Shown here piece after piece: positions 1 to 45,013 of a stretch of DNA of 45,013 nucleotides; positions within the stretch are counted from its first letter, which is position 1, and the number at the start of each line of letters is the position of its first letter. The DNA is taken from IMG/VR virus record IMGVR_UViG_3300009182_000106, positions 1 through 45,013 of that record; one strand, given 5' to 3'. Source of the stretch: a virus. Position numbers and translations under genes: made by a program. Below the pieces are notes generated by a model. That model saw only the letters and a program-made list of their open reading frames with translations. It made no database searches and was not told where the DNA came from.

Positions 1-886
1 AGCTAAAGTTACATTAGCAAGTGATTATATATCTACAGTAGGCAATTATCTTTCTAGTAAAAATGAAAAAGTAACAGAAGAAGCTATTAAAGAAGAATTT
101 GATTTAAAAGAAACATCATTAACAGCTATTCATAAAATGAAAGAAGATGGAAAAACAACAGAAGAAATAGCAAAAGAATTAAAACTAAACACAGGATTAG
201 TTAAAAAAATTTTAGGTGAAGGAACAGAAAAAGATAATACAAAATATCCACAACATATACACGACATTATTAAAAAAGCAAAAGATAAAGAAATAGAGTT
301 AGCAAGACAAAAACAATTATCTAACATAAAAGCTAAAGTAACAGATGTTAAAGTTCCAGGTTATACTGTTGAAGAAAAACCTAAAGTTAAAAAACAAAAA
401 GATCAAACAAATAACATACCTCAGAACATAGAACCTTCAAATGCAGGTGGCGCTAATACACAAATTGGCCTTTCTATGGGAGAAGAAATACAATTAAAAC
501 CAGTTCCTAGTTTAGAAGATAGTGCTAAGAAACATAATGTAGATATTGAAGCATTAAAGAAACAATTAGAAAAAGGTATCAAATCAGAATCAGAACATAC
601 TGATGATCCTAAAGTTGCTGAGAAAATAGCATTAGCCCATTTGGATGAAAGACCAGATTACTACGATCAATTGGATAAATTGGAAAACAAACCAGTTGAA
701 AAAATAACAGAAGTAAAAGAACCTACAGGAGAATTAAAAGATGCTTGTTGGACTGGTTATGTAGCAGTTGGAACTAAAATGAAAAATGGAAAACGTGTAC
801 CTAATTGTGTACCAAAATCAGAAGCATATAAAGGTGCTAAATCTATAGTAGAAAAAGCATGGAAAAAATTAAAGGAGAAAAAATAA
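1..886 (+). CDS. DUF5661-like virion-region protein, 5' partial
   Basis: The reading frame is open from base 2 to the stop at 884-886, so the gene begins before the window; the ATG at 137 is probably internal. The visible 294 residues are lysine and glutamate rich. About 150 residues after that ATG there is an E-H-T-D-D stretch followed by a histidine-leucine-D-E-R-P-D-Y-Y motif, which I recognise from the DUF5661 family. Near the C-terminus is a C-W-T-G-Y ... V-P-N-C motif seen in marine T4-like virion-region proteins. The stop overlaps the next start (TAATG). Role unknown; placement suggests a capsid or scaffold-associated protein. Confidence 0.75.
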   Translation, partial: AKVTLASDYISTVGNYLSSKNEKVTEEAIKEEFDLKETSLTAIHKMKEDGKTTEEIAKELKLNTGLVKKILGEGTEKDNTKYPQHIHDIIKKAKDKEIELARQKQLSNIKAKVTDVKVPGYTVEEKPKVKKQKDQTNNIPQNIEPSNAGGANTQIGLSMGEEIQLKPVPSLEDSAKKHNVDIEALKKQLEKGIKSESEHTDDPKVAEKIALAHLDERPDYYDQLDKLENKPVEKITEVKEPTGELKDACWTGYVAVGTKMKNGKRVPNCVPKSEAYKGAKSIVEKAWKKLKEKK

Positions 887-1860
887 TGTCAAGATATTTA
901 GAAATTAAACCAGGTAGTATATCAGAAGTAGCTAAGAAATTGAGAGAAGATTATGAAGCTTACTTTAAAAAAGAATTAGAAAAAGTAGGAAAATCTTTAG
1001 CATCAATGACTGATGCTGAAAAGAAGGCCTTCTTTAATAGAGTTGATAAAGGGTATAACGCTAAAGATGAAGCAACTTCACAAGACGTTTCTCCTAGTAT
1101 AGCAAACAAACCAATTGCTACAAGTAAGACTACATTAGTAGCTGCACCAGGTGGTAAAGAAAAAGTAATAAGAATACCTGTAGAAAAATTAGCAGACTAT
1201 AAATCAAAAGGTTATGTTGAAGCAGAAGAATTTGTACCAGAAGCAGCAAAAGAACCATACGCTATTGGAATGGCCGCTGCTATGAAAGCAACTGGTGATA
1301 AACCACCTTTAAAAAAATCTACAATTATTAAAGCACATGACATTGCTAAAAAAATTGAAAAGAATGAAGAATTAACAGCTGCACAAAAAAAATTACCACC
1401 AGCACTTCAGAAAGCTATAGAGAAAAAAGAAAAGAATGAAGAAGTAGAATTAGATGAAGCTGGTATGAAAGCAATCGATACAGATAATCAAGAATTAAAA
1501 AGACTTAGAACAAGATTAACTCAATTAAGAGATTCTGAAAAAGCGGCTGGTGGTGCAGATACTACAAATATAGAAAAACAAATACATCAAACAAGAGGCG
1601 CAATATTGGATTTACAAAAGAAACAATTGCAAAAACAAGAAGATATTGATGCTGATAAAATGAATAAAAAACAAAAAGAAGTTAAAGGTGAAAAAGAACC
1701 TATTAAAAAAATAGAAGAAGCTGCTAAGAAACCAAATTATAAAAAATATAAGAAATCTTTAAAAAAAGAAGAAGAAAATCCTAAAAATATGAAAAGCACT
1801 TTGACTGGTAAACCTGTAACTAAAATTGATGTTGAACCTAAATTAGCAGGCCATAATTAA
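886..1860 (+). CDS. Lysine-rich virion-region protein
   Basis: I start this 324-residue protein at 886 because an AAGGAG site lies about 8 nt upstream and the ATG overlaps the preceding stop. An in-frame ATG at 859 has no comparable site. The N-terminus has a Y-L-E-I-K-P-G motif, then an acidic and basic helix-rich region with an A-E-K-K-A-F-F-N motif near residue 45, and a long charged C-terminal half likely to be coiled coil. The composition resembles hypothetical proteins of marine T4-like phages found among head genes. No enzymatic motif is visible. It follows the DUF5661-like gene in one translationally coupled unit. Confidence 0.7.
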   Translation: MSRYLEIKPGSISEVAKKLREDYEAYFKKELEKVGKSLASMTDAEKKAFFNRVDKGYNAKDEATSQDVSPSIANKPIATSKTTLVAAPGGKEKVIRIPVEKLADYKSKGYVEAEEFVPEAAKEPYAIGMAAAMKATGDKPPLKKSTIIKAHDIAKKIEKNEELTAAQKKLPPALQKAIEKKEKNEEVELDEAGMKAIDTDNQELKRLRTRLTQLRDSEKAAGGADTTNIEKQIHQTRGAILDLQKKQLQKQEDIDADKMNKKQKEVKGEKEPIKKIEEAAKKPNYKKYKKSLKKEEENPKNMKSTLTGKPVTKIDVEPKLAGHN

Positions 1861-1877
1861 TAAGTATTTAAAGTATC

Positions 1878-2378
1878 ATGGATAAGTTACCTCGTATATA
1901 TTGCGACATGGACGGAGTATTATGCGATTTTAAATCAGCAGCAATTAAAACTACAGGCATGTCTATTGATAAGTGGATGGAAAATAATAGTGAACTTGAT
2001 AAATGGAAACCAATCATAGACAAAAAAGATTTTTGGTATAATTTACCATGGCAACCAGGTGGCCAACAACTATGGTCATACATCAACAATTATCAACCAC
2101 ATATACTATCTGCTTACGTAGAACACGCATCTGATCCAAATTGTATTCCTGGAAAAAGATCATGGGCAGTATCTCATCTAGGCATACCAGCAAACAGAAT
2201 CAATCTAGTTAAAAGAAAAGAAAAACAAAACTATGCTAAAGTTAATGGAGAACCTGCTCTGTTAATAGATGATTATATTAAAAACGTTAATCAATTTAAG
2301 GCTCGTGGTGGTTATGGAATACTACACACCAGTACGGCCAACACCATATCACAGTTAAAAAAACTAGGTTTCAAATAG
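1878..2378 (+). CDS. HAD-family 5'(3')-deoxyribonucleotidase-like phosphatase
   Basis: The 166-residue product opens with a beta strand and the HAD motif I, D10-M-D-G-V, where D10 is the expected nucleophile and D12 the acid/base. A late L-L-I-D-D-Y motif fits HAD motif IV, the magnesium site. Size and motif spacing match the small phage and bacterial 5'(3')-deoxyribonucleotidase (NT5C) group, which removes phosphate from nucleoside monophosphates. A role in nucleotide turnover is inferred. It lies 17 nt after the lysine-rich gene with no clear Shine-Dalgarno site. A different small-molecule phosphatase substrate cannot be excluded. Confidence 0.75.
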   Translation: MDKLPRIYCDMDGVLCDFKSAAIKTTGMSIDKWMENNSELDKWKPIIDKKDFWYNLPWQPGGQQLWSYINNYQPHILSAYVEHASDPNCIPGKRSWAVSHLGIPANRINLVKRKEKQNYAKVNGEPALLIDDYIKNVNQFKARGGYGILHTSTANTISQLKKLGFK

Positions 2379-2386
2379 TAAGTTCT

Positions 2387-2394
2387 TATAAATA
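2387..2394 (+). promoter_or_regulatory. T4-late-type promoter
   Basis: An exact TATAAATA box, the T4 late -10 consensus, sits in a 56-nt intergenic gap, 41 nt before the ATG at 2435. The expected start lies near 2400, giving a leader with a strong AAGGAG site. In T4 such boxes are read by gp55-RNA polymerase with gp33 and the sliding clamp. This 8-mer is expected by chance in such AT-rich DNA, so support comes mainly from its intergenic position before a virion gene. Confidence 0.65.
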
Positions 2395-2434
2395 GTAACG
2401 TTATAACAAATCACTTATTAATAAGGAGAGACAA

Positions 2435-2929
2435 ATGAGTTTATGGGGAAATAAGGATGCTAAAACTGCAACAGGAACAGTAGCAATAAATGCTGGTGGT
2501 ACTGTTACGGGGACATCAACTCTTTTCACTACACAAACTAAAGTAGGAGACTACATTAGAGTAGCAGGAGAAGATTACGTAATTAAAAGTATTGCTTCAA
2601 ACACATCAGCAGTTGTTACTGCAGGTGTAGTAGGTGCAACTTTATCAGCTGTAAGTCCAGCAGCTGCATATACATTATCAGAAAAACCAAAATATGTATC
2701 ATATTCAGAATCATCAAATTCTAGCGGAACACAAGGTGATCCAACTAAAGTTTATGGTGTTGATACAACTGAAACAGCAGTTCAAGCAAGTAAAATTGCT
2801 CACGCTGGTTGGGTTAGACGTATTGCAGGTTCTGGTGGAAGAACAGGAAGAGTACAAACTGAAGTATTAGTAGCAAGTTCATCTATATCAGGTGATCAGT
2901 CTGACGATACTCAGTTCCCTGACGCATAA
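2435..2929 (+). CDS. Virion structural protein of marine T4-like type
   Basis: This 164-residue protein is rich in Gly, Ala, Ser, Thr and Val with alternating beta-strand patterns. It starts M-S-L-W-G and ends with a conserved-looking H-A-G-W-V-R-R motif followed by a G-R-T-G-R-V segment, which I recall from structural proteins of cyanophage and pelagiphage myoviruses. A good AAGGAG site precedes the ATG. It has its own late-type promoter and is followed by a terminator hairpin, so it is probably made in quantity late in infection. A capsid-decoration or small tail role is possible; the sequence does not decide. Confidence 0.6.
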   Translation: MSLWGNKDAKTATGTVAINAGGTVTGTSTLFTTQTKVGDYIRVAGEDYVIKSIASNTSAVVTAGVVGATLSAVSPAAAYTLSEKPKYVSYSESSNSSGTQGDPTKVYGVDTTETAVQASKIAHAGWVRRIAGSGGRTGRVQTEVLVASSSISGDQSDDTQFPDA

Positions 2930-2940
2930 TACATAGATTT

Positions 2941-2964
2941 GTGGTGGGCTTAATCGCTCACCAC
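2941..2964 (+). terminator. Hairpin terminator after the 2435 gene
   Basis: GTGGTGGGC and CGCTCACCAC form a GC-rich stem (one G-U pair) about 12 nt after the stop codon. No long U-tract follows, but a late-type promoter begins 5 nt later, so the hairpin separates two transcription units. Confidence 0.6.
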
Positions 2965-2968
2965 AATG

Positions 2969-2976
2969 TATAAATA
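2969..2976 (+). promoter_or_regulatory. T4-late-type promoter
   Basis: An exact TATAAATA box lies directly after the hairpin at 2941-2964 and 67 nt before the ATG at 3044. The predicted start near 2982 gives an unusually long leader for this window, containing two further stem-loops. Confidence 0.65.
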
Positions 2977-2991
2977 TATAAACAAAGTGAT

Positions 2992-3025
2992 CTAGGTATT
3001 ACCTAGAGTAGCATTCCCGAAAGGG
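2992..3025 (+). promoter_or_regulatory. Structured 5' leader with two stem-loops
   Basis: CTAGGT-ATT-ACCTAG (2992-3006) is a perfect 6-bp stem with a 3-nt loop, and CCC-GAAA-GGG (3016-3025) has a stable GNRA tetraloop. Both fall between the late-type promoter and the AAGGAG site of the 3044 gene. 5' stem-loops stabilise some T4 mRNAs; that role here is inference. Confidence 0.5.
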
Positions 3026-3043
3026 TTAATATAAGGAGTTAAA

Positions 3044-3493
3044 ATGGCAGATAAGAAAATCACGGCGCTTACCGATTTAGGTACAGCATTAGCAAATGCA
3101 GATTTGTTCCACGTAGTACAAGATCCATCTGGAACACCAATCAATAAAAAAGTATCAACTTCAAATGTATTTAACAATATACCAACATATATTGGTTTAA
3201 AACAAACAGCACAAACTTTAAGTGCTAGTGGAGCTGCAAACGTTACAACAGCAGTTACATTGGTTGATGCAACATCAGGTACAAGAGCAATTACACTTGC
3301 TGACGGTACTGATGGTCAAATTAAAACAATTATAGATACTGCATCATCTGGTACAAATGCAATTACTATTACACCTACTAATTTAAGAGGTTTTACTAGT
3401 GTTGTGTTAAATGCACAAGGTGAAACTGTTACACTAATGTTCAAAAGTTCTAAATGGAACATTATTGGTGGACACGGTTATTCAGCATCTTAA
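3044..3493 (+). CDS. Virion structural protein with decoration/fibre-like N-terminus
   Basis: The 149-residue product begins M-A-D-K-K-I-T-A-L-T-D-L, then a short segment with H-V-V-Q-D and a P-I-N-K-K motif. I recognise this N-terminal arrangement from fibre and decoration proteins of many marine phages. The rest is a Thr/Ser/Ala-rich beta-strand domain without cysteines, ending in a W-N-I-I-G-G motif. It is preceded by a strong site (ATAAGGAG), a structured leader and a late-type promoter, consistent with high late expression. The exact place in the particle cannot be told from sequence. Confidence 0.6.
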   Translation: MADKKITALTDLGTALANADLFHVVQDPSGTPINKKVSTSNVFNNIPTYIGLKQTAQTLSASGAANVTTAVTLVDATSGTRAITLADGTDGQIKTIIDTASSGTNAITITPTNLRGFTSVVLNAQGETVTLMFKSSKWNIIGGHGYSAS

Positions 3494-3509
3494 TAATTAG
3501 GAGTATAAT

Positions 3510-3734
3510 ATGAATATTGATGAAAAAACATTGTTATCTGAAAAAGAATTATTAACAAAAGATTTTAATTCTATTTCAGAAAAAATTAAACAAGTTGAGT
3601 TTGAATTAGGCAACATGAAAAGTAATTTAAATGCTATTTATGGTGCTCTTCAGCAAACAAACAAACTTTTAAAAATGAGCGAGACAAAAATTACTTACTC
3701 AGAAGAAATAAAAGATTCAAATGAAAAGATTTAA
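3510..3734 (+). CDS. Small coiled-coil protein
   Basis: A 74-residue, highly charged protein whose whole length shows heptad-like leucine, isoleucine and phenylalanine spacing, so it probably forms a single coiled coil. A TAGGAG site lies close upstream. Its last 14 bases overlap the following gene's first ATG. No family recognised. It may be an assembly or accessory factor in the capsid-gene cluster. Confidence 0.6.
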   Translation: MNIDEKTLLSEKELLTKDFNSISEKIKQVEFELGNMKSNLNAIYGALQQTNKLLKMSETKITYSEEIKDSNEKI

Positions 3735-4269
3735 GTCTTACATTATTGAAAAAGATTTAAATGAATTTGAAGAAGATTGTTTATTAAATGAAACTAAAAA
3801 GGAAAAAGAAATGAAAAGTTTTAAACAACATATAAAAGAAGCTCACTATGAAGGTGATGCACAAGGTGTTGGTACAACAGATAATAATAATTCTGTTGAA
3901 GATAGCCACATTGGTGTTCACAACATAGAAAACGCAGAAGTGTTAAAACAAGTTAACGCTTTTGTTGGTTCAATAGCTGCACGTGAATATTTGGTTCCAC
4001 TTCATGCTGTAAGTGAATTAAGAGAAAAACTAGGTAGACTAGGTTTATCTTTTGATAACAACGTAGTATTACCTGAAAGTGGTAATGGTTCAGTTGTTGT
4101 TACACTTAAGCAATTTGGCGGTAGATACGGTAAAGATACCGATTCTAAACCAGATGAAGTAATCAATGATGATGGTATCAGCCACAGAAAAGAAGGTGGA
4201 TTGAAGCTTGAGTTTAACTTTGAAAAATTAAATAATAATAGTTCAAAGGTTTACGCTAAGCTAATCTAA
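3721..4269 (+). CDS. Capsid-packaged protein candidate with doubled targeting motif
   Basis: From the ATG at 3721 the protein has 182 residues. It carries two similar short elements, M-K-R-F-K-S-Y-I-I-E at the N-terminus and M-K-S-F-K-Q-H-I-K-E-A at residue 31. The second resembles the T4 internal-protein capsid-targeting sequence that the gp21 protease removes after I/L-x-E. The second element has its own ATG (3811) with AAGGA 7 nt upstream, so translation may really start there, giving 152 residues. The remainder is a mixed alpha/beta domain with a G-N-G-S-V-V-V segment. Function unknown; the packaging idea is inference. Confidence 0.6.
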   Translation: MKRFKSYIIEKDLNEFEEDCLLNETKKEKEMKSFKQHIKEAHYEGDAQGVGTTDNNNSVEDSHIGVHNIENAEVLKQVNAFVGSIAAREYLVPLHAVSELREKLGRLGLSFDNNVVLPESGNGSVVVTLKQFGGRYGKDTDSKPDEVINDDGISHRKEGGLKLEFNFEKLNNNSSKVYAKLI

Positions 4270-4277
4270 GATTAGCA

Positions 4278-4640
4278 ATGTTTAAACAGATTACCAAAGA
4301 AAATTGGTTATTGTTTGCACAACATAATTATGATAATCCTACTCTGGAACAAGAGAGAGAATTTTACGAAGATTTGAAAAGATTTAAATATCTTAAAAGA
4401 TTGTTTCGTAAATACGTGTTTACTGGAGATTTAAATATTAGATTGGTAGTAAATCATATTATAGTGTTGCAAAATGTTTTTGGTGTAGAAGCCGCAGTTA
4501 CATTATTGTTATATAAATTAGATTCTCGATTTTGGCCTGCTTTGAAATCTGTTTTAGATTATTTAAATTATTTGTATCCACATGAGTTACAAGAAGTGGA
4601 TGCCGATAAAAAAGTTTTAGAAATACTAAAAGGACTATAA
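4278..4640 (+). CDS. Conserved marine T4-like protein (DUF7207-like)
   Basis: This 120-residue helical protein has aromatic-rich sequence with L-K-R-F-K-Y-L-K-R-L-F-R-K in the first half and a hydrophobic N-H-I-I-V-L-Q-N-V-F segment in the centre. I recall this pattern from a conserved T4-like phage family lying near head genes; the DUF7207 label is from memory. There is no obvious signal peptide or catalytic motif. The stop overlaps the next ATG (TAATG), so the two are translationally coupled. Confidence 0.6.
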   Translation: MFKQITKENWLLFAQHNYDNPTLEQEREFYEDLKRFKYLKRLFRKYVFTGDLNIRLVVNHIIVLQNVFGVEAAVTLLLYKLDSRFWPALKSVLDYLNYLYPHELQEVDADKKVLEILKGL

Positions 4641-5110
4641 TGGCAAATAGATTAGTAGATTTATTAATTACTTATAGAATAGTAAAATTAATATCAACAC
4701 CATGGGAACAACAAGAAGCCTATAAGTTTGGCATCATTGATCGTACTGGTAAAGTTTTAAGAAAAGCAAATAAGTTGAATACTGAAGCAGAGAAAGATTC
4801 TTATACAGTATTACACAGATTTTGTTTTAATTTAAAACGAATATTGCAAAAAATGGGGTTGGGATCTTCATTATCTTCTTTTGCAGTGGCATTAGCTTTT
4901 ATTCTTAAAGAAAATAAAGAACTTCAAAAGCATAAATCCTTAATAGAAAGTACAGTAGTATCTTATCTTAAACAAATTAATGTATATGATAAGTTATTAA
5001 ATGAAGTGAGAGTTATAAAAGAAAGTAATGAAGAACCTTTTATGACTTGTTTTGGAATAGACGTATATGAAAAAGATGGAGAATTAATATCAGAATATGA
5101 AAAAATTTAA
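4640..5110 (+). CDS. Conserved marine T4-like virion-region protein
   Basis: A 156-residue, mainly helical protein with an N-terminal D-L-L-I-T-Y-R-I-V-K-L motif, a Y-K-F-G-I-I-D motif near residue 28, and a hydrophobic S-S-F-A-V-A-L-A-F-I-L segment near residue 75. These are familiar from a family beside head genes in marine T4-like phages, whose function I do not know. It overlaps the upstream stop by one base and the downstream start by 14 bases, inside a tightly packed unit. Confidence 0.6.
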   Translation: MANRLVDLLITYRIVKLISTPWEQQEAYKFGIIDRTGKVLRKANKLNTEAEKDSYTVLHRFCFNLKRILQKMGLGSSLSSFAVALAFILKENKELQKHKSLIESTVVSYLKQINVYDKLLNEVRVIKESNEEPFMTCFGIDVYEKDGELISEYEKI

Positions 5111-5585
5111 AAATTTTAGAGAAACCAATCAAACTTGTAAAGCAGGAGAATATTATTGCTATACAGATCAAAAATGTAAACCAATACCATTAAATTATAA
5201 AATAGATAATAGTGGAATGTTAGTAAAAGAAGATGACGGCGCTGCTGGTATGATGGGGTCAGCTCCAACAAATAATGTAGGTGGTGGAGCAATTGCAGGT
5301 GTTGGTGTAGGACCTGCTGGTGAGCCTGGTGTCCAACCTAAAGACAATATAACAGGCCAAGGTTTTGGTCTTAGAAAAAAGAAAAAGAATCCAGTTATGG
5401 GTATGTTGAAAAGAAAAGTTCAAGAAAATACCGATAACAATAACGTTATGCTAAAACAAGTATTAGATAGTTTAGATAAAACAGATTTATTCATAGATAA
5501 TATGAACGCACCTAAACAATCAGAAATTAAAATGGTTAAAGAAGAACCTAAAAAATCATTCAAAGAAAAATATAACATAAAATAA
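5097..5585 (+). CDS. Glycine-rich virion-region protein with capsid-targeting-like N-terminus
   Basis: The 162-residue product begins M-K-K-F-K-N-F-R-E-T, similar to the short N-terminal elements of neighbouring genes. A C-Y-T-D-Q-K-C-K-P motif follows near residue 21, then a glycine-rich low-complexity region (N-N-V-G-G-G-A-I-A-G-V-G) and a lysine-rich tail. The glycine stretch and cysteine pair are familiar from marine T4-like virion-region proteins. It is coupled at both ends, overlapping the upstream gene by 14 nt and the next ATG by one base. Capsid packaging is a possibility, not shown. Confidence 0.6.
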   Translation: MKKFKNFRETNQTCKAGEYYCYTDQKCKPIPLNYKIDNSGMLVKEDDGAAGMMGSAPTNNVGGGAIAGVGVGPAGEPGVQPKDNITGQGFGLRKKKKNPVMGMLKRKVQENTDNNNVMLKQVLDSLDKTDLFIDNMNAPKQSEIKMVKEEPKKSFKEKYNIK

Positions 5586-6148
5586 TGACTAAAAAAACAT
5601 TCAAATCTTTTAAAGAATTTGCAAAAGATTATTTAAAAGAATATGACGATGCTAACTTTTCTGGTATAGGGGGATTTTCTATTGGTAGTATGGATGCTAT
5701 GAAACCTGAGGCAGATTTAGGAGATACTGCACCAAGAAATCAAGGTACAGGTGATAGTAGAGGTACTATGGCCGTCATGCCTTCTAAAAACATTCAACAC
5801 AAATTAAATAGAAAAAACCATAATAAAAAAGACGACAAAGGTAAAACAATGACAGGTCATTCTCTAACTAAAGTCGATACTACACCAACAATGACTGATA
5901 CACAAGATACTAAAGATGTTGTAGATCACGTAATACCAAATTTACAGTTTGTAAACGAGAACGTTGCTAGAGAAAGCGTAACAAGAATAGAAACATCTAG
6001 TCATTCTATCGTTCATAAGATTCAGGCCGCTACTAATATGGCCGAGAGAGCCAAAGTAGCATCTGAAAGAAGTAGTGATACAGTTGTTAAGACTCAATTG
6101 AACGCTGCTTATAACATCTATAAGACTTATATAGATAAAACCAAATAA
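5585..6148 (+). CDS. Virion-region protein with capsid-targeting-like N-terminus
   Basis: This 187-residue protein starts M-T-K-K-T-F-K-S-F-K-E-F and reaches L-K-E-Y at residue 20, a possible prohead-protease site of the L-x-E type. The middle is low-complexity and basic (H-K-L-N-R-K-N-H-N-K-K). The C-terminal 60 residues look helical, with conserved-looking H-K-I-Q-A-A and A-Y-N-I-Y-K-T-Y-I-D motifs. It closes the translationally coupled run that begins at 3510. No enzyme motif is visible. Confidence 0.6.
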   Translation: MTKKTFKSFKEFAKDYLKEYDDANFSGIGGFSIGSMDAMKPEADLGDTAPRNQGTGDSRGTMAVMPSKNIQHKLNRKNHNKKDDKGKTMTGHSLTKVDTTPTMTDTQDTKDVVDHVIPNLQFVNENVARESVTRIETSSHSIVHKIQAATNMAERAKVASERSSDTVVKTQLNAAYNIYKTYIDKTK

Positions 6149-6162
6149 AAAGGAGTCAAGAA

Positions 6163-6297
6163 ATGATTAAAATGTTAGTATTAATTGCAATAGGTATAGT
6201 TATTGGTTGGTACATTCCAAGACCAGCAATAGTGGATACTGTTGTTAATAAAGTAAAGAATAGTATAAATACTATTATAAACAAGTTTAGATCATAA
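6163..6297 (+). CDS. 44-residue single-span membrane protein
   Basis: The ATG at 6163 has an AAGGAG site 6-7 nt upstream. The product has one strongly hydrophobic segment (residues 4-20, ending G-W-Y-I-P) and then a basic amphipathic tail. Small proteins of this shape are common in T4-like genomes and have no assigned function. It precedes the holin-like gene and contains a late-type promoter box in its 3' part. Confidence 0.6.
   Translation: MIKMLVLIAIGIVIGWYIPRPAIVDTVVNKVKNSINTIINKFRS
6264..6271 (+). promoter_or_regulatory. Candidate T4-late-type promoter
   Basis: An exact TATAAATA box lies within the end of the 44-residue gene, 36 nt before the ATG at 6307. Its spacing to the next start suits a late promoter for the holin-like gene. 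Because it is inside coding sequence, chance occurrence is a real alternative. Confidence 0.4.
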
Positions 6298-6306
6298 GGT
6301 TATTAT

Positions 6307-6753
6307 ATGTTAAGTTTATTAGGCACATTATTAGGTTTTGGTACATCTATCATACCCTCCATATTCGATATGTGGAAAGAAAAATCAAAAAGAGCCGCTG
6401 ACTTAGAAGAATTAAAACTTCGAGCAGAACTTCAGCAAAGAGGAATAGACCTTAACATTAAGATGATAGAAGCACAGGCCAATGCTGAAGAAGCAAAAGG
6501 TTTATATGATCAAGATGCTTCTTTAAAAGGAAGTCCTTGGATTGAAACAATGAGAGCTTCAGTTAGGCCTGTGATTACATATGTTTTTTTTATACTTTTT
6601 GTTTTAATAAAAGTATGTGCGTTAATTGCATTATTGAGATTAGGCACTTCAGTAGTAGATTCAATACCTAAACTATGGGACGAAGAAACTGCAGGACTAT
6701 TTTCTGCTGTTGTTGCTTTCTGGTTTGGTAATAGAGCATTTTCGAAAAAGTAG
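6307..6753 (+). CDS. Holin-like protein (3TM GTA-holin-like)
   Basis: The 148-residue product has a hydrophobic N-terminus (1-20), a charged helical stretch (22-70), a membrane segment at about 87-111 preceded by R-A-S-V-R-P-V-I-T-Y, and a last hydrophobic segment ending F-W-F-G-N-R. The R-P-V-I and F-W-F-G-N-R signatures match what I recall of the three-TM holin family named from gene transfer agents. Such proteins release endolysin through the inner membrane. A second holin-like gene lies at 39041-39328, so the roles may be divided. Confidence 0.6.
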   Translation: MLSLLGTLLGFGTSIIPSIFDMWKEKSKRAADLEELKLRAELQQRGIDLNIKMIEAQANAEEAKGLYDQDASLKGSPWIETMRASVRPVITYVFFILFVLIKVCALIALLRLGTSVVDSIPKLWDEETAGLFSAVVAFWFGNRAFSKK

Positions 6754-6757
6754 AATG

Positions 6758-6765
6758 AATAAATA
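6758..6765 (+). promoter_or_regulatory. Weak late-type promoter candidate
   Basis: AATAAATA differs from the late consensus in the first base. It lies in the 30-nt gap before the ATG at 6784, leaving about 13 nt of leader with an AAAGGA site. Confidence 0.3.
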
Positions 6766-6783
6766 GTAGTATTAAAGGAACAA

Positions 6784-7446
6784 ATGAAAAGATTAACAGG
6801 TCTTTTATTATGTTTTATAATGGCTTTTACGCAAGTGATTTCGACAAGTGCTATAGCACAAAGTACCACACAGAATAATACAAGCGGAAGTAACACTTCA
6901 ATTACAGGAGGTTATACTTCTTCTACTTCTGAAACATACCAGTCAGGTTCTAGTAATACTTCAAATACTACAACGACTTCTAATTCTACTGCATATTCAG
7001 GAGACACTAGAGTAGCTGCGGTTGCATCTGCTCCAAGCATGTCTGCCTATTCACAAGATTTATGTTCTGTTGGTTACAGTGCAGGACTATCAACAGTAGG
7101 TTTAGGTTTTTCAGGAGGTTCTTATTACAGAGATGAGAATTGTGAAAGAATTAAACTATCTAAAACATTAAACGACTTAGGCATGAAAGTGGCCGCAGTG
7201 TCTATTCTATGTCAAGACCCTAGAGTATTTTTTGCAATGGAACAATCAGGAACACCATGTCCTTTCGAAGGTAAAATTGGTGCTGAAGCTACACAACAGT
7301 GGGCAAAATACGATAAGTTAAGACCAGACTACAATCAATATGTAGATAAACTTAAAGTAATAGAGGCAACTCAAAAAGAAGAAGAAATTAAAAAAATAGA
7401 GTTGCTAAAAAAACAACAAGAAAACAATACCCCTAAAACTAACTAA
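6784..7446 (+). CDS. Secreted Ser/Thr-rich protein
   Basis: The first 25 residues are a typical Sec signal peptide (basic start, hydrophobic core, A-I-A before Q26). Residues 27-75 are almost entirely Ser, Thr, Asn and Gly. A compact cysteine-containing domain follows (L-C-S-V-G-Y-S-A-G, later N-C-E-R, L-C-Q-D-P-R-V-F-F-A and P-C-P), with four cysteines that could form disulfides in the periplasm. The C-terminus is a charged helix. I recall a similar cysteine domain in marine phage proteins of unknown role. It is paired with the large secreted protein downstream. Confidence 0.65.
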   Translation: MKRLTGLLLCFIMAFTQVISTSAIAQSTTQNNTSGSNTSITGGYTSSTSETYQSGSSNTSNTTTTSNSTAYSGDTRVAAVASAPSMSAYSQDLCSVGYSAGLSTVGLGFSGGSYYRDENCERIKLSKTLNDLGMKVAAVSILCQDPRVFFAMEQSGTPCPFEGKIGAEATQQWAKYDKLRPDYNQYVDKLKVIEATQKEEEIKKIELLKKQQENNTPKTN

Positions 7447-7468
7447 TACAACACCGAAAGGAGTGAGT

Positions 7469-7534
7469 ATGGATATTATAATATTAACAATACTTGTTAC
7501 TATATGTTGTTATATTGTAATTACTAAAAGTTAA
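7469..7534 (+). CDS. 21-residue hydrophobic peptide
   Basis: A 22-codon frame begins at ATG 7469 with AAGGAG ending 5 nt upstream, one of the best ribosome sites here. The peptide is a bare membrane span (I-I-I-L-T-I-L-V-T-I) and its stop overlaps the start of the 697-residue gene (TAATG). It may act as a membrane micropeptide, or its translation may simply couple ribosomes onto the next gene, which lacks its own site. Confidence 0.5.
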   Translation: MDIIILTILVTICCYIVITKS

Positions 7535-9627
7535 TGACTAATAGATATAAAATTACATTAGCAATTTTCTTTATACTAAGTTTACTTGTAGGAGCTAGAT
7601 ATTCTTATGGTCAAATCAATACAAGCAATTCAAGTAATACAAAAACTGTATCAACATACGTTACACAAAATGCTAATGGTTCAACTACAACTACAACTTC
7701 AAAAACAACCACACTTCCAATAGGTACAACAACAAAACAAACTAATACACCAACTTTAGGAGATATTACTTACAGTTCTTTAAATCAAGTTACTACTGTA
7801 AATACTTCAATTACAAATAATCAAAACACAGGTAATGTATTAGCGAATTATAATTTTTGTAGTACAATAGGTGGTTCACCGGTATGGACAGGAACAAACG
7901 TAACAGGCGGAACTAGTGATATGGGTTGTAACTATTTAACAGGTAAAGGCACAACTTCTTATGCTGAAACATCAGCACCATTAACAGGATTAGGAATAAA
8001 TGTTGTATCTCAAGCCTATGGATTTACTCAATCAGCATCTGCTAAAACAGATTTTTGGTTTTCTAATCCTATGGGATTAACAATATCACAATCAGTTACT
8101 AACTTAGATACAGGAGAAATCATCACACAAAATAGAAGTATGTCTAGTAATGGAATACCTAGTGGTAATGGCGCAGGAAATATTGCAGGCTTTATTGATA
8201 GACCATTAGATAATATTATTATAGGTCAAAAAACAAATTATGACGGTACTTCTCAATTAACATTAGGTTATCAATCAAAGTTAAGATTTGATTTTGGTTC
8301 GTCAAGTAATAATTTTAGTGGTGTTGATGTTGCATCACCTAGTCTTAGTATTTCTTATAACTATGTTGATCAAAATATAAGTTCAGTACTTGTAACTAAT
8401 ACAGCAGTTGTTTTATGTTGGCAAAATACTCCATCAACTTGTCCTCCAGATTTAACGTCATTAAATTATGCACCCACATCATTACAAAATTTGCCTTTTT
8501 TAATAACAGATAAATCAATTTCTGCTAATCCTGATTTTGTAATTAGTACACTTCCGCCAGTATCGTTTGATAAATTTTTAACTGCACCAATTATGCAACA
8601 ACAAAATGAAAAATTAGGAATTGCAACATTTGGTGATCCTATGGCATTCTCAGGTCCTATGATGGCACCACCTCCTCCACTTGCAAATTTTACAGGACCT
8701 ATATCAAATTTATTTGGTGCTGATGGTAAATCTACAGGAGGTTATGTAGGCACCAATGACGATAAAGCATCTCTAGCATCAAAAGGTATTACAGCAGGAG
8801 ATGGTTCATTAGGTCCAGGTAAATTTACTTACATTGCACCAGGTGCAACAGCAACTTCAAATAATACACTAGATACTTCTAAACCAGTTGCAACAACTTC
8901 CACGACAGATGGACCAATGTCCACAACACCGGCGCCAACTAAAACAGTTTCTACAGCTGACGGACCAATGTCCGCAGCACCGACAAAAACCGCTTCTACT
9001 ACTTCTAATGATACAACAACAGGAGGAACAAATGCTAACACTACGTCAGGTCCACAGAATACGACAACTAGTAAGACAACAGATTCGCCAACACAAACAA
9101 CGCAAGCTCCAGCAGCTCAGCCTGGAACAACTCAAAGTGCGAAAACAGAAGGATCGCAGACGCAGACGACTAATGAAAAAAGTGTATCAGATTCAAAGAC
9201 TACATCAACTTCAGCGGGGATTACTTCTACTGGAGATGCCAAGGCAGATGCCAAATCAGCAAGCATAGATGCAAAAATAAAGTCTGAATTGGCAAAAGTT
9301 GATAGAACATTAATGACGGTAAGCGAAAGAACAAGGGCAATACAAGATATAAAACTAGATGGTATGAAAGCAAGTGCAGCTGATTTATCGTCATATGAAA
9401 ACAAAAGATTACAAGACGGTAAAACAATGGTTGGAATACCTAATTCAGACTTCTACAAACAGATAAATATATCACAGCAACAAATATACAAAGACGCTAC
9501 ATTATCGGCGTATATAATTAAAGACCCTATTGCTGTAAAACAACGTCTCTTAAAGGAGATTGAAGATGAACAAAACAGTATTATATTAGAAATTGAAATG
9601 TTAAAAAAAGGAATAAAAAAAGGATAA
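7534..9627 (+). CDS. Large secreted Ser/Thr-rich surface-type protein
   Basis: The 697-residue product has a signal peptide of about 26 residues ending S-Y-G, a beta-rich domain to about residue 370 with scattered cysteines, a Pro/Ala/Gly-rich linker (M-M-A-P-P-P-P-L), then a Thr/Ser/Ala low-complexity region with a tandem repeat, and a charged helical C-terminus. The layout resembles an exported adhesin or envelope protein more than a T4 virion part. Its start overlaps the stop of the 21-residue peptide. Export to the host periplasm or surface is inferred from the signal peptide; function is unknown. Confidence 0.65.
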   Translation: MTNRYKITLAIFFILSLLVGARYSYGQINTSNSSNTKTVSTYVTQNANGSTTTTTSKTTTLPIGTTTKQTNTPTLGDITYSSLNQVTTVNTSITNNQNTGNVLANYNFCSTIGGSPVWTGTNVTGGTSDMGCNYLTGKGTTSYAETSAPLTGLGINVVSQAYGFTQSASAKTDFWFSNPMGLTISQSVTNLDTGEIITQNRSMSSNGIPSGNGAGNIAGFIDRPLDNIIIGQKTNYDGTSQLTLGYQSKLRFDFGSSSNNFSGVDVASPSLSISYNYVDQNISSVLVTNTAVVLCWQNTPSTCPPDLTSLNYAPTSLQNLPFLITDKSISANPDFVISTLPPVSFDKFLTAPIMQQQNEKLGIATFGDPMAFSGPMMAPPPPLANFTGPISNLFGADGKSTGGYVGTNDDKASLASKGITAGDGSLGPGKFTYIAPGATATSNNTLDTSKPVATTSTTDGPMSTTPAPTKTVSTADGPMSAAPTKTASTTSNDTTTGGTNANTTSGPQNTTTSKTTDSPTQTTQAPAAQPGTTQSAKTEGSQTQTTNEKSVSDSKTTSTSAGITSTGDAKADAKSASIDAKIKSELAKVDRTLMTVSERTRAIQDIKLDGMKASAADLSSYENKRLQDGKTMVGIPNSDFYKQINISQQQIYKDATLSAYIIKDPIAVKQRLLKEIEDEQNSIILEIEMLKKGIKKG
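8908..9006 (+). repeat. Tandem repeat within the 697-residue gene
   Basis: Two imperfect units of about 17 codons begin at 8908 and 8959. Each encodes D-G-P-M-S followed by a Pro-Thr-Lys-Thr stretch. GGACCAATGTCC occurs identically at 8911 and 8962, 51 nt apart. The surrounding low-complexity region uses more ACG and GCG codons than neighbouring genes. Confidence 0.75.
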
Positions 9628-9630
9628 TTT

Positions 9631-9867
9631 ATGATAGGAAAAATTAAAGATAATCTCAAGGAAATAATTGCTACAGTTGCAATCGTTGGCGCAATTGGTG
9701 GAGGCTTCATTAAATATGGAGAAATTATGTCTAAGATAGATAGTATAGATCCATCAAAAGCAAGTCAAGTTAAACAAGAATTAGCATTAGTTCAAAAAGA
9801 AGTTGAACTATTAAAAGTTCAAATTAAAGAATTAAGAGCATTAAATTCTAATCCGTTAGCAAGATAA
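9631..9867 (+). CDS. Small membrane coiled-coil protein
   Basis: This 78-residue protein has an N-terminal amphipathic start, a membrane segment at residues 12-29 (A-T-V-A-I-V-G-A-I-G-G-G) and a C-terminal coiled coil with regular leucine and valine spacing. The shape would suit a lysis accessory or spanin-like protein. The gene follows the large secreted protein by 3 nt and precedes another coiled-coil membrane protein. Confidence 0.55.
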   Translation: MIGKIKDNLKEIIATVAIVGAIGGGFIKYGEIMSKIDSIDPSKASQVKQELALVQKEVELLKVQIKELRALNSNPLAR

Positions 9868-9870
9868 TAA

Positions 9871-10296
9871 ATGGAAAACGACAACTTAGATATAAGAGTA
9901 GAGTTAGAAGGCGTTAAAAAAGACCTTGAAAACATTAGTGGCATCAATAATCGTTTAGATACGGCTATTGAGAAATTAACTGATGTTTCTTCTTGCATTA
10001 AATCTATGTTGGCCGTGCATGAAGAAAAGATTGAAAGACAAGAAAAAACAGACGCAATTATATTTGAAAAGATTAAAGATAGAGCGGATGAGATTGATAA
10101 TGTCTATAGAGAATTACAAAGAGAAATCAATCAAGTTGAACGAAGATTACTTACAGAGATAAAAGCATTACGAAATGATATAGGCAGTAGAGTTAGTATG
10201 CTTGAAAAGGCTAGATGGATTCTTTTAGGTGCGGCGATTGTAGTTATATTTTTAATAACAAAAGATTTCAATAAACTATTAAGTATATTCGGTTAA
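9871..10296 (+). CDS. Coiled-coil protein with C-terminal membrane anchor
   Basis: The 141-residue product is a long coiled coil with a conserved-looking S-S-C-I-K-S-M-L-A-V-H-E-E-K motif around residues 43-56 and a membrane segment near residues 112-131 (I-L-L-G-A-A-I-V-V-I-F-L-I). This H-E-E-K-containing family is familiar from marine T4-like genomes as a tail-anchored protein, loosely like haemolysin XhlA. It ends the secretion/membrane cassette; a sigma70-like promoter follows. Confidence 0.6.
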   Translation: MENDNLDIRVELEGVKKDLENISGINNRLDTAIEKLTDVSSCIKSMLAVHEEKIERQEKTDAIIFEKIKDRADEIDNVYRELQREINQVERRLLTEIKALRNDIGSRVSMLEKARWILLGAAIVVIFLITKDFNKLLSIFG

Positions 10297-10305
10297 TAAA
10301 ATAGG

Positions 10306-10334
10306 TTGACAAACAACACAAACTATAGTATATT
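10306..10334 (+). promoter_or_regulatory. Sigma70-like promoter for the replication operon
   Basis: TTGACA (10306-10311), a 17-nt spacer and TATATT (10329-10334). The primase ATG is only 12 nt downstream of the -10 box, so the leader would be about 6 nt and has no Shine-Dalgarno site. Confidence 0.8.
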
Positions 10335-10346
10335 AGTTCTTGTGTT

Positions 10347-11351
10347 ATGTCATCTTATATTGATTTAAAATTTATTAATTTATTATCGTCCAGGTTGAGT
10401 AAGTTCAAAAGAAAGAACGACAATTTATTTAATTTTAGATGTCCACATTGTGGAGATTCTCAAAAAAATAAAAGTAAAGCAAGAGCATATTTTTATAGAG
10501 TTAAAAATGATATGTTCTTTAAATGTCATAACTGTGGTATGGGTCAAAACCTGGCCAATTTTATTAAGTTTATAGATACTAAATTGCATGATGAATTTGT
10601 ATTAGAAAGATATAAAGGATCAGCACCAGCAACACCTAAACCAAACTTTAATTTTAAACCACCAGTATTTAAAGAGATTAATATTGTAGAAGAATTACCT
10701 ACAATATCAGAATTACCTGATAAACACCCAGCCAAAAAATATATTATTAAAAGAAAAATACCAGATAAGTTTTTCGATATACTTTACTATACAGATGAAT
10801 TTATGTCTTTAGTTAATAAGATAAAGCCAGATACATTTAATAATTTTAAAGGTGAACATCCAAGATTGATAATACCTTTCTATGATACAACTGGTAATTT
10901 ATTTGCAATTCAAGGTAGAGCGTTTGGTAAAGAACAACCAAAATATTTAACAATTAAGCTTGACGAAACTAAACAAAAGGTATATGGTTTAGAAAGAGTA
11001 AATTTTCAAAAACATATTTACATTACTGAAGGACCAATTGATAGTCTGTTTATAGATAATTGTTTAGCGGCCGCAGGCGCTGACTTGATATTAAAAGTTA
11101 GTCCAGAAAATGTAACATATATTTTTGATAATGAACCTAGAAATAAAGAAATAGTAAAACGCATGTATAAAATGATTGATAAAAATTATAATATTTTTAT
11201 ATGGCCAGAATCAATACAATCAAAAGATATCAATGATATGATTATATCAGGAAGATTAATTGATGAGGTTAAAAGTATTATAAGTAATAACACATATAAC
11301 AAATTATCAGCGTTAACTAGATTAAATATTTGGAAGAAATGTAGTATATGA
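10347..11351 (+). CDS. 61: DNA primase, T4 gp61-like
   Basis: The 334-residue length is close to T4 gp61 (342). An N-terminal zinc ribbon has C32-P-H-C35 and C60-H-N-C63. The TOPRIM domain shows I-T-E-G-P-I-D near residues 226-232, with the catalytic glutamate, and F-D-N-E at 260-263. Primase makes RNA primers for lagging-strand synthesis together with the gp41 helicase, which is not in the window. The start at 10347 sits immediately after a strong promoter with almost no leader. The 3' end overlaps nrdA by 4 nt (ATGA), so primase and ribonucleotide reductase are co-expressed. Confidence 0.88.
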   Translation: MSSYIDLKFINLLSSRLSKFKRKNDNLFNFRCPHCGDSQKNKSKARAYFYRVKNDMFFKCHNCGMGQNLANFIKFIDTKLHDEFVLERYKGSAPATPKPNFNFKPPVFKEINIVEELPTISELPDKHPAKKYIIKRKIPDKFFDILYYTDEFMSLVNKIKPDTFNNFKGEHPRLIIPFYDTTGNLFAIQGRAFGKEQPKYLTIKLDETKQKVYGLERVNFQKHIYITEGPIDSLFIDNCLAAAGADLILKVSPENVTYIFDNEPRNKEIVKRMYKMIDKNYNIFIWPESIQSKDINDMIISGRLIDEVKSIISNNTYNKLSALTRLNIWKKCSI

Positions 11352-13654
11352 CAATTGAAAAGATTTTAGTACAGAAAAGAAACTCCCGAGAAAAAGAACC
11401 TCTTAATATTGAAAAGATACACCAGATGGTGGAGTTTGCTTGTGAAGATATATCAGGCGTGTCAGCATCACAAGTTGAAATGAAAAGCGGTTTACAATTT
11501 TATGATGGTATAACTACAGATGAGATACAACAAATTCTTATTAAATCAGCTTCAGATTTAATTTCATTAGAAACTCCTAATTACCAATACGTTGCAGCCA
11601 GATTATTACTATTCAGTTTAAGAAAAAGTATTTTTAGAAAACTTTGGGATCATCCACATTTATATGAACACACTAAAAAATGTGTAGATAAAAAAATTTA
11701 TGATGCTGAAATATTAAAACAATACGACAAATCAGAATTTGATCGTATGAATATGTGGATAGACCATACAAGAGATTACAATTTTACATACGCTGGATTA
11801 AGACAAGTAATAGACAAATACTTAGTACAAGATAGAAGTTCAGGTGAAGTTTATGAAACTCCACAGTTTATGTATATGATGATATCAGCAACGATATTTT
11901 CAAAATACTCAAAAGAAAAAAGGATGACTTATGTTAAAAAGTATTATGATGCTATTTCGAGGTTTAAAATTAATATTCCAACTCCTGTTATGGCTGGCGT
12001 TAGGACTCCTGTTAAGCAGTATGCTAGTTGTGTGCTTGTTGATATTGATGATACTCTACCAAGTATATTTACTGGTGATATGGCTATCGGAAGATATATT
12101 GCACAGCGTGCCGGTATCGGAATTAACTCAGGCCGCATACGAGGAATTAATTCACGCATACGAGGTGGTGAAGTTCAGCACACTGGTGTAATACCATTTC
12201 TTAAAAAGTTTGAGGCAACAGTCAAATGTTGTACACAGAATGGCGTAAGAGGTGGCAGTGCAACCGTACATTTCCCAATATGGCACCAAGAAATATCAGA
12301 TATATTAGTTCTTAAAAACAATAAAGGTTCAGAAGATAATAGAGTAAGAAAATTAGATTACTCAATTCAATTATCTAAATTATTTTATCAAAGATTTATT
12401 AATGATGAACAAATAACATTATTTTCACCACATGATGTACCTGAATTATATGATACATGGGGTACAGATAAGTTTGATAAACTATATGAAGAATATGAAA
12501 AGAAAACTTCTATTAAAAAGAAAAAGATATCAGCACAAGAATTAATACAAAGTTTATTAAAAGAACGTGCAGAAACAGGCCGTATCTATATTATGAATAT
12601 AGACCATTGCAATACACATTCATCATTTAAAGATACAATTACAATGTCAAACCTTTGCCAAGAGATTACATTACCTACTAAACCATTACAACATATAGAT
12701 GGTGATGGAGAGATTGCATTATGTATATTATCAGCAATCAATTTAGGTATATTAAGAGATTATGAAGAATTAGAACAGTTATGTGATTTATCAGTAAGAT
12801 CGTTAGATGAAATTATAGATCACCAAGAATATCCAGTTAAAGCCGCAGAAGTATCAACTAAGGCCAGAAGAAGTTTAGGCATAGGGTATATTGGTCTAGC
12901 ACACTATCTAGCAAAAAACAAATTAATGTACCATGAAAAAGGTGCGTGGAAATTAGTAGATGAATTAACAGAAGCATTTCAATACTATCTTTTAAAAGCA
13001 AGTAATACACTTGCAAAAGAAAAAGGTAAGTGTGAATACTTTAATAGAACAAAATATTCTGATGGTATCTTACCAATTGATACCTACAAAAAAGAGGTGG
13101 ATGAAATAGTAACCAGAAAACTATCATTTAATTGGGAGAAATTGAGGAAGGATATTGTTGAGCATGGCCTTCGACATAGCACACTCTCAGCTCAAATGCC
13201 ATCAGAATCTTCAAGTGTTGTATCTAATGAAACAAATGGTATAGAACCACCTAGAGATTACTTGTCAGTTAAAAAGTCTAAGAAAGGTCCATTAAAACAA
13301 GTAGTACCTAATTATAATCAATTAAAGAATTTTTATACCTTACTTTGGGATATGAAATCAAATGAAGGATATATAAATGTAGTAGCAGTGATGCAGAAGT
13401 ATTTTGATCAGGCAATTAGCGGCAACTGGTCATATAATCCTGAAAATTACGACACAGGACAGGTACCTTTATCAGTAATGATAAATGACCTATTAACCAC
13501 GTATAAGTATGGTTGGAAGACTTCCTATTATCAAAATACTTATGATGGTAAGAAAGATGAAGATGAACCGGCACATCCAATAGGATTTAAGGATAACGTT
13601 CCAGAAACGGTACCTTCAATTGATGATGATGATTGCGAATCTTGTAAAATATAA
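11348..13654 (+). CDS. nrdA: Ribonucleoside-diphosphate reductase, large subunit
   Basis: The 768 residues match class Ia NrdA. An ATP-cone fills about residues 1-95. Catalytic-site residues are N435, C437 and E439, and the redox cysteines are C228 and C459. The C-terminal C-E-S-C pair accepts electrons, probably from the glutaredoxin at 21265. With NrdB it makes deoxyribonucleotides for phage replication. Arginine codons from 11921 to 12163 are mostly AGG, CGC, CGA or CGT, while AGA dominates elsewhere; a second patch lies near 13142-13200. These cover highly conserved protein segments and could be recombination tracts. The gene overlaps the primase by 4 nt. Confidence 0.95.
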   Translation: MTIEKILVQKRNSREKEPLNIEKIHQMVEFACEDISGVSASQVEMKSGLQFYDGITTDEIQQILIKSASDLISLETPNYQYVAARLLLFSLRKSIFRKLWDHPHLYEHTKKCVDKKIYDAEILKQYDKSEFDRMNMWIDHTRDYNFTYAGLRQVIDKYLVQDRSSGEVYETPQFMYMMISATIFSKYSKEKRMTYVKKYYDAISRFKINIPTPVMAGVRTPVKQYASCVLVDIDDTLPSIFTGDMAIGRYIAQRAGIGINSGRIRGINSRIRGGEVQHTGVIPFLKKFEATVKCCTQNGVRGGSATVHFPIWHQEISDILVLKNNKGSEDNRVRKLDYSIQLSKLFYQRFINDEQITLFSPHDVPELYDTWGTDKFDKLYEEYEKKTSIKKKKISAQELIQSLLKERAETGRIYIMNIDHCNTHSSFKDTITMSNLCQEITLPTKPLQHIDGDGEIALCILSAINLGILRDYEELEQLCDLSVRSLDEIIDHQEYPVKAAEVSTKARRSLGIGYIGLAHYLAKNKLMYHEKGAWKLVDELTEAFQYYLLKASNTLAKEKGKCEYFNRTKYSDGILPIDTYKKEVDEIVTRKLSFNWEKLRKDIVEHGLRHSTLSAQMPSESSSVVSNETNGIEPPRDYLSVKKSKKGPLKQVVPNYNQLKNFYTLLWDMKSNEGYINVVAVMQKYFDQAISGNWSYNPENYDTGQVPLSVMINDLLTTYKYGWKTSYYQNTYDGKKDEDEPAHPIGFKDNVPETVPSIDDDDCESCKI

Positions 13655-13663
13655 TGGAGAAAA

Positions 13664-14767
13664 ATGAGTAGATCAGTATTTAATAAAGCAAAAGGTTTAG
13701 ATTTTACCAAAGCACAAATGTTTTTTGGTGACGATTTGGCCGTTCAAAGGTATGATACATTTAAGTATCCTATTTTTGATAAGTTAACACAACAACAGTT
13801 AGGTTTCTTTTGGAGACCTGAGGAAATATCATTACAAAAAGATCGTAATGATTACCAAGAACTAAGACCAGAACAGAAAAATATTTTTACATCTAATTTA
13901 AAATATCAAACAATGTTAGATAGCGTACAAGGACGCGGACCTTGTTTGGCATTTTTACCGTTTTGTTCTTTACCAGAATTAGAAGGTTGTATTGTAACAT
14001 GGGATTTTATGGAGACAATACATAGTCGTTCATATACTTACATTGTAAAAAATTTATATGCAAATCCAGGTGAAATTTTTGATACGATTATCGAAGATAA
14101 GAAAATTGAAGAACGTGCAGAATCAGTAACCAAGTGTTATGATGACTTAATAGAAATGGGTTACAAGTATCAATTGACACCAGATAAAGTTGACATGTAT
14201 GAATTAAAGAAAAGATTGTGGAAGGCATTGATCACAGTAAACATATTAGAAGGATTAAGATTTTATGTATCGTTTGCTTGTAGTTTTGCTTTTGGTGAAT
14301 TAAAACTATTAGAAGGTTCAGCAAAGATAATCTCATTGATTGCAAGAGATGAAAGTCAACATCTAGCAGTATCACAAAGAATTATTAATAATTATAAAGA
14401 AGTTGAAAATGATAAAGTAATGTTAAAGATTATAAAAGATACAGATGCAGAAGTTTATAAAATGTATGATGACGCTGTTAAGTCAGAAAAACAATGGGCA
14501 ACTTATTTGTTCTCACAAGGTTCTATGATAGGTTTATCTGAAAAATTATTACATCAATTTGTAGAATACACAGCAAATCGTAGAATGAAAGCAATTGGTT
14601 TAGAACCTAGATATGATACTAAGATAAATCCATTACCGTGGGTTGATCACTGGTTAAATAGTAAATCAATGCAAAATGCACCACAAGAAACAGAAATAGA
14701 AAGTTATGTTATTGGCGGTATTAAACAAGATGTAACAAAGGATCAATTTAAAAAGTTTAAATTATAA
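13664..14767 (+). CDS. nrdB: Ribonucleoside-diphosphate reductase, small subunit
   Basis: The 367-residue protein is a class Ia radical-generating subunit. The di-iron ligands appear as D86, E117, H120, E196, E230 and H233, the last pair in R-D-E-S-Q-H, and the radical tyrosine is Y124 in H-S-R-S-Y. All are present, so the enzyme should be active with NrdA. A GGAG site precedes the ATG 9 nt after nrdA. T4 nrdB often carries an intron; none is visible here and the frame is uninterrupted. Confidence 0.95.
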   Translation: MSRSVFNKAKGLDFTKAQMFFGDDLAVQRYDTFKYPIFDKLTQQQLGFFWRPEEISLQKDRNDYQELRPEQKNIFTSNLKYQTMLDSVQGRGPCLAFLPFCSLPELEGCIVTWDFMETIHSRSYTYIVKNLYANPGEIFDTIIEDKKIEERAESVTKCYDDLIEMGYKYQLTPDKVDMYELKKRLWKALITVNILEGLRFYVSFACSFAFGELKLLEGSAKIISLIARDESQHLAVSQRIINNYKEVENDKVMLKIIKDTDAEVYKMYDDAVKSEKQWATYLFSQGSMIGLSEKLLHQFVEYTANRRMKAIGLEPRYDTKINPLPWVDHWLNSKSMQNAPQETEIESYVIGGIKQDVTKDQFKKFKL

Positions 14768-14777
14768 AAAAGGAAAT

Positions 14778-15551
14778 ATGGTTAAAAAAATATTAATAAT
14801 GGGATTACCTGGTTCAGGAAAAAGTTATCTAGCGGACAAATTAGTATCAAAAATTGACGCTGTTTGGCTAAATGCAGATAGAGTTAGAGAAGAAGCTAAC
14901 GATTGGGATTTTTCAATTGAAGGAAGACAAAGACAAGCTAAACGTATGAAAGATTTGGCTCAATCAGCACTTAATCAAAATAAAAATGTTGTAGCTGATT
15001 TTGTATGTCCAACAGAAAAAACTAGAAAAGATTTTGATGCCGATTATACAGTATGGGTGGATACAATAAAAGAAGGTCGTTTTGAAGATACTAATAAAGT
15101 ATTTGAAAAACCTAATGAATATGATTTTAGAGTTCCTACTCAAAATGCTGAATTATGGTCTATAAGAATAGCTGATGAAATAATTCCTTACACATGGGAT
15201 AATCGTAAACCAACAGCACAAATGTTAGGCAGATGGCAACCATGGCATGAAGGACACCAAACATTATTTGAAGAAATAATTAAAAAAACAGGACAAGTTA
15301 ATATACAAGTTAGAGATGTACAAGGTGTTGGTGATAATCCTTTTGATTTTGAAACTGTCAAAAGTAATATAGAACAAGCTTTAATTACTTATAAAAATAG
15401 AATTAAAATAACATTAGTTCCTAATATAACAAATATATGTTATGGTAGAGGTGTAGGATATAAAATAGAAGAAATAATTTTATCAGAAAATATACAAAAA
15501 ATATCTGCTACCGAAATAAGAAAAAAAATGAGAGAAGAAGGTAAACTTTAA
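14778..15551 (+). CDS. P-loop kinase fused to nucleotidyltransferase (APS kinase-like)
   Basis: The 257-residue protein has two domains. Residues 1-135 form a small-molecule kinase: the P-loop is G-L-P-G-S-G-K-S (9-16), followed by L-N-A-D-R-V-R and V-V-A-D-F-V-C-P-T, the pattern of adenylylsulfate kinase. Residues 147-257 form a cytidylyltransferase-fold domain with G-R-W-Q-P-W-H-E-G-H (H157, H160) and a late I-S-A-T-E-I-R motif. Substrates cannot be read from the sequence. Sulfate activation, nucleotide-cofactor synthesis or sugar-nucleotide chemistry are all possible. It sits in the ribonucleotide reductase operon, coupled to the zinc ribbon by TAATG. Confidence 0.75.
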   Translation: MVKKILIMGLPGSGKSYLADKLVSKIDAVWLNADRVREEANDWDFSIEGRQRQAKRMKDLAQSALNQNKNVVADFVCPTEKTRKDFDADYTVWVDTIKEGRFEDTNKVFEKPNEYDFRVPTQNAELWSIRIADEIIPYTWDNRKPTAQMLGRWQPWHEGHQTLFEEIIKKTGQVNIQVRDVQGVGDNPFDFETVKSNIEQALITYKNRIKITLVPNITNICYGRGVGYKIEEIILSENIQKISATEIRKKMREEGKL

Positions 15552-15709
15552 TGATCACTAAGCTTACAAAAAATTGTCCTCATTGTGAAACTAAATATAT
15601 AGTAGCGTGGGATAATGATAAGTACGAAATGAATCCAATAACATGTCCGTTTTGTAGCCACGAAATAGATGAGGACGTAAGTGAAAAAGATAACGATAGT
15701 TGGGATTGA
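15551..15709 (+). CDS. Small zinc-ribbon protein
   Basis: A 52-residue product with C-P-H-C near residue 9 and C-P-F-C near residue 35, a four-cysteine zinc ribbon, followed by an acidic tail ending D-S-W-D. The start overlaps the preceding stop (TAATG). The tail overlaps the resolvase GTG start by 29 nt. I recall the same zinc ribbon beside the resolvase in marine T4-like phages, so a partner role in recombination or transcription is possible but unproven. Confidence 0.75.
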   Translation: MITKLTKNCPHCETKYIVAWDNDKYEMNPITCPFCSHEIDEDVSEKDNDSWD

Positions 15710-16226
15710 TTTTAGTTTAAATTCTCCCGCCATATGTGTTAGTGATGGTAGTTTTAAGTTTGAAGATTGTTATTTTTACTATTTAACCAGTAAGAAAAAA
15801 CATATTGGTAATATGATGAAGAACATACTAGGTACCGAACATACAGAGTACACTAATCCTATAGAACGATTTGCCAATCTATCCACTTGGGCATTATCTA
15901 TCATAAACAAATTAGAGAATCCACAAATTTTTATAGAAGGTTATTCATTTGGAAGTAAAGGTCAAGCAGTATTTCAAATAGCAGAGAACGGTGGTATATT
16001 AAAATATAGATTGAAACAATATGATTATAAGATATTAGTACCAAGTGTTATTAAGAAATTTGCTACAGGCAAAGGTAACGCAGATAAACAAAAGATGTAT
16101 GAACAGTTTACTACCGATACTGATACAAACATGATGAAAATATTTGATATACCTACATTAAACAATCCAGTAACAGATATAATAGATGCTTATTATATTG
16201 CAAAGGCTGGCCATAGTAAATTATGA
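15681..16226 (+). CDS. RuvC-like crossover junction endonuclease
   Basis: The 181-residue protein has an RNase H fold with D10 (I-D-F-S), E86 (I-E-G-Y-S-F-G) and C-terminal D166/D169 (T-D-I-I-D-A-Y), matching the four acidic metal ligands of RuvC-type resolvases. It probably resolves branched recombination and replication intermediates before packaging, taking the place of T4 endonuclease VII (gp49). I use the GTG start at 15681, with GAGG 6 nt upstream, because it gives the full first beta strand. It overlaps the zinc-ribbon gene by 29 nt and the next gene by 4 nt. Confidence 0.75.
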   Translation: MKKITIVGIDFSLNSPAICVSDGSFKFEDCYFYYLTSKKKHIGNMMKNILGTEHTEYTNPIERFANLSTWALSIINKLENPQIFIEGYSFGSKGQAVFQIAENGGILKYRLKQYDYKILVPSVIKKFATGKGNADKQKMYEQFTTDTDTNMMKIFDIPTLNNPVTDIIDAYYIAKAGHSKL

Positions 16227-16897
16227 TAAATGTTTGTTGTGTATTCTACGGTAACAAATACACTAGTGATTACGTTCAAAACTTATATAATATGGTAAAA
16301 AAGCACTTGACTGTACCTCATAAGTTTTATTGTTTTACGGATCATACTAATATGTTTGATCATGTTTATGGAGATATCATTTATAAAGACTTACCATTAA
16401 AAGGTTATAAGGGTTGGTGGAATAAACTACAACTATTTAATACTGATATTGAACTTCAAGGTGTAAACCTATACTTTGATATAGATATAGTTATTACTAA
16501 AAACATTGATTGTTTTGCTACTTATGGAGACGACAAATCTTTTTGTATAATTAGTGATTTTGAACCAAAATTTAAAGAATACAATTCAAGTATAATGAAA
16601 TGGAATAATGATACGGCCTCTATTATATGGAAAAAATATATAGAATGGCAAGATCATTATAATAATTTTCATAACGATCAACAAGTTATTACAGATATAA
16701 TACATGATAAAGATATATTAAAAATATATCCAGACGAATGGTCATTTTCATACAAATGGTATAGTAGAGAAAAACCTAGATTTGATATTTCAGAACAAAC
16801 TTATGAGGAAGATAAGAACGCAAAGATTGCCGTCTTTCATGGCAAACCAGACCCACACGAATCAAAACAAGAATGGGTTAAAAAACATTGGAGATAA
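16223..16897 (+). CDS. Glycosyltransferase-like protein
   Basis: The 224-residue protein has a Rossmann-like start (I-N-V-C-C-V-F-Y-G), a G-W-W-N-K-L motif near residue 64 and a D-I-D sequence (D86, D88) in Y-F-D-I-D-I-V, the metal and nucleotide-sugar binding motif of GT-A glycosyltransferases. A late H-G-K-P motif also fits this fold. It could modify phage DNA, a virion protein or a host glycan; nothing in the sequence decides. It is the last gene of the operon that starts at the primase. Confidence 0.7.
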   Translation: MINVCCVFYGNKYTSDYVQNLYNMVKKHLTVPHKFYCFTDHTNMFDHVYGDIIYKDLPLKGYKGWWNKLQLFNTDIELQGVNLYFDIDIVITKNIDCFATYGDDKSFCIISDFEPKFKEYNSSIMKWNNDTASIIWKKYIEWQDHYNNFHNDQQVITDIIHDKDILKIYPDEWSFSYKWYSREKPRFDISEQTYEEDKNAKIAVFHGKPDPHESKQEWVKKHWR

Positions 16898-16944
16898 TTC
16901 GTTCATTACCTTCATTAGAACAAAACGTGAACAATTATAATAAT

Positions 16945-17023
16945 AAGTCATTGATTATAAACACCTATTTCTTTTAAAAAACGTAAAATAACGCTTGTAT
17001 TGTGTATTTTAGTATGTTATTAT
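16945..17023 (+). promoter_or_regulatory. Promoter with bipartite upstream element, copy 1
   Basis: AAGTCATTGATT starts at 16945 and TATTTCTTTT at 16966, followed by TTGTAT (16995-17000), a 17-nt spacer and TATTAT (17018-17023). The start-to-start spacing of the two upstream boxes is 21 nt, identical to copies at 18712 and 23923. It drives the small-gene operon beginning at 17055, with CAAAGGA before the ATG. The rest of the 157-nt gap (16898-16944) shows nothing clear. Confidence 0.7.
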
Positions 17024-17054
17024 ATACGTATAAATTGAAACAAAGGACTATAAT

Positions 17055-17246
17055 ATGAAAACTAAAGATTACGCAGTAGAAGTTGCAGAAACAAAAGCAG
17101 ACGCTATTAAAGAGTTATTACTTAATAATGAAATATCTCAAGCTGAGGCAGCAGATATGTTAAGTAAAATTCAAAACATAGAATTAATTACAAATATGGA
17201 TTATGATGATATTGCCTATGAGTGGATAATGGAAAGTAGAGGTTAA
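17055..17246 (+). CDS. Small acidic accessory protein
   Basis: A 63-residue helical, acidic protein with a likely short coiled region (Q-A-E-A-A-D-M-L). It is preceded by AAAGGA and a copy of the bipartite promoter, and is first in a chain of very small genes. No family recognised. Its position in the accessory region suggests an early host-interaction factor. Confidence 0.55.
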   Translation: MKTKDYAVEVAETKADAIKELLLNNEISQAEAADMLSKIQNIELITNMDYDDIAYEWIMESRG

Positions 17247-17248
17247 TT

Positions 17249-17554
17249 ATGATATACTATAATAAAAATGATTTAGGTAAAAGTGTTTACAGAGTTGTAC
17301 AAGATTATGTTGTACAAGTTGCTTATTATGTTAAAGCTAAAAGTGCTGACGAAGCTAGAGATATTGCTTTAGATTTTGGTGGTATTAATAGTGATAATGT
17401 AAGAGACATGATTAAACAAGATTCAGATCAATTAGAATTAGATTGGTATGATACTGGTTTTGATGATCAAACCGAAGAACATCTTGGTATAATTATCAAT
17501 GATGAAAACGATCAAGATGAAGTTATGCTTGACAAATATGCAGAAGCAGTGTAG
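17249..17554 (+). CDS. Small protein with alpha-beta 'KAK' motif
   Basis: This 101-residue acidic protein contains a strand-helix unit, Y-Y-V-K-A-K-S-A-D-E-A-R-D-I-A, also present in the 17775 gene as V-K-A-K-N-Y-A-E-A-E. The pattern suggests a small ferredoxin-like fold of the kind seen in short marine phage proteins. It follows the previous gene by 2 nt. The 3' end contains a TTGACA box for the next promoter. Function unknown. Confidence 0.55.
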   Translation: MIYYNKNDLGKSVYRVVQDYVVQVAYYVKAKSADEARDIALDFGGINSDNVRDMIKQDSDQLELDWYDTGFDDQTEEHLGIIINDENDQDEVMLDKYAEAV

Positions 17555-17560
17555 TATAAT
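17529..17560 (+). promoter_or_regulatory. Sigma70-like promoter candidate
   Basis: TTGACA (17529-17534) is followed by TAGTAT after 17 nt or TATAAT (17555-17560) after 20 nt. It overlaps the end of the 17249 gene and precedes an AAGGAG site and the ATG at 17584. The non-ideal spacing makes it weaker than the others. Confidence 0.5.
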
Positions 17561-17583
17561 ATTAACAACAAGGAGACTATATA

Positions 17584-17775
17584 ATGACAAACATTGAATT
17601 AATACAAATAGATATAATCAATCAAATAATTGCTAGTATTGACCATGGTGATTTAGAATCAGCAAGAGATACAGCTATTAGATTCAGAGATACATTACAA
17701 GAAGATGTGGATAAAGCAGAATCGGATATTGATATACAATTACAATTAGAAACTGAAAGTAAATTTGGTAAATAA
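17584..17775 (+). CDS. Small helical protein
   Basis: A 63-residue, acidic, probably two-helix protein (I-Q-I-D-I-I-N-Q-I-I-A-S then a charged helix). An AAGGAG site lies upstream, after its own candidate promoter. The stop overlaps the next start (TAATG). No family recognised. Confidence 0.55.
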   Translation: MTNIELIQIDIINQIIASIDHGDLESARDTAIRFRDTLQEDVDKAESDIDIQLQLETESKFGK

Positions 17776-17969
17776 TGAAACAACATTGGTTTAGAATTAC
17801 ATTTGAATCAAAAATAGTAGATGATAATGGCACTACAGAATTTACTGTTAAAGCTAAAAATTATGCAGAGGCCGAAAAGAAAGCATTATCACGATTTAAT
17901 AAAAAAGAAACTTTAAATTGTATAATAGTTATTGAGAAGTTAAATAAGGAGAACAAACATGTGCGATAG
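17775..17969 (+). CDS. Small alpha-beta protein
   Basis: A 64-residue protein with strand-helix-strand character: W-F-R-I-T-F, F-T-V-K-A-K, a helix A-E-A-E-K-K-A-L, and I-I-V-I-E-K. The central motif is shared with the 17249 gene, so the two may be distant paralogues. The 3' end overlaps the next gene by 11 nt, and an AAGGAG site for that gene lies inside this one. Confidence 0.55.
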   Translation: MKQHWFRITFESKIVDDNGTTEFTVKAKNYAEAEKKALSRFNKKETLNCIIVIEKLNKENKHVR

Positions 17970-18150
17970 AACTATAAAAATTAGAAAAGGATCATTATTA
18001 GATGTTAATTCTAATACAAATTCAATAGAGTTTACAGTAAAAGGTATTAATACAAAAGCTTTTGGTAGACATATTGATAATTTACCACCTGATGTTAAAA
18101 ATCAAAGGGAATGGGTTAAAAAAGAAGCAGAAACAAATGTTAACGAATAA
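17959..18150 (+). CDS. Small basic protein
   Basis: A 63-residue product with strands S-L-L-D-V and I-E-F-T-V-K-G and a basic, tryptophan-containing C-terminus. It has a good AAGGAG site inside the upstream gene and overlaps both neighbours by 11-14 nt. No family recognised. Confidence 0.5.
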   Translation: MCDRTIKIRKGSLLDVNSNTNSIEFTVKGINTKAFGRHIDNLPPDVKNQREWVKKEAETNVNE

Positions 18151-18436
18151 ACAAAGATTAGAACTAGCCATGACACAATACCGTAAATGGTTAAAGTCAT
18201 TAGGTTTAAAGTTAAATAAAAAAGGTAGAGTAATCAGTAATCATAAGGGCTTTGATATACCAGATTACAAAACAAAAGAATCTATACCTACAAGTGATAG
18301 AGTTGTTGGTGATACATTTAAAAGAACTTATGCAACAAAGTTACCTGCTGGTAAAACAATAGGCATCGCTTACAATAAAGGTGCATATCAAGTTATAGAT
18401 AGTACAGATTTTAAAACAATGGGAAGAAAGATATAA
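18137..18436 (+). CDS. Small basic protein
   Basis: I choose ATG 18137 (99 residues); a longer frame from 18062 would lie almost wholly over the preceding gene. The product is lysine rich with a helical start (A-M-T-Q-Y-R-K-W-L-K-S-L-G) and a C-terminal strand region containing G-I-A-Y-N-K-G. A third candidate start is the internal ATG near 18170. The stop overlaps the next ATG. Confidence 0.5.
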   Translation: MLTNKQRLELAMTQYRKWLKSLGLKLNKKGRVISNHKGFDIPDYKTKESIPTSDRVVGDTFKRTYATKLPAGKTIGIAYNKGAYQVIDSTDFKTMGRKI

Positions 18437-18597
18437 TGACAAATAAAGACTTATTTAAAAACGTAGATAAGAAAAAAAGAAGCAAAGAAATTGATGGATA
18501 CTATTTTGATGGTAAAAAATCATATACTTTATATAAAAATGAAGATGGTGAAATATCATACAAAATAAACAAACAAAAGAAAGGAAAAAAGAAATGA
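18436..18597 (+). CDS. 53-residue lysine-rich protein
   Basis: The frame runs from ATG 18436 (overlapping the previous stop, TAATG) to TGA 18597, which overlaps the next ATG (ATGA). The product has charged ends around a tyrosine-rich beta-hairpin-like centre (Y-Y-F-D-G-K-K-S-Y). An AAGGA site for the following gene lies near its 3' end. No family recognised. Confidence 0.45.
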   Translation: MTNKDLFKNVDKKKRSKEIDGYYFDGKKSYTLYKNEDGEISYKINKQKKGKKK

Positions 18598-18698
18598 TCT
18601 GGTTTATGTTTATACTAGGATTAATAGTTGGAGTGTGGTTAGGATGGAAATACGAACACGTGGTAAATGATTTTATTGAGTCTTGGAAAAGCTATTAA
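18594..18698 (+). CDS. 34-residue membrane micropeptide
   Basis: Starting at ATG 18594, the peptide has one membrane span (F-M-F-I-L-G-L-I-V-G-V-W-L-G) followed by a short charged tail ending S-W-K-S-Y. It overlaps the preceding stop. Its small size and hydrophobic core resemble the peptides at 6163 and 7469. Confidence 0.5.
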   Translation: MIWFMFILGLIVGVWLGWKYEHVVNDFIESWKSY

Positions 18699-18711
18699 TA
18701 TCAATAACTTG

Positions 18712-18785
18712 AAGTCATTGTTTTTAAATACTTATTTCTTTGATTTTAGGCTTGCAATTGACACAAAAAAGTATTACCTTATACA
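18712..18785 (+). promoter_or_regulatory. Promoter with bipartite upstream element, copy 2
   Basis: AAGTCATTG starts at 18712 and TATTTCTTT at 18733, again 21 nt apart. The core is TTGACA (18758-18763), a 16-nt spacer and TATACA (18780-18785). The element-to-core distance is 4-5 nt shorter than in copies 1 and 3. It precedes the operon starting at 18816. Confidence 0.65.
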
Positions 18786-18815
18786 GTAAGACTAACTTAA
18801 TTAAAAATATATATT

Positions 18816-19145
18816 ATGATAACTTATGATAAAGACACTCTTTTTAAAGAGTTCAGAGACGCCAAAGAAAAAGATGTTGCTCTTTCAACAAAGAAAAAAA
18901 TAGAAGATAAAGAAGTTGATATCTATACAAATAGAATACAATTTTTCAAAGATCATATTAAAAATAAATCTGTAAACCCTAGAACTTACGACAATTTAGA
19001 TATTAATTTTGAAGAATTGTTAAAAGCTTATGAAAGTGAAAATCCTCGTGATTACTTTTATTATTCTGTATTTGGTAAATCATATCAACAGAAAATGTGG
19101 GAAGAAGAAGCTGAATTAGAAGATGAGAAACTTGCGAATATTTAG
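18816..19145 (+). CDS. Charged accessory protein
   Basis: A 109-residue, very hydrophilic protein with alternating acidic and basic helices, a Y-F-Y-Y-S-V-F aromatic patch near residue 85, and an acidic C-terminus. It is the first gene after bipartite promoter copy 2 and overlaps the lipoprotein gene by 23 nt. No family recognised. Confidence 0.55.
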   Translation: MITYDKDTLFKEFRDAKEKDVALSTKKKIEDKEVDIYTNRIQFFKDHIKNKSVNPRTYDNLDINFEELLKAYESENPRDYFYYSVFGKSYQQKMWEEEAELEDEKLANI

Positions 19146-19617
19146 TTTAATTTTACTTTTGTTTGTTGTTAATCAGTGTGCTAATAATCGTAGTTACACT
19201 GGCGCCACTCTTGGTGCAGTAACTACGACAGCCGCTTGTTTACAATTTACAGATAATCCTATTGTTGCTGCTACGTGTGCTGTTGGCGGGGCTTTAGTCG
19301 GTGCTGATATAATGTATAAATCAGATTATGATGTTCATAACGCTGTATTTGTAGATCACCTAAACAAAGGTACTTCTTCATCTTACACAAATTGGCATAA
19401 TGAAGCTACCAATAATTCAGGTAGTGTAAAGACATATTCAACATATATGGAAGGCCCGATTAAGTGTAAAGATTATGAATCAACTGTAGATATTACGAAT
19501 CAATGGCCATTAATTGGTATTGGTGGTATTAATAGAAAAGTAGAGTTTGGAACTGCTTGTCAACAACCAGATGGAAGGTGGGTAGAAAAAGATGTCCTTA
19601 GACAAAGAACAAATTAA
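19123..19617 (+). CDS. Lipoprotein-like envelope protein, 17 kDa antigen-like
   Basis: The 164-residue product starts with a signal-like segment and C19 in V-V-N-Q-C, a plausible but atypical lipobox. A glycine-zipper stretch follows (G-A-T-L-G-A-V, then G-G-A-L-V-G-A-D), then a C-terminal domain with C-K-D-Y and G-T-A-C-Q-Q-P-D-G-R-W. This order resembles the Rickettsia 17 kDa surface antigen family of outer-membrane lipoproteins. A phage copy could change the host envelope or block superinfection; that is inference. It overlaps the genes on both sides. Confidence 0.6.
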   Translation: MRNLRIFSLILLLFVVNQCANNRSYTGATLGAVTTTAACLQFTDNPIVAATCAVGGALVGADIMYKSDYDVHNAVFVDHLNKGTSSSYTNWHNEATNNSGSVKTYSTYMEGPIKCKDYESTVDITNQWPLIGIGGINRKVEFGTACQQPDGRWVEKDVLRQRTN

Positions 19618-19765
19618 TATATTAAAACAAAGAGAAAAAGAAATAGTTGAAGAAATAAATTTTTTTGATCACAATTTTCATGCTAGAAAAGCTTTAGAAG
19701 AAGAATTGTATGAAATAGTAGATACATTAAAAAAATTAGAGGTGCAAATTGAACAACAAGGGTAA
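19592..19765 (+). CDS. 57-residue coiled-coil protein
   Basis: The frame starts at ATG 19592 inside the end of the lipoprotein gene and ends at 19765. The peptide is a charged helix with regular isoleucine and leucine spacing (E-K-E-I-V-E-E-I, E-I-V-D-T-L-K-K-L), so a coiled coil is likely. An AAGG site lies about 11 nt upstream. No family recognised. Confidence 0.5.
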   Translation: MSLDKEQINILKQREKEIVEEINFFDHNFHARKALEEELYEIVDTLKKLEVQIEQQG

Positions 19766-19862
19766 ACAACCAATAAGATTAGTATCAGAAAAGTCTATTA
19801 TTAGATTCTGTATAGTTGTATTGGTAATATTATTATGTGGTATACTACAATTCAGAAGTTAA
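19749..19862 (+). CDS. 37-residue membrane peptide with TTG start
   Basis: A frame from TTG 19749, with AGAGG about 6 nt upstream, encodes a short basic N-terminus and one membrane span (F-C-I-V-V-L-V-I-L-L-C-G-I-L). It overlaps the coiled-coil gene by 17 nt and ends 2 nt before the ATG at 19865. The non-ATG start lowers confidence. Confidence 0.4.
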   Translation: MNNKGKQPIRLVSEKSIIRFCIVVLVILLCGILQFRS

Positions 19863-19864
19863 CA

Positions 19865-20500
19865 ATGAAATCATTAAATATAACAGGTAAATTTTTAAAA
19901 CCTTATGCAATAGAGTTATTAGATACTTTATTGTATATATTAAAAGAATTATTCTTAACAATTAAATCATTACTGCCTAAAAAAAAATTAATATGGGATT
20001 GGAGAAAAGGTAGAGCAGAATTAAATTTCAAGAAATACTTTTTATATATTCTTTTATTTTATTTTCTTTTACATGTTTTTATTTCAAAAGTAAGAGCAAA
20101 TGAAACTTTTATTATGCCTAAAGTTGAGATGACTGAAGAAGAAAAACAACATGATAATGCTTTATATCAAAAAGTTATTAAAGACATAGATGATTTAAAT
20201 AATAAACAGACTTATGAATTAAGTAGAACTATTACACCTAAAGAAAGTGCTAATCAGAACTGTTATGTATCAGTAAAGATTACACAAGAAGGAGAAAGTG
20301 TTGTTAAAAAAGAAATTTTGGAGTGTGCTGACGGTAGAAAGGGTTTAATTACACCTGGCTACTGGGAAATGTTTGCACAATTCTATTATAAAGATGTATC
20401 GGCACCAGAATATTGCAGATACTATAGTAGACCAGATCACGCCTTTAAATCGTTCGGAAAGACGTGCCTAAACAAGAACGGTGAATGGAGAGTGCAATAA
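19865..20500 (+). CDS. Membrane-anchored protein with cysteine domain
   Basis: I start at 19865 (211 residues) because the in-frame ATG at 19835 lies inside the membrane-peptide gene. A basic amphipathic N-terminus leads to a membrane span at about residues 59-77 (Y-F-L-Y-I-L-L-F-Y-F-L-L). A periplasmic part follows with N-C-Y-V-S-V-K, L-E-C-A-D-G and a final C-R-Y-Y ... K-T-C-L-N-K-N-G-E-W. That C-terminal signature is similar to the end of the 19123 lipoprotein, so the two may share a fold. Function unknown. Confidence 0.6.
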   Translation: MKSLNITGKFLKPYAIELLDTLLYILKELFLTIKSLLPKKKLIWDWRKGRAELNFKKYFLYILLFYFLLHVFISKVRANETFIMPKVEMTEEEKQHDNALYQKVIKDIDDLNNKQTYELSRTITPKESANQNCYVSVKITQEGESVVKKEILECADGRKGLITPGYWEMFAQFYYKDVSAPEYCRYYSRPDHAFKSFGKTCLNKNGEWRVQ

Positions 20501-20640
20501 TGTTTAAAAACATTATAATCGCCACTCTTATCTATATGCTAGTGTTTAACGTGTCTTTTAAAGACCTTTTTAAAACAATTAGAAAAGGACTTGACAAAAC
20601 AGAACAGATAGTATATGATGTAAATAGGAGTGTGAAATAA
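20500..20640 (+). CDS. 46-residue membrane-associated peptide
   Basis: The ATG at 20500 overlaps the previous stop (TAATG). The product has a hydrophobic segment (I-I-I-A-T-L-I-Y-M-L-V-F) and an amphipathic basic tail. Its 3' half contains a TTGACA-17-TATGAT promoter for the next gene, so its sequence serves two purposes. No family recognised. Confidence 0.5.
   Translation: MFKNIIIATLIYMLVFNVSFKDLFKTIRKGLDKTEQIVYDVNRSVK
20591..20619 (+). promoter_or_regulatory. Sigma70-like promoter inside a small gene
   Basis: TTGACA (20591-20596), 17-nt spacer, TATGAT (20614-20619). An AGGAG site lies between this core and the lipoprotein ATG at 20642. It uses coding sequence of the 46-residue peptide, so chance is possible, but the spacing matches the other promoters. 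Confidence 0.5.
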
Positions 20641-20641
20641 T

Positions 20642-21265
20642 ATGATGATAAGACTAATGACGATCACAATACTTGGCATGTTGCTAGGTGCTTGTGCTAA
20701 TACTGGCTTAAACCAGAACTATGAAATTAAAGCAGAAAAGGATAATACATTAACAGTTATCCCTGCTTGGTACGTTAATCAAATCAAACAAAAAGAAGTT
20801 TGTAACTTAAATTCTATTGAATCTAAAGGCACAGACAAACAATGTTTATTTGGTACAGGTACCGCTGTATCGCCAGACTTAAATCTCGCAATTGAGAAAG
20901 CAAAGATGTTAGCGAAAGCTGATATTGCTGACGTTATAAAAGGCGAAATGAATAAACAATCTAAACAGTTTATAACTGAATTAGGCAAAACCGAACAAAA
21001 GACTATAGTATCACAAGTAGAATCTACTTTAGTTAACGTAATACAAAATACACCTGTTAGAGGGTATGAAGTATTTGCTACAGAAGTATCAACTACAAAT
21101 CAAGGTTACTATAGAGCATGGGTTGGTTTAAAACTTCCTTTAGGTGAATATAATAAGATGTATCACTACAATATTGAAGAAGTAGCGAACTCTTATAAAC
21201 TAAAAGAAAAGGCCGATCTGGCGTTTAAAGAAACTGTTAAGAACGTTGAAAACAAAGCAAACTAA
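20642..21265 (+). CDS. Lipoprotein with LPP20-like domain
   Basis: The 207-residue protein has a canonical lipobox, L-L-G-A-C (C18), after a hydrophobic signal. The mature part has I-P-A-W-Y near residue 39, an A-I-E-K-A-K-M-L-A-K-A helix and a C-terminal Y-Y-R-A-W-V-G-L-K-L-P strand, a pattern I associate with LPP20 outer-membrane lipoproteins. A second ATG 3 nt downstream is an equally good start. With the 19123 and 19865 products it forms an envelope-protein cluster. The stop overlaps the glutaredoxin start. Confidence 0.65.
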   Translation: MMIRLMTITILGMLLGACANTGLNQNYEIKAEKDNTLTVIPAWYVNQIKQKEVCNLNSIESKGTDKQCLFGTGTAVSPDLNLAIEKAKMLAKADIADVIKGEMNKQSKQFITELGKTEQKTIVSQVESTLVNVIQNTPVRGYEVFATEVSTTNQGYYRAWVGLKLPLGEYNKMYHYNIEEVANSYKLKEKADLAFKETVKNVENKAN

Positions 21266-21549
21266 TGAGTGATATATCTAACATTTTATTATATTCTAAG
21301 AATAATTGTGGATATTGTGTTAAGGCTAAGTTGTTATTAAATAATCTTGGCCTTACTTACACAGAAAAAAAGTTCGAAGATTTTGCTTCAACCGAAGCAT
21401 TATATGAAGAAATAGGTAAAAATGTTAGATCAATGCCACAAATTAAAATAAATGGTCAACTTATTGGTGGTTATAATCAATTGGTTGAATATTTACACGA
21501 TAAAGAATTAGTCAATTTTGAAGGTAAAATAATTAAATCAGATAATTAA
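21265..21549 (+). CDS. Glutaredoxin
   Basis: A 94-residue thioredoxin-fold protein with active site C15-G-Y-C18, the cis-proline motif S-M-P-Q-I-K-I and the G-G-Y-N glutathione-binding motif. Glutaredoxins of this kind reduce class Ia ribonucleotide reductase, and NrdA here carries the matching C-terminal C-E-S-C. It is therefore the likely electron donor (the role of T4 NrdC), although encoded about 8 kb from nrdAB. Start and stop both overlap their neighbours by one base. Confidence 0.9.
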   Translation: MSDISNILLYSKNNCGYCVKAKLLLNNLGLTYTEKKFEDFASTEALYEEIGKNVRSMPQIKINGQLIGGYNQLVEYLHDKELVNFEGKIIKSDN

Positions 21550-21602
21550 TGACAAAAAATCAAATAGAATATTATTGGCTAAAATGGTTGTTGCTTAGAT
21601 GA
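21549..21602 (+). CDS. 17-residue linking peptide
   Basis: The frame ATG 21549 to TGA 21602 encodes a peptide rich in Y, W, L and K (Y-Y-W-L-K-W-L-L-L). Its start overlaps the glutaredoxin stop (TAATG) and its stop overlaps the next start (ATGA). That double overlap makes it a translational bridge across an otherwise untranslated 50-nt gap. It may also be a functional amphipathic peptide. Confidence 0.4.
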   Translation: MTKNQIEYYWLKWLLLR

Positions 21603-22078
21603 CCGATAATAATAAAGTAATTTTATTTCCAACAAATAGAATAGTTAATAAAGAAACAGCAAAAAAAGATCCTGTTGCTTCTGAAAAAGAAAGAATAAAA
21701 CAAACAAAAGAATTTGTTGAAGGAAACGTAGATGAAATTGCTTTAATGGTATTAAGAAAATTTGTAGAAATGTCTATATTGACAGAGAAACCAGAATTTA
21801 CAAAAGATTTGGCATTATTGGTAGATATAATGAGAGGTTTAATTTATAGAGATTTTGATGTTAAACATCCTGCTCAAAAATTATCTGATAAAATAGTTAA
21901 TGTTAATACGAGCAGATTTGGCCCTATTGCATCAATAGATTATAGTTTAGTTATAGATGAAAAACATAAACCACATAAACCTTTTAGTAAAGATATTAAA
22001 GATGAGATTAAAAAAACAAATGATGGATGGACAGATTTTGAAGCAGATTTTGATACACCAGATGATTGGGAGAAATAG
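21599..22078 (+). CDS. Conserved marine T4-like protein
   Basis: The 159-residue acidic protein opens with V-I-L-F-P-T-N-R and has a central helical region with V-D-E-I-A-L-M-V-L-R-K-F-V and a strand S-I-D-Y-S-L-V. The C-terminus is acidic and aromatic (W-T-D-F-E-A-D-F). I recall a similar family in marine T4-like phages but not its function. It is coupled to the 17-residue peptide by ATGA. Confidence 0.55.
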   Translation: MTDNNKVILFPTNRIVNKETAKKDPVASEKERIKQTKEFVEGNVDEIALMVLRKFVEMSILTEKPEFTKDLALLVDIMRGLIYRDFDVKHPAQKLSDKIVNVNTSRFGPIASIDYSLVIDEKHKPHKPFSKDIKDEIKKTNDGWTDFEADFDTPDDWEK

Positions 22079-22151
22079 ATTTATGGAAATTCTTAATAGA
22101 ATCGCCTTCGCAGGTTGTAAAATAGCAATTGAAAAACAAGGAGAAAATATA

Positions 22152-22442
22152 ATGTTAAAAACATTGAAAAGAGCATTTACACGTGGTAATGCTTCAAAAA
22201 CACAAAAAGTACTTAACCTATTGTCATCTGGGAAACCAGTGTCATGGAAAACTTTGAGAGACAGATTTGATCTAGTATCTCCAAGAGCTATGATTGACAA
22301 ATTAAGATTAGAAGGAAATATGATTTATATCAATAAAACTTCTACAGGTACTTCATATAGATTAGGAACACCATCTAAAGCAATTATTGCTGCTGGTATC
22401 AAAAAACTATATGGAAGATCGTTACAATCTTATAACGCTTAA
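22152..22442 (+). CDS. Winged-helix DNA-binding protein
   Basis: I start at ATG 22152, which has AAGGAG 8 nt upstream, giving 96 residues. In-frame ATGs at 22083 and 21957 would add residues that overlap or abut the preceding gene. The product is basic with V-L-N-L-L-S-S-G-K, then V-S-W-K-T-L-R-D-R-F as a likely helix-turn-helix, S-P-R-A-M-I-D-K-L-R as recognition helix, and a wing with I-Y-I-N-K. I recall close relatives across marine T4-like phages. A transcription role is inferred. It ends with a terminator hairpin. Confidence 0.65.
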   Translation: MLKTLKRAFTRGNASKTQKVLNLLSSGKPVSWKTLRDRFDLVSPRAMIDKLRLEGNMIYINKTSTGTSYRLGTPSKAIIAAGIKKLYGRSLQSYNA

Positions 22443-22452
22443 TTAGTGTTTT

Positions 22453-22486
22453 ATAGAGGCGAGAAATATATAACGCTCGCCTCTAT
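22453..22486 (+). terminator. Strong hairpin terminator
   Basis: ATAGAGGCGAG (22453-22463) and CTCGCCTCTAT (22476-22486) form a perfect 11-bp stem with a 12-nt AT-rich loop, 11 nt after the winged-helix stop codon. The following sequence has only short U runs. Confidence 0.75.
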
Positions 22487-22498
22487 TACTATAACAAA

Positions 22499-23344
22499 AT
22501 GATTTTAATAGACCTCAATCAAGTGTTAATATCAAACCTTATGGCACAGACCAGAGGTAAGGCTGAAAACATGCCTAATAAAGAAATGATTAGACACATG
22601 GTAATCAATTCATTGAGAGGTTTTAATTTAAAATTCAAAAAAGAATATGGCGATAAAATAGTTTTATGTGCTGACGCTGGAGATCCTTGGCGTAGAGATA
22701 TATTTCCTAATTATAAACATGCTCGTAGAAAAGGTAGAGTAGATTCTGCCACAGATTGGGATAATATATTTAATGTAATTACAGAAATTAAAAACGAGAT
22801 AGCAGAAAACTTTCCTTATGTTATGATGTATGTAGAAAAGGCTGAAGCTGATGATATTATAGCAGTACTTGTAAAACATACAAAAGAACCTATTATGATT
22901 ATAAGTGGCGATAAAGATTTTATACAACTACAATCAAAACCTAATGTTAAACAATACAGTCCTATACAAAAGGTATTTGTTGGTGAAGGATTAGATCCTA
23001 ATAATTTTTTACATGAACAGATTATAAAAGGAGACCGATCAGACGGTATACCTAATATATTAAGTCCAGATGATATCTTTTTAACAGGTGAGAAACAAAG
23101 ACCTATTAATAAGAAACGACTTGAAGAATGGGCCAAAGTTAGTAATATACCTCTTGGCAGTGAAACCAGCAAATATTACGAGAGAAATAAGAGATTAATA
23201 GACCTTTCTTGCATACCAGAAGAACTAGAAAGAACTATTATAAATACCTATAAGAACTATAAAGTGCCTAGTAGGTCCAAACTTCTACCGTATTTTATAG
23301 AACACAAACTAAAATCGTTAATGAGCAACATTGGTGATTTTTAA
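22499..23344 (+). CDS. rnh: RNase H / 5'-3' exonuclease, T4 Rnh-like
   Basis: The 281-residue protein belongs to the FEN/5' nuclease family. Acidic metal ligands are seen in L-I-D-L-N (D5), C-A-D-A-G, E-A-D-D-I, I-S-G-D-K-D-F and G-D-R-S-D-G. T4 Rnh (305 residues) removes RNA primers from Okazaki fragments together with gp32. The gene stands between two terminator hairpins with only the gene at 23370, so it may form its own small transcription unit. Confidence 0.85.
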   Translation: MILIDLNQVLISNLMAQTRGKAENMPNKEMIRHMVINSLRGFNLKFKKEYGDKIVLCADAGDPWRRDIFPNYKHARRKGRVDSATDWDNIFNVITEIKNEIAENFPYVMMYVEKAEADDIIAVLVKHTKEPIMIISGDKDFIQLQSKPNVKQYSPIQKVFVGEGLDPNNFLHEQIIKGDRSDGIPNILSPDDIFLTGEKQRPINKKRLEEWAKVSNIPLGSETSKYYERNKRLIDLSCIPEELERTIINTYKNYKVPSRSKLLPYFIEHKLKSLMSNIGDF

Positions 23345-23356
23345 TATTCGAATATT
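23343..23356 (+). repeat. 14-bp perfect palindrome
   Basis: AATATTCGAATATT overlaps the RNase H stop codon and lies about 14 nt before the ATG at 23370. It could be a dimer-binding operator, an RNA structure, or chance in AT-rich DNA. No second copy was noticed. Confidence 0.4.
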
Positions 23357-23369
23357 GGAGTAAATAATT

Positions 23370-23885
23370 ATGGCAGAAATAGAACAAGCTAGACATTCTA
23401 GCTTAATGAGTAAAAAAGGAATGGCAGCAACGGCTCGTACGGCCACAAATGCTAGACCATTAGCACACGAAATATTTACACAAGTAAATAACGCAAAAGA
23501 CAAACCTTTAAAAATTGAAGTATTAAGAAAACACGACAGTCAAGGTTTAAGACAGATACTTAAAGCTGCTTTTGATCCTAAAATCGTTTTTGATGTACCT
23601 GAAGGAATTCCGCCATATATGGCAAATGAAGCTCCAGCAGGAACAGATCATACCTCTTTATTAGATGAAGTAAGAAAACTTTATCTTTTCATTAAAGGTG
23701 GAAGCACAATACCTAAAATTAAAAAAGAAACTCTTTTTATACAAATGCTAGAAGCATTACATAAAGATGACGCTGAAGTTTTAATTAATATCAAAGATAA
23801 AAAATTAAATCTAGTTTATAAAGGCTTAACTGAGAACGTAGTTAAAGAAGCTTTTAACTGGAATGACGATTTTTTACGTAAATAA
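23370..23885 (+). CDS. DUF6433-like conserved T4-like protein
   Basis: The 171-residue product has L-A-H-E-I-F-T-Q-V-N-N-A-K near residue 31, L-R-Q-I-L-K-A-A-F-D-P near residue 60, P-P-Y-M-A-N-E-A-P, K-E-T-L-F-I-Q-M-L-E and G-L-T-E-N-V-V-K-E-A-F. This motif series is what I recall for the DUF6433 family, common in marine T4-like phages beside replication genes. No catalytic residues are apparent. A GGAG site precedes the start and a terminator follows the stop. Confidence 0.75.
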   Translation: MAEIEQARHSSLMSKKGMAATARTATNARPLAHEIFTQVNNAKDKPLKIEVLRKHDSQGLRQILKAAFDPKIVFDVPEGIPPYMANEAPAGTDHTSLLDEVRKLYLFIKGGSTIPKIKKETLFIQMLEALHKDDAEVLINIKDKKLNLVYKGLTENVVKEAFNWNDDFLRK

Positions 23886-23890
23886 TCAAT

Positions 23891-23922
23891 AATAGGGTGT
23901 TGTATATTTGCAACATCCTATT
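23891..23922 (+). terminator. Hairpin terminator
   Basis: AATAGGGTGTTG and CAACATCCTATT form a 12-bp stem (one G-U pair) around an 8-nt AT-rich loop, just after the DUF6433-like gene. The third bipartite promoter begins at the next base. Confidence 0.75.
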
Positions 23923-24001
23923 AAGTCATTGATTTTCATATCATATTTCTTTTTAAATAATCAAAATAACGCTTGTATTCATCAAGTTTAAATGTTATAT
24001 T
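23923..24001 (+). promoter_or_regulatory. Promoter with bipartite upstream element, copy 3
   Basis: AAGTCATTGATT starts at 23923 and TATTTCTTTTT at 23944, 21 nt apart. TTGTAT (23973-23978), a 17-nt spacer and TATATT (23996-24001) follow. The distance from TATTT to the -35 box (29 nt) is identical to copy 1, and the bases around the -35 (AAAATAACGCTTGTATT) are also shared. It drives the HTH gene at 24032. Confidence 0.75.
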
Positions 24002-24031
24002 ATACCTATATTAACAACTATAAAATATAAT

Positions 24032-24400
24032 ATGAAAACATTTGAAACATCCTTAATAGATAATTCTTTTGAAGATAAAATACAATCTAAATTAGACATA
24101 CAAAAATTATTAAAAAAATTTAAAAATACATATTTTAAATATTCGTATTTTTCTAGTAAAGATAATAAAGAATATTTAGATTTTTTATATATTATAAAAG
24201 AAAGAATCATATACAAAACCAAATTTTCAGACATTGCTAAAAAATTAAATTGTAGTAAACACCATGTTTTATATTTTTATTATAAAAATTTAGAACTTTT
24301 AAAACAAACAAAAAATGATGTTGATTTTAATACAGAATATAAAAAAATGAAATACTGGCAAAATATAGAAAAAACATTAACAAAAACAACGAAAAGATAA
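24032..24400 (+). CDS. HTH protein resembling sigma region 4
   Basis: This 122-residue basic protein has an HTH-like segment at about residues 68-90 (F-S-D-I-A-K-K-L-N-C-S-K-H-H-V). The spacing is that of sigma factor region 4 or a LuxR-type HTH. The rest is rich in Lys, Phe and Tyr and has no recognised domain. Codons are extremely AT-rich even for this genome. Its promoter is a bipartite-element copy, so it could be part of the circuit that reads that element. This is inference; a divergent late sigma is another possibility. Confidence 0.5.
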   Translation: MKTFETSLIDNSFEDKIQSKLDIQKLLKKFKNTYFKYSYFSSKDNKEYLDFLYIIKERIIYKTKFSDIAKKLNCSKHHVLYFYYKNLELLKQTKNDVDFNTEYKKMKYWQNIEKTLTKTTKR

Positions 24401-24404
24401 ATAT

Positions 24405-24743
24405 ATGAGAAAATACTTGATTTTTTTAATAGCACTAGGTTTACTAGTGTATGGTCTTTTAACTGTTTTTATGAACTCAGTTAAGGCTAATGAATATAAT
24501 ACTGCTGTTATAGGCCATGTTATTACACAAAAGGTATCTGGCCAACCAGTTGATGCTTCTAAATTAATGGAACAAGAAATGGCACGTGCAGCTCATTTGT
24601 TTGCAATTGATGCTATTAATATATTCCAAAAGTATTTGCCTACTATCTTAGATAAGATGTCGGCAGAATTAAGAGCTGAAGCAGATAAACAATATAAATG
24701 TAGCCTGTTAAAAGATACAAAAATACAGGACGATTGTAAATAG
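24405..24743 (+). CDS. Exported or membrane-anchored small protein
   Basis: The 112-residue product begins with a strong hydrophobic segment (residues 4-23, L-I-F-L-I-A-L-G-L-L-V-Y-G-L-L) and V-K-A-N-E, which may be a signal-peptidase site. The rest is a soluble helical domain with two cysteines near the end (Y-K-C-S and D-D-C-K). It follows the HTH gene by 4 nt. No family recognised; a periplasmic role is likely. Confidence 0.55.
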   Translation: MRKYLIFLIALGLLVYGLLTVFMNSVKANEYNTAVIGHVITQKVSGQPVDASKLMEQEMARAAHLFAIDAINIFQKYLPTILDKMSAELRAEADKQYKCSLLKDTKIQDDCK

Positions 24744-24752
24744 TGGTGGTAT

Positions 24753-25166
24753 ATGGAACAGATAACAAAACAGAAAGTTTTGACAATTAGAAAAAAACTT
24801 ATGCCATTGTTATCTCTAAAAAACAAATATATAACCACATATAAAGATATAAAAAAATATTTCAAAATGTTAAATAAAGGTATCTTCGACAACAAATTAC
24901 CACCATTCAACGACATACTAATTAAAGAACTTAAAAGACAGAATTGTTCAGGTCAAGTAGTTACTATTGACTGGAAAAGAAAAGGTACACAGATTATTGT
25001 ATTGGAAATGGATAAACAATACGAAAGTAAAAAAGATTTCTTGGACACGTTAGCCCACGAAATGGTACATCTATATCAATTTACACATGTAAATGATACA
25101 GGTGCTCACAACAAACTATTTTATAGTTTTGAACCTAAACTTAAATACGTTGGTTTAAAGTTATAA
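24753..25166 (+). CDS. SprT-like zinc metallopeptidase
   Basis: The 137-residue protein has the zinc motif H102-E-M-V-H106 in A-H-E-M-V-H-L-Y-Q, with H119 in G-A-H-N-K as the likely third ligand, and F-D-N-K-L-P upstream as in SprT/Spartan families. Spartan proteases remove DNA-protein crosslinks; bacterial and phage SprT homologues are less understood. It has no signal peptide, so it should act in the cytoplasm. No C-terminal zinc ribbon is present. Confidence 0.75.
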   Translation: MEQITKQKVLTIRKKLMPLLSLKNKYITTYKDIKKYFKMLNKGIFDNKLPPFNDILIKELKRQNCSGQVVTIDWKRKGTQIIVLEMDKQYESKKDFLDTLAHEMVHLYQFTHVNDTGAHNKLFYSFEPKLKYVGLKL

Positions 25167-25184
25167 ACAAAAGAAAGATATATA

Positions 25185-25514
25185 ATGACGCAAGTGATAA
25201 CAAAAAAGTTCAAAGATGATTATCTTAAATCATCTATTTTTAATTCTATTAAAGCAATAGAAGATTTTACCAAAAATAAAAGACGAGGTGATCAGATCGT
25301 TTATTATGAAGGTAATTTTCAAGAAGATGTTTTAAATAATTTCTCTAATAAAGAATCAGAAGAAATATTTAATACTATGAAAAAATACTTGAACGATTAC
25401 AGATTAATCTTTTTACAAAAGAAGATTAAACTTAATGATGTTAATGCTCAAGTTAGTGAATTGAATGAACCAAAACACTACTTTTCATACATTGTAAGTA
25501 AACGAATATTTTAA
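25185..25514 (+). CDS. Hypothetical protein
   Basis: A 109-residue soluble protein with charged helices and a Y-Y-E-G-N-F-Q motif near residue 44, ending I-V-S-K-R-I-F. It lies between the SprT-like protease and the glucosaminidase with short gaps on each side. No domain recognised. Confidence 0.5.
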   Translation: MTQVITKKFKDDYLKSSIFNSIKAIEDFTKNKRRGDQIVYYEGNFQEDVLNNFSNKESEEIFNTMKKYLNDYRLIFLQKKIKLNDVNAQVSELNEPKHYFSYIVSKRIF

Positions 25515-25526
25515 TTATATAATTAT

Positions 25527-26225
25527 ATGAAAAGACCTTGTTATTGGTACATCAGATATAGACTGCCTAGAAAAATAAAATATTATTTTAGACAAGCAAT
25601 GGCAATTATTGGTATTACATTAATTGGATTTGGTATAGGTACATTTTTTCCTAACTTTATATCACAACATAGTGTAGAAGAAAAGGCCATAGATAGAACT
25701 ATGAAATGGGCAAAAGAAATTGGTTTTATGGAACCAAGAATAGAAACTCATAATGATGAGATTTTTATTAAAACTATGCAGAAATGTATCGCCTATTTAA
25801 ATTTAGAGTTACATAAAGACGAACAAATACCTGATGAACTTATTATTGCACAAGCCATAATTGAAAGTAATGCAGGCACAAGTAGATTTGCCAGAGATGG
25901 AAATAATTTATTTGGTGTTAGAGTATGGAATAAAGACAAAGGTATGTTACCAGCAGGTTATAATGAAAACTTATCTTGGAGAGTTAAATCTTATCATAGT
26001 AAGTGTGCTTCAGTTCGTGATTATATCAAAATCTTAAATACTAAAGAAGCTTATGCTAGATTTAGAGAAATAAGAGCACAACAAAATAGATGGTGGGGCA
26101 GGGTTGATTCTATTGCTTTGGCAAAAGGTCTTGATAATTGGAGTACTACAAAAGACTACAATCAACAAGTTATAAATATAATTAGAAAAATAAGAGAAGA
26201 AGGAAAGGTGGTTATTAAAAGATGA
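25527..26225 (+). CDS. Membrane-anchored glucosaminidase (Bax-like)
   Basis: The 232-residue protein has a basic N-terminus, a membrane segment at about residues 23-43 and a glucosaminidase domain with A-I-I-E-S-N-A-G (E113, the likely catalytic acid), G-N-N-L-F-G-V and Y-H-S-K-C-A-S-V-R-D-Y. This matches the Bax/FlgJ-type peptidoglycan hydrolase family. The N-terminal anchor could act as a signal-arrest segment, giving a lysis role in addition to the GH24 lysozyme at 30372, or local wall remodelling. It overlaps the next gene by 4 nt. Confidence 0.75.
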   Translation: MKRPCYWYIRYRLPRKIKYYFRQAMAIIGITLIGFGIGTFFPNFISQHSVEEKAIDRTMKWAKEIGFMEPRIETHNDEIFIKTMQKCIAYLNLELHKDEQIPDELIIAQAIIESNAGTSRFARDGNNLFGVRVWNKDKGMLPAGYNENLSWRVKSYHSKCASVRDYIKILNTKEAYARFREIRAQQNRWWGRVDSIALAKGLDNWSTTKDYNQQVINIIRKIREEGKVVIKR

Positions 26226-26500
26226 ACGATCTATTATTCTTCGTAATATCAGGCACTGTTATTGGTCTATCTTATTACCTTGGTTTTAAAAATGGTAATG
26301 ATAAAAAAGTCAAGGAAGAAATAAGACAATTCTTACATGAAGTAACAGTATCTAAAATGGCACATGATATTTTTATGCAACGAGCTAAAAATGAAACAAG
26401 ATTATTTTTAAAAGCTCTAGGTGCAGAAGATATTGATGCTAGAAAAATTAGAACTCCAAAGTTACCAAAACCAGAGGAATTTGATTCTAGTAACAAATAA
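26222..26500 (+). CDS. Small membrane-anchored protein
   Basis: The 92-residue product has an N-terminal membrane span (residues 4-21, F-F-V-I-S-G-T-V-I-G-L-S-Y-Y-L-G) and a charged cytoplasmic-type helix. It overlaps the glucosaminidase gene by 4 nt (ATGA) and sits 5 nt before the large membrane protein, so the three may act together at the inner membrane. No family recognised. Confidence 0.55.
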   Translation: MNDLLFFVISGTVIGLSYYLGFKNGNDKKVKEEIRQFLHEVTVSKMAHDIFMQRAKNETRLFLKALGAEDIDARKIRTPKLPKPEEFDSSNK

Positions 26501-26505
26501 TTAAT

Positions 26506-27504
26506 ATGTTGAATATATTACTATTTCTATCGGGTATTTCCGTATCTATTATAGGTGCTGGTTATTCTATTATAGGATTAGCCTCATTATTTGCAGGTGC
26601 TTATTGGGCAGTTGTAACAATGGGTATCACATTAGAGATAGCAAAATTAGTAACCGTATCATGGTTATATAGAAATTGGGAATCTAAATTATTACCAAAC
26701 GCAATAAGATATTATTTGACATCTGCTATATTGATGTTAATGTTTATTACTTCAATAGGTATTTTTGGTTTTTTATCAAAGGCGCATTTAGATCAGGCCG
26801 CACCTAATACAGGTAATAGATTATTAGTTAAGAACATTGAAAGACAAATAGAATCAGAAAAGAAATCATTAGAAGGCGCTCAAAAAATTGTAGATCAATT
26901 AGACAGAGCATTAGATAAAGTAATTGATAGAGACGCAGATAAAGGACTTTCAGAAAGACAAAAACAACAGAATGAACGAAATAGAGTTAATAACGTTATA
27001 GCAAGTTCATCAAAGAAGATTACAGAACTATCAAATCAAAAACTTAAATTAGATAAAGACCAATTGGCCATAGATAAAGATATAGGGCCATTCAAATACG
27101 TTGCAGAATTAATATATGGCGATAGTATGGACGGCAACTTAGACAGAGCGGTTAGATTGGTTATTATATGCTTAATACTGGTGTTCGATCCGTTGGCAGT
27201 ATTAATGTTAATAGCATTTAACGTATCTATTAGAGAAAAAGAACTTATTAATGGTATTGTTAAAAAACCTATTATAATAAAAGAACCTATAAAAGAATCG
27301 GATTTAGAAAGCAAAATAAGATCACATGCAATAAAAGAATTTATTGAAAAAGTAGATAAAAAAGAATCAAAAAAAGAACGTGAAAGAGATTACAAAGCAT
27401 TAGTACAAAAAATAGGTGCTAAAGAATTGGAAGGTTTAAATCCAGATGAGATTAAAGTTAAATTAGATCAGATATACGACTGGAACGAGAATAGTAAAAA
27501 ATAA
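26506..27504 (+). CDS. Multi-span membrane protein with coiled coil
   Basis: The 332-residue protein has three N-terminal membrane spans (about 4-30, 32-55 and 70-92), a long charged coiled coil (105-200), another hydrophobic segment at about 215-240 (V-I-I-C-L-I-L-V-F-D-P-L-A-V) and a charged C-terminus. I recall a similar membrane protein in marine phages, without known function. A large cytoplasmic or periplasmic coiled coil between spans suggests a scaffold at the host membrane. A TTGACA promoter follows directly. Confidence 0.6.
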   Translation: MLNILLFLSGISVSIIGAGYSIIGLASLFAGAYWAVVTMGITLEIAKLVTVSWLYRNWESKLLPNAIRYYLTSAILMLMFITSIGIFGFLSKAHLDQAAPNTGNRLLVKNIERQIESEKKSLEGAQKIVDQLDRALDKVIDRDADKGLSERQKQQNERNRVNNVIASSSKKITELSNQKLKLDKDQLAIDKDIGPFKYVAELIYGDSMDGNLDRAVRLVIICLILVFDPLAVLMLIAFNVSIREKELINGIVKKPIIIKEPIKESDLESKIRSHAIKEFIEKVDKKESKKERERDYKALVQKIGAKELEGLNPDEIKVKLDQIYDWNENSKK

Positions 27505-27506
27505 TA

Positions 27507-27535
27507 TTGACAAAAATTCAATTAAATGATATTAT
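27507..27535 (+). promoter_or_regulatory. Sigma70-like promoter
   Basis: TTGACA (27507-27512), 17-nt spacer, TATTAT (27530-27535). The ATG at 27547 lies 11 nt beyond the -10 box, so the leader would be about 5 nt without a ribosome site. Confidence 0.75.
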
Positions 27536-27546
27536 GATATTATATT

Positions 27547-27699
27547 ATGACAAAATTAAATCTTACAAATAAACTACAACAAAAACTTATAAAAAACGCA
27601 TTTAGAGCTTGTGAAAAAGCAGAATCTAAATGGGCACAAAAATTTTGGTTTGGTATTTGGAAAAAATTATGTCAAAAATATAAAAAAGGTATACATTAA
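27547..27699 (+). CDS. 50-residue basic protein
   Basis: The frame starts at ATG 27547 close behind a promoter and ends at 27699, overlapping the next ATG (TAATG). The peptide is basic, with a tryptophan/phenylalanine patch (W-A-Q-K-F-W-F-G-I-W) and two cysteines. It would be translated from an almost leaderless mRNA. No family recognised. Confidence 0.55.
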   Translation: MTKLNLTNKLQQKLIKNAFRACEKAESKWAQKFWFGIWKKLCQKYKKGIH

Positions 27700-28244
27700 T
27701 GGAAAATGATATAAAATCTTTCATGTCTAAAATAGAAATAGATAAACTTGTTGAACATATAAAATTATTACCTAAAAATTCCTTAATAGTAGAATGGGGA
27801 AGTGGTGGCACAACAATAGAATTATTAAAAAATCTTAGAAAAGATCAATCTATGATTTCAATTGAACATGACAAAACATGGTTTGATTTAGTATCAAACA
27901 AGACAAAACTTTTTAAAAATCATACGTATTTTCATAAACCAGAAACAAATTTAATTCGCACAATAGGCCATCCAGAAGAAGAAAATCCGGCAGAGTTAAA
28001 AGATTACATATTGCCAAATGAAACGATATTAAATGCTAACATGTTTATTATAGATGGTTTAGCTAGAGTAACAATAGCATTAATGTTATTAGCAAAAGCT
28101 AAAAGAAATTCGGTAATTTTTATACATGATTATGTTGGCAGAGAACAATATTATGATCTATTACCTAAACTTTTTAAAATAGAAAAATTGGAAGATTCTC
28201 ATATAGGCAATCAAAGAACATTAACAAAGTTATATATAAAATGA
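27699..28244 (+). CDS. SAM methyltransferase-like protein
   Basis: The 181-residue protein has a Rossmann-type start with I-V-E-W-G-S-G-G-T-T as the glycine-rich loop (around residues 30-40), I-S-I-E-H-D as the acidic second-strand end and a later M-F-I-I-D-G-L motif. This is the layout of small class I methyltransferases. The substrate is unknown. It overlaps the following gene by 4 nt. Confidence 0.55.
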   Translation: MENDIKSFMSKIEIDKLVEHIKLLPKNSLIVEWGSGGTTIELLKNLRKDQSMISIEHDKTWFDLVSNKTKLFKNHTYFHKPETNLIRTIGHPEEENPAELKDYILPNETILNANMFIIDGLARVTIALMLLAKAKRNSVIFIHDYVGREQYYDLLPKLFKIEKLEDSHIGNQRTLTKLYIK

Positions 28245-28810
28245 ATATATTTTATCTACATAAAGATCCTATTAAAGCGGCAGAAATGTCTTGTGATAAA
28301 CATGTTTGTAAAATGATTATAGAATCAGCACAAATGTTGTCTACCGCACACAGAGTATTAGACGGTCAAGAATTTACAGATAAAACTGCAAACGGTCGTA
28401 GTATAAAAAGATGGCGACACCCAGATAAAGACTTAGATAAAATTTTATATAAAGCCAGTCATATTAAACATCCAAGCACACAGTGGGTAATGTATAACCT
28501 ACACAACTATGTATGGTTATATAGACACATGATGGCATTACACAATCAATTTAAATTAAGATATAATAAATCTGAAGATCACATGACAATACAAAAACTA
28601 GGCAATGTATTAAAAGATGCACCTAAAAGATTGCCTGTAAGAGATCAAAAAGAACCTACACCAGCAATGCCAGATGAATGTAAAGTACCAGGCGATGCAG
28701 TGGCCAGTTACAGAAAATATTATATAATGAAGAAAAGAGATTTTGCTACATGGAAAAGTCCAGCAATAATGCCAGACTGGTATAAAAAAGGAATTGAAAA
28801 TGCAAGATAA
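28241..28810 (+). CDS. Conserved phage protein of unknown function
   Basis: A 189-residue protein with a conserved-looking D-P-I-K-A-A-E-M-S-C-D-K-H-V-C-K-M motif near the N-terminus, R-H-P (residues 58-60), H-P-S-T-Q-W-V-M-Y-N and A-S-Y-R-K-Y-Y. I recall the family from tailed phages, including marine T4-like ones. Several conserved histidines and the D-K-H motif suggest an enzyme, but I cannot name it. It overlaps both neighbours by a few bases. Confidence 0.6.
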   Translation: MNIFYLHKDPIKAAEMSCDKHVCKMIIESAQMLSTAHRVLDGQEFTDKTANGRSIKRWRHPDKDLDKILYKASHIKHPSTQWVMYNLHNYVWLYRHMMALHNQFKLRYNKSEDHMTIQKLGNVLKDAPKRLPVRDQKEPTPAMPDECKVPGDAVASYRKYYIMKKRDFATWKSPAIMPDWYKKGIENAR

Positions 28811-29054
28811 TGATTCTAAAGAATTAAAAGAAGTTTACAATACTGTATTTCAGGAAGTTGCTAGACTTATATTGGTAGAAAAAAGACAAACACAGATAGT
28901 TGCCGCAACCTTATTAGCACAAGCATTAAGATTATACAAATCATCTTTAAATGATGCTGATTTTTTAAGAATGTTAAAATCAATACCTGAATCGGTTGAT
29001 AATATAAGACCTTATGACGAATTTGAACCTAAAGATAAACAAACAATAAATTAA
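28800..29054 (+). CDS. Small helical protein
   Basis: I use ATG 28800 (84 residues), which has AAGGA 7 nt upstream; the TTG at 28794 is too close to that site. The product is helical with an I-V-A-A-T-L-L-A-Q-A-L-R segment and an acidic C-terminus. It overlaps the previous gene by 11 nt and the next start by one base. No family recognised. Confidence 0.55.
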   Translation: MQDNDSKELKEVYNTVFQEVARLILVEKRQTQIVAATLLAQALRLYKSSLNDADFLRMLKSIPESVDNIRPYDEFEPKDKQTIN

Positions 29055-29260
29055 TGAAAATAACAAGAAAAAGAAGTTTTGTAAAAGCACTAATATATAG
29101 AATTTGGATATTCACATGTACCTTTGTAATGTTATTATTAACAGGACAAAAATTTAAAGATGCGATATGGACAACAATAGGTTTTAATTTTGTTTTAACT
29201 TTTACATATTATAGTTATGATAGATTATGGCAGCATATTAAATGGGGTATAGAGAAATGA
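29054..29260 (+). CDS. DUF2061-like membrane protein
   Basis: A 68-residue protein with two membrane segments (about 13-30 and 37-54) and R-S-F-V-K-A-L-I-Y-R, then F-N-F-V-L-T-F-T-Y-Y-S-Y-D-R-L-W. The K-A-x-x-Y-R start and Y-D-R-x-W end are the DUF2061 signature as I recall it. The family is widespread in bacteria and phages with no known function. Confidence 0.65.
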   Translation: MKITRKRSFVKALIYRIWIFTCTFVMLLLTGQKFKDAIWTTIGFNFVLTFTYYSYDRLWQHIKWGIEK

Positions 29261-29655
29261 AAAAAATATTTTTAATTATTTTATTTTTTATAGAAAATGC
29301 TTATGGTAATAATACTTCTACAACTATGACGGTAAATGTTAAAGTAATTGAAAATTACGAAAAAAATAAAATTATTAATGCTAATTATTTAATAAATGAA
29401 AATAAAATAACTATTACTAATAATCAACCAATAGTTTTATTTTCTGAAAAAAATGGTACAACCACAACAAATATAATAAGAGAAATTGATTATAATTGTT
29501 GTTATTGTACACAAAAATATAGTGATGGCACCTATATAGATGAAGAAAAAAATTCTTACTTATTTGATAAAAGAACAAACAAGATAGCTATAAATTATTT
29601 AAATCAGAATACTGGTAAAGTTATATTTTGTCCAAAGATAAATATTAAGAAATAA
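29257..29655 (+). CDS. Secreted small protein
   Basis: I start at ATG 29257, which overlaps the preceding stop (ATGA); an in-frame ATG at 29242 would extend into that gene. The 132-residue product has a signal peptide (K-K-I-F-L-I-I-L-F-F-I, cleavage probably after N-A-Y-G) and a beta-rich mature part with Y-N-C-C-Y-C and a late F-C-P. The cysteine cluster fits disulfides or metal binding in the periplasm. No family recognised. Confidence 0.55.
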   Translation: MKKIFLIILFFIENAYGNNTSTTMTVNVKVIENYEKNKIINANYLINENKITITNNQPIVLFSEKNGTTTTNIIREIDYNCCYCTQKYSDGTYIDEEKNSYLFDKRTNKIAINYLNQNTGKVIFCPKINIKK

Positions 29656-29656
29656 T

Positions 29657-29983
29657 ATGCCAATATATAGCTTTGAAAATATTAAAACAGGTAAAGAATA
29701 TACAGAACACTTGTCAATGTCTGAATTAGATGCCTATTTAAAAAAAAATAAAAATATAAGACAAATATTTACATCTCTAAATATTGTTGGTGGAGTATCT
29801 GGTTTAACTCATAAAACAGATAGTGGTTGGCAAGACAATCTACAACGTATTGCTGAAGCTCATCCTTCTTCTCCATTAGGTCAAAGATTTAAGAAAAAAG
29901 GTATTAAAGAAATTAGAACACAACAAGTTTTAGAAAAACATAAAAAAAGACAAAAGGATTTAAAAAAGAATGGCAAACGATAA
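29657..29983 (+). CDS. FmdB-like small protein lacking zinc cysteines
   Basis: The 108-residue product opens M-P-I-Y-S-F-E-N-I-K-T-G, the start of FmdB-type zinc ribbons, but has no cysteine at all. The middle contains G-W-Q-D-N-L-Q-R-I-A-E-A-H-P near residue 58, also found in the marine T4-like version I recall, and the tail is strongly basic. The family is probably nucleic-acid binding. It overlaps the next gene by 14 nt. Confidence 0.6.
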   Translation: MPIYSFENIKTGKEYTEHLSMSELDAYLKKNKNIRQIFTSLNIVGGVSGLTHKTDSGWQDNLQRIAEAHPSSPLGQRFKKKGIKEIRTQQVLEKHKKRQKDLKKNGKR

Positions 29984-30368
29984 AATACCAGATTACATGA
30001 AGGGGTTTGACCTTGCTCAAGATGATTGGGGATTTGAAACCACACCTACAGCAACTACAATACAACAACCTACTATAGATCCTAAAGTTATAGAAACCAG
30101 TGGTGCAGATATTACAAATATTAAAAAAGATATAACTTCAATTAATTTAATGATCAACGAGATCATGGATATATTAAATGAAGAAAACGCAAACAAAAAT
30201 AAAGACGTTGATGTTGATGTACAACAAAGATTCAAAGATATAGAAAAAATTATATTACCTTTCTTATACAATTTAAGTAAGAGTAATGAACCATATATAC
30301 ATTGGCCAAATAGGGGTCCAATTATTAAAGCTCAGATAGAAAAAATATTAAAATTAACTAGAGGATAA
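29970..30368 (+). CDS. Conserved marine T4-like protein
   Basis: This 132-residue acidic protein begins near D-Y-M-K-G-F-D-L-A-Q-D-D-W-G-F, continues with a coiled-coil centre and ends with I-H-W-P-N-R-G-P-I-I-K-A-Q-I-E-K. These end motifs are familiar from marine T4-like phages. It sits between the FmdB-like gene and lysozyme. A virion or assembly role is possible; the sequence gives no activity. Confidence 0.6.
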   Translation: MANDKIPDYMKGFDLAQDDWGFETTPTATTIQQPTIDPKVIETSGADITNIKKDITSINLMINEIMDILNEENANKNKDVDVDVQQRFKDIEKIILPFLYNLSKSNEPYIHWPNRGPIIKAQIEKILKLTRG

Positions 30369-30371
30369 TAA

Positions 30372-30815
30372 ATGAACATAGTACAATTAAGAGAACAATT
30401 AAAAATTGATGAAGGTGTTAAATATGAAATTTATAAAGACCATTTAGGTTACGATACATTTGGTATTGGTCATTTAGTAGTTAAAGAAGATGAAGAATTT
30501 GGTAAACCAGTTGGAACAAAAGTTAGTGAAGATAGAGTAAATGCGGTATTTACTAGAGACGTATTAAAAATGATATCAGAAGCAAAATTATTATTTCCAA
30601 AATTTGATACTCTACCAGAAGAAGCTCAACAAGTTATAACTAACATGATTTTTAATATGGGTAGACCAAGATTATCTAACTTTAAGAAGTTTATAACATA
30701 TATTAACGAAAGTAAGTGGTTAGAAGCATCAAATGAAATGTTAAATAGTGCATGGGCCAAACAAGTTGGTAAAAGAGCACAGAGATTGAGTGATAGAATA
30801 AAGTCTATAAAATAG
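30372..30815 (+). CDS. e: Lysozyme (T4 e-like, GH24)
   Basis: The 147-residue protein keeps the T4 lysozyme catalytic triad with exact spacing: E14, D23 and T29 (T4 E11, D20, T26), within I-D-E-G and D-H-L-G-Y-D-T-F-G-I-G-H. It hydrolyses peptidoglycan and is the probable main endolysin. There is no signal peptide, so release would depend on a holin; candidates lie at 6307 and 39041. A leaderless promoter for the next gene begins right after the stop. Confidence 0.88.
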   Translation: MNIVQLREQLKIDEGVKYEIYKDHLGYDTFGIGHLVVKEDEEFGKPVGTKVSEDRVNAVFTRDVLKMISEAKLLFPKFDTLPEEAQQVITNMIFNMGRPRLSNFKKFITYINESKWLEASNEMLNSAWAKQVGKRAQRLSDRIKSIK

Positions 30816-30818
30816 TAC

Positions 30819-30847
30819 TTGACATCTAGTCTATATTATGTTATATT
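30819..30847 (+). promoter_or_regulatory. Sigma70-like promoter, near-leaderless
   Basis: TTGACA (30819-30824), 17-nt spacer, TATATT (30842-30847). The peroxiredoxin ATG is 8 nt after the -10 box, so transcription would begin about 2 nt before the start codon. Confidence 0.8.
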
Positions 30848-30855
30848 ATTAAGAT

Positions 30856-31503
30856 ATGGTTAAAATAAATGATACGGCACCAAACTTTGTAGCTCACACT
30901 TCACAAGGTTTGATTGATTTTTATAGTTACACAAATAATAGTTGGGCAATACTATTCTCACATCCAAAAAACTTTACACCAGTATGTACTACTGAACTAG
31001 GTACATTACAAAAACTTTTACCTGAATTTGTAAAAAGAGATGTTAAAGTTATAGGTCTATCAGTTGATGCAATAGGCAATCACGAACAATGGTTAAATGA
31101 CATACAAGAAACACAAGGCCAAAAACCAGAATACCCATTAATTGCAGACGAAGATAAAAAAGTATCAAGACTTTATGATATGATACACGAGAATGCTAGT
31201 GATACAATGACAGTTAGATCAGTATTCATTGTTGGGCCAGATAAAAAGATTAAATTGAAGTTAGAATACCCAGCAAGTGCAGGTAGAAATTTTAATGAAA
31301 TTTTAAGAGTTATTGATTCGTTACAATTAACATTTAAACATAAAGTTGCAACACCAGCTAATTGGGTGCAAGGTGAAGATGTTATACTAACGGCAGCAGT
31401 AACCAATGAAGAAGCAAATCAAAAGTTTCCAGGTTTTAAAACACACAAACCTTATTTAAGAACTACAAATGCTTCTTTTGCAACATGTAATGTAAAGGAT
31501 TAA
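30856..31503 (+). CDS. Peroxiredoxin (1-Cys Prx6 type)
   Basis: The 215-residue protein has a peroxiredoxin fold with the peroxidatic cysteine C44 in F-T-P-V-C-T-T-E and a C-terminal extension containing V-A-T-P-A-N-W, typical of the Prx6 group. It reduces peroxides in the cytoplasm and could protect phage synthesis or ribonucleotide reductase from oxidative stress. A further C-terminal cysteine (A-T-C-N) is present. An almost leaderless promoter drives it, with the RecB-like nuclease overlapping its stop. Peroxiredoxin is an unusual accessory gene for a T4-like phage. Confidence 0.88.
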   Translation: MVKINDTAPNFVAHTSQGLIDFYSYTNNSWAILFSHPKNFTPVCTTELGTLQKLLPEFVKRDVKVIGLSVDAIGNHEQWLNDIQETQGQKPEYPLIADEDKKVSRLYDMIHENASDTMTVRSVFIVGPDKKIKLKLEYPASAGRNFNEILRVIDSLQLTFKHKVATPANWVQGEDVILTAAVTNEEANQKFPGFKTHKPYLRTTNASFATCNVKD

Positions 31504-32198
31504 TGGTTAGAGAATTTAAATTTATAGATTTGAACAAGAGTATATTACCAAAAACAGCAGGTAAAAATATAGATGGTATACGATTTTACGAAATAGATGG
31601 TAAATCTTATCCATCAGTAACTTCTGTATTATCACTATTAAAGAAAGATTCATTAAAAGAATGGCGCGATAAAGTTGGTGAATCTGTTGCTAATTGGGAA
31701 ATGGGTAGAGCGGCTAGACGTGGTAAAGCAATGCACACATTGGTAGAACAGTATTTACAGAATGAAACTCCATCTATTAGAGACGTGTTACCATTAGGAC
31801 TTTTTAAGTTAATTAGACCTTATGTAGATCAAATAGATAATATTAGATTATTAGAATCAATCATGTATAGTAAAAAACTTACTATTGCAGGACAAGTAGA
31901 TTGTGTTGCAGAATACAACGGTAAGTTATCAGTAATAGACTTTAAATCTGCCAATAAGAGTAGAGAAGAAGGTTGGATTGAAAACTACTTCTTACAAACT
32001 ACTGCTTATTCAATGATGTATGAAGAAACGTTTGGTGAAAAGATTGAACAGATTGTAATCATATTGGCCTGTGAAGATGGTGTTGCTCAAACTTTTATTA
32101 AAAATACGGCAGACTATAAACAGAAGTTGATAGAATCTATAGATAATTTTTATAAACAATTTAATAATAAACAAAATTTAACGTTGAAAAATAGTTAA
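31503..32198 (+). CDS. PD-(D/E)XK nuclease, RecB/Cas4-like
   Basis: The 231-residue protein has the core motif G-Q-V-D (D133) followed by V-I-D-F-K-S (D146, K148), plus H78 in the preceding helix and E118, as in RecB-family exonucleases. There is no C-terminal cysteine cluster, so it is closer to MGME1-like or lambda-exonuclease-like forms than to iron-sulfur Cas4. Probable role is DNA end processing in recombination or host DNA degradation. It starts on the stop of the peroxiredoxin and is followed by the tmRNA gene. Confidence 0.75.
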   Translation: MVREFKFIDLNKSILPKTAGKNIDGIRFYEIDGKSYPSVTSVLSLLKKDSLKEWRDKVGESVANWEMGRAARRGKAMHTLVEQYLQNETPSIRDVLPLGLFKLIRPYVDQIDNIRLLESIMYSKKLTIAGQVDCVAEYNGKLSVIDFKSANKSREEGWIENYFLQTTAYSMMYEETFGEKIEQIVIILACEDGVAQTFIKNTADYKQKLIESIDNFYKQFNNKQNLTLKNS

Positions 32199-32207
32199 TA
32201 ATTAGTT

Positions 32208-32413
32208 AGGACCAGGGGGCGGTACCCTGCCACTCCACCATTTATATAATGAAATATAAGGGGTGGAAACTAGAATCGACTACTAAGTAAACCTATTTGG
32301 AGTTAAATCGCTGATATCGTTCTATCAAATTATAGACGCTAACGAAAGTTATGCTCTTGCTGCCTAGTAATAGGTAACGGCGTTGGCCTACACGTGGCAA
32401 CAGAAGTAGGCCG
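32208..32413 (+). ncRNA. ssrA: tmRNA, circularly permuted two-piece form
   Basis: The acceptor piece (about 32208-32240) comes first: CAGGG/CCCTG pair around a 7-nt loop (32213-32229), then CCACTCC and the ACCA end at 32237-32240. A 19-nt AT-rich spacer follows. The coding piece begins GGGGTGG (32260-32266), which pairs with CCACTCC in a 7-bp acceptor stem with one G-U. The tag frame at 32338-32367 reads A-N-E-S-Y-A-L-A-A then TAG, TAA, TAG. GGCCTAC/GTAGGCC closes the coding piece near its end. This permuted order is known from alphaproteobacteria. It would rescue stalled ribosomes and tag proteins for proteolysis. Exact ends are estimated. Confidence 0.88.
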
Positions 32414-32414
32414 C

Positions 32415-32443
32415 TTGACAAATCAATCAAATTAGTATATAAT
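32415..32443 (+). promoter_or_regulatory. Sigma70-like promoter
   Basis: TTGACA (32415-32420), 17-nt spacer, TATAAT (32438-32443). It starts immediately at the 3' end of the tmRNA coding piece and has a normal 25-nt leader with AAAAGGA before the ATG at 32475. Confidence 0.8.
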
Positions 32444-32474
32444 ATAATATACATTAACTAGAAAAGGAATAAAC

Positions 32475-32624
32475 ATGTTTACGTATAGAAATATAGCAAT
32501 TGCTGTAGTAGCACTATTTGTTTTAATAGTAGGATTTTATACATTAGTAAAACCTTCTAAAAAAGTAGATGTAACACCAGTAAAACCTGCTGTTACGCAG
32601 CCAGTTGCACCAGTAAAAAAGTAA
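32475..32624 (+). CDS. 49-residue membrane protein with Pro/Val/Lys tail
   Basis: From ATG 32475 (AAGGA upstream) the product has one membrane span (I-A-I-A-V-V-A-L-F-V-L-I-V-G) followed by a tail rich in Val, Pro and Lys that could extend into the periplasm, in the manner of a small spanin or TonB-like arm. It has a consensus promoter of its own and a terminator after it. Confidence 0.6.
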   Translation: MFTYRNIAIAVVALFVLIVGFYTLVKPSKKVDVTPVKPAVTQPVAPVKK

Positions 32625-32639
32625 TTAAAAAATTTATAT

Positions 32640-32667
32640 AGACTAGATACAATAGGGTGTTTAGTCT
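32640..32667 (+). terminator. Hairpin terminator
   Basis: AGACTAGATAC and GTGTTTAGTCT form an 11-bp stem with two G-U pairs and a 6-nt loop, 15 nt after the 49-residue gene. The late-type promoter starts at the very next base. Confidence 0.6.
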
Positions 32668-32675
32668 TATAAATA
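32668..32675 (+). promoter_or_regulatory. T4-late-type promoter
   Basis: An exact TATAAATA box abuts the preceding hairpin and lies 33 nt before the ATG at 32709. Transcription would begin near 32681, downstream of the alternative ATG at 32679, which supports the shorter start for the next gene. Confidence 0.7.
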
Positions 32676-32708
32676 GAAGTGCTATTAACACACACAAAGG
32701 AGAAAACA

Positions 32709-33047
32709 ATGGCAACAACATCAAAAAACGGATATGAAATCCGATCAGACTTATTAGGATTAGCGAAAGATATCGTTGATTTTAATTTTCAAGCTCAAGT
32801 AAAAGAGTATGAATACTCAATCAAAAAAGACGGCGATCAAATAGTGCAAGAGTTTAAAGCACCAACTGTTACACCAACAGATATTATTGAAATTGCAAAA
32901 CAATTCAATGAATTTGTTACTAACGGTGATGTTATTAAACAAACGCAAGAGAACATACAAAAGGCTCAAGAATGGGTAAAACCTTATGCTGAAGTATATC
33001 AAAATACAGTAAAAGCATTTTATCCAAATCTAAAGAACGGTAAGTAA
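32709..33047 (+). CDS. Phasin-like or virion-associated protein
   Basis: I start at ATG 32709 (112 residues), which has AAAGGAG upstream; the in-frame ATG at 32679 would not be on the late transcript. The N-terminus has N-G-Y-E-I-R-S-D-L-L-G-L-A-K, a motif I recall from marine T4-like proteins. The rest is helical with V-T-P-T-D-I-I-E-I-A-K and ends in a basic tail. A late-type promoter suggests a virion role. The helix pattern also resembles phasins; I cannot decide. Confidence 0.6.
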   Translation: MATTSKNGYEIRSDLLGLAKDIVDFNFQAQVKEYEYSIKKDGDQIVQEFKAPTVTPTDIIEIAKQFNEFVTNGDVIKQTQENIQKAQEWVKPYAEVYQNTVKAFYPNLKNGK

Positions 33048-33048
33048 T

Positions 33049-33252
33049 ATGTTTCCATATAACCCTTGTGAAAATAAATGGTTATCTGATACTAAAAAAG
33101 GTGGTCAAGTTGATAAGAAACCTGGCCATCTTTTATCAGGTCAATCTTTTATAGATTATTTAAAAGATAAACTGAATATTAATAAGAATATTGACTTTGG
33201 TTTTGGTTACACAGAAAAACACGATATATTAGTTAGAAAAGACGAGATATAA
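33049..33252 (+). CDS. Small soluble protein
   Basis: The 67-residue protein begins M-F-P-Y-N-P-C-E-N-K-W and contains P-G-H-L-L-S-G-Q-S-F, then a basic helix and a strand F-G-F-G-Y-T. It directly follows the late-promoter gene and precedes a membrane protein without gaps. No family recognised. Confidence 0.5.
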   Translation: MFPYNPCENKWLSDTKKGGQVDKKPGHLLSGQSFIDYLKDKLNINKNIDFGFGYTEKHDILVRKDEI

Positions 33253-33453
33253 ATGATAAGAACAATTATTATTACAACTATATTAATACTATTAGCATTA
33301 TCAATTATAGGTGTTATACGTTCAGATAATACACAATTTACATTATTAAAAGCATCACCTGAAATTGATCGTAAAGAAAATATAGCATTTAAATTTATGT
33401 TAATAATGATAATACTTTTTGTTTTATTAGGAATCACATCTTTATTTAAATAA
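33253..33453 (+). CDS. Two-span membrane protein
   Basis: A 66-residue protein with hydrophobic segments at about 3-23 (I-I-I-T-T-I-L-I-L-L-A-L) and 46-63 (F-M-L-I-M-I-I-L-F-V-L-L), separated by a polar loop. The start is adjacent to the preceding stop. No family recognised. Confidence 0.55.
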   Translation: MIRTIIITTILILLALSIIGVIRSDNTQFTLLKASPEIDRKENIAFKFMLIMIILFVLLGITSLFK

Positions 33454-33456
33454 TAC

Positions 33457-33485
33457 TTGACATCTTTCATAATATATGATATAAT
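33457..33485 (+). promoter_or_regulatory. Sigma70-like promoter, leaderless
   Basis: TTGACA (33457-33462), 17-nt spacer, TATAAT (33480-33485). The gene 33 ATG begins only 5 nt after the -10 box, so transcription would start at or inside the first codon. Confidence 0.8.
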
Positions 33486-33490
33486 ATATT

Positions 33491-33703
33491 ATGAACTCAA
33501 AAGAATTTTCTTTACAAATAGAACAGATAGTAAAAGAGAGAAAAGGTATCTCTCACATGGATGCCGTACTTTTATATTGTGAACAAAATGATATAGATCC
33601 TTCAACAGTTGCACCTCTATTAACAAAGACTCTAAAAGATAAGATTGCTATAGAAGCACAAAACTTAAATTATCTTCCAAAAACTGGCCAGTTGCCGGTA
33701 TGA
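33491..33703 (+). CDS. 33: Late-promoter transcription accessory protein, gp33-like
   Basis: The 70-residue protein has I-E-Q-I-V-K-E-R, M-D-A-V-L-L-Y-C-E-Q-N-D-I near residue 23, and a C-terminal A-Q-N-L-N-Y-L-P-K-T ... L-P-V. That series matches the small gp33 of marine T4-like phages as I recall it. In T4, gp33 links RNA polymerase to the sliding clamp at TATAAATA promoters. The order 33-59-32, the same as in T4, supports the call. Its own promoter is sigma70-like and leaderless, which would let it appear before the late promoters it serves. Confidence 0.7.
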   Translation: MNSKEFSLQIEQIVKERKGISHMDAVLLYCEQNDIDPSTVAPLLTKTLKDKIAIEAQNLNYLPKTGQLPV

Positions 33704-33706
33704 TAT

Positions 33707-34315
33707 ATGGTAAATGGATTTGATGTATATAAAATATATTTGGCAGTTAAACTACATTTTACCACAGATAGTTATGACTATCATAAATATGAAGGGAAAG
33801 TTAACTGTAAACTAGAAACATTTACTAAAAACAATGCTAGATATTTTTTTCACAAGCTTGGAACCAAATACAATAAAGATGATATATTGGACTTTTTTGT
33901 TTCTAATTTTCTTACTGATAGTAATAAATGGGTAGGAGATTTAACTAGAAATGATGGCACGGATATTTACCTTGATTGGAGAAAACGTAATGACGCTTTT
34001 GAATACCATTTTAGAAGTGATTGTGTGTATATTGCTAATGACTTCAATGTTAAGCGCCTTTCTTTTGATGATGGTTTTAACTCTTTTGGTGGACAGCATC
34101 CTAGGTTTTTTCAATTGGTTCTATCAAAAAATATATCTTACGAAAGTGCGGTTGTATTTAACGAAATTTTATCATATAGTAAACGTTGGGATAAAGAAAT
34201 TACTGAAAAAGTAGTTTGGCCAATACATTCAAAAAGAATAAAGAAATATACACAGTTTGTTAAATATAATCCAACGACAGCGAAATTAATATTGAAAGAA
34301 GTATTTGTAAAATGA
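33707..34315 (+). CDS. 59: Helicase loader, gp59-like
   Basis: The 202-residue protein (T4 gp59 is 217) begins G-F-D-V-Y-K-I-Y-L-A-V-K-L-H-F, continues Y-D-Y-H-K-Y-E-G-K and F-F-V-S-N-F, and has G-G-Q-H-P-R-F-F-Q near residue 130. These motifs agree with gp59, which loads the gp41 helicase on gp32-coated DNA. It lies between gene 33 and gene 32 as in T4. Around 33946-34130 codons such as CTT, CGC and AGG are more frequent than nearby, similar to the patch in nrdA. Confidence 0.78.
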   Translation: MVNGFDVYKIYLAVKLHFTTDSYDYHKYEGKVNCKLETFTKNNARYFFHKLGTKYNKDDILDFFVSNFLTDSNKWVGDLTRNDGTDIYLDWRKRNDAFEYHFRSDCVYIANDFNVKRLSFDDGFNSFGGQHPRFFQLVLSKNISYESAVVFNEILSYSKRWDKEITEKVVWPIHSKRIKKYTQFVKYNPTTAKLILKEVFVK

Positions 34316-34536
34316 TTAGATGGATTGCTTGTTTACTTGGTATGATAGCTGCTACTATACATGCTAGTGCTATAATTTCATTGCAGTGGTTGGGGTGGAT
34401 AATATGTTTATTTTCAATATCAACATGGTTATATATTGCAATACAAGACAAAGATAAAGCTCGTTCACTTCAACAATCATATTTTTTACTATTAGCACTG
34501 ATAGCAATTTACAATTGGCTAAAACATGTCATCTAA
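34312..34536 (+). CDS. Two- or three-span membrane protein
   Basis: A 74-residue protein with hydrophobic segments at about 3-20, 25-43 and 55-72, separated by short charged turns (D-K-D-K-A-R). It overlaps gene 59 by 4 nt and the next gene by 11 nt. No family recognised; inner-membrane location is likely. Confidence 0.55.
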   Translation: MIRWIACLLGMIAATIHASAIISLQWLGWIICLFSISTWLYIAIQDKDKARSLQQSYFLLLALIAIYNWLKHVI

Positions 34537-35359
34537 TGTATTTCTAATAGGTAATGGTGAAAGTAGAAAAGGTTTTGATCTTAACAAGTTAAAACCTTAT
34601 GGTAAAGTATATGGTTGTAATGCAATCTATAGAGATTTTGTACCAGATGTATTAGTATCAGTAGATCATGGTATTATGCACGAGATATATCATAGTGGTT
34701 ATTGTTATGATAATGAAACATGGTTTAGAGATTGGACTAAATGTCCTGATTTTATGTATGAAGATTTGGTTTATGCAGGCCTATCAAAAATTGATATAGA
34801 TGAATTAAACAAATGGCACGTTAAAACAGAAAATAAAAGAATTGATGAAAAAGAATTTGTTATGCACGGTGCCAATTTATCTGGCTTAGTAAAAATTTTA
34901 CATAAAGACAAAAGAATAGAAGAAAAGAATATTAATTCAAATCAACTAGCTGTTAGTTGGGTAAAAGATAATGATAAGGCACATAATATAAACGAAATTA
35001 TGCCTAATAATATAGATATTGGTTGGGCCGCTGGTCCTACTTCAGGCTATATTGCAACTAAACAAGATAAACCTAAAAATGTTTATCTAATAGGACATGA
35101 TTTAATAAGTGATAATTCATTTGTTAATAACATATACAAGAATACTAAACATTATGTTATATCTGAACATTCAGCAACACCAGCAGAAAATTGGATATTA
35201 CAATGGAAGATATTGTTTGAAGAAAACCCTAACATTAATTTCTATAAAGTAAATGAAAGTATTAATAATAAAGCAACGAATAAACCATTATATGTTTGGA
35301 AATCAATAAATAACTTAACATATATAGATTATAAAACACTTGACAATATTTTAAAATAA
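34526..35359 (+). CDS. Glycan-associated phage protein (DUF115-like start)
   Basis: The 277-residue product opens with V-F-L-I-G-N-G-E-S-R-K-G-F-D-L and Y-G-C-N-A-I-Y-R-D-F, then P-D-V-L-V-S-V-D-H. The G-N-G-E-S and G-C-N-A elements with a following D-H motif are seen in phage and bacterial proteins annotated as glycosyltransferase- or DUF115-related. A later V-Y-L-I-G-H-D-L fits the same fold. It could act with the glycosyltransferase at 16223. Activity unknown. It overlaps the membrane-protein gene by 11 nt. Confidence 0.5.
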   Translation: MSSNVFLIGNGESRKGFDLNKLKPYGKVYGCNAIYRDFVPDVLVSVDHGIMHEIYHSGYCYDNETWFRDWTKCPDFMYEDLVYAGLSKIDIDELNKWHVKTENKRIDEKEFVMHGANLSGLVKILHKDKRIEEKNINSNQLAVSWVKDNDKAHNINEIMPNNIDIGWAAGPTSGYIATKQDKPKNVYLIGHDLISDNSFVNNIYKNTKHYVISEHSATPAENWILQWKILFEENPNINFYKVNESINNKATNKPLYVWKSINNLTYIDYKTLDNILK

Positions 35360-35368
35360 TGATATATT
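35340..35368 (+). promoter_or_regulatory. Sigma70-like promoter, leaderless
   Basis: TTGACA (35340-35345), 17-nt spacer, TATATT (35363-35368), overlapping the end of the upstream gene. The nuclease ATG lies 7 nt after the -10 box. Confidence 0.75.
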
Positions 35369-35375
35369 ATAAGAC

Positions 35376-36149
35376 ATGATTAAAAATATATTAATAACAT
35401 TATGGTTGTTAACAAGTGTGGTGTTGGCCAATCCTATAGACGACAAATGCCCACAACACGCTTACAAAGGCGCACCAGTGAGTGCCATTAAATCAGATGA
35501 CCAGTATCTATGTAAAACTAATTATGCAATACATTATAGATATGACACAAGAACAGCAGAATATGTTGTTGAACATGTAACAAAACAATCTGTATCTGGT
35601 CATGCAAAAAGACAAGATGATTTTAGACCAGATCCTGAAATCAAAAAAGAACATCAATCATTATTATCTGATTATAAAGGCCACCCTTATGATAGAGGTC
35701 ATTTAGCACCTGCAGGTAATAATACTCAAAACGATAAGATTATGAGTGAAAGTTTTTTTCTTTCTAATATGGTGCCACAAGAACCAAACAATAACAGAGG
35801 TATTTGGAAACAATTAGAAACTTTTATTAGAGAATGGTCATTAAAAGGAATGGACATCTATGTTGTAAGTGGAACTATTTACAGTAGAAATAGTAAAACA
35901 ATAGGTGATAATAAAGTAGGTGTACCTGATAAAATATGGAAAGTTATTATAGATAAGAATACAGGTGAATCTATTGCATTTATATTCCCCAATACAGCAT
36001 TGCCTGTTGTTGACTTATTGAAGTATTCAACTAGTGTAAAAGCAGTAGAAGATGCTACAGCAATTAAATTCATGCCTGCATTGACAGATGAAAAGAGTAA
36101 GAACTCATTTAATATAGATCATTGGCCTGAATTACATTTAATGAAATAA
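35376..36149 (+). CDS. Secreted DNA/RNA non-specific endonuclease (NUC family)
   Basis: The 257-residue protein has a signal peptide (residues 1-18, ending V-L-A) and the NUC catalytic motif D106-R-G-H109-L-A-P-A, where H109 is the general base, followed by N-N and S-N-M-V-P-Q. These are beta-beta-alpha metal nucleases that cut DNA and RNA. The signal peptide would place it in the host periplasm, where it could degrade incoming DNA of rival phages or extracellular DNA. T4 itself has no such enzyme. It has its own leaderless promoter. Confidence 0.82.
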   Translation: MIKNILITLWLLTSVVLANPIDDKCPQHAYKGAPVSAIKSDDQYLCKTNYAIHYRYDTRTAEYVVEHVTKQSVSGHAKRQDDFRPDPEIKKEHQSLLSDYKGHPYDRGHLAPAGNNTQNDKIMSESFFLSNMVPQEPNNNRGIWKQLETFIREWSLKGMDIYVVSGTIYSRNSKTIGDNKVGVPDKIWKVIIDKNTGESIAFIFPNTALPVVDLLKYSTSVKAVEDATAIKFMPALTDEKSKNSFNIDHWPELHLMK

Positions 36150-36150
36150 T

Positions 36151-36237
36151 ATGATAATAGAAACATTAATAACTTTTAGTTTTATAATTTTACTCATTGC
36201 TTTCTGGGTAATTATAATAAAAGATATTTTTAAATAG
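36151..36237 (+). CDS. 28-residue membrane peptide
   Basis: The ATG is at 36151, one base after the nuclease stop. The peptide is almost entirely a membrane span (F-S-F-I-I-L-L-I-A-F-W-V-I-I-I) with a K-D-I-F-K end. It lacks a good ribosome site, so translation would depend on coupling. Real expression is uncertain. Confidence 0.4.
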   Translation: MIIETLITFSFIILLIAFWVIIIKDIFK

Positions 36238-36240
36238 TAC

Positions 36241-36269
36241 TTGACATCACATTAAAATTGTGATATATT
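36241..36269 (+). promoter_or_regulatory. Sigma70-like promoter, leaderless
   Basis: TTGACA (36241-36246), 17-nt spacer, TATATT (36264-36269). The ATG at 36276 is 6 nt after the -10 box. The transcript would also cover gene 32. Confidence 0.75.
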
Positions 36270-36275
36270 TGAAAT

Positions 36276-36404
36276 ATGTATATCAGAATATTAAATTATT
36301 TAATTGGTAAATTGATCAATTTAAGAGATAAAGCAAGAACGCCAAACCTTAAAGGTATGACTGTTAAGGAATGGGCAACTAAAAAGAAAAAGTCATATAA
36401 ATAA
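36276..36404 (+). CDS. 42-residue basic protein
   Basis: The frame runs from ATG 36276, directly behind a leaderless promoter, to TAA 36404. The product is basic with an amphipathic N-terminus and a lysine-rich end (K-E-W-A-T-K-K-K-K-S). Its last codons coincide with an exact late-type promoter box for gene 32. No family recognised. Confidence 0.5.
   Translation: MYIRILNYLIGKLINLRDKARTPNLKGMTVKEWATKKKKSYK
36396..36403 (+). promoter_or_regulatory. T4-late-type promoter for gene 32
   Basis: An exact TATAAATA box formed by the end of the 42-residue gene, 52 nt upstream of the gene 32 ATG. Gene 32 of T4 is also transcribed late, which supports use of the site. Predicted start near 36410. Confidence 0.55.
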
Positions 36405-36455
36405 TAATGATAGCGATTATACAGCTAACACAAATACAAACATACGGAGAATACA

Positions 36456-37352
36456 ATGGACTTTAATACATTAAAAACTAGTCATTCTAACTTTGATAAA
36501 CTTACCAAAGCATTAGAAGCTAACCTCAATCCTGAGGATATTAATAAATCAAAAGACAAATATACAGACGACAGAATATGGAAACCTGAACTAGATAAAA
36601 CTGGTAGTGGTTATGCCGTTATTCGTTTTCTACCTGCTTCTGAAAAAGAAGAAATGCCATGGGTAAGAGTTTGGTCTCATGCCTTTCAAGATAAAGGTGG
36701 TTGGTATATTGAGAACTCATTAACAACTCTTAATCATAAAGATCCTGTTAGTGAAGAAAATACTAGACTATGGAATTCAGGTGTTGAATCTGATAAAGAA
36801 ATAGCAAGAAAAAGAAAAAGAAAATTATCTTATTTCTCTAACATATTAGTTGTTAGTGATCCTGCTTATCCAGCAAACGAAGGTAAAGTATTCATATTCA
36901 AATTCGGTAAAAAGATATTTGATAAGATTACAGAAGCAATGCAACCAGCATTTGAAGATGAACAACCAATTAACCCATTTGATTTTTGGAAAGGTGCAAA
37001 CTTTAAACTGAAAATTAGAAAAGTTGATGGTTATTGGAACTATGACAAATCTGAATTTGAGCCTGTTAAGGCAATTGCTGATACTGATGAAAGCATCAAA
37101 GCAATTTGGTCTAAACAGTACCCTCTAACGCCTTTCTTGGCCCCTAGTAATTTTAAGACCTATGATGAACTCAAAGAGAAACTGAATAGGGTAATTACGG
37201 GAACTAGAAATACCGAAACAGTTGAAAGTGCTGATCTCTCTAAGGCAAAAACAAATGGTTCAGTAAAAAGTAATGGTAAAACCACTACTCAATCTGCTAG
37301 TGATGATGACGATACGTTGTCTTACTTTAGTAAATTGGCAGATGACGAGTAG
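36456..37352 (+). CDS. 32: Single-stranded DNA-binding protein, gp32-like
   Basis: The 298-residue length matches T4 gp32 (301). A basic N-terminal part, the core with W-Y-I-E-N-S, S-Y-F-S-N-I-L-V-V, E-G-K-V-F-I-F-K-F-G-K-K and W-K-G-A-N-F-K-L-K, and the acidic C-terminal tail (D-D-D-D and D-D-E) are all present. It coats single-stranded DNA in replication and recombination. The protein contains no cysteine, so the zinc site of T4 gp32 is absent. A CGGAG site precedes the ATG. A bidirectional terminator follows. Confidence 0.9.
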   Translation: MDFNTLKTSHSNFDKLTKALEANLNPEDINKSKDKYTDDRIWKPELDKTGSGYAVIRFLPASEKEEMPWVRVWSHAFQDKGGWYIENSLTTLNHKDPVSEENTRLWNSGVESDKEIARKRKRKLSYFSNILVVSDPAYPANEGKVFIFKFGKKIFDKITEAMQPAFEDEQPINPFDFWKGANFKLKIRKVDGYWNYDKSEFEPVKAIADTDESIKAIWSKQYPLTPFLAPSNFKTYDELKEKLNRVITGTRNTETVESADLSKAKTNGSVKSNGKTTTQSASDDDDTLSYFSKLADDE

Positions 37353-37375
37353 AATCTCTCTCTACTAGTACTTTA

Positions 37376-37399
37376 ATGGTGGCCAGAAATGGCCACCAT
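37376..37399. terminator. Bidirectional terminator between convergent genes
   Basis: ATGGTGGCCA-GAAA-TGGCCACCAT is a perfect 10-bp stem with a GNRA tetraloop. It lies 23 nt after gene 32 and 2 nt before the tape-measure stop on the other strand, so one hairpin can end both transcripts. Confidence 0.8.
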
Positions 37400-37401
37400 A
37401 T

Positions 37402-39036
37402 TTAAATTGCTATAGCAGGTGCATTTAAATTAATAAAAGAACGATCTTGATTTATAGGTGGCATACCCATCACAGTAGATTGATTAGTATTATTGACCAC
37501 GTTATTAGGTGCAAGAACAACATTATTATTATCTCCTGCTTCTTTACCACTCATATTATCAACACTTAATTTATTTAAATCAACATTTTGTTTAGGTTTA
37601 GGTAAACCTTTTTTATCAGACAAAGGTTTTATAGTTTCAGGATTTGCAAGTAATGTGCCCATTGCAAGATCGCCATCCATTGCACCAGTCATACTAAAAC
37701 CAGTTTGTTGGGTTTCTTCATTTACTTGATTTGCTAATTTCTTACCTTCTTCTGTTTTAGCAACGCCTGTAGCAGCAACAGTTGCAGCTGCACCTCCTAC
37801 AGCAACACCACCTGCAACCGCTGTTCCTGCACCTGCAGCTCCAACAGCAGTTTCTCCTGCACCAAATAACATTCTACCAATACTACCACCAATTCTACCT
37901 ATTGCGCCCATTATACTTGATACAGCACTTATTATAGTTGATATTAAACTCATTATCATAGAACCCAAAAATGCTAAAATAGGAATAATAGTTACTTTCA
38001 TAATATTACCAAAAATACCTGTACTTTTACCAGAACTTTCCGTTGTTTTTGTAAAAGAAGATAAACTAGAACCTAAACTTTTAAAACTACTACCAATACT
38101 ACCTACAAATCCAAAAGCAGATTTACCTACTCCAATTATACTTTTACCAAATCCAAATATCTCTTTACCCATTAAACGGAATTGATTATATGCGGCACCT
38201 ATTGTTTGAGCAAAAGGCCCCTGTTCATTATCTCTGCCTGACAACATGCCAGCTTTTTCTTTTCTATCTTGTAATTTCTTTTGATCTTCTGTAAGTTGTT
38301 TTTCTTTATTAATAAGTCTTTCTTGTGTTGTATCATGTATGAAATCTTTTCCTTTTGCTTCTTTTATTTCTCTATTTAATTGTTTTTCTTCTAATTTTAA
38401 TCTTTTTTCTTCTGCTAATATTTGTAATTTTTCTATTCTTTCTTGTTCAAATGTTTTAATTTCTAATTTTTGATTTTTTTCATCAAGATAAGTATTGATA
38501 CCACGTTCTCTTAATATATCTCTTTCTATTAGTAATTCTTTTTTCTTATTTTCTTTATCAATTTTATTTTTGTTATATAATTCTGATAGTCTATCAATAC
38601 TTGAACTTAATTCTTCACTGAAAGATTTGATATCCAAACCAACAGATTTCATAGCTTCAAGTTTTTCCATTCCTTTATCTTTATTTTCATCATCACTAGA
38701 TTGTAATAGACTTATTATATTTTTTAATTCAGATTCAATAGGTAAAAATTCTTTAAAAGCCGCTTGAGTTATATTGTTTATTTCACCAGTAACTGCTTTT
38801 AACATAGATTTACCTAAATCAACTATTTCTTTTGTACCAATATTTTTATTTTGAGATTCAGCAAGTTTTTTAATTCCTTGGACAACTTCAAGATTATATT
38901 TTGGTAATGTTTGTTTTACTTCAACAACATCTTGTTGTGTAGCTTCTTGTTTGGCCTGCATTTTGTCAATCTTTTTAACAAATGTAGAACCTAATGCACC
39001 AACCAGTTTATTTGAATCGTCTAAGAAATCGGCCAT
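37402..39036 (-). CDS. Tail tape measure protein
   Basis: The 544-residue protein has a helical N-terminal half with long coiled coils (about 140-270), a central hydrophobic Gly/Ser/Ala-rich region (about 290-425, including G-G-S-I-G-R-M-L-F-G-A-G) and a polar C-terminus ending P-P-I-N-Q-D-R-S-F-I. This layout is typical of tape measures; T4 gp29 has 590 residues. It sets tail length inside the tube. It is the last gene of the minus-strand operon, downstream of the frameshifting gene 26, as expected for a chaperone-tape measure pair. Confidence 0.72.
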   Translation of the reverse strand: MADFLDDSNKLVGALGSTFVKKIDKMQAKQEATQQDVVEVKQTLPKYNLEVVQGIKKLAESQNKNIGTKEIVDLGKSMLKAVTGEINNITQAAFKEFLPIESELKNIISLLQSSDDENKDKGMEKLEAMKSVGLDIKSFSEELSSSIDRLSELYNKNKIDKENKKKELLIERDILRERGINTYLDEKNQKLEIKTFEQERIEKLQILAEEKRLKLEEKQLNREIKEAKGKDFIHDTTQERLINKEKQLTEDQKKLQDRKEKAGMLSGRDNEQGPFAQTIGAAYNQFRLMGKEIFGFGKSIIGVGKSAFGFVGSIGSSFKSLGSSLSSFTKTTESSGKSTGIFGNIMKVTIIPILAFLGSMIMSLISTIISAVSSIMGAIGRIGGSIGRMLFGAGETAVGAAGAGTAVAGGVAVGGAAATVAATGVAKTEEGKKLANQVNEETQQTGFSMTGAMDGDLAMGTLLANPETIKPLSDKKGLPKPKQNVDLNKLSVDNMSGKEAGDNNNVVLAPNNVVNNTNQSTVMGMPPINQDRSFINLNAPAIAI

Positions 39037-39040
39037 TTAA

Positions 39041-39328
39041 TTATTTTGTTTCTTCTGTTAATGATTGACTATTTTCAGTATTAATCTTTTCTTTAGTACG
39101 ACCGTACGAAGTAATACCTAATACAGCACCCATAGCAATATGAAAGAAACCCGCACCTTGTAATGTTAAAGGTGCCCATTGAGTAAATACTATATGTTTT
39201 AAATAAGTTGCTTGTGCTACATTCCATAAAATAGGAAACAACACAAAATCACATAAACAAACAAATAGATACAACCAACCCATAAGTGGTCGCCATAATC
39301 CTTTTATATCTTCTTTATATTTACTCAT
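39041..39328 (-). CDS. Holin-like membrane protein
   Basis: The 95-residue protein has G-L-W-R-P-L-M-G-W-L-Y, a membrane span at about 14-36, then L-Q-G-A-G-F-F-H-I-A-M-G-A-V-L-G (57-72) as a second span and a charged tail. The R-P-L and Y-G-R-T elements match the GTA-type three-TM holin group, as in the 6307 gene. A GGGAG site lies upstream. Its position between gene 26 and the tape measure is odd for a holin; a tail-associated membrane role is possible. Confidence 0.6.
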   Translation of the reverse strand: MSKYKEDIKGLWRPLMGWLYLFVCLCDFVLFPILWNVAQATYLKHIVFTQWAPLTLQGAGFFHIAMGAVLGITSYGRTKEKINTENSQSLTEETK

Positions 39329-39331
39329 TAC

Positions 39332-39514
39332 TTATTTCTCCCTTTGTTTTCTATCGTTTTCTTCTTTAATATAATTAACCAACAACGCAACATATATATC
39401 ACGTTCCCATGGCAACATATTTTCAATCTCAGTTAATGAATATTTATGATGTTGCATCAGCGCAAAATTGGTTTCAAAGTAGGCCTCTAGCGTATTGTGG
39501 GCGAGGCCAATTCG
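39332..39514 (-). CDS. 26: -1 frame extension of gene 26 (frameshift product)
   Basis: This frame is open for 60 codons after the shift at 39514 and stops at 39332. It encodes G-L-A-H-N-T-L-E-A-Y-F, then L-M-Q-H-H-K-Y-S-L-T-E and M-L-P-W-E-R-D-I-Y-V-A, motifs I associate with a protein next to gene 26 in marine T4-like phages. No ribosome site precedes its internal ATG, so I read it as the tail of a 297-residue frameshift product. The expected role is recruitment of the tape measure during tail assembly, as with lambda gpG-GT. The next gene begins 3 nt later. Confidence 0.75.
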   Translation of the reverse strand, partial: RIGLAHNTLEAYFETNFALMQHHKYSLTEIENMLPWERDIYVALLVNYIKEENDRKQREK

Positions 39515-39520
39515 AAAAAA
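39482..39520 (-). other. Programmed -1 ribosomal frameshift site
   Basis: On the minus strand, T-TTT-TTC (39520-39514) lies in the gene 26 zero frame as a perfect slippery heptamer. After a 5-nt spacer, GGCCTC (39508-39503) pairs with GAGGCC (39487-39482), a GC-rich 6-bp stem in AT-rich DNA. The 15-nt loop contains most of the zero-frame stop. All three classical elements have standard spacing. Confidence 0.85.
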
Positions 39521-40224
39521 TCTGCTATTCCTGATAAAGTAACTTTATTTGTTACATTTGTTTTAGGGTTGATTACTTCAACATCATGTTTCAATTTAGG
39601 CATAGTTTCAAAGAATTTTTTAATTTTATTAAATGATTCTGGTGGTAAAGAATCAATAAATTCTTTTAATTCAGTTTTTGTGCTATCTTTTGCAGGATAT
39701 ATCTTTTCTCCTTCAAAAATATGATCAATACAATCTATTAAGATAGTAAATACTTTATCAATTTCTAATGTTTCTATACCTTTACCCACATCATAATTAT
39801 TTAACGTAGGATATCTTAATACTAAACCCAAGTTTCTTTTTTCATCAACTATTATTTTATTAGTATGATCATCATCAACTTGAACTTCAACTTTAGTTAA
39901 ATCAACTTCAGCTTCAGCATAAGTTTTACCATCATCAGGACATATAGTTTTAAATCTAGCAATCTCTGATACAGATTTTGCACGAATATTTAAAAAGATA
40001 TACTCAACATCAAATATTGGTAATTGTTCTATTTTTAATATATCAAATGTACAAGCATTAATAACTTCTTTTAAAGCATTAACCATTTGTTTATTATCAC
40101 CTGTTTCAAGTGCTATAAACAGTATTTTTTCTTCTTTAACAAGAAATGGTCTGTATTTGATTTTTTTATCTTCTGATGGTAACGTCAATTCATACGTTGG
40201 CACATCAACTCTTGGTAACGCCAT
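39487..40224 (-). CDS. 26: Baseplate hub / tail assembly chaperone, gp26-like
   Basis: The 245-residue zero-frame protein has K-Y-R-P-F-L-V-K-E-E-K-I-L near residue 23, a central F-D-V-E-Y-I-F-L-N-I-R-A-K-S motif and C-P-D-D-G. This agrees with the gp26 family of T4-like phages. The last residues follow a frameshift site; ribosomes that shift make a 297-residue form. Short and long forms from one gene, upstream of a tape measure, are the hallmark of tail assembly chaperones. An AAAGGAG site precedes the start. Confidence 0.75.
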   Translation of the reverse strand: MALPRVDVPTYELTLPSEDKKIKYRPFLVKEEKILFIALETGDNKQMVNALKEVINACTFDILKIEQLPIFDVEYIFLNIRAKSVSEIARFKTICPDDGKTYAEAEVDLTKVEVQVDDDHTNKIIVDEKRNLGLVLRYPTLNNYDVGKGIETLEIDKVFTILIDCIDHIFEGEKIYPAKDSTKTELKEFIDSLPPESFNKIKKFFETMPKLKHDVEVINPKTNVTNKVTLSGIADFFELASPTIR

Positions 40225-40241
40225 AATTAACTCCTTTTATA

Positions 40242-41243
40242 TTATAAATTAAGTGGTGGTAAACTGCCGAATGGAGGGAATACTCTACCACCTGTAATAC
40301 CCCCAATTGGAATACGTCTTTTTAATCCTTCTAATACATCTATACCAGCACGTCTTAATTCTGGTGGTAGATTATTTAGAATGCCTCCAAAAGCACCATA
40401 TCCACTTTTAACCGAAACATCTCTAAATGCTGGATTGCCTACAGTAATTTCACCTGCTTTATCTAAGAAGTAATTAATCCAATATCTAAATGTAAATGTA
40501 ACTGTAAATGTTTGAACAGCATTTGCTTCGTAATTGTATTCAACCGGTCCAATAATTTTAGGAAATACATCATACAATTGAACAGCATAAGTTATATCAT
40601 CTCTTTCATTACGACTTGCAAATTGCCCTAGTTGATAAATGTTAACATCAGATACATAATTATCATAAAAATTATAATTGTTAGATTGATTACTATAGAT
40701 AGCCGATTGCCATAATTCAAAATAAGATCTTTCTCTTAAAAACTTATCACAATAGAATGTTGCTTGAATATCTGCTGATTTGTGGTCAAATGCAATCTTA
40801 TATGCTGGCCCATGATGTCTAATTTCTTTTGTTTGTATGTCTCTATCAGGCATAGCAATAGCAGAACAGAATGCTCTCACTCTACGACCATTTGTTGTTT
40901 GTACGGAATTCATTGTTGATGAATTTTTAAATGTAAGTTCTGATTCTTGTGTTGAATTTGAAATACCAACCTGACTTAAATCATCTATGCCTTGCAAACT
41001 ACCCAATAAACCACCTGAATTTCCTTTTGGTAAATTAAATTCAACATAAAATCTGGCTTTACGAGCAAATCCTTCTGCCTCATTAACATAAGATAGAAAA
41101 CGGCCAATAGTAGTTTCTGGATTGGCACCTGCCTGGTGTCTAAAACGTGGATCTGATTCAACGTTGTCTAATGATCTATCTCTAGGAATACCTAATCTGA
41201 TATCAAAACCACCAATACGAACACCGCCTCTTAATATTGCCAT
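40242..41243 (-). CDS. 54: Baseplate tail-tube initiator, gp54-like
   Basis: The 333-residue protein (T4 gp54 is 320) has R-F-Y-V-E-F-N-L-P near residue 64, V-R-A-F-C-S-A-I-A-M-P-D-R near residue 124, and R-S-Y-F-E-L-W-Q near residue 172, a tube-fold series shared by gp19 and gp54. The larger size and placement next to gene 26 favour gp54, which primes tube polymerisation on the gp48 cap. It overlaps the upstream stop by one base. A tail-tube paralogue is the main alternative. Confidence 0.68.
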   Translation of the reverse strand: MAILRGGVRIGGFDIRLGIPRDRSLDNVESDPRFRHQAGANPETTIGRFLSYVNEAEGFARKARFYVEFNLPKGNSGGLLGSLQGIDDLSQVGISNSTQESELTFKNSSTMNSVQTTNGRRVRAFCSAIAMPDRDIQTKEIRHHGPAYKIAFDHKSADIQATFYCDKFLRERSYFELWQSAIYSNQSNNYNFYDNYVSDVNIYQLGQFASRNERDDITYAVQLYDVFPKIIGPVEYNYEANAVQTFTVTFTFRYWINYFLDKAGEITVGNPAFRDVSVKSGYGAFGGILNNLPPELRRAGIDVLEGLKRRIPIGGITGGRVFPPFGSLPPLNL

Positions 41244-41797
41244 TAAATCATACTCCTAGATGCACGATAAACTCCTGTATCGGATGCACCAACAAATCTT
41301 TGAACTGGTAAATAACATGCAATAGCTGCTGCTTGAGCATCAATCTTTAAAAAGTTTGATCGAACATGTTTATACAAATATTTTTTGATAGTCGGCTTAA
41401 CTAATGGAATAGTTTTAACTCTACGCCAACTAACGTCAAATTTTGTAGTCGAATCTAATTTATTGTTTGTAGCCCAACGTTGCATATTTTCTAATAACCT
41501 TAATCTCAGTACAGGTGGTAAATAGTGAAAGTTTAATCCACTGAAGCCTCCTGGTATTACTTCTAATGGTAATACTAATGGAAAAGTATCATAATAAGGT
41601 AAAGTTTTTTTATATTTTGGATCATAAAAAAACATATTCAATGAACCAACATTCGGTCTTGGTGTCAATTTACCTTGTGCCATCAACTTGTTAGCACTAA
41701 TTTTATCAGCAATAGATGCAATAGAATTTTTATACCATGCAGCTGATTTTGTAGTGTCGCCTTGTTTACTAACCAGTTTATCTAAAATACTAACCAT
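41243..41797 (-). CDS. Conserved marine T4-like virion protein
   Basis: The 184-residue basic protein contains L-N-M-F-F-Y-D-P-K near residue 52, L-P-Y-Y-D-T-F-P-L-V-L-P-L, a G-G-F-S-G-L-N-F-H-Y-L-P-P motif near residue 83 and a basic C-terminal half. I know this motif set from marine T4-like structural proteins without a T4 gene name. The start has no Shine-Dalgarno site and lies close behind a late-like CATAAATA box. The gene is between gene 4 and gene 54. Confidence 0.6.
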   Translation of the reverse strand: MVSILDKLVSKQGDTTKSAAWYKNSIASIADKISANKLMAQGKLTPRPNVGSLNMFFYDPKYKKTLPYYDTFPLVLPLEVIPGGFSGLNFHYLPPVLRLRLLENMQRWATNNKLDSTTKFDVSWRRVKTIPLVKPTIKKYLYKHVRSNFLKIDAQAAAIACYLPVQRFVGASDTGVYRASRSMI

Positions 41798-41803
41798 TTA
41801 CTA

Positions 41804-41811
41804 TATTTATG
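41804..41811 (-). promoter_or_regulatory. Weak late-type promoter candidate
   Basis: CATAAATA on the minus strand differs from the consensus in the first base. The ATG at 41797 is 6 nt away and has no ribosome site, so a leaderless late transcript is possible. Chance is also possible. Confidence 0.3.
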
Positions 41812-41812
41812 T

Positions 41813-42247
41813 CTAATTATAGACACCTATATCTTTTTCAGTGAAGATTTTAAATTCTAAATCATTACCTTCACAATAGGTTTTGGCCGCTGTCCATTTA
41901 GCTTGATTTTTAATATATTCTAATTGTTCTTTTAGAAAGTAGTTTGTTTTTTTCTTAGGTGTTTTTGGTGGAAAACATTGTTTATAAGGTTTAATCTCAA
42001 CCATATATTTTTTACCAGTTTTTAACTTGAAAATAAAATCAGGAAAATATCTATGAATACGATAATCAATAGGTGAACGATAAACAATAGGTACTTCTTC
42101 ACTTGCCCAAAATTCAATTTGATCATTTTTATCTAAATAAACCATCATTCTGCGTTCAAGCATGGAACGATAGACTATTCTATTTGGATCTCCAATATAT
42201 TTTTTAGGGTTGATTGGTTTGTATATTCCTTTATAACTCTTTACCAT
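41813..42247 (-). CDS. 4: Head completion protein, gp4-like
   Basis: The 144-residue protein (T4 gp4 is 150) has Y-K-G-I-Y-K-P-I-N-P-K-K-Y, I-V-Y-R-S-M-L-E-R-R, Y-R-S-P-I-D-Y-R-I-H-R-Y-F-P-D-F and a V-E-I-K-P motif. The P-D-F ... V-E-I-K spacing is that of a nuclease-like fold, as known for gp4. T4 gp4 acts after packaging to make heads competent for tail joining. It is the first gene of the minus operon and faces gene 48 across a 45-nt gap. Confidence 0.82.
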   Translation of the reverse strand: MVKSYKGIYKPINPKKYIGDPNRIVYRSMLERRMMVYLDKNDQIEFWASEEVPIVYRSPIDYRIHRYFPDFIFKLKTGKKYMVEIKPYKQCFPPKTPKKKTNYFLKEQLEYIKNQAKWTAAKTYCEGNDLEFKIFTEKDIGVYN

Positions 42248-42253
42248 ATCACA

Positions 42254-42261
42254 TATAAATA
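42254..42261 (+). promoter_or_regulatory. T4-late-type promoter for gene 48
   Basis: An exact TATAAATA box lies in the 45-nt gap between the divergent genes 4 and 48, 31 nt before the gene 48 ATG. The leader contains AAAGG. Confidence 0.7.
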
Positions 42262-42280
42262 TTACTATTAATCATAAAGG

Positions 42281-42288
42281 TATTTATC
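42281..42288 (-). promoter_or_regulatory. Late-type promoter candidate for gene 4
   Basis: GATAAATA on the minus strand, one mismatch from consensus. It would start transcription near 42275 toward gene 4, so it faces and overlaps the plus-strand late promoter at 42254. Confidence 0.45.
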
Positions 42289-42292
42289 AACT

Positions 42293-43438
42293 ATGGGTAT
42301 ATCAGATATAGTACAAAAAAACTTAGGCAATCTTACAGGAGGCGGATTAGTAGGTATAGCAGGTGGTATTGCTGGTAGTTTATTTGATAAAGCAAAAAAT
42401 GGTATGGCACAAAATGCTGCTGCTGCCAAGATATTAAACAAATCACCATTAGAAATAGCAAATGATACAAGTCCTGTTTCTCACATGAAATCCAATCCTT
42501 ATGAATATGGAACGGCATGGTATCCTGAAAATGTACAAAATTTAGGCACAGGTCATTATATGATATTTGATATATTAGAAACTGATACAGCTTATGGTCA
42601 AATTTTTAATAGTATGAAAAAAGGTGCTAATGCAATTGCAAAATCTTTAGGTAAAGATCCCGTAGCAGATCCTGCAGGTTTATTAGAAAATAAAATGGGG
42701 ACATATAAGAATACTAGAAGTAAGGAAGCTGCTCAAGCACGAGTAGTTAAAGCATCATCAGGTATTAATGCTGGTTATGTAGGCGATAGACACAGTAGAG
42801 TTTGTGATACATTAATTTTATATACGCCGCCAGGATTAAAAACAAGTTATAATGTTTCACATGAAGGAGTAGAAGGAGGATTTTTAGCTGATCTTGCAGG
42901 AATAGGATCATTATCAGATTTAATGAGAATACCAAATGTAGCTGGTAAACTCGGAATGGAATTAGCAAGTATGGCTCTTGCGATAGTACCGGGTGCAGGA
43001 GATTTAAAGGCAGTAGTACAAAAGGTAACAGGTAGAGCAATTAATCCTAATTTAGAAATGGTGTTCAAAGGTGTACCAATGAGAGAATTTGATTACACAT
43101 TCGAATTTGCACCAAAGAATAAAAAAGAATTAGAAAGCGCACAAAAGATAATACAGAAATTTAAATATCACATGCACCCAGAAATTGGTGCAGGTAATGA
43201 TTTTATAGTGCCATCACAATTTCAAATAACTTATATGTATATGGAAAATAGAAACTCATATATTCCTAAAATTAGTAAGTGTGTATTGAAATCTATGGAC
43301 TTACAACATGGAGATGAAGGAGTATTCAGTACTTTTGCTTCTGATGCTTTTGGTGCTGCCCCAATTTATACTAAAATGACTTTAAAATTTGCTGAGACAG
43401 AGATTATGACTAAACAAACAATAAACTCAGGATTCTAA
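42293..43438 (+). CDS. 48: Baseplate tail-tube cap, gp48-like
   Basis: The 381-residue protein (T4 gp48 is 364) has an N-terminal glycine-rich helix region, S-N-P-Y-E-Y-G-T near residue 66, then V-F-K-G-V-P-M-R-E-F-D-Y-T-F-E-F-A-P near residue 260 and F-K-Y-H-M-H-P-E near residue 290. The last two are gp48 signatures. It caps the hub and joins it to the tail tube with gp54. It has a late-type promoter and is followed after one base by gene 53. Confidence 0.85.
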   Translation: MGISDIVQKNLGNLTGGGLVGIAGGIAGSLFDKAKNGMAQNAAAAKILNKSPLEIANDTSPVSHMKSNPYEYGTAWYPENVQNLGTGHYMIFDILETDTAYGQIFNSMKKGANAIAKSLGKDPVADPAGLLENKMGTYKNTRSKEAAQARVVKASSGINAGYVGDRHSRVCDTLILYTPPGLKTSYNVSHEGVEGGFLADLAGIGSLSDLMRIPNVAGKLGMELASMALAIVPGAGDLKAVVQKVTGRAINPNLEMVFKGVPMREFDYTFEFAPKNKKELESAQKIIQKFKYHMHPEIGAGNDFIVPSQFQITYMYMENRNSYIPKISKCVLKSMDLQHGDEGVFSTFASDAFGAAPIYTKMTLKFAETEIMTKQTINSGF

Positions 43439-43439
43439 T

Positions 43440-43973
43440 ATGTATTTTACATATTTTCCAAAAGGTTTATATGATCTAAAAGGTGATGGTAATGAAAAAC
43501 TAGTTACTAACTTAATGCGTAGAGTTAAAGTCAGATCAAAGATTTTAGATCAAGCAAGTTTATATGATCTATATGATGTACCAGAAGGAGAAACACCAGA
43601 GATAACATCATTAAAACATTTTGGTAGTTCTTATTATCATTGGGTAATTTTAATGACAAATAATATTACAGATAGATATTATGGATGGCCATTAACAACT
43701 TATGAATTTGAACAATATGTAAATGACAAATATAATAATCCAGATGCAATACATCATTATGAAATTGATCAATCAAGTGGTAACATATCAAGTAATGGGC
43801 CTAGTGATTATTCACATAAGATAGAAGTTAATGAGGGCACACCTTTTGCAGTATCAGTATCTAATAGAGAATACGAACAAAGAATACAAGATCAAAAGAG
43901 ACAAATCAAATTATTAAATCCAGCATACTTAACTATATTATTGGAAGAATTTGAAAACTTGATGGCAGAATAA
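43440..43973 (+). CDS. 53: Baseplate wedge subunit, gp53-like
   Basis: The 177-residue protein has Y-F-P-K-G-L-Y-D-L at the N-terminus, R-R-V-K-V-R, then F-G-S-S-Y-Y-H-W-V-I-L-M-T-N near residue 61 and D-R-Y-Y-G-W-P-L. The H-W-V-I-L and W-P motifs with this length (T4 gp53 is 196) identify the wedge protein that clamps the baseplate. The C-terminus has L-N-P-A-Y and a helix. It sits between genes 48 and the hub-like gene. Confidence 0.85.
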   Translation: MYFTYFPKGLYDLKGDGNEKLVTNLMRRVKVRSKILDQASLYDLYDVPEGETPEITSLKHFGSSYYHWVILMTNNITDRYYGWPLTTYEFEQYVNDKYNNPDAIHHYEIDQSSGNISSNGPSDYSHKIEVNEGTPFAVSVSNREYEQRIQDQKRQIKLLNPAYLTILLEEFENLMAE

Positions 43974-43974
43974 A

Positions 43975-45013
43975 ATGAGTATATATAATACACTTGATGC
44001 CAGTTCAATAAAAAAACCTGGTGCATATTATCTTTCAGATGTAAGATTAATTTCATATCGTAGTAAACAAGGTGATAGTGAACCTGATTCTATAGGTATT
44101 GATACAATGGTTGTAGATTTAAACATTTATGAAAGTATATTTAATAAAACATTATCAGGCAGTATATTAGTTGTAGATGCAAACAACGTAATAGGTAAAT
44201 TGCCGTTAACAGGTAATGAACGCCTAGAGTTTAAATTCTTTACACCATCACTATCAAAAGGTTACGATTTCACATCTAAATCAGGCAACCCAATGTACAT
44301 TTACAAAATAGAAAATAGAGCAAATATTACACCAAGAGCGCAGGCATATCTATTACATTTTTGTAGTAAAGAAATGATGACAAACGAATTAGTTGTAGTA
44401 AGTAATGCACAAACAGAATCTTATTCAAATATGGTCGCTAATATAACTAAAAATGAAGATTTCTTGGCGTCAGTAAAAGATTTTTATTTTGAACCATCAT
44501 GGGGATTACATAAACACGTATTTCCTAGAATAAGACCTTTTGATGCTATTGATACATTGTCTTTACAAACACGAAGTACAAAATTTGAAGGTGCAGGTTA
44601 TTACTTCTATGAAACATCATCAGGTTTTAATTACAGATCATTAGAATCAATGATGGCAATAGAAGGCAATACGGCACGACCTGCCTTAGCAAGATTTAGA
44701 CCTAAACCGGCCAATGTAAATCAAGGCGGTGAAAAAGACATTAAGAACGAAATGCAAATCGCAATAGAATATAGAATAGTAAATCAATTTGATACATTGA
44801 AGAATTTAAGAAATGGTATATTTGCATCTAAACTCATTACACATGATCAACTTAACAAAACATACGAAGAAACTGATTTTAGTTATCATGATGAATACGC
44901 CAATTTATTTCATTTAGAAACAGGCAAAGATGGAGTAAGAACAAACAATCAAGGTATCTTGCCGTTTTATATAAGAGAAGGACAAACATTATCTGATTAT
45001 CCTGAATCCACAT
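43975..45013 (+). CDS. Baseplate hub-like protein, 3' partial
   Basis: The frame opens at ATG 43975, one base after gene 53, and remains open to the window end (346 codons). The product has D-L-N-I-Y-E-S-I-F near residue 49, L-S-G-S-I-L-V-V-D-A, L-T-G-N-E-R-L-E-F-K-F and a central V-K-D-F-Y-F-E-P-S-W-G-L-H-K. This fits hub-type proteins of marine T4-like phages that occupy the place of gp27. The direct T4 gp27 signature is not obvious, so the match is by position and general fold pattern. Confidence 0.6.
   Translation, partial: MSIYNTLDASSIKKPGAYYLSDVRLISYRSKQGDSEPDSIGIDTMVVDLNIYESIFNKTLSGSILVVDANNVIGKLPLTGNERLEFKFFTPSLSKGYDFTSKSGNPMYIYKIENRANITPRAQAYLLHFCSKEMMTNELVVVSNAQTESYSNMVANITKNEDFLASVKDFYFEPSWGLHKHVFPRIRPFDAIDTLSLQTRSTKFEGAGYYFYETSSGFNYRSLESMMAIEGNTARPALARFRPKPANVNQGGEKDIKNEMQIAIEYRIVNQFDTLKNLRNGIFASKLITHDQLNKTYEETDFSYHDEYANLFHLETGKDGVRTNNQGILPFYIREGQTLSDYPEST

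Follow-up and report, generated by a model that had tools for sequence, protein, structure and literature searches.

A phage-specific upstream element in whole-turn register marks a class of pelagimyophage promoters and is probably an activator site

Introduction

What is the role of a 30-bp sequence that stands in three copies upstream of sigma70-like promoters in a T4-like marine phage? The DNA analysed here (the window), a virus record of 45 kb in IMG/VR, comes from a T4-like phage that is kin to the Pelagibacter phages Mosig and HTVC008M; its gp32-like protein is 77% and 68% identical to the Mosig and HTVC008M counterparts, respectively, and the window also contains ribonucleotide reductase genes and genes for a RuvC-like resolvase, the tail tube and a tube cap. 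Because of the relationship to Mosig and HTVC008M, the host is probably a SAR11 relative.

The question bears on how these phages time their transcription. The pelagimyophages are without alt, modA, modB, asiA and motA (PMC7029224), and middle-promoter prediction “was unsuccessful in PMP genomes” (PMC7029224). The marine T4-like phage Melnitz likewise “lacked identifiable middle promoters”, which are possibly too divergent to detect (PMC9004378).

Results

Three exact copies of the element precede sigma70-like promoter cores

As the preliminary description of the window had reported, the bipartite pattern AAGTCATTG-N12-TATTTCTTT is present at 16945, 18712 and 23923. All three copies are exact, with the 2 parts 21 nt apart from start to start, and each is followed by a sigma70-like core with a 17-bp spacer. 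The elements, cores, genes and hairpin described next lie on the plus strand. Element copy 1 (AAGTCATTGATTATAAACACCTATTTCTTT, positions 16945–16974) starts 50 bp upstream of the −35 of promoter core 1 (TTGTAT-N17-TATTAT, positions 16995–17023; −35 at 16995 and −10 at 17018), the 17-bp spacer of which is also found in relatives. The first gene behind this promoter (positions 17055–17246) encodes a 63-aa protein that has no match in Pfam and has 12 relatives behind an in-phase element. Element copy 2 (AAGTCATTGTTTTTAAATACTTATTTCTTT, positions 18712–18741) starts 40 bp upstream of the −35 of promoter core 2 (TTGCAA-N17-TACCTT, positions 18752–18780; −35 at 18752 and −10 at 18775), which is followed by a gene for a 109-aa protein (positions 18816–19145). 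Element copy 3 (AAGTCATTGATTTTCATATCATATTTCTTT, positions 23923–23952) again starts 50 bp upstream of the −35 of its core (TTGTAT-N17-TATATT with a TG extension, positions 23973–24001; −35 at 23973 and −10 at 23996). A terminator-like hairpin at positions 23890–23925, with a 15-bp stem (−19.6 kcal/mol, z −6.95), runs into the first bases of element 3. Behind promoter 3 lie a gene for a 122-aa protein with a sigma-region-4-like helix-turn-helix (positions 24032–24400), which is a variable insertion ahead of the conserved operon, and an MKKFLIY family gene of 112 aa (positions 24405–24743), a conserved gene that stands first in operon 3 in most relatives.

Copies 1 and 3 share the 50-bp distance to the −35, the string ATAACGCTTGTAT and the TTGTAT hexamer, in agreement with the preliminary description. 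The −35 of copy 2 is exactly one helical turn nearer to the element than those of copies 1 and 3, a relationship which that description had not recorded. On both strands of the 45 kb window, AAGTCATTG does not occur outside the three copies. When as many as 3 of the 18 fixed bases were allowed to differ, the window gave 5 matches versus 0.49 expected, and the 2 extra matches, both on the minus strand with 3 mismatches, look like chance.

The apparent lack of a T4 MotA box was borne out. None of the three promoters has TGCTTtA at about −30, 11–13 bp before the −10; all three instead have a TTGnnn hexamer and a 17-bp spacer, and the box occurs in the window 13 times versus 10.6 expected, which is no enrichment. 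No match to PF09114 or PF09010 (MotA/AsiA) exceeded the cut-off in 11 records, most of which are fragments. T4-like late promoters (TATAAATA) also occur in the window.

The element recurs in related phages and is absent from host promoters

The exact 18-base pattern was found in 73 stretches in IMG/VR, as against 1 for the reversed pattern, so that an absence of further copies in relatives, named in the preliminary description as the outcome that would speak against a regulatory site, is clearly not the case. When the gap between the 2 parts was varied from 0 to 30 in a part of the collection, a gap of 12 gave 78 matches, a count that takes in loci from the exact-pattern search, versus at most 9 for any other gap among the matches listed; the listed matches with other gaps sit in unrelated sequence. 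Many of the loci are near-identical, and these figures therefore count loci rather than independent events; the relatives, except for the named phages, are contig fragments. The recurrence of the element is not due to chance. In contrast to the phage collection, the genomes of 84,980 bacterial and archaeal species (one per species, scanned for exact matches) yielded 24 matches in scattered phyla, none of which had a promoter core at 33–63 bp.

Conservation was also followed from the downstream genes. Orthologs of 2 of these genes were retrieved by protein, so the loci were not selected by the motif. For the gene at 18816, the element, with a core at the same distance of 40 bp, is present in 31 of the 31 orthologs with 70–100% identity; none of the 16 orthologs with 63% identity or less scored with the same profile. 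For the gene at 24405, all 58 orthologs (54–100% identity) have an in-phase element at 40, 41 or 50 bp. The right half of the element is degenerate in some of these orthologs, and in several of them genes have been inserted between the promoter and the gene with the element retained.

The element keeps whole-turn register with the −35

A profile built from 34 distinct sites reads AAGTCATTGATTTTAAACACTTATTTCTTT, in which A1, A2, T4, A6, T8, G9, T12, T24, T25, T26, T28 and T29 are invariant. The core behind the element has a 17-bp spacer, a −35 that begins with TTG and a −10 that reads TATATT, TACCTT, TATTAT or similar and is often TG-extended. TTGACA was the −35 of 1 of about 29 element promoters, compared with 9 strong element-free candidates in the window that were picked by consensus match, which favours TTGACA.

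Measured from its start, the element lies 40 or 50 bp, and rarely 41, 49, 60 or 61 bp, upstream of the −35. Among 40 flank-distinct high-scoring sites, the −35 lies at 40 bp in 11, at 41 bp in 2, at 49 bp in 2 and at 50 bp in 11, and the remaining sites are mostly in coding or unrelated sequence; 2 phage sites have the −35 at 60 and 61 bp. Under the usual placement of the −35 and the start site, these distances put the centre of the element at about −60.5, −70.5 and −80.5, one helical turn apart. A switch between 40 and 50 bp within one family of downstream genes was found in at least four families. All of these comparisons take the sigma70-like cores to be real promoters. No clear palindrome is present in the element (the best dyad has P = 0.13 by column permutation), and binding of a dimer to a dyad is therefore unsupported.

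Diverged half-sites are found in HTVC008M and Mosig

A scan with the 30-bp profile found no match in HTVC008M, Mosig or AG-345-P14. A core-linked half-site, AAnnC[A/G]TTG, behaved differently in HTVC008M and Mosig: 7 of its 10 matches lie at 40, 50 or 51 bp from the −35, as against 3 of 30 for five control patterns in the same or neighbouring bins. The in-phase half-sites belong to four promoters in HTVC008M (candidate sites at about 87304, 89798, 133451 and 140247) and two in Mosig (at about 90710 and 13940), one of which, upstream of a peptidase gene, is common to both phages. HTVC008M has its own extended version, AAAnCGTTGAnnTATAAAGGTTnTTTT. Further outgroup contigs carry half-sites at 30, 40 and 60 bp, and in one diverged outgroup set the site is at 32 bp, outside the whole-turn series; in a histogram of pooled half-sites at looser thresholds, peaks at 40 and 50 bp stand above a noisy background. 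No in-phase half-site was seen in the 150 of 178 kb of cyanophage P-SSM4 that were covered. The 10-bp phasing, the diverged versions in HTVC008M and Mosig and the lack of the element in host genomes go beyond the preliminary description.

Discussion

The element is probably a class I-type activator site that is specific to phages and defines a class of pelagimyophage promoters. In the mechanism that we propose, a sequence-specific transcription activator would bind the 30-bp element on a single face of the helix, ahead of a sigma70-type core; the bound activator would recruit RNA polymerase, probably through the alpha C-terminal domain, making up for a −35 that keeps TTG but is rarely TTGACA. 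The whole-turn phasing, the asymmetric sequence far upstream and the seldom-consensus −35 are as a class I activator site predicts; whole turns are expected because contact with the alpha C-terminal domain requires the activator to be on the right side of the helix. The activator would be encoded by the phage, and the element promoters, which would serve a set of small accessory operons, may be expressed in the delayed-early or middle period. They would form a class apart from the element-free TTGACA promoters and the TATAAATA late promoters. The preliminary description spoke of a phage-specific activator site. What stands of this as an observation is a phage-specific upstream promoter element that recurs in relatives, is joined to non-TTGACA −35s and occurs in a group without MotA/AsiA; the activator is a prediction from sequence and geometry. 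With less confidence, we consider it possible that the pelagimyophages as a whole have replaced the T4 MotA/AsiA switch by an undescribed activator on AAnnC[A/G]TTG-type class I sites, that this activator and the second half-site have changed in step from clade to clade, and that the regulon can be read in HTVC008M and Mosig.

The same class I geometry could be served by a borrowed host transcription factor, as cyanophages borrow the host PhoB. SAR11 phages lean on host transcription, and a host factor would account for the lack of an evident binder in the 45 kb window or in 69 kb of G025. This explanation is nevertheless unlikely, given that the exact element stands at no promoter in the species genomes scanned, that it lacks the 11-bp direct repeats of PhoB sites, and that its sequence shifts between phage clades with the phase kept. 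Such clade-wise change suggests co-evolution with a phage protein.

If the binder is a phage protein, a candidate is at hand in the 122-aa sigma-region-4-like protein behind site 3, which would then control its own promoter. It was first taken for the binder because every member of its family (14 of 14 loci) sits behind an element. The protein has a DNA-binding fold, and no credible match to it was found in HTVC008M, Mosig or AG-345-P14. Two of its relatives match Sigma70_r4 (best E-value 5e-5), and the C-terminal half of its AF2 model superposes on sigma region 4 structures with RMSDs of 0.6–1.0 Å over 40–49 residues. The model is modest (mean pLDDT of 63) and the Foldseek E-values are high (0.6 and above), and the assignment to sigma region 4 therefore rests on the sequence match and the good local superposition. 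As a universal binder, however, the protein had to be rejected: its gene has been inserted behind the promoter, in front of the conserved operon, and most relatives have no such gene at this site; it is also missing from a 69 kb contig with the element and from the majority of the other fragments that carry the element. In addition, the recognition helix varies widely within the family (about 30% identity), whereas the element hardly varies. That this protein is the binder thus appears quite improbable; more probably, its gene is one of those under the control of the switch. Among the contig fragments, no single DNA-binding candidate stood out as shared by all element-bearing phages. The window, Mosig and HTVC008M have in common a winged-helix-like protein (positions 21957–22442) and a protein of a PHROG annotated as “transcriptional regulator” (positions 29657–29983).

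Two further explanations dispense with an activator. In an extended UP element, the alpha C-terminal domains would bind A/T-rich sequence directly, and the element is indeed A/T-rich, helically phased and adjoined to promoters with an imperfect −35. We regard this as very improbable: UP elements are A/T-only and lie directly upstream of the −35, at about −38 to −59, whereas the most conserved part of the element, AAGTCATTG, has both G and C at set positions and occupies about −85 to −76 or −75 to −66, farther upstream than a UP element usually lies. Starting 40, 50 or 60 bp before the −35, the element reaches to about −85 or −75 and leaves 10, 20 or 30 bp of unrelated sequence in between. The idea that a promoter cassette was copied by recombination, with a functionless upstream part, draws on the string ATAACGCTTGTAT that copies 1 and 3 share in addition to the element, but it is barely credible: the phasing and the protein-anchored conservation refute it for the most part, as the sequence between element and −35 diverges and changes in length by exactly one turn, with the element fixed across many flank-distinct sites and protein-chosen orthologs.

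A phage-specific activator site thus remains the reading that we favour. A promoter class with a readable site and a strict geometry is a partial answer to the failed searches for middle promoters in this ecological group. Regulons would become predictable from metagenomes, and two cultured SAR11 phages, HTVC008M and Mosig, offer testable sites.

In T4 middle promoters, the MotA box takes the place of the −35 and is found at −30 (PMC1524935). The element promoters resemble T4 middle promoters in having a dedicated motif by an imperfect −35 and in serving accessory operons of a T4-like phage; they differ in that the site is centred at about −60/−70, that a separate −35 is retained and that MotA/AsiA were not found. 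Calling them the counterpart of T4 middle promoters, as the preliminary description did, is a functional analogy that does not extend to the architecture. The T4-like late promoters have neither a −35 nor an upstream element and are a separate class.

Activators of class I contact the alpha C-terminal domain from sites in the −60 region (PMC4287176). Sites of this kind are centred near −61, −71 or −82, in whole turns, and the element starts 40, 50 or 60 (±1) bp from the −35. As at E. coli CRP-type class I promoters, the site lies about 60–80 bp upstream and activity would be expected in whole-turn steps only. CRP is a host protein that acts on a clear palindrome, whereas the element is asymmetric and phage-specific.

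With phi29 p4, P2 Ogr/P4 Delta and Mu Mor, the proposed system would share a phage activator that acts upstream of sigma70-type promoters. The sites of these activators are inverted repeats, in contrast to the element, which is not clearly palindromic; those of phi29 p4 lie near −82 and those of P2 Ogr near −55. The Mu Mor site overlaps the −35 and is centred at −43.5 (PMC4287176), and phi29 p4 acts through the alpha subunit, according to the work of Mencia 1996 as cited in PMC8402886. Upstream activators of the phi29 p4 and P2 Ogr type are the nearest functional analogues of the activator proposed here.

Leader and genes associated with the element

In some relatives, a leader is located between the element promoter (a sigma70-like core with the conserved 30-bp element upstream) and the sigma-4-like gene, whose product contains a helix-turn-helix resembling sigma region 4. 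This leader was found in loci L027 (2349-2455), L073 (1480-1585), L025, L058, and L022. The 5' end of the leader is paired with its own 3' part in a stem of ~15 bp (z of -5.7 and -6.5), and inspection by eye suggests that the pairing is kept despite sequence changes, such as GTTAAC/GTTAAC in L025. The leader is also overlapped by a small ORF, which is possibly leaderless. In the 12.6-kb contig L059, two differing sigma-4-like genes are each preceded by one copy of the element.

Operon 3, the genes behind the third element copy of the window, continues at 24753-26225 with a gene that looks like an SprT-type metalloprotease, as judged by eye and by its position in the Pelagibacter phage HTVC008M, and an endolysin-like gene identified by a PHROG match. 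A 579-aa protein encoded in relatives (L407, 11228-12967; L056, 523-2262) resembles, by eye, a TonB-dependent outer-membrane receptor; in L056, an element promoter lies near its gene.

Late transcription, tmRNA, and a LexA-box-like repeat

The T4-like late promoter motif TATAAATA occurs in the window at 2387, 2969, 6264, 32668, 36396, and 42254, for the most part in intergenic positions, and a gp33-like late coactivator gene is located at 33491-33703. ARAGORN and Rfam (RF01849) identified a permuted, Alphaproteobacteria-type tmRNA gene on the plus strand (32145-32458), which encodes the tag ANESYALAA; a tmRNA is likewise annotated in the Pelagibacter phage Mosig.

Immediately upstream of element 1, the copy at 16945, is a GAAC-N7-GAAC direct repeat (16918-16932), which is also present near several promoters of HTVC008M and Mosig. 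HTVC008M contains 8 copies with this spacing, versus 2-6 with other gaps. The alphaproteobacterial LexA box is this direct repeat, and the count in HTVC008M is no more than suggestive of such boxes.
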